NCBI GenBank assembly: GCA_030529305.1
Contig: JAUMXD010000023.1
Location: 1-18,196, forward strand
Length of the DNA stretch: 18,196 nt
Reading direction: 5' to 3'
Source: Allobrachymonas sp.
GTDB lineage: Bacteria; Pseudomonadota; Gammaproteobacteria; Burkholderiales; Burkholderiaceae
Shown in pieces: positions 1 to 18,196 of this stretch (the stretch's first letter is position 1; each line of letters begins with the position of its first letter). The notes under the pieces were generated by a model. That model saw nothing but the letters and a program-made list of their open reading frames with translations, searched no databases and was not told the DNA's origin. A program made the position numbers and the translations under genes.

Positions 1-5
1 TCGCC

Positions 6-272
6 ATGACAGAAAAAACACCTCTGAAGCGCACCTTGATTGGCAAGGTGGTGAGTGACAAGCGCAACAAAACCGTAACGGTGATGATTGAGCGCCGCGT
101 GATGCACCCGATCTACGGCAAGATCGTGATCAAAACCAGCAAGTACCACGCCCATGATGAAAACGGCGAGTACAAACTGGGTGACATCGTCGAGATTACC
201 GAAGGTCGTCCCATCTCCAAAACCAAAAGCTGGGTGGCTACCCGCTTGGTACAAAAAGCAGCTGTGGTATAA
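6..272 (+). CDS. rpsQ: 30S ribosomal protein S17
   Basis: This 88-residue protein is the small-subunit ribosomal protein S17, an OB-fold protein that binds 16S rRNA during early 30S assembly. The sequence shows the family pattern throughout: an N-terminal [19 protein letters not shown] strand pair, the [10 protein letters not shown] segment, the HDE turn and the GDIVEI...RPISKTKSW block near the C-terminus. The length is normal for the family. The start at ATG 6 fits family N-termini, but only five bases lie upstream in the window, so the ribosome binding site cannot be checked. In most bacteria rplN follows directly in the S10/spc gene string; here a strong terminator follows instead, so this is the end of a transcription unit. 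The identification is essentially certain. Confidence 0.97.
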
Positions 273-293
273 ACCGCGATTGCTTTAAAAGAC

Positions 294-325
294 AAAGCCC
301 TGCGTTTGATACGCAGGGCTTTTTT
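294..325 (+). terminator. intrinsic terminator after rpsQ
   Basis: A perfect 12-bp stem (294-305 with 311-322, core GCCCTGCGT/ACGCAGGGC) closes a 5-base TTGAT loop and runs into a T tract at 320-325. It lies 22 bp after the rpsQ stop codon. It is a textbook Rho-independent terminator that ends the ribosomal protein transcription unit. Confidence 0.93.
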
Positions 326-1544
326 ATTGCGTTTAAGTCGCTTTTTTCGCATGGGCTATCTGCAGAAGCCAGCAACAAGGGAGCAGTTGGTTTGTAGTTA
401 TTTTTAACGTTCATGCGACAAGAGTGAAGTGAGTCGCTGAAACGCAGCGTACATGCAAGCTTGAACCTGAGCTGTGCTGAAGAAGACGGAAATAAAAGGA
501 TGGGGTTGAGTGAGATCAATCGGGATTTTGGGGATGTATTGGGATGTGGCTCTGAAAATACCTTGCGCATAGTGAAAAAGAAAAGGCGAGTGCAAAACCG
601 GCTTTTCTTGTGGGCTGCGTGGCTTGGCTCGGTCGCTGCCTTCCATCTTTCACCGTCTAGCCCTTTGCCTTTTGCTTTTTTGGCTTTACTCTCAGCCCTT
701 TAATCCTTGCCAAACAAATGTCGTTGCAAGATAGTTGATGACAGGCTCGGTGTCATCGGGGCCAATGTGCCGGTTTCGAGGTTGGCAAACAGCAGGCCAC
801 AACGGGCGTGTGTTGGGAGCTGAACTCTCGGAGCAGCGAATAGCCTTTGTCGAAGCCCACGCGCACGCTGTTGGCGTGGGCTTGTGAGTTGAGCCCCGAG
901 GGCTATATCCCCCCATACCGAGGCAACAAACGCTGGTGGCTAGCACGGCCAGCTCTTGCGGCGGCCTTGCTTTTGGGAAAGGGGTCGCTTGCAATCGTTC
1001 TTTCAGATTACCGATGCCAGGCGAGGCCCAGAGGGAGGCGCGGGTCTCGAAACGCTGGCTCACGCGGCTTTGCAAAGCCACGTCCACTGCGTGCAAGACA
1101 GGCGCGAGGTCGCATGCAAGGCAAAGGCAGGCTCAAAAACGGTCGGCCTGGCTGTTTTCATTGCGTTCGGCGGTGACATTGCCTAGCGTGGCGGTCTGTT
1201 TAGTCATGCTGTGCAGAGCAGCGCGGATGTGAGGATTGTAAGGGCTACATAGAACAGCGATCTTCCATCGCTCCACGTACCGGATAGCGCACTGTGCTGG
1301 CGTGCGTTGCTTTATGCGGGGCGATTTCATCATCGGCAATGCGCCTGCTCGGCCTGCTGAAAACTGCCTGTGGCAAGCAAGCTGTTCATGCAGCTTGGGT
1401 GATGTTGCCGCACTGGAAGAGAGAGTGTGCAGAAAGCCCGCCGAGATAAAAATACATCTTATTACCAATTTATCGTTTATTCTTGACAAGAGTGAGCGGA
1501 TATAGGGTCTCTTTTTAATAAAAATTAATTTCTTAAAAAGAGTA

Positions 1545-1559
1545 GAATTTGAAAAATTC
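1545..1559. repeat. short perfect inverted repeat upstream of urease
   Basis: GAATTT and AAATTC flank a 3-base centre in the AT-rich leader region of the urease genes. It could be an operator half-site pair or chance in AT-rich DNA. No function can be assigned. Confidence 0.3.
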
Positions 1560-1622
1560 AAATAATAACAAGCAGATATGAATATTAAAAGAATTTATAT
1601 AATGAAAATGGATTGCATTCCG

Positions 1623-1643
1623 ATTGTTTCCAAAAGAAACAAT
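1623..1643. repeat. perfect 8-bp inverted repeat upstream of the urease operators
   Basis: ATTGTTTC (1623-1630) and GAAACAAT (1636-1643) are separated by CAAAA. The repeat lies 30 bp upstream of the first NikR-type dyad. It is a good candidate for a second regulator site or a small RNA hairpin. There is no T tract, so it is not a terminator. Confidence 0.45.
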
Positions 1644-1672
1644 AGATACCAAAAGAAAAGCAAAGACATTGA

Positions 1673-1728
1673 GTAGGAGTTCTCTGTTTATATTTCCTAC
1701 ATAGGAGTTTCGCTCGAAAACATCCTAC
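1673..1728. promoter_or_regulatory. two abutting NikR-type operators upstream of ureABC
   Basis: Site 1 is GTAGGA (1673-1678), 16 bp, TCCTAC (1695-1700). Site 2 is ATAGGA (1701-1706), 16 bp, TCCTAC (1723-1728). The two 28-bp dyads abut with no gap. E. coli NikR binds GTATGA-N16-TCATAC, which has the same half-site length and the same 16-bp spacer with one base changed per half-site. A nikR gene lies about 4 kb away in this window, and a third dyad of this geometry lies in front of the UPF0016 gene. A possible -10 element, TATATT at 1689-1694, falls inside site 1, which would favour repression by nickel-loaded NikR; no good -35 was found, so the promoter position is uncertain. The dyads are directly visible, and their assignment to NikR is inferred. 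Confidence 0.72.
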
Positions 1729-1763
1729 GTGTGTTTGGGTTGCCTCTTGTTTTTCGGAATTGT

Positions 1764-1775
1764 TTGTCGAGACAA
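1764..1775. repeat. 12-bp palindrome in the presumed urease leader
   Basis: TTGTC-GA-GACAA lies between the operator pair and ureA, probably within the 5' untranslated leader if transcription starts near 1700. Its function is unknown. It is short enough to be chance. Confidence 0.25.
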
Positions 1776-1854
1776 GTTCTTGATTTTCAAAGGAAGAACG
1801 AGAGTTTTGAGTAGGCGCCTATCCCGTTGGTGCCATTTTATAAGGAGTGTGATC

Positions 1855-2160
1855 ATGCATTTGATGCCCAGAGAAATTGAGAAGCTGATGATTTATTCGG
1901 CTGGAGAGTTGGCCAAGGCACGCAAGGCGCGTGGCCTCAAGCTCAACTACATGGAGGCAATGGCTTTGATTTCGGCCGAGTTGATGGAGCGTGCGCGCGA
2001 TGGCGTGAGCGTGGCTGAGCTGCAGGATGAGAACGCTCCGCCCATTGTCAAGAAAGATGAAGTGATGGAAGGCGTTGCAGAAATGATCGGCCACGTGCTG
2101 ATCGAGGCAACTTTCCCTGACGGCACCAAGATGGTGACGGTGAACCATCCCATTCGTTAA
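1855..2160 (+). CDS. ureA: urease subunit gamma
   Basis: This 101-residue protein is the small gamma subunit of urease, a structural part of the (alpha-beta-gamma)3 enzyme that hydrolyses urea to ammonia and carbon dioxide in the cytoplasm. It shows the family pattern from the start: [13 protein letters not shown], then the helix [22 protein letters not shown], the ELMERARDG segment and the closing [16 protein letters not shown]. The length matches the usual 100 or so residues. The start at ATG 1855 is chosen because AAGGAG at 1842-1847 is well placed before it and UreA proteins begin this way, although the frame is open further upstream. The gene is separate from ureB, unlike the fused UreA of Helicobacter. 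It lies downstream of two NikR-type dyads and is probably cotranscribed with ureB and ureC. Confidence 0.96.
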
Positions 2161-2163
2161 GCG

Positions 2164-2179
2164 CTTGCTTGCAAGCAAG
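2164..2179. repeat. 16-nt perfect palindrome between ureA and ureB
   Basis: CTTGCTTGCAAGCAAG is fully self-complementary and starts 4 bases after the ureA stop. In RNA it could form a small hairpin that affects stability or ureB translation. No T tract follows, so it is not a terminator. Confidence 0.45.
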
Positions 2180-2221
2180 GTATCTGATTCAGATGCCTCT
2201 ACGCAGAAAAAGGAGACCAAC

Positions 2222-2584
2222 ATGATTCCAGGTGAAGTCATTTTCAAATCCACCCCCATCACCATCAATGAGGGTTTGGCCGTCAAGAAAATCACGGCCG
2301 TCAACAAGGGCACGCGCCCCATCCAGATCGGCTCGCACATCCACTTTTTCGAAGTGAACGAGTACCTGAGCTTTGACCGGGCCGAGGCCTTTGGCTATCG
2401 CCTCGACATCGCCTCGGGCACGGCCGTGCGCTGGGAGCCGGGTGAGAAGAAAGAAGTGCAACTGGTAGAGATCACCGGCAACCGTTTGGTGCTGGGCGCC
2501 AATGGTTTGACCAATGGGCAGATCAACGAGAAAACGCTGCTTCAGGCGATGGAGCGCGCAAAAGTTGCCGGCTTTGTTGAGTAA
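2222..2584 (+). CDS. ureB: urease subunit beta, with C-terminal extension
   Basis: This 120-residue protein is the beta subunit of urease. The family pattern is clear: MIPGEVIF start, [46 protein letters not shown] and the final [14 protein letters not shown]. The start at ATG 2222 has a strong AAAAGGAG at 2207-2214; an in-frame codon further upstream lacks one. Stand-alone beta subunits usually end near residue 100-106, but this one continues for about 18 residues ([17 protein letters not shown]). That tail resembles the end of the fused UreA of Helicobacter (..ALHRAKERGF..), judged from memory of that family. The gene lies 61 bp after ureA and 11 bp before ureC, so one operon is likely. Confidence 0.95.
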
Positions 2585-2595
2585 GGAGAATAGAA

Positions 2596-4317
2596 ATGTC
2601 TACCAAAATCGAAAGAAAAGAATACGCCTCCATGTTCGGCCCGACCACGGGCGACAAGATCCGCTTGGGCGATACGGAATTGTTCGTCGAGATCGAAAAG
2701 GACTACAACGTCTATGGCGAAGAGTCCAAGTTCGGTGGCGGCAAAACCATCCGTGACGGCATGGGGCAAAGCGCACGCGCCGGTCAGGCCAATGCCCTGG
2801 ACTTGGTGATCACCAATGCGGTCATCATTGATCCGATTCTGGGTGTAGTCAAAGGCGACATCGGCATCAAGGACGGCAAGATCGTCGGCGTGGGCAAAGC
2901 GGGCAACCCCGATACGATGAATGGCGTGACTGACCGCTTGATCATCGGCGTGGGAACGGATGTGTTTTCTGCCGACGGCAAGATCGTGACGCCTGCAGGG
3001 ATTGACTCCCACGTGCACTTCATCAACCCGCACCAGTTCCACACGGCCCTGTTCTCTGGCGTAACCACTTTGATTGGCGGTGGCGCAGGCCCCAACACCG
3101 GTTCTTTGGCCACCACTTGTACGCCAGGTCCGTGGAACATCCACAAGATGCTGGAATCGGTCGAGGCCTTCCCCATGAACTTCGGCTTCACGGGCCGCGC
3201 CAACTGTACGACCAGCATGCCTTTGGTCGAGCAGATCAAGGCTGGCGCATTGGGTCTGAAGCTGCACGAAGACTGGGGCACCACGCCTGCTGCCATTCGC
3301 AGCGCGCTGGATGTGGCCGACGAGTACGACGTGCAAATCACCATCCACACCGATACCCTGAACGAGGCTGGTTATGTGGAAAGCACCCGCCGCGCCATTG
3401 GCGGACGCACCATTCACACCTACCACATCGAAGGTGCTGGCGGTGGTCACTCGCCTGACGTGATCTCGCTGGTGGGCGAGCCCAATGTGCTGCCTTCTTC
3501 CACCACGCCCACGGTGCCTTACACCAAGAACGTGATGGCCGAGCACATGGCCATGATTGCCGGCTGCCACCACTTGGATCTGAAGCTCGAAGAAGACATC
3601 TCCTTCTGTGAGTCTCGCATCCGCAATGGCAGTATGGCTGCGGAAGACGTGCTGCACGACATGGGCGCGATCTCCATGATGTCTTCGGACTCTCAGGCCA
3701 TGGGGCGTATTGCCGAGATGATCATCCGCACCTGGCAGCTGGCCGACAAGATGAAGAAGCAGCGCGGGCAGTTGCCTGAAGCCAAAGGCGAAGACAACGA
3801 CAACTTCCGCGTCAAGCGTTACATGGCCAAATACACCATCAACCCGGCCATCACCCACGGTATCTCCGACTACCTGGGTTCGATCGAGCCCGGCAAGATG
3901 GCTGACCTGGTAGTTTGGGAGCCCAAGATGTTTGGCGCCAAGCCCCACACGGTCTTCAAGGCCGGCTTCATCGCCGCAGCCAAGATGGGTGATGCCAACG
4001 CTTCACTGACCTCTCCACAGCCCGTGATCATGCAAGACATGTTCGGTGCTTATGGTCATGCAAGAAACCGCATCAGCGCATCCTTTGTTTCTAATGCCGC
4101 TTACGAAGACGGCATCAAGGAGAAGCTGGGCCTGAATCAGATGGTGCTGCCGGTGCGCAATATCCGCACAGTCGGCAAGCGCTGCATGATCCACAACAAC
4201 TTGGCGCCGAAGATGTCGGTCGATCCCAAGACGATGATCGTCAGTGCCGATGGCGTACCGCTCAAGAGCGAAACGGTGCAAACGTTGCCTTTGGCTCAGC
4301 GTTACTTCCTGTTCTGA
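2596..4317 (+). CDS. ureC: urease subunit alpha (catalytic)
   Basis: This 573-residue protein is the catalytic alpha subunit of urease, which carries the dinuclear metal centre. All primary metal ligands are present: His139 and His141 (HVHF), Lys222 for carbamylation (GLKLHEDWG), His251 (HTDTLNE), His277 and Asp365 (SSDSQAMG). The mobile-flap Cys324-His325 pair is also present. The ribosome binding site AAGGAG at 2583-2588 overlaps the end of ureB. Several residues normally constant around the active site differ: [10 protein letters not shown] for the common GP..GTNATT, YHIEG for FHTEG, STTPT for STNPT, SMAAE for TIAAE, and AGCHH for VCHH. The enzyme is probably active but unusual in its second shell. 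No accessory gene for nickel insertion follows; a terminator lies 60 bp downstream. Metal identity (nickel or iron) cannot be read from the sequence. Confidence 0.97.
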
Positions 4318-4344
4318 TTTTGTTCTCACAAAATCATCTTAGCC

Positions 4345-4376
4345 ATGTGACGTGTTTTTGAGAGCTTGCGTCACAT
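4345..4376. repeat. inverted repeat just before the urease terminator
   Basis: ATGTGACG (4345-4352) pairs perfectly with CGTCACAT (4369-4376) around a 16-base loop, immediately upstream of the terminator hairpin. It may protect the 3' end of the mRNA or be an operator. There is no T tract. Confidence 0.4.
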
Positions 4377-4378
4377 TT

Positions 4379-4411
4379 CACCTGCCGGACTGCCATCCGG
4401 CAGGTGTTTTT
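4379..4411 (+). terminator. intrinsic terminator of the ureABC operon
   Basis: An 11-bp perfect stem (4379-4389 with 4396-4406, CACCTGCCGGA/TCCGGCAGGTG) closes a 6-base loop and is followed by TTTTT at 4407-4411. It shows that the urease unit ends after ureC, so no accessory genes are transcribed with it downstream. Confidence 0.95.
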
Positions 4412-4636
4412 CGGCTCAACTCCGAGTGTTGCAGCAACGTTTGCGTGTGTAGTTTAGCGGAACGCTAGTCACCAAGCCAAAGCAGGGGCAATCGTCTCCA
4501 GCTTTGGGTCTTTGGCCCCTTTGCAGAAGAAGCGCGTGTCAGCCCCAGCGACGTGGGGGCAGGGAACGCTTGCGCTTTTTCGTCGATACGGGCAGTACAC
4601 ATGCCGTGCAGCAAACATCCGGGAATGTTTGTTGCT

Positions 4637-5776
4637 ATGAACCGAAACAGAACAACGCCCCAATGGCCCGGCCCGCCCAGAGCGCCGGTTGCGGAACTGC
4701 TTGCCGACCTGAGCGCGGGAAAAATGGTGATTCTGCTGGATGCGGCGGAACGCAAGAACGAGGCCAAGCTGGTACTGGCTGCCGAGTGTGCAAACGCCAG
4801 CGCCATCAACTTCATGGCCAAGTATGGCAAAGGGCTGATCTGCCTGGCCTTGTCACGCCAGCGCTGCCAGGAATTGGGGCTGGCATTGCAGGGCGCAGCG
4901 GCTGAAGGTCGGCAGCCATGCCGCGCCAATGGCCTGGCATTCACTGTCTCCATAGAGGCGGCAGAGGGAGTGAGCACTGGCATATCGGCCGCAGATAGGG
5001 CGCTGACAATTCAGCGCGCAGTCAAAGGCAGGCCACAGGATATTGTGCAACCGGGGCATGTCTTTCCTTTGCAAGCGGTTGAGGGCGGTGTATGGATGCG
5101 TCCCGGCCACACCGAGGCGGGTTGTGATCTGGCGGCCCTGGCGGGGTATGAGCCGGCTGCGGTGGTATGTGCCATCTTGCGTGCCGATGGCAGCGTGGCA
5201 CAAGAAAAAGACATTGCCGCGTTTGCCAGAGAGCATCGGCTCAAAGTGGGCCATATCAATGATCTGATCGCGCACCGCATCCGCCATGAAGCGTGGGTGC
5301 ACCGGGTGGCCACGCAAACCATATGTACGCACTATGGCGAATATGTGGCGCACGCCTACCGCGAAGCGTGCACCGGCCGTTTGCACATTGCGCTCGTCAA
5401 AGGCAGCTGGAACCCCAGCGAAGCGATCTATGCGCGGATTCACGATTCGGTATCGGCCCTGGATGTGCTGAGCACCAAAACTCACTGCAGCCATGAAGCC
5501 AGCTTGCACACCACGCTTTGCCAAATGCAGCAACAAAGCAAGGGCGTGGTGATTTTGCTTGATTGCAGCGAGAGCAGTCAGCGCATATTCGAAAGCCTAG
5601 CCAGCACACAAAAAAACAGCCTTGGCAAACAAGCGCAGGGGGAAATGCTTGCTTGGCAAAGGCATGGCGTTAGTTTGCATATTTTGCGCGATTGCAAAGT
5701 ATCAAAGCCCGATTTTTCACACGATCGATTGAGTCTGGTTAAAAAAGGAGAAAAGCTTTCCGAAGTGATGGCCTGA
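4637..5776 (+). CDS. RibB/RibA-like fusion protein with degenerate active sites
   Basis: From ATG 4637 this is a 379-residue protein. Residues about 18-215 match 3,4-dihydroxy-2-butanone-4-phosphate synthase (RibB): YGKGLICLAL, FTVSIEAAEGVSTGISAADRALT, QPGHVFPL, RPGHTEAGCDLAALAGYEPA. Residues about 220-355 resemble the N-terminal half of GTP cyclohydrolase II. The RibB catalytic loop, DDEDRENEGD in E. coli, reads DAAERKNEAK at 35-44: Arg39 and Glu42 remain, but positions matching Glu38 and Asp42 are lysines, and the later Glu174 position is Ala179. The cyclohydrolase zinc Cys cluster is not recognisable. It is therefore probably not a working riboflavin enzyme. RibBX-type fusions that lost the cyclohydrolase are known, but here RibB is eroded too. 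Start is uncertain: ATG 4625 and GTG 4553 are in frame and none has a good ribosome binding site. No FMN riboswitch is visible upstream. Confidence 0.8.
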   Translation: MNRNRTTPQWPGPPRAPVAELLADLSAGKMVILLDAAERKNEAKLVLAAECANASAINFMAKYGKGLICLALSRQRCQELGLALQGAAAEGRQPCRANGLAFTVSIEAAEGVSTGISAADRALTIQRAVKGRPQDIVQPGHVFPLQAVEGGVWMRPGHTEAGCDLAALAGYEPAAVVCAILRADGSVAQEKDIAAFAREHRLKVGHINDLIAHRIRHEAWVHRVATQTICTHYGEYVAHAYREACTGRLHIALVKGSWNPSEAIYARIHDSVSALDVLSTKTHCSHEASLHTTLCQMQQQSKGVVILLDCSESSQRIFESLASTQKNSLGKQAQGEMLAWQRHGVSLHILRDCKVSKPDFSHDRLSLVKKGEKLSEVMA

Positions 5777-5857
5777 ATGATTGCATTATTTGGAAAATTC
5801 AATCAAGCATTGATTAAATGATGAAAAGAGAAATGTCTGTTTTTATATTTGATTAAA

Positions 5858-6280
5858 TCAGCCTTGTTGCTTCAATTTGAATTGGGTGGGCATGATGGCA
5901 ATATTTCCATAGTAAACACCACGCTCTGCAATGATTTGATGAGCCATTTTCTGAACCTGATGGGTTTCGCCTTTTAGAACCAGATTCTCCAAACAGTGTT
6001 CGGGGTCCAGATGAATATGAGAATTAACCATGACGATATCGCAAACAGCATGCTGCATGGCAAGCAAGCGTTCTGTCAAATCACGTTGACGATGTTGATA
6101 GATATACGAAATATTCGCCAAGCAATAAGGAGATTGATTACGCTGCAGGCGTAGCTCCTGGATTTTTTCGCGCAAAAGATCGCGCATGGCTTCGGAGCGA
6201 TTTTGATAACCCCTGCTTTGAATCAGCTCGTCAAATTCTTTGACCAGACTTCCTTCCAATGAAATGGTGATGCGCTCCAT
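5858..6280 (-). CDS. nikR: nickel-responsive regulator NikR
   Basis: This 140-residue protein is a NikR transcription factor. Residues 1-45 form the ribbon-helix-helix DNA-binding domain (ERITISLEGSLVKEFDELI, RGYQNRSEAMRDLLRE). Residues 55-132 form the ACT-like nickel-binding tetramerisation domain. All four high-affinity nickel ligands of E. coli NikR have counterparts: His77 (MQHAVCD), His88 and His90 (SHIH) and Cys96 (EHCLEN). His63 in the YQHRQRD segment is also kept. The start is supported by AAGGAG ten bases upstream on the minus strand. It is transcribed away from the UPF0016 gene and toward the riboflavin-like gene. Likely targets in this window are the N16-spaced dyads at 1673-1728 and 6513-6540. 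Its own promoter shows no clear NikR dyad. Confidence 0.96.
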   Translation of the reverse strand: MERITISLEGSLVKEFDELIQSRGYQNRSEAMRDLLREKIQELRLQRNQSPYCLANISYIYQHRQRDLTERLLAMQHAVCDIVMVNSHIHLDPEHCLENLVLKGETHQVQKMAHQIIAERGVYYGNIAIMPTQFKLKQQG

Positions 6281-6379
6281 GATTGGTAAGCTCCTTCAAC
6301 TGCTTGATTCAAAATGCAGTGGCCAATTTAGTATGCTGTTTTAAGTTATTGGTGAATTATGTTGATAAACAATTTTCCT

Positions 6380-6423
6380 GTCGATTTCATATTTTTTGAA
6401 AATCGACATTCTGTTTCAGAATG
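6380..6423. repeat. two adjacent inverted repeats in the nikR/UPF0016 intergenic region
   Basis: GTCGATTT (6380-6387) pairs with AAATCGAC (6400-6407), and directly after it CATTCTG (6407-6413) pairs with CAGAATG (6417-6423) around TTT. They lie in a 314-bp AT-rich divergent spacer, 100 bp upstream of the nikR start. They are candidate operators or transcript hairpins; the factor is unknown. Confidence 0.45.
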
Positions 6424-6512
6424 ATTTTGTTCAAAGGCTTGCAGAAATGTTAAAGGTACAAGTCAAGCATTACGCATTCTAACGGATGGGAGAAGAGCGT
6501 GGCAAAGCAAAA

Positions 6513-6540
6513 ATATGAAATAAATGTTTATTCATCCTAC
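6513..6540. promoter_or_regulatory. NikR-type operator upstream of the UPF0016 gene
   Basis: ATATGA (6513-6518), exactly 16 bp, TCCTAC (6535-6540). The left half has the E. coli NikR core TATGA, and the right half is identical to that of the two urease dyads. It ends 54 bp before the ATG of the membrane protein gene and lies 232 bp from nikR. The match to NikR geometry is visible; binding is inferred. Confidence 0.6.
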
Positions 6541-6594
6541 TTGTGCGGTGAATGAAATTGATTTTCTTGTTTTTCTTGTGGAGGAGTATTTGTC

Positions 6595-6867
6595 ATGGAC
6601 TACAAGGCAATAGCAGCTGTTTTCTGTACCGTATTTTTTGCCGAGCTGGGAGATAAAACGCAGTTGGCGACTCTGCTGTTTGCGGCCGATCAGAAAAATT
6701 GTCGCTTGAGCATTTTTGTCGCCGCAGCGCTGGCGTTGGTCTTGACCTCAGCCATAGGCGTGCTGACAGGTGGTTTGCTTTCGCGGTACATCAATCCCCA
6801 ATACCTGCAATATGTGGCTGCCGCAGGCTTCATTGGCATGGGGGTATGGATTTTCCTCAAGATCTGA
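6595..6867 (+). CDS. half-size UPF0016/GDT1 (TMEM165) family membrane protein
   Basis: This 90-residue protein carries one copy of the UPF0016 cation-transporter repeat, with the family motif E-x-G-D-K-(T/S) at residues 17-22 (AELGDKTQLATLLFA). Three hydrophobic segments lie at roughly 5-16, 37-58 and 68-88. Full-length members have two such repeats; half-size bacterial members must pair to form a transporter, often as two adjacent genes, but no second copy is here. Family members move manganese or calcium out of the cytoplasm. GGAGGAG at 6580-6586 supports the start. The NikR-type dyad upstream and the surrounding nickel genes suggest a role in nickel, or in a cross-reacting divalent cation, possibly export. 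The family call is confident; the substrate is not known. Confidence 0.88.
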   Translation: MDYKAIAAVFCTVFFAELGDKTQLATLLFAADQKNCRLSIFVAAALALVLTSAIGVLTGGLLSRYINPQYLQYVAAAGFIGMGVWIFLKI

Positions 6868-7368
6868 AAGGATTGATACACGCCTGAGCGCACTGCTTTT
6901 ATGCCATCAGGCAAGTTCGCAGTGGGGCATCAGAGAGCTGGGCTGCGGAGCGGTACGGCCAAGCCTGAATGATGCGCTTGCGGGGCTAAGAGCCAGGTTG
7001 GATGAGAGTGCATGAAAGCAGCGGGTAATCAACAGGCCAAGAGGGCCAAGCGCAATGCGATGGCAAACACGCATGACTGCATTACCCGGCCGTCAAGGGC
7101 CCTTGTTTCATGGCTTTATGCCTTGGCAGATGATGGGTGACGGGTGCTTTTGCACAGTGCGTTTGGATGGTTTTGCTTGCGGGGTAGCAACTTCCACAAG
7201 CGGTGCCAAAACGCCGTGCAGCAAAAACGAATAAGACATTCATTTTTCGAGTTAAGAAAAGTACAATGCGCCCGCCGCAGACAGTGTCTTACGGGTTCTT
7301 GGAGAGAAGTTTTTCTTGTCTGGCCTGGTGGCTTGTGTTTCCGGGCATTTTTTCATCAGGAGGTCACC
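6868..7368. other. spacer before the nik operon; no gene seen
   Basis: In these 500 bp I see no ORF with a ribosome binding site and a recognisable product. The nikA frame stays open upstream of its start but has no family similarity there. No T-tract terminator is evident for the UPF0016 gene. A weak promoter candidate for nikA is listed separately. I searched for the N16 NikR dyad here and did not find one. Confidence 0.5.
7239..7267 (+). promoter_or_regulatory. candidate sigma-70 promoter for the nik operon
   Basis: TACAAT at 7262-7267 matches the -10 consensus at five of six positions, with TTCATT at 7239-7244 as a poor -35 at 17-bp spacing. It lies about 100 bp before nikA in an AT-rich patch. 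This is a weak call. Confidence 0.35.
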
Positions 7369-9063
7369 ATGTTATTTCACGAAACAATCAAGCTACAAGC
7401 TCGTTCGGGGGCATCGGCTTTGCAGCGCTGGCCTTTGATTCTGGGCAGCTGCGCGGCCGCTTTGACATTGGCCGCTTGTTCCAAGCAGGGTGCTGCGCCA
7501 GCGGCTTCCAGCGCGGCTTCGGCGGCGCAACCCGCATCGGCAGTGGCTGCTGCCGGGCCTTCGCGCCTGGTATTTGCCGCTACGCGCAATGTGGGGCCGC
7601 TGAACCCGCATATGTATTCGCCCAACGAGATGTACGGGCAGAACATGGTGTACGAGCCGCTGGTGAAGTACACGAAAGAGGGCAAGATCGTGCCTTGGCT
7701 GGCCGAATCGTGGGAGATTGCGCCCGATGGCAAGAGCTACACCTTCAAGCTGCGCACCGATGTGAAGTTTTCCGACGGCAGCGCTTTTGATGCCGAAGCG
7801 GTGAAAAAGAACGTGGATGCCGTGCTGGCCAGCCGCAAGCGCCACGATTGGCTGGATCTGATCAATAAACTGGTCGGCGTAGAGGTGGTGGACGCACACA
7901 CCGTGCGCTTCAACCTCAATGAAGCGTATTACCCGCTGCTGCAAGATCTTTCGCTGATCCGCCCCTTGCGTTTCATGGCGCCCAGCTCCATTCCAGAAAG
8001 CGGCACCACGGCCGATGGCATCAAAGCGCCCGTTGGTACTGGCCCCTGGATGGTGGCTGAGTTGAAAGATGGCGAATACGATCTGTTCAAGCAGAACCCG
8101 CACTACTGGGGCAAAAAGCCCGGGTTTGACGAGGTGATGTTCAAGGTCATTCCAGACACTAACTCGCGCGCGCTGGCGCTGGAATCGGGCGAGGTGGACA
8201 TTGTGTTTGGCGATGGCTCCATTACGCCCGATGCCTTCAAGCGTTTCGAGTCGCAAAGTGGGCAGTTTGCGGCCACGGTTTCGCAGCCGATGGCAACGCG
8301 CATGCTGGCGATCAACTCCAAGCGCTTCCCGACCGATGATTTGGCGGTGCGCAAGGCCATCAGCCACGCTACGAATAAAGACGCGATCGTCAAGGACGTG
8401 CTGTTCAACATCGAACCCAAGGCCGACACGCTGTTTGCCAGCAATGTGCCCTATGCCAATCTGGGCCTGAAGCCCTATGAATACAACGCGGAAGCGGCCA
8501 CCAAACTGCTGGAAGAAGCAGGCTGGAAGCTGCCTGCAGGCGGCAAGGTGCGCGAGAAGAATGGCAAAAAACTCACCATTGACCTGAACTTTGTGAGCAG
8601 CGATGGCACAGAGCGCGCCATTGCCGAAGTGCTGCAGGCCGACTTGGGCAAAGTGGGCTTTCAGGTGAATCTGGTGGGTGAAGAGCCCAGTGCGAAGCAC
8701 GCGCGTGAAATCGACGGCACATTCCACCTGATCTTCAACGCCAGCTGGGGCGCGCCATACGAGCCGCACGCATTTGCGGCCTCCATGCGCCAGCCTTCGC
8801 ATGCCGATTACCAAGCGCAAGCGGGCTTGCCGATGAAGGCAGAGATCGACAAGCAGATCACGCAAGTGATGCTGGAAACCGATGAGGCCAAGCGTGCCGA
8901 GCTGTGGACGTGGATTCTCAACACCCTGCACGATCAGGCCGTGTACCTGCCCATTTCCAGCCTCAACCTGATTGAGGTGCACAACCCCAAAAAGGTGGGC
9001 AACGTGGAATTTGGCGCTTTGGCCAACGAAATTCCGGTCGAGCTGATGCAACCGGCGAAATAA
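7369..9063 (+). CDS. nikA: nickel-binding lipoprotein of the Nik ABC importer
   Basis: This 564-residue protein is the substrate-binding component of a NikABCDE importer (family 5 binding protein). It is similar to E. coli NikA over nearly the whole length: NVGPLNPHMYSPNEM, MVYEPLVKY, VPWLAESW, PYANLGLKP, WGAPYEPHAF and MRQPSHADYQAQ. The residues that hold nickel or its chelator in E. coli NikA have exact counterparts: Arg158, Trp161, Arg198, Trp460, Tyr464 and His478 (E. coli Arg97, Trp100, Arg137, Trp398, Tyr402, His416). This argues for nickel rather than peptide transport. The N-terminus ends in a lipobox (LAAC, Cys37) and then an Ala/Ser-rich linker, so it is probably lipid-anchored, whereas E. 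coli NikA is a soluble periplasmic protein. AGGAGG at 7358-7363 fixes the start at ATG 7369. Confidence 0.95.
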   Translation: MLFHETIKLQARSGASALQRWPLILGSCAAALTLAACSKQGAAPAASSAASAAQPASAVAAAGPSRLVFAATRNVGPLNPHMYSPNEMYGQNMVYEPLVKYTKEGKIVPWLAESWEIAPDGKSYTFKLRTDVKFSDGSAFDAEAVKKNVDAVLASRKRHDWLDLINKLVGVEVVDAHTVRFNLNEAYYPLLQDLSLIRPLRFMAPSSIPESGTTADGIKAPVGTGPWMVAELKDGEYDLFKQNPHYWGKKPGFDEVMFKVIPDTNSRALALESGEVDIVFGDGSITPDAFKRFESQSGQFAATVSQPMATRMLAINSKRFPTDDLAVRKAISHATNKDAIVKDVLFNIEPKADTLFASNVPYANLGLKPYEYNAEAATKLLEEAGWKLPAGGKVREKNGKKLTIDLNFVSSDGTERAIAEVLQADLGKVGFQVNLVGEEPSAKHAREIDGTFHLIFNASWGAPYEPHAFAASMRQPSHADYQAQAGLPMKAEIDKQITQVMLETDEAKRAELWTWILNTLHDQAVYLPISSLNLIEVHNPKKVGNVEFGALANEIPVELMQPAK

Positions 9064-9075
9064 GCGCCAGCCAGA

Positions 9076-9112
9076 GCCTGTTCGCGCCCGTCAAAGCACG
9101 GTGCGAACAGGC
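9076..9112 (+). other. intercistronic hairpin between nikA and nikB
   Basis: GCCTGTTCGC (9076-9085) pairs with GCGAACAGGC (9103-9112); extending inward gives about 13 pairs with one G-U. No T run follows. Such stem-loops after a binding-protein gene commonly stabilise its mRNA so that more of it is made than of the permeases. The structure is visible; the role is inferred. Confidence 0.6.
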
Positions 9113-9139
9113 CGGATTGAATCAACGGGACTGCGTGAC

Positions 9140-10090
9140 ATGGCCAAGTACATCATGGGTCGTTTGCTGGTCGTTATCCCCATGTTGCTGGGGGCATCGG
9201 TCATCGTGTTTGTCATGATGCGCTTTGGCGGCGCAGACCCCGCTTTGAACTATTTGCGCTTGTCGCAAGTGCCACCGTCTGAAGAGGCTTTGGCCCATGC
9301 GCGCCAAATGCTGGGGCTGGATCGCCCCTTGCTGGTGCAGTACCTGGATTGGTTGTGGAAAGCCCTGCATCTGGACTTTGGCCTGTCTTACGTGTCGCGC
9401 AAGCCCGTGATGCAAGAGTTTTTGTCTTTCCTGCCAGCGTCCATCAAACTGGGCAGCACCGCTTTTTTGTTCATCATGGCGGTAAGCATTCCCTTGGGCG
9501 TGCAATCTGCCGTGCATCGTGACCGCTGGCCCGATCATCTGGGGCGCTTCATCTCCCTGCTGGGTGTTTCAACGCCCACCTTCTGGCTGGGCTTCATCCT
9601 GATCTATGTGTTTGCCGTGTGGCTGAAGTGGCTGCCGCCGTTTGGGCGGCAAGACTGGCGCAGCTACATCATGCCGGTGTTCACCATGTCCTTCATGTCG
9701 CTGGCCGTCAACTCGCGCCTGCTGCGCAGCTCCATGCTCGAGGCCAAGGGCCAACGCTACGTGCTGTGGGCGGCCATGCGCGGCCTGCCGCAAACATACA
9801 TCACGCGCCACCACGTGCTGCGCAATGCCATGCTGCCCATCCTGACGGTGTCGGGCATGTATCTGGCGCAGTTGATCGGCTGGAGCATGATGGTGGAAAC
9901 GGTGTTTGCCTGGCCGGGCGTGGGGCGCTGGCTGGTGGCCTCCATCAATAACCGCGACTACCCCGTGCTGCAATGCTTCACGTTGGTGATGACGACTTTT
10001 TTCGTCTTGATCAATCTGCTCAACGACATTCTCTACGCCTGGGTGGATCCGAGCATCCGCTACTCGGGCAGCGACAAGGGGGTGAGCTGA
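9140..10090 (+). CDS. nikB: nickel ABC transporter permease NikB
   Basis: This 316-residue inner-membrane permease belongs to the DppB/NikB family. An N-terminal transmembrane helix (residues about 4-26, LLVVIPMLLGASVIVFVMM) is followed by the family periplasmic loop (LGLDRPLLVQYLDWL, DFGLSY) and five more hydrophobic segments. The EAA-type coupling loop that contacts the ATPase reads EAKGQRYVLWAAMRGLP. The length equals that of E. coli NikB. ATG 9140 is preferred over GTG 9101 because family N-termini begin MxxYxxRR/LL; its ribosome binding site is weak. It lies 76 bp after nikA across a hairpin and one base before nikC. Confidence 0.93.
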   Translation: MAKYIMGRLLVVIPMLLGASVIVFVMMRFGGADPALNYLRLSQVPPSEEALAHARQMLGLDRPLLVQYLDWLWKALHLDFGLSYVSRKPVMQEFLSFLPASIKLGSTAFLFIMAVSIPLGVQSAVHRDRWPDHLGRFISLLGVSTPTFWLGFILIYVFAVWLKWLPPFGRQDWRSYIMPVFTMSFMSLAVNSRLLRSSMLEAKGQRYVLWAAMRGLPQTYITRHHVLRNAMLPILTVSGMYLAQLIGWSMMVETVFAWPGVGRWLVASINNRDYPVLQCFTLVMTTFFVLINLLNDILYAWVDPSIRYSGSDKGVS

Positions 10091-10091
10091 G

Positions 10092-11096
10092 ATGAGCGCG
10101 ACAACAGGCACCGGCGCTACCGTGGCAGCCGCGCCAGCAAGTGCGCCTGCTCTTGGCGCAGATTCCTTGCCCGGGCCGCGCGGCGGCTGGCCGCAAGCAG
10201 CGCCGCCCAAGCCCGATCCGTCGGATCAACCCGGCATGCCGTTCGGGCACAAGCCCAGCCTGTGGCAAAGCTTCGTGGCTTTTCCGCTCTCGCTCAAGCT
10301 GGCGCTCGTCATCATCGCGGTGCTGGTTCTTGTGGGCGTGGCCGCGCCCTGGCTGGCGCCCTACGATCCGCTGGAGGTGGACGTGACCCAGAAGCTGCAG
10401 GGCTGGAGCCGTGCGCACTGGCTGGGCACCGACTATCTGGGGCGCGACATGCTCTCGCGCCTGCTCTACGGCACGCGCATTTCGGTGGGCGTCACGGCGC
10501 TGGTGCTGGCCCTGGTGTTTCTGGCGGGCTTGGTGATTGGCGGCGTGGCGGGTTTTTTCGGCGGCAAGGTCGATTCCCTCATCATGCGCACGTGCGATAT
10601 TTTCATGACCATTCCGTCCACCGTGCTGGCCGTGTTCTTCGTGGGCGTGCTGGGCGTGGGCATGGCCAATGTGGTGGCGGCGCTGGTGCTGTCGAGCTGG
10701 CCCTGGTATGCGCGCATCGTGCGCAGCGTGGTGCTGTCGGTGCGCGAGCGCGATTACGTGCTGGCCGCGCGCGCCTCGGGCGTGCCGCCCATGCGTGTGC
10801 TCATCCATCACATCCTGCCCGGGGTGTATGCGCAACTGATCGTGCTCGTCACCTTGGACATCGGCCACACCATGCTGCATGTGGCGGGCCTGTCGTTTCT
10901 GGGCCTGGGCATTGCCCCGCCCACGCCCGAATGGGGCGTGATGATCAACGACGCGCGCAGCTACATCTACAACCAGCCCATGCTGGTGGTGCTGCCGGGC
11001 CTGATGCTGTTTCTGACCGTGATGGCCTTCAACCGCGTGGGCGATGCCCTGCGCGACATGCTCGACCCCAGCCTGATGGCCGGCGGCAAGAAATAA
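10092..11096 (+). CDS. nikC: nickel ABC transporter permease NikC, with N-terminal extension
   Basis: This 334-residue DppC/NikC-type permease pairs with NikB. After the first membrane helix (residues about 66-90) comes the family signature WLAPYDPLEVD...HWLGTDYLGRDMLSRLLYGTRISV, then further helices and the EAA-like coupling loop RERDYVLAARASGVPP. E. coli NikC has 277 residues; the extra length is a cytoplasmic Ala/Pro/Gly-rich tail of about 55 residues at the N-terminus. Its ATG is one base after the nikB TGA, so translation is probably coupled. An alternative is that the true start lies inside the low-complexity tail (for example Met49, MPFGHK). The family call is firm. Confidence 0.92.
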   Translation: MSATTGTGATVAAAPASAPALGADSLPGPRGGWPQAAPPKPDPSDQPGMPFGHKPSLWQSFVAFPLSLKLALVIIAVLVLVGVAAPWLAPYDPLEVDVTQKLQGWSRAHWLGTDYLGRDMLSRLLYGTRISVGVTALVLALVFLAGLVIGGVAGFFGGKVDSLIMRTCDIFMTIPSTVLAVFFVGVLGVGMANVVAALVLSSWPWYARIVRSVVLSVRERDYVLAARASGVPPMRVLIHHILPGVYAQLIVLVTLDIGHTMLHVAGLSFLGLGIAPPTPEWGVMINDARSYIYNQPMLVVLPGLMLFLTVMAFNRVGDALRDMLDPSLMAGGKK

Positions 11097-11111
11097 AGGC
11101 AGGGCCAAGGC

Positions 11112-11894
11112 ATGAGGCAGAAACTGAGGGTGGAAAACCTGCGCCTGGGCGCCGTGAAAAGCGGCCAGCCGCTGGAATTGGTGCACGGCGTCAACCTGGA
11201 GATTGAGCGCGGCCAGATTCTGGCCCTGATCGGCTCCAGCGGCAGCGGCAAATCATTGACCTGCGCCGGCCTGCAAGGCGTGTTGCCGGCGGGCATTGAG
11301 CATTTGGGCGGGCGCGCCTGGATTCAGGACGGCGAGCAACAGCACGCCGTGCGCCCCGGCCGCGACGTGGCCACCATCATGCAGCACCCGCGTTCGGCCT
11401 TCGACCCGCTCATGACCATGCGCGCCCACGCGCAGGAAACGGCGCGCTTTGCTTCCAGGCCCCGCAAACTGAGCGAAGAAGAGTTGCGCCGCTGTTTCGC
11501 CGAAGCCGGTCTGGACGATGAGCGCGTGCCCGATCTGTACCCCTTCGAGATGAGCGGCGGCATGCTGCAACGCGCCATGATGGCCGTGGCGCTGATTCTG
11601 GAAACGCCCTTCATCCTGGCCGACGAGCCCACCACCGCCATGGATCTGGTGGTGCAAACCAAGGTGCTCGACATGCTCAAGCAGATTGCGCAGACGCGCC
11701 ACATCGGCATGCTGTTCGTCACGCACGACATGGGCGTGGTGGCCCATATGGCCACCGACGTGGCCGTGATGGACAAAGGCCGCATCGTCGAAACGGGCAC
11801 GGTGCAGCGCATCTTTGATGCGCCGCAACACGCACGCACCCGCGCACTGGTGCAGGCGCATCTGGCGCTTTACCCCGAGGAGGCCGCGGCATGA
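11112..11894 (+). CDS. nikD: nickel ABC transporter ATP-binding protein NikD
   Basis: This 260-residue protein is the first ATPase of the Nik importer. Walker A is GSSGSGKS at 41-48. The ABC signature is MSGGMLQR, which is typical of NikD rather than the SGGQ of most ATPases, and Walker B is FILADEPTTAMD, followed by the switch histidine in VTHDMGVVA. The segment MQHPRSAFDPLMTM is also NikD/DppD-like. The start at ATG 11112 has only a weak AAGG upstream, 15 bp after nikC. Its end overlaps nikE by four bases (ATGA). Confidence 0.94.
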   Translation: MRQKLRVENLRLGAVKSGQPLELVHGVNLEIERGQILALIGSSGSGKSLTCAGLQGVLPAGIEHLGGRAWIQDGEQQHAVRPGRDVATIMQHPRSAFDPLMTMRAHAQETARFASRPRKLSEEELRRCFAEAGLDDERVPDLYPFEMSGGMLQRAMMAVALILETPFILADEPTTAMDLVVQTKVLDMLKQIAQTRHIGMLFVTHDMGVVAHMATDVAVMDKGRIVETGTVQRIFDAPQHARTRALVQAHLALYPEEAAA

Positions 11895-12745
11895 GGCCAG
11901 CCAATCACCATCCGCTGCCCGTGCTCGCCTGCAAGGATCTGCACAAATCCTATGCCCCCGGCTGGTTCAGCGCCGGCTCGGCCAAGCACGTGCTGCAGGG
12001 CATCAAGCTGCACATCCACGAAGGCGAAAGCGTGGCCCTGCTGGGCGAAAGCGGTTCGGGCAAAAGCACGCTGGGGCGGCAGTTGCTGGGCTTTGAAAAA
12101 CCCAGCGCGGGCGAAGTGCTTTATCGCGGCCAGCCCTTGCAAACGCTGAGTGCCGAAGGCAACAAAGACTTTCGGCGCCATGTGCAGATGGTGTTTCAGG
12201 ATTCGGTGGCGGCCGTCAACCCGCGCTACCGCATTGGCCGCGCGATTGAAGAGCCCCTGCGCTACCTCACCGCCATGAGCGAGGCAGCGCGCAAGGCCCG
12301 CGTGGCCGAGCTGCTGGAACTGGTCGCCCTGCAAGCGCAAGACGCCGACAAGCTGCCCCTGCAAATGAGCGGCGGGCAATTGCAGCGGGTGTGCATTGCG
12401 CGGGCGCTGGCCTCTTCCCCCAAACTGATCGTGCTGGACGAAGCCGTATCCAGCCTCGATCTGACCCTGCAAATCCAGATCCTCGATTTGCTCACCGAGC
12501 TGCGCAACAAACTGGGCGTGGCTTACCTTTTCATCACCCACGATCTGCGCTTGGTGCGGCGGTTTTGCGATCGCCTGATCGTGCTGGCCAATGGCCAGGT
12601 CGTGGAAGAAGCCGCTGTGCCCGCGCACGGCCCCGTGCGGCTGGCGCACCCGCTCTCGCGCAAACTGCAAGAAGCCATCCTGCCCGCCCGGCCAGCGGCG
12701 GCGCAGCCGCGCGCCCCAGCAAACACTGCTGCGCCCACGGCTTGA
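11891..12745 (+). CDS. nikE: nickel ABC transporter ATP-binding protein NikE
   Basis: This 284-residue protein is the second ATPase of the Nik importer. Walker A is GESGSGKST at 52-60, then the Q-loop MVFQDSVAAVNPR, the signature MSGGQLQR, Walker B LIVLDEAVSSLD (the DEAVS form is characteristic of NikE) and the switch ITHD. The C-terminal 30 residues are Ala/Pro-rich and not conserved. ATG 11891 overlaps the nikD stop (ATGA), showing translational coupling. It is the last gene of the nik operon; a 293-bp spacer follows without an obvious terminator. Confidence 0.94.
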   Translation: MRPANHHPLPVLACKDLHKSYAPGWFSAGSAKHVLQGIKLHIHEGESVALLGESGSGKSTLGRQLLGFEKPSAGEVLYRGQPLQTLSAEGNKDFRRHVQMVFQDSVAAVNPRYRIGRAIEEPLRYLTAMSEAARKARVAELLELVALQAQDADKLPLQMSGGQLQRVCIARALASSPKLIVLDEAVSSLDLTLQIQILDLLTELRNKLGVAYLFITHDLRLVRRFCDRLIVLANGQVVEEAAVPAHGPVRLAHPLSRKLQEAILPARPAAAQPRAPANTAAPTA

Positions 12746-12888
12746 TCGTTTCGGCGTTCAAGTGGGCGTTGTGGGCGGGGGCCGGGCTTTGTTTTTCTCT
12801 CCATCCGCCTCGCCAGCGCGTTGGCGAAACATGCGCGTCGCCTGGCTTGAAGCGGCCGGTAGCACTTGAATGCACACGCCACCCAAAA

Positions 12889-12910
12889 ATAAATGAGTGA
12901 TAAATGAGTG
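12889..12910. repeat. tandem 11-bp direct repeat
   Basis: ATAAATGAGTG occurs twice back to back (12889-12899 and 12900-12910), 129 bp upstream of the next binding-protein gene. An 11-bp period places both copies on nearly the same helix face, which fits a regulator site. It could also be replication slippage. No known factor was recognised. Confidence 0.5.
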
Positions 12911-13038
12911 TTGCTTGGTGGGCGCAGCCGCTGCAGCTTGGGCCGGGTTTTGACCGAAGGTAAGAGTCTTTTCAAAACTTATGTGATAGCATCCGCTCCC
13001 ATCTGATGTCCCGATTGTTTTTTCACAAAGGAGCCTCC

Positions 13039-14196
13039 ATGTCTTTCAGAGCTTTTCTCCCTCGTTTGCGGGTGGCCGCTGCCGCCATGGCAGGCGCTGC
13101 CCTGCTGACGGTCGGCCTCGTCACGCCCGCGCATGCGCAAAAGACCACGGTCACCGATGTGGCCGGGCGCAAGGTCGAAGTGCAACTGCCGGTGAAAAAG
13201 GCCGTGATCGCCTGGTCGGGTTCGGGCGGCCCCTTCATGACCATGTCGGCCCTGCTGGGCAAAGATGTGCACAAGCACATTGCCGGCTGGGACAACGGCC
13301 TGGCGCAGTACCGCAAAGACATGTATGACGCCTACGTCAAATCCGTGCCCGAACTGGCCAAGCTGCCGGTGATAGGCAGCCCCGATACGGATGACTACAA
13401 CGTTGAAAAAGTCATTGCCTTGGCACCCGATGTGGCCATCTTCCCTCTGGGTACAAAAAAGGCTGTTGAAGGCGGTGTGGGCAAAAAGCTGGAGGCCGCT
13501 GGCATTCCCGTGCTCTATACCGACTACCACGCCGAAACGGTAGAAAACCACCGCAACACCACCCTCTTGCTGGGCAAGCTTTTCAACAAAGAAGCGCGCG
13601 CCAAGCAGCTGGCTGATCTGTACACCAGCAAGCGCAAGGATGTGGAAGCGCGCGTAGCCAAAGCCAAGGCGGCAGGCCGCCAGGTGCCCAAGGTGTATAT
13701 GGAAGTGGGCAGCAAAGGCCCCGCTGCGTTTGGCAACACCTACAGCTCCAACTTCATGTGGGGCGGCATGGCCACCATTGCGGGCGGCAATATGGTCACG
13801 GGTTCTGTCATCGTGAATGCAGCGCCGGTTGACCCCGAATTCCTGCTCAAAAGCAATCCCGACGTGATCGTGCTGACAGGTTCTTACTGGCCCAAAACGC
13901 CCGAGTCGCTGTTGATGGGCTACACCGCTACGCCTGCCGTGGTGCAGAAGAAACTGGGCGAGTTTGCCCAGCGTCCGGGCTGGAGCGAGTTCAACGCCAT
14001 CAAGAACAAGCGCCTGTACGCCGTACACCACGGCGCTGGTCGTGAGTTGTACGACTACGTCACGCTGATGGCGCTGGGTAAATTCTTTTACCCCGAAGAC
14101 TTCAAGGACGTGAACCCTGAAGCCGAACTCAAGGCTTACTACAAGAACTACCTGCCCTACGACGTGAGCGGCGTGTGGTTCTATCAGTGGAAATAA
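13039..14196 (+). CDS. FecB/BtuF-type periplasmic metal-complex binding protein
   Basis: This 385-residue protein is the binding component of a class-II (FecBCD/BtuCDF) ABC importer. A Sec signal peptide is clear, with basic RAFLPRLR, a hydrophobic core and AHA-Q cleavage near residue 33. The family opening TVTDVAGRKVEVQLPVKKAVI is followed by NVEKVIALAPDVAIFP, the middle helix region and LLKSNPDVIVLTGS. Several His/Tyr/Trp residues in TDYHAETVENHRN, YAVHHGAGRELYDY and VWFYQWK could take part in ligand binding. AAAGGAG at 13027-13033 fixes the start. Annotation pipelines would call it iron-siderophore binding, but next to nikR, nikABCDE and urease a nickel or nickel-chelate ligand is plausible, as for Helicobacter NiuB. 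The ligand is not determinable here. Confidence 0.9.
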   Translation: MSFRAFLPRLRVAAAAMAGAALLTVGLVTPAHAQKTTVTDVAGRKVEVQLPVKKAVIAWSGSGGPFMTMSALLGKDVHKHIAGWDNGLAQYRKDMYDAYVKSVPELAKLPVIGSPDTDDYNVEKVIALAPDVAIFPLGTKKAVEGGVGKKLEAAGIPVLYTDYHAETVENHRNTTLLLGKLFNKEARAKQLADLYTSKRKDVEARVAKAKAAGRQVPKVYMEVGSKGPAAFGNTYSSNFMWGGMATIAGGNMVTGSVIVNAAPVDPEFLLKSNPDVIVLTGSYWPKTPESLLMGYTATPAVVQKKLGEFAQRPGWSEFNAIKNKRLYAVHHGAGRELYDYVTLMALGKFFYPEDFKDVNPEAELKAYYKNYLPYDVSGVWFYQWK

Positions 14197-14228
14197 GCGT
14201 AGCCAGCTAGGCTAGGTACAACATTGCG

Positions 14229-14259
14229 CGGGGCGGATCACTGGGTTGATGCCGCCCCG
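14229..14259 (+). other. strong hairpin between binding-protein and permease genes
   Basis: CGGGGCGG (14229-14236) pairs with CCGCCCCG (14252-14259), and ATCA/TGAT extend the stem inward across one bulged G. Only a short TGTTTG follows, so it is at best a leaky terminator or an mRNA-stabilising structure. It would allow more binding protein than permease, like the hairpin after nikA. Confidence 0.6.
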
Positions 14260-14478
14260 TGTGTTTGCTGCCTTTGGCCAACAAGTTTGAGATAAGCCGC
14301 AGCTTGAGTCTTCTGCAAACAAAGAATGGGTCAAGCAATGGCCCAGACGGCGCAGCCCGTGGCCAAGCCTGGTCAAGCAAGCAGAAGGCGGTGCATGCGG
14401 CATTGCATCGATGCAGGAACGACGGATGAAACAAGTGCCCGATATGCGCGCGGCAGCCACGCATGAAATGGATGCGAG

Positions 14479-15705
14479 ATGAGCACAGCAGACAAGAAAG
14501 CGCCTGGGTCGCTAAACGGCCCAAATGGCCCAAATGGTCTAAACGGCGCACCCGATTCGCCTGAGGCAACAAGCACAGCCGCAGGCCCGCTGGTGGCCGA
14601 TGCGCCGTCCGTGAGCGGGCGGGCGGCCCCGCAACCCGGGCAGCCCTTGCCAGAGCCGCAGCAGCGTTTTGACTACCGCCGCGCCATACGCAAGCGTTTT
14701 ATTTTTCTGTTTGGCGGCTTGCTCGTGGGCCTGGTGCTGGCTGTGGTGGATTTGCTCACGGGCTCGGCCAATGTGGCGGCAAGCGACGTGCTGTGTGTCA
14801 TCAGCCAATGGGCCACGGGTTGCGAGGCACCCAAAATCGCCGTGACCGTGGTCAAGGTCTATCGCATTCCCACGGTGCTCACGGCCATTGGCGTGGGGGC
14901 TTCGTTGGGCGTGGCCGGTTCCATCATGCAAACCATTTTGCGCAACCCGCTGGCCAGCCCTTACACGCTGGGCATTTCGGCCGGGGCCGGTTTTGGCGCG
15001 GCGCTCACCATCGTGACGGGTTTTGCCGCGATCGAAGGCCTGGGCATTTGGCTGGTGCCTTTCAATGCCTTTGTGTTTGCCTTGATGACGTGCTTTTTGA
15101 TCTACGCCATCGGTTCGTTCAAAAGGCTCACGCCCGGCACCATGATTCTGGCGGGCATTGGCCTGTCGTTTCTGTTCAATGCCCTGCAGTCGATGATGCA
15201 GTACGGCGCCACGGCCGAGCAGAACCAGAACATCGTGTTCTGGTTGTTTGGCAGCCTGTCCAAGTCCGACACCAAAACCGCCGTCTTCATGCTCGGCCTG
15301 GTGCTGGTGTTGCTGCCCATGCTCATGGTCAAGTCCTGGCAGTTCACCGCCCTGCAATTGGGCGACGAAAAGGCGACTGGCTTGGGCATCAACGTCAAGC
15401 GCCTGCGTTTGACGGGCTTTGCCGTGGCCTCGCTGCTCACGGCTACGGCTGTGAGTTTTGTGGGCACCATCGGCTTTGTGGGCCTGGCAGGGCCGCACGT
15501 GGCGCGCCTGCTGGTGGGTGAGGATCAGCGCTTCTTCATGCCTTTGTCGGCGCTGTTTGGCTCGCTCATTCTGCTGCTGGCCGATATCGTGAGCAAAAGC
15601 CTGCTCGAAGGTTTCATCTTCCCCATCGGCATCATCACCTCGTTGATCGGGGTGCCTGTTTTCTTCTCGGTCGTGCTGTCCAAGCGGCGCAGCTATTTCT
15701 CATGA
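14479..15705 (+). CDS. FecCD/BtuC-type ABC transporter permease
   Basis: This 408-residue inner-membrane permease belongs to the FecCD family. Conserved segments are VYRIPTVLTAIGVGASLGVAGSIMQTILRNPLASPYTLGISAGAGFGA, AGIGLSFLFNA, FWLFGSLS, GDEKATGLGINV, and FVGTIGFVGLAGPHVARLLVGEDQRFFMPLSALFGSLILLLADI. About ten membrane helices are expected. The first 65 residues are a cytoplasmic Gly/Ala/Pro/Asn-rich extension not found in typical members, containing four tandem x-Asn-Gly triplets. No strong ribosome binding site precedes ATG 14479, and the true start could be further in. It lies 282 bp after the binding-protein gene and overlaps the ATPase gene by four bases. Confidence 0.92.
   Translation: MSTADKKAPGSLNGPNGPNGLNGAPDSPEATSTAAGPLVADAPSVSGRAAPQPGQPLPEPQQRFDYRRAIRKRFIFLFGGLLVGLVLAVVDLLTGSANVAASDVLCVISQWATGCEAPKIAVTVVKVYRIPTVLTAIGVGASLGVAGSIMQTILRNPLASPYTLGISAGAGFGAALTIVTGFAAIEGLGIWLVPFNAFVFALMTCFLIYAIGSFKRLTPGTMILAGIGLSFLFNALQSMMQYGATAEQNQNIVFWLFGSLSKSDTKTAVFMLGLVLVLLPMLMVKSWQFTALQLGDEKATGLGINVKRLRLTGFAVASLLTATAVSFVGTIGFVGLAGPHVARLLVGEDQRFFMPLSALFGSLILLLADIVSKSLLEGFIFPIGIITSLIGVPVFFSVVLSKRRSYFS
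14512..14547 (+). repeat. four tandem 9-bp repeats coding x-Asn-Gly
   Basis: Units CTAAACGGC, CCAAATGGC, CCAAATGGT and CTAAACGGC follow each other in frame within the permease N-terminal tail and encode LNG-PNG-PNG-LNG. The first and last units are identical. The array is likely to expand or contract by slippage in multiples of three residues. Confidence 0.75.
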
Positions 15706-16514
15706 TTCGCATCCAGAACTACTCATTCGGCTACCCCAACAGCGCTGTTCTGGAGGATGTGAATCTTTCCATTCCGGCCGGAAAAATCAGCGCCATCATC
15801 GGCGCCAACGGGGCGGGCAAAAGCACCTTGCTCAAAAGCGTGAGCGGCTTGCTGCAAGGGCGCGGCAGCATCCAGATTGGCGCGCAAGAAAACAATCTGC
15901 AAGAAGTGGCCACCATGCCGCAGCACGAGCGTGTGCGGCTCGTGAGCTACCTGTCGCAAGACTTGAATTGCGATGCCGCGCTGAGCGTGTTTGAAATCGT
16001 GCTGCTGGGCATGGTGGGTAGCCTGAACACGCGCGTGGCCGAGGCAGACATCGAACGTGCACACGCCGCGCTGGATACCTTCAACTTGGGCCGCTTTGCC
16101 CAGCGCAACATCACCGAACTCTCGGGCGGGCAGCGGCAAATGGTCTTCATCGCGCAAGCGCTGGTCAAGAACCCGAAGATTCTGGTCTTTGATGAACCCA
16201 CGGCCAGCCTTGACCTGTACCGCCAATACGAATTGATGAACCGCTTGCAAGCACTCACGCGCGAGCGGCAGTTGACCACGCTGCTCACCCTGCACCACCT
16301 GGAGCTGGTGGCGCATTACGCCGATCAGGTCATCGTCATGCACGACAAGAGGGTGTACGCCGCAGGCAGCCCGGCCGAGGTGATGACCGAGGCCATGTTC
16401 CAGGACGTTTTCCGCCTCGAAACCGAAGTGTTTACCGACAAGCGCGGCACCATCCGCGTGTTGCCGATCGCGCCCGCGCCCGTATTGGCGCCAGCGGCTG
16501 GAGCGGTGTCTTAA
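15702..16514 (+). CDS. FecE/BtuD-type ABC transporter ATP-binding protein
   Basis: This 270-residue protein is the ATPase partner of the preceding permease. Walker A is GANGAGKS at 34-41, the Q-loop is in VSYLSQDLNCD, the signature is LSGGQRQMV, Walker B is ILVFDEPTASLD, and a switch histidine is in TLHHLELVAHYADQV. Its order and four-base ATGA overlap with the permease show that the two are made together. The family normally drives uptake of ferric siderophores, haem, cobalamin or, for the Niu systems of Helicobacter, nickel and cobalt. The last 20 residues are Ala/Pro-rich. Confidence 0.94.
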   Translation: MIRIQNYSFGYPNSAVLEDVNLSIPAGKISAIIGANGAGKSTLLKSVSGLLQGRGSIQIGAQENNLQEVATMPQHERVRLVSYLSQDLNCDAALSVFEIVLLGMVGSLNTRVAEADIERAHAALDTFNLGRFAQRNITELSGGQRQMVFIAQALVKNPKILVFDEPTASLDLYRQYELMNRLQALTRERQLTTLLTLHHLELVAHYADQVIVMHDKRVYAAGSPAEVMTEAMFQDVFRLETEVFTDKRGTIRVLPIAPAPVLAPAAGAVS

Positions 16515-16720
16515 CAGGACGGATTGCTGGAGCCGCAAAGACACTTGGGTTGAGAGGCCATGCCAGTTGTTGCATCACTCCGCTGGCCGCACGCAAAAAG
16601 CCAGGCGCCTGATCAGCGTTGATGGCATAGAGCTTGGGGCTTTGCCAATTGGGCATCTGTTCACGGCGCCCAGTCACCCGCCACACACAAACACCGATCG
16701 CGACCAGAAGGAGCACACGC

Positions 16721-17512
16721 ATGAACACCGAAGCAGAACTGGAAGACCGCATCCGCCACGGCTGGCAGATTTCGGCCGAAGGCTACAGCGGCTTCATCGT
16801 TGAAGAGTTGCAAGACGGCACGGCCGAGCATTGGCGGGCTGATTTGACGCAGGCGCTGGCCGGCATCACCACGCCCGATGGCGACCACCGCGTGCTTGAC
16901 GTAGGCACGGGCCCCGGCCTGTTTGCCATTTTGTTGGCGCAAGAGGGCTGGGACGTAACGGCCATCGACGGCTCGCCCAATATGCTGGCGCAGGCTCAGC
17001 AAAACGCGCAGCGCTGCGGCGTGACCTTTACCGTGCAGCACATGGAAGCGCAGCAGCTGGCCTTTGCCGATGGCAGCTTCGATGCCATCGTCAACCGCAA
17101 TGTGATGTGGACGGTGGCCGACCCCTGGCAGGCGTATCGGGAATTCTTCCGCGTGCTCGCGCCGGGCGGGCGCTTGCTGGTGTACGACGGCGACCATCTG
17201 GCCGATCTGCGCGATCCGGCCATTGCGACCGAAAAACAGCGCATCAAGGAAGAGTTTTTGCGCAAGCACGGTCAAACCAAAATGTCGTTCAAGCCCGAGC
17301 AGTATGAAGAAGCGCGCGGCTGGCGCACCGACTTGCCGCTGGCGCAAGAACGCCGCCCGCAGTGGGACGAAGCGGCACTGGCCCAAATCGGCTTTGAAAA
17401 CATCAGCGTGCGCTACGTCGATCAAGCCTTGGTGCCGCGCACGGGGCACGGCGGCACATCGCAAGACTTTGCCCCCATGTTTGCGCTGACGGCGAACAAG
17501 CCTTTGCGCTAA
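16721..17512 (+). CDS. class I SAM-dependent methyltransferase linked to the metal importer
   Basis: This 263-residue protein has a UbiE-like (Methyltransf_11) fold. SAM motif I is VLDVGTGPG at 58-66, the acidic residue ending strand 2 is in VTAIDGSP (about 83), motif II is FDAIVNRNVMWTVADP, and motif III is LAPGGRLLVYDGD. The start at ATG 16721 has AGAAGGAG at 16706-16713. From memory, relatives with an RN(V/L)xW motif frequently sit beside FecBCD-type transporters in anaerobes and proteobacteria, but their substrate is unknown. Here it lies 206 bp after the ATPase gene in the same direction, so cotranscription is likely. It might methylate a small chelator or process an imported complex; this is speculation. 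The methyltransferase call is firm. Confidence 0.9.
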   Translation: MNTEAELEDRIRHGWQISAEGYSGFIVEELQDGTAEHWRADLTQALAGITTPDGDHRVLDVGTGPGLFAILLAQEGWDVTAIDGSPNMLAQAQQNAQRCGVTFTVQHMEAQQLAFADGSFDAIVNRNVMWTVADPWQAYREFFRVLAPGGRLLVYDGDHLADLRDPAIATEKQRIKEEFLRKHGQTKMSFKPEQYEEARGWRTDLPLAQERRPQWDEAALAQIGFENISVRYVDQALVPRTGHGGTSQDFAPMFALTANKPLR

Positions 17513-17581
17513 CGCTTGTTGGTGCCGCGTTGATGCGGCTGCGGTGCGCAGGTCGCATATGCCCCGCATGGCCCGCATTAC

Positions 17582-17606
17582 GCCTGCATGGCTTGCGAGT
17601 GCAGGC
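17582..17606. terminator. possible hairpin between convergent genes
   Basis: GCCTGCA (17582-17588) pairs with TGCAGGC (17600-17606) with an 11-base loop between the convergent methyltransferase and ABC ATPase genes. There is no T tract on either side, so a terminator function is only suggested by position. Confidence 0.25.
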
Positions 17607-17711
17607 TCAGGCTATTGCAGCACGGCCGCTTGCCGCAATGCCGATACGGATGAAGAGGCTGAGCGTGTGTAGTGCTTAATGTGCTGCGCAGATGCAGCCT
17701 CAGGCAATCCT

Positions 17712-18196
17712 TCAAGCAACTGCTACTGGGCGGCGCACCAAGTGGCTGTTGCCGGGGTGAATGGGCAGCAGCTCGGTCGTGGCTGGAGCACAGGCTGTGC
17801 CGTTTGCACCGGCTGCCGTGGTGCCTTGCGCATCGTTATACGGCACGAAGCGTTTGCGCTGGCGTTCAACGGCGGGGTCGGGCACGGGCACGGCCGATAG
17901 CAGGGCCTGCGTGTAAGGGTGCAGCGGGTTGGAAAAGAGTTCTTCCACCTCGGCCGTTTCCACGATCTGGCCACGGTACATCACGGCTACCCGGTGGGCA
18001 ATGTGCCGCACCACCGACAGATCGTGCGCGATGAAAAGATAGCTCATGCCCGATTCGGCCTGCAGGTCAGACAAGAGGTTGATGATCTGCGCGCGGATGG
18101 ACACATCAAGCGCTGATACCGGCTCGTCGCAAATCACGAGTTTGGGGTTGAGCGCAATGGCGCGCGCGATGCCGATGCGCTGCAACTGCCCGCCCG
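17712..18196 (-). CDS. oligopeptide/dipeptide-type ABC transporter ATP-binding protein (partial, C-terminal part)
   Basis: The gene runs off the right edge of the window; only its last 161 or so codons are present. They begin inside the ABC signature ([17 protein letters not shown]), continue through Walker B ([18 protein letters not shown]) and the switch [26 protein letters not shown], and reach the OppF/DppF-type C-terminal region ([22 protein letters not shown]). That region marks the peptide-transporter ATPase family. The last 30 residues, rich in Ala and Thr, are not conserved. It converges on the methyltransferase gene and is not part of the nickel operons by orientation. Peptide uptake is the default assignment, although nickel transporters share this ATPase family. 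Confidence 0.9.

Follow-up and report, generated by a model that had tools for sequence, protein, structure and literature searches.

This locus raises the question of why two palindromic sites resembling those of the nickel regulator NikR precede a urease operon, and what kind of urease they would control. The window (the whole stretch of 18,196 nucleotides analyzed here) contains, in order, rpsQ (identified by eye), ureA, ureB, ureC, a RibBA-like gene, nikR on the opposite strand, a GDT1 gene, nikABCDE-like genes, an FecCD-type ABC transporter, and a methyltransferase gene. The genes for the urease gamma subunit (ureA, 1855-2160, plus strand; TIGR00193, 141 bits), the beta subunit (ureB, 2222-2584, plus strand; NF009682, 136 bits), and the catalytic alpha subunit (ureC, 2596-4317, plus strand; TIGR01792, 878 bits) are followed by one for a divergent RibBA-like protein with DHBP synthase and GTP cyclohydrolase II domains (4637-5776, plus strand; PF00926, PF00925), which occupies the place where urease accessory genes might be expected. 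Pfam or NCBIfam scans of 25 window proteins found no UreD, UreE, UreF, or UreG; further small or antisense reading frames were judged by eye. Downstream lie the gene of the nickel-responsive regulator NikR (5858-6280, minus strand; NF002815, 165 bits vs. a cut-off of 83), a GDT1 family cation/proton antiporter gene (6595-6867, plus strand; PF01169), nikA for the nickel-binding protein (7369-9063, plus strand; TIGR02294, 668 bits vs. a cut-off of 393), and nikBCDE-like nickel ABC transporter genes (9140-12745, plus strand). Of these last, nikB and nikC score above the NCBIfam cut-offs, nikD has its best match, under the cut-off, to TIGR02770, and nikE was assigned by position and PF00005 only. 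A second metal-type ABC transporter (periplasmic binding protein, FecCD permease, and ATPase) follows at 13036-16514 on the plus strand. The initial annotation, which described an isolated urease operon, overlooked both the missing accessory genes at the locus and the island with nikR and nickel transporter genes.

A contig (L001) of a Brachymonas metagenome-assembled genome (MAG; G001) represents a diverged relative of the window with the urease operon. It carries rpsQ and the same gene order up to nikA, near the end of L001. The two UreC proteins are identical at 570 of 573 residues (98.8% for ureC DNA). DNA identity is 97-99% over ureB and ureC vs. 74% in nikR (85% in nikA), which suggests a recent exchange of ureB and ureC between species that are themselves clearly distinct. 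The RibBA-like gene also follows ureC in L001, with 230 of 387 aligned columns identical. A plasmid origin of the urease was rejected, the best plasmid UreC being 61.5% identical. An Rfam match to RF02514 (5' ureB sRNA; 2751-3046, minus strand, 60 bits) lies antisense in ureC and was likewise rejected as an sRNA, since it probably reflects coding homology or conservation.

Upstream of ureA, GTAGGA-N16-TCCTAC at 1673-1700 (predicted operator 1, no strand assigned) abuts ATAGGA-N16-TCCTAC at 1701-1728 (predicted operator 2, no strand assigned), exactly as the initial annotation had claimed. Together they span about 56 bp, and 126 bases separate them from ureA. The E. coli NikR site is given as GTATGA-N16-TCATAC (PMC7055735); the single substitution per half-site previously described relative to it holds for GTAGGA and TCCTAC (one base each) but not for ATAGGA, which differs by two bases. 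The degenerate motif RTAKGA-N16-TCMTAY matches the 18,196-base window exactly at three places and none of 200 dinucleotide shuffles of it. Local shuffles of 1232-1854 (n = 5,000) contained on average 0.0002 matches, and when spacers of 8 to 27 were scanned, full 12/12 matches occurred at spacer 16 only. The dyads at 1673-1728 are not of chance origin.

Two other inverted repeats, neither with an assigned strand, flank the pair. The repeat ATTGTTTC-N5-GAAACAAT (1623-1643), 29 bases upstream of operator 1, occurs once in genome G001, at the urease operon, and is kept in L001 (1117-1145) with its outer pair changed and 13-base perfect arms; it is possibly a site for an activator or other factor, or a hairpin. 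The short repeat TTGTC-N2-GACAA (1764-1775), between the operators and ureA, is also kept in L001. In addition, a third NikR-type dyad, ATATGA-N16-TCCTAC, was found at 6513-6540 (no strand assigned) between the divergent nikR and GDT1 genes. Absent from the initial annotation, it ends 54 bases before the GDT1 family antiporter gene and suggests nickel control of the GDT1 protein. At the comparable place in L001 at most 10 of 12 positions match, and the site is not clearly kept there. No full dyad was found in the window upstream of nikA, the classical target.

The initial annotation had proposed to look for the dyads upstream of ureA in related genomes, and the tandem is kept in the sole close relative found with the operon. 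The L001 pair, GTAGGA-N16-TCCTAC (1169-1196) and ATAGGA-N16-TCTTAC (1197-1224), is also abutting. Its arms share 23 of 24 bases with those of the window, and its spacers 14 of 32 (Fisher test, P = 2.7e-5). This comparison is informative because the upstream region has diverged, although ureB and ureC were apparently exchanged recently. Conservation is measured here against one relative, a MAG: among nine genomes of the genus of L001, a close UreC was found in G001 only, G009 and G010 having UreCs at 54-56% and six having none. The exact motif occurs once in G001, at the urease operon, and its reversed control not at all. When one mismatch was allowed, six motif places were found vs. nine for the control, so that there was no enrichment and looser searches were uninformative.

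The window NikR scores below the cut-off of the narrower family TIGR02793 (139 vs. 175). Its best PDB match is E. coli NikR (1q5v), and both its N-terminus and its metal-ligand region are E. coli-like. The N-terminus reads MERITIS vs. MQRVTIT in E. coli NikR, where we take the residues of this N-terminal strand to read the operator; Ser stands at the last of these positions in all 25 aligned family NikRs (25 of 30 loci after filtering). Because nikR lies 4 kb away, because the third dyad stands beside nikR, and because half-sites are kept in L001 while spacers drift, the dyads at 1673-1728 are very probably NikR operators, and the original proposal of NikR-type sites before a urease operon in a betaproteobacterium is supported.

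The same proposal included a lineage consensus, GTAKGA-N16-TCMTAC. A NikR-like protein was present in 69 of 399 family genomes, of which 57, G001 included, were surveyed (12 whose NikR matches were weak or short were left aside). The motif RTAKGA-N16-TCMTAY occurred in 12 of these and its reversed control in 7. Twenty stretches around NikR genes, from 19 genomes, were examined for dyads. Besides contig 44 of G001, one of 19 NikR-linked stretches (G071) contained a full dyad, just upstream of nikR; this site is full by the degenerate motif and is not a perfect palindrome. The 400 bases preceding each of 19 other nikR genes contained no perfect 6-16-6 palindrome, and the neighbors of ten of the other motif matches in the surveyed genomes were mostly unrelated to nickel (translations judged by eye). 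These figures speak weakly for a consensus of the lineage. In genome G083, ATATGA-N16-TCATAT (L152) directly precedes an apparent DUF156-type regulator gene and an apparent MFS gene (both judged by eye), perhaps a nickel resistance system.

The low enrichment of the motif across NikR-bearing genomes bears on another explanation, that the dyads bind a different regulator with a similar layout or a second NikR encoded elsewhere in the genome. G001 does encode a second NikR, 51% identical to that of the window, and the classical target nikA lacks a full dyad. We nevertheless consider this explanation improbable: the 6-16-6 layout comes with half-sites close to those of E. coli, nikR belongs to the same island in both species and has the third dyad beside it, and the G071 site again lies just upstream of nikR.

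The direction of control is less clear than the identity of the sites. The initial annotation had placed a -10 candidate inside operator 1. The hexamer TATATT is indeed present at 1689-1694, just inside the operator, with TACATT at the corresponding place in L001, but scanning 1400-1900 for promoters gave no sigma-70-like site (vs. 1.4 expected in shuffles), and a -35 element was recognized for neither an activation nor a repression reading. We tentatively infer repression of ureABC rather than activation, as would follow if TATATT or TACATT were the -10 hexamer and overlapped the operator. The opposite direction, with NikR activating ureABC in the presence of nickel as it does at H. pylori ureA, agrees with operators that stand upstream of ureA with 126 bases between and with a scan showing no promoter across them; given the possible -10 hexamers, we regard it as rather unlikely.

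The H. mustelae parallel, previously used for the direction of regulation only, proved much closer than described, since it extends to the missing accessory genes and to rare residues of UreC. H. mustelae is a ferret stomach bacterium with an iron-using urease. In the PDB, the window UreC matches 3qga_C best (H. mustelae UreB2; 783 bits, the next match having 751), an entry named urease subunit beta 2, and we take 3QGA to be the iron enzyme. The ancestry of the window UreC is separate from that of Helicobacter UreB2. In the trees, UreB2 groups with other Helicobacter ureases, and a separate group holds the window clade (window, L001, P0001, and P0002) with P0003 as its sister; forcing the window clade and UreB2 into one clade cost 156.6 log-likelihood units (p-AU = 8.9e-78, eight columns excluded). 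Window UreA and UreB stand closer to nickel ureases than to UreA2; the C-terminal tail of UreB aligns to Helicobacter UreA.

Despite this separate ancestry, the window clade and UreB2 have rare states in common at UreC positions 148, 278, 286, 289, 304, 315, and 346. Each of the seven occurs in less than 5% of 291 other rows, vs. 0 to 5 such states in 20 control pairs. In the 328-row alignment, Ser286 was found elsewhere in 4, Ile278 in 1, Phe148 in 1, and Ser346 in 3 of 322 rows. These residues lie near the metal ligands in sequence. Ile278 directly follows the ligand His277, the equivalent of the metal ligand His272 of Klebsiella urease, and the His, Lys, and Asp ligands are all intact. Eight UreC columns were chosen for being common to both groups, so that their 8/8 score is circular and is not used as evidence. 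Among single rows, P0003 shared 9 rarest states with the window and two UreB2 rows 3 each, vs. at most 2 for any other row (mean 0.11 over 293 rows). In a free control of 239 clade pairs, the window and UreB2 had four common states in otherwise conserved columns. At stem distances above 0.7, other pairs reached three, two of these involving UreB2, and four nearer pairs had 4 to 12; when the sister P0003 was added to the window clade, no common state was kept. The window and UreB2 thus rank first among well-separated clade pairs, by four states vs. three, a lead that chance convergence might explain. Gene conversion from Helicobacter was rejected as the origin of the common residues, identity to UreB2 outside the eight columns not being raised locally. 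No further urease with the eight residues appeared in the best 120 matches of a search with a profile built from both groups. The sister P0003 (70% identical) has four of the eight common residues and looks intermediate.

A second, canonical urease was found in the relative. On contig 23 of G001, all of ureABCEFGD lie in one cluster together with a urea transporter, and the single UreD and single UreG matches of that genome are both there. Its subunit families and catalytic ligands are the same as in the window, but the window lacks the accessory genes, and the canonical UreC is 54% identical both to the other UreC of G001 and to that of the window. No dyad was found on contig 23 at up to one mismatch, the best site (10/12) lying about 300 bases upstream of canonical ureA. 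A canonical urease is assumed for the window's own genome by extrapolation from that of L001, and its accessory proteins could load nickel into the window urease in trans. Of 13 genomes searched, 3 had a UreG above the cut-off; none of the four termite-gut MAGs did. In the latter (Azoarcus and Accumulibacter; L002-L005), UreC is 66-68% identical to that of the window, and neither UreD nor UreG was found in these possibly incomplete assemblies. Their UreCs have ordinary residues at the eight columns common to the window and UreB2, so iron use does not follow from a lack of accessory genes by itself.

Among characterized systems, H. mustelae NikR directly represses ureA2B2 and activates ureAB, as described in PMC3919588. 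The window resembles ureA2B2 in that its urease structural genes lack accessory neighbors and come in addition to a canonical urease (here in the genome of L001), in nickel-linked control (here predicted), and in the rare UreC residues. It differs in the separate ancestry of UreC, in having three subunits vs. a fused UreA, in UreA and UreB closer to nickel ureases, and in being a betaproteobacterial locus where urease is linked to nikR and nikABCDE-like genes. With the E. coli nikABCDE operator it shares the 6-16-6 dyad, and the two NikRs belong to one family; unlike there, operator 1 departs by one base per half-site, two operators abut, and the target is urease, with no full dyad before nikA. 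The H. pylori NikR operators, TRTTA-N15-TAWTA according to PMC5385501, resemble those of the window in the NikR control of urease (predicted here) but differ in half-sites and spacing.

Because the window repeats the H. mustelae layout, the simplest account is that NikR represses a urease independent of nickel. With nickel plentiful, nickel-loaded NikR (5858-6280) would cover the two operators and shut off ureABC, and the canonical nickel urease encoded elsewhere would work. With nickel scarce, the ureABC operon would be made, and its product would be a spare urease needing neither nickel nor the UreDEFG loading proteins, probably using iron. The arrangement would match that of H. mustelae UreA2B2 but would have arisen on its own in a relative of Brachymonas. 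We judge the chances evenly balanced that nickel-loaded NikR represses a nickel-independent, probably iron, urease of separate origin.

A lesser but real possibility is that the dyads, though NikR operators, precede an ordinary nickel urease that is loaded in trans and whose level NikR tunes as repressor or activator. All metal ligands are standard, the accessory set is complete in the genome of L001, nickel import genes abound at the locus, and the termite-gut relatives, accessory-free as far as assembled, have ordinary UreC residues. Against it stand the identity of only 54% between the two UreCs of G001, the rare residues common with the iron urease and close to the ligands in sequence, and the canonical operon without a full dyad. 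Taken whole, the interpretation that a nickel-independent (iron) urease arose a second time, independently and outside Helicobacter, with residues around the metal site converging and a tandem NikR operator switching between the nickel urease and a spare one, falls a little short of an even prospect in our estimate.

Among the matches listed in the open-access literature (most subscription journals are outside it), no iron urease beyond Helicobacter was found, except for one speculated for cave Pseudarthrobacter (PMC9283089). The two open-access articles naming both Brachymonas and urease concerned other subjects, judged by title. With iron urease described from one lineage in the searchable literature, iron use and helper-free loading have been inseparable from ancestry. 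If the interpretation is true, an unrelated second iron urease would be a natural replicate, and the residues common to both would form a short, testable list. It would also extend nickel sparing through NikR-controlled swapping of enzymes beyond carnivore stomach bacteria.
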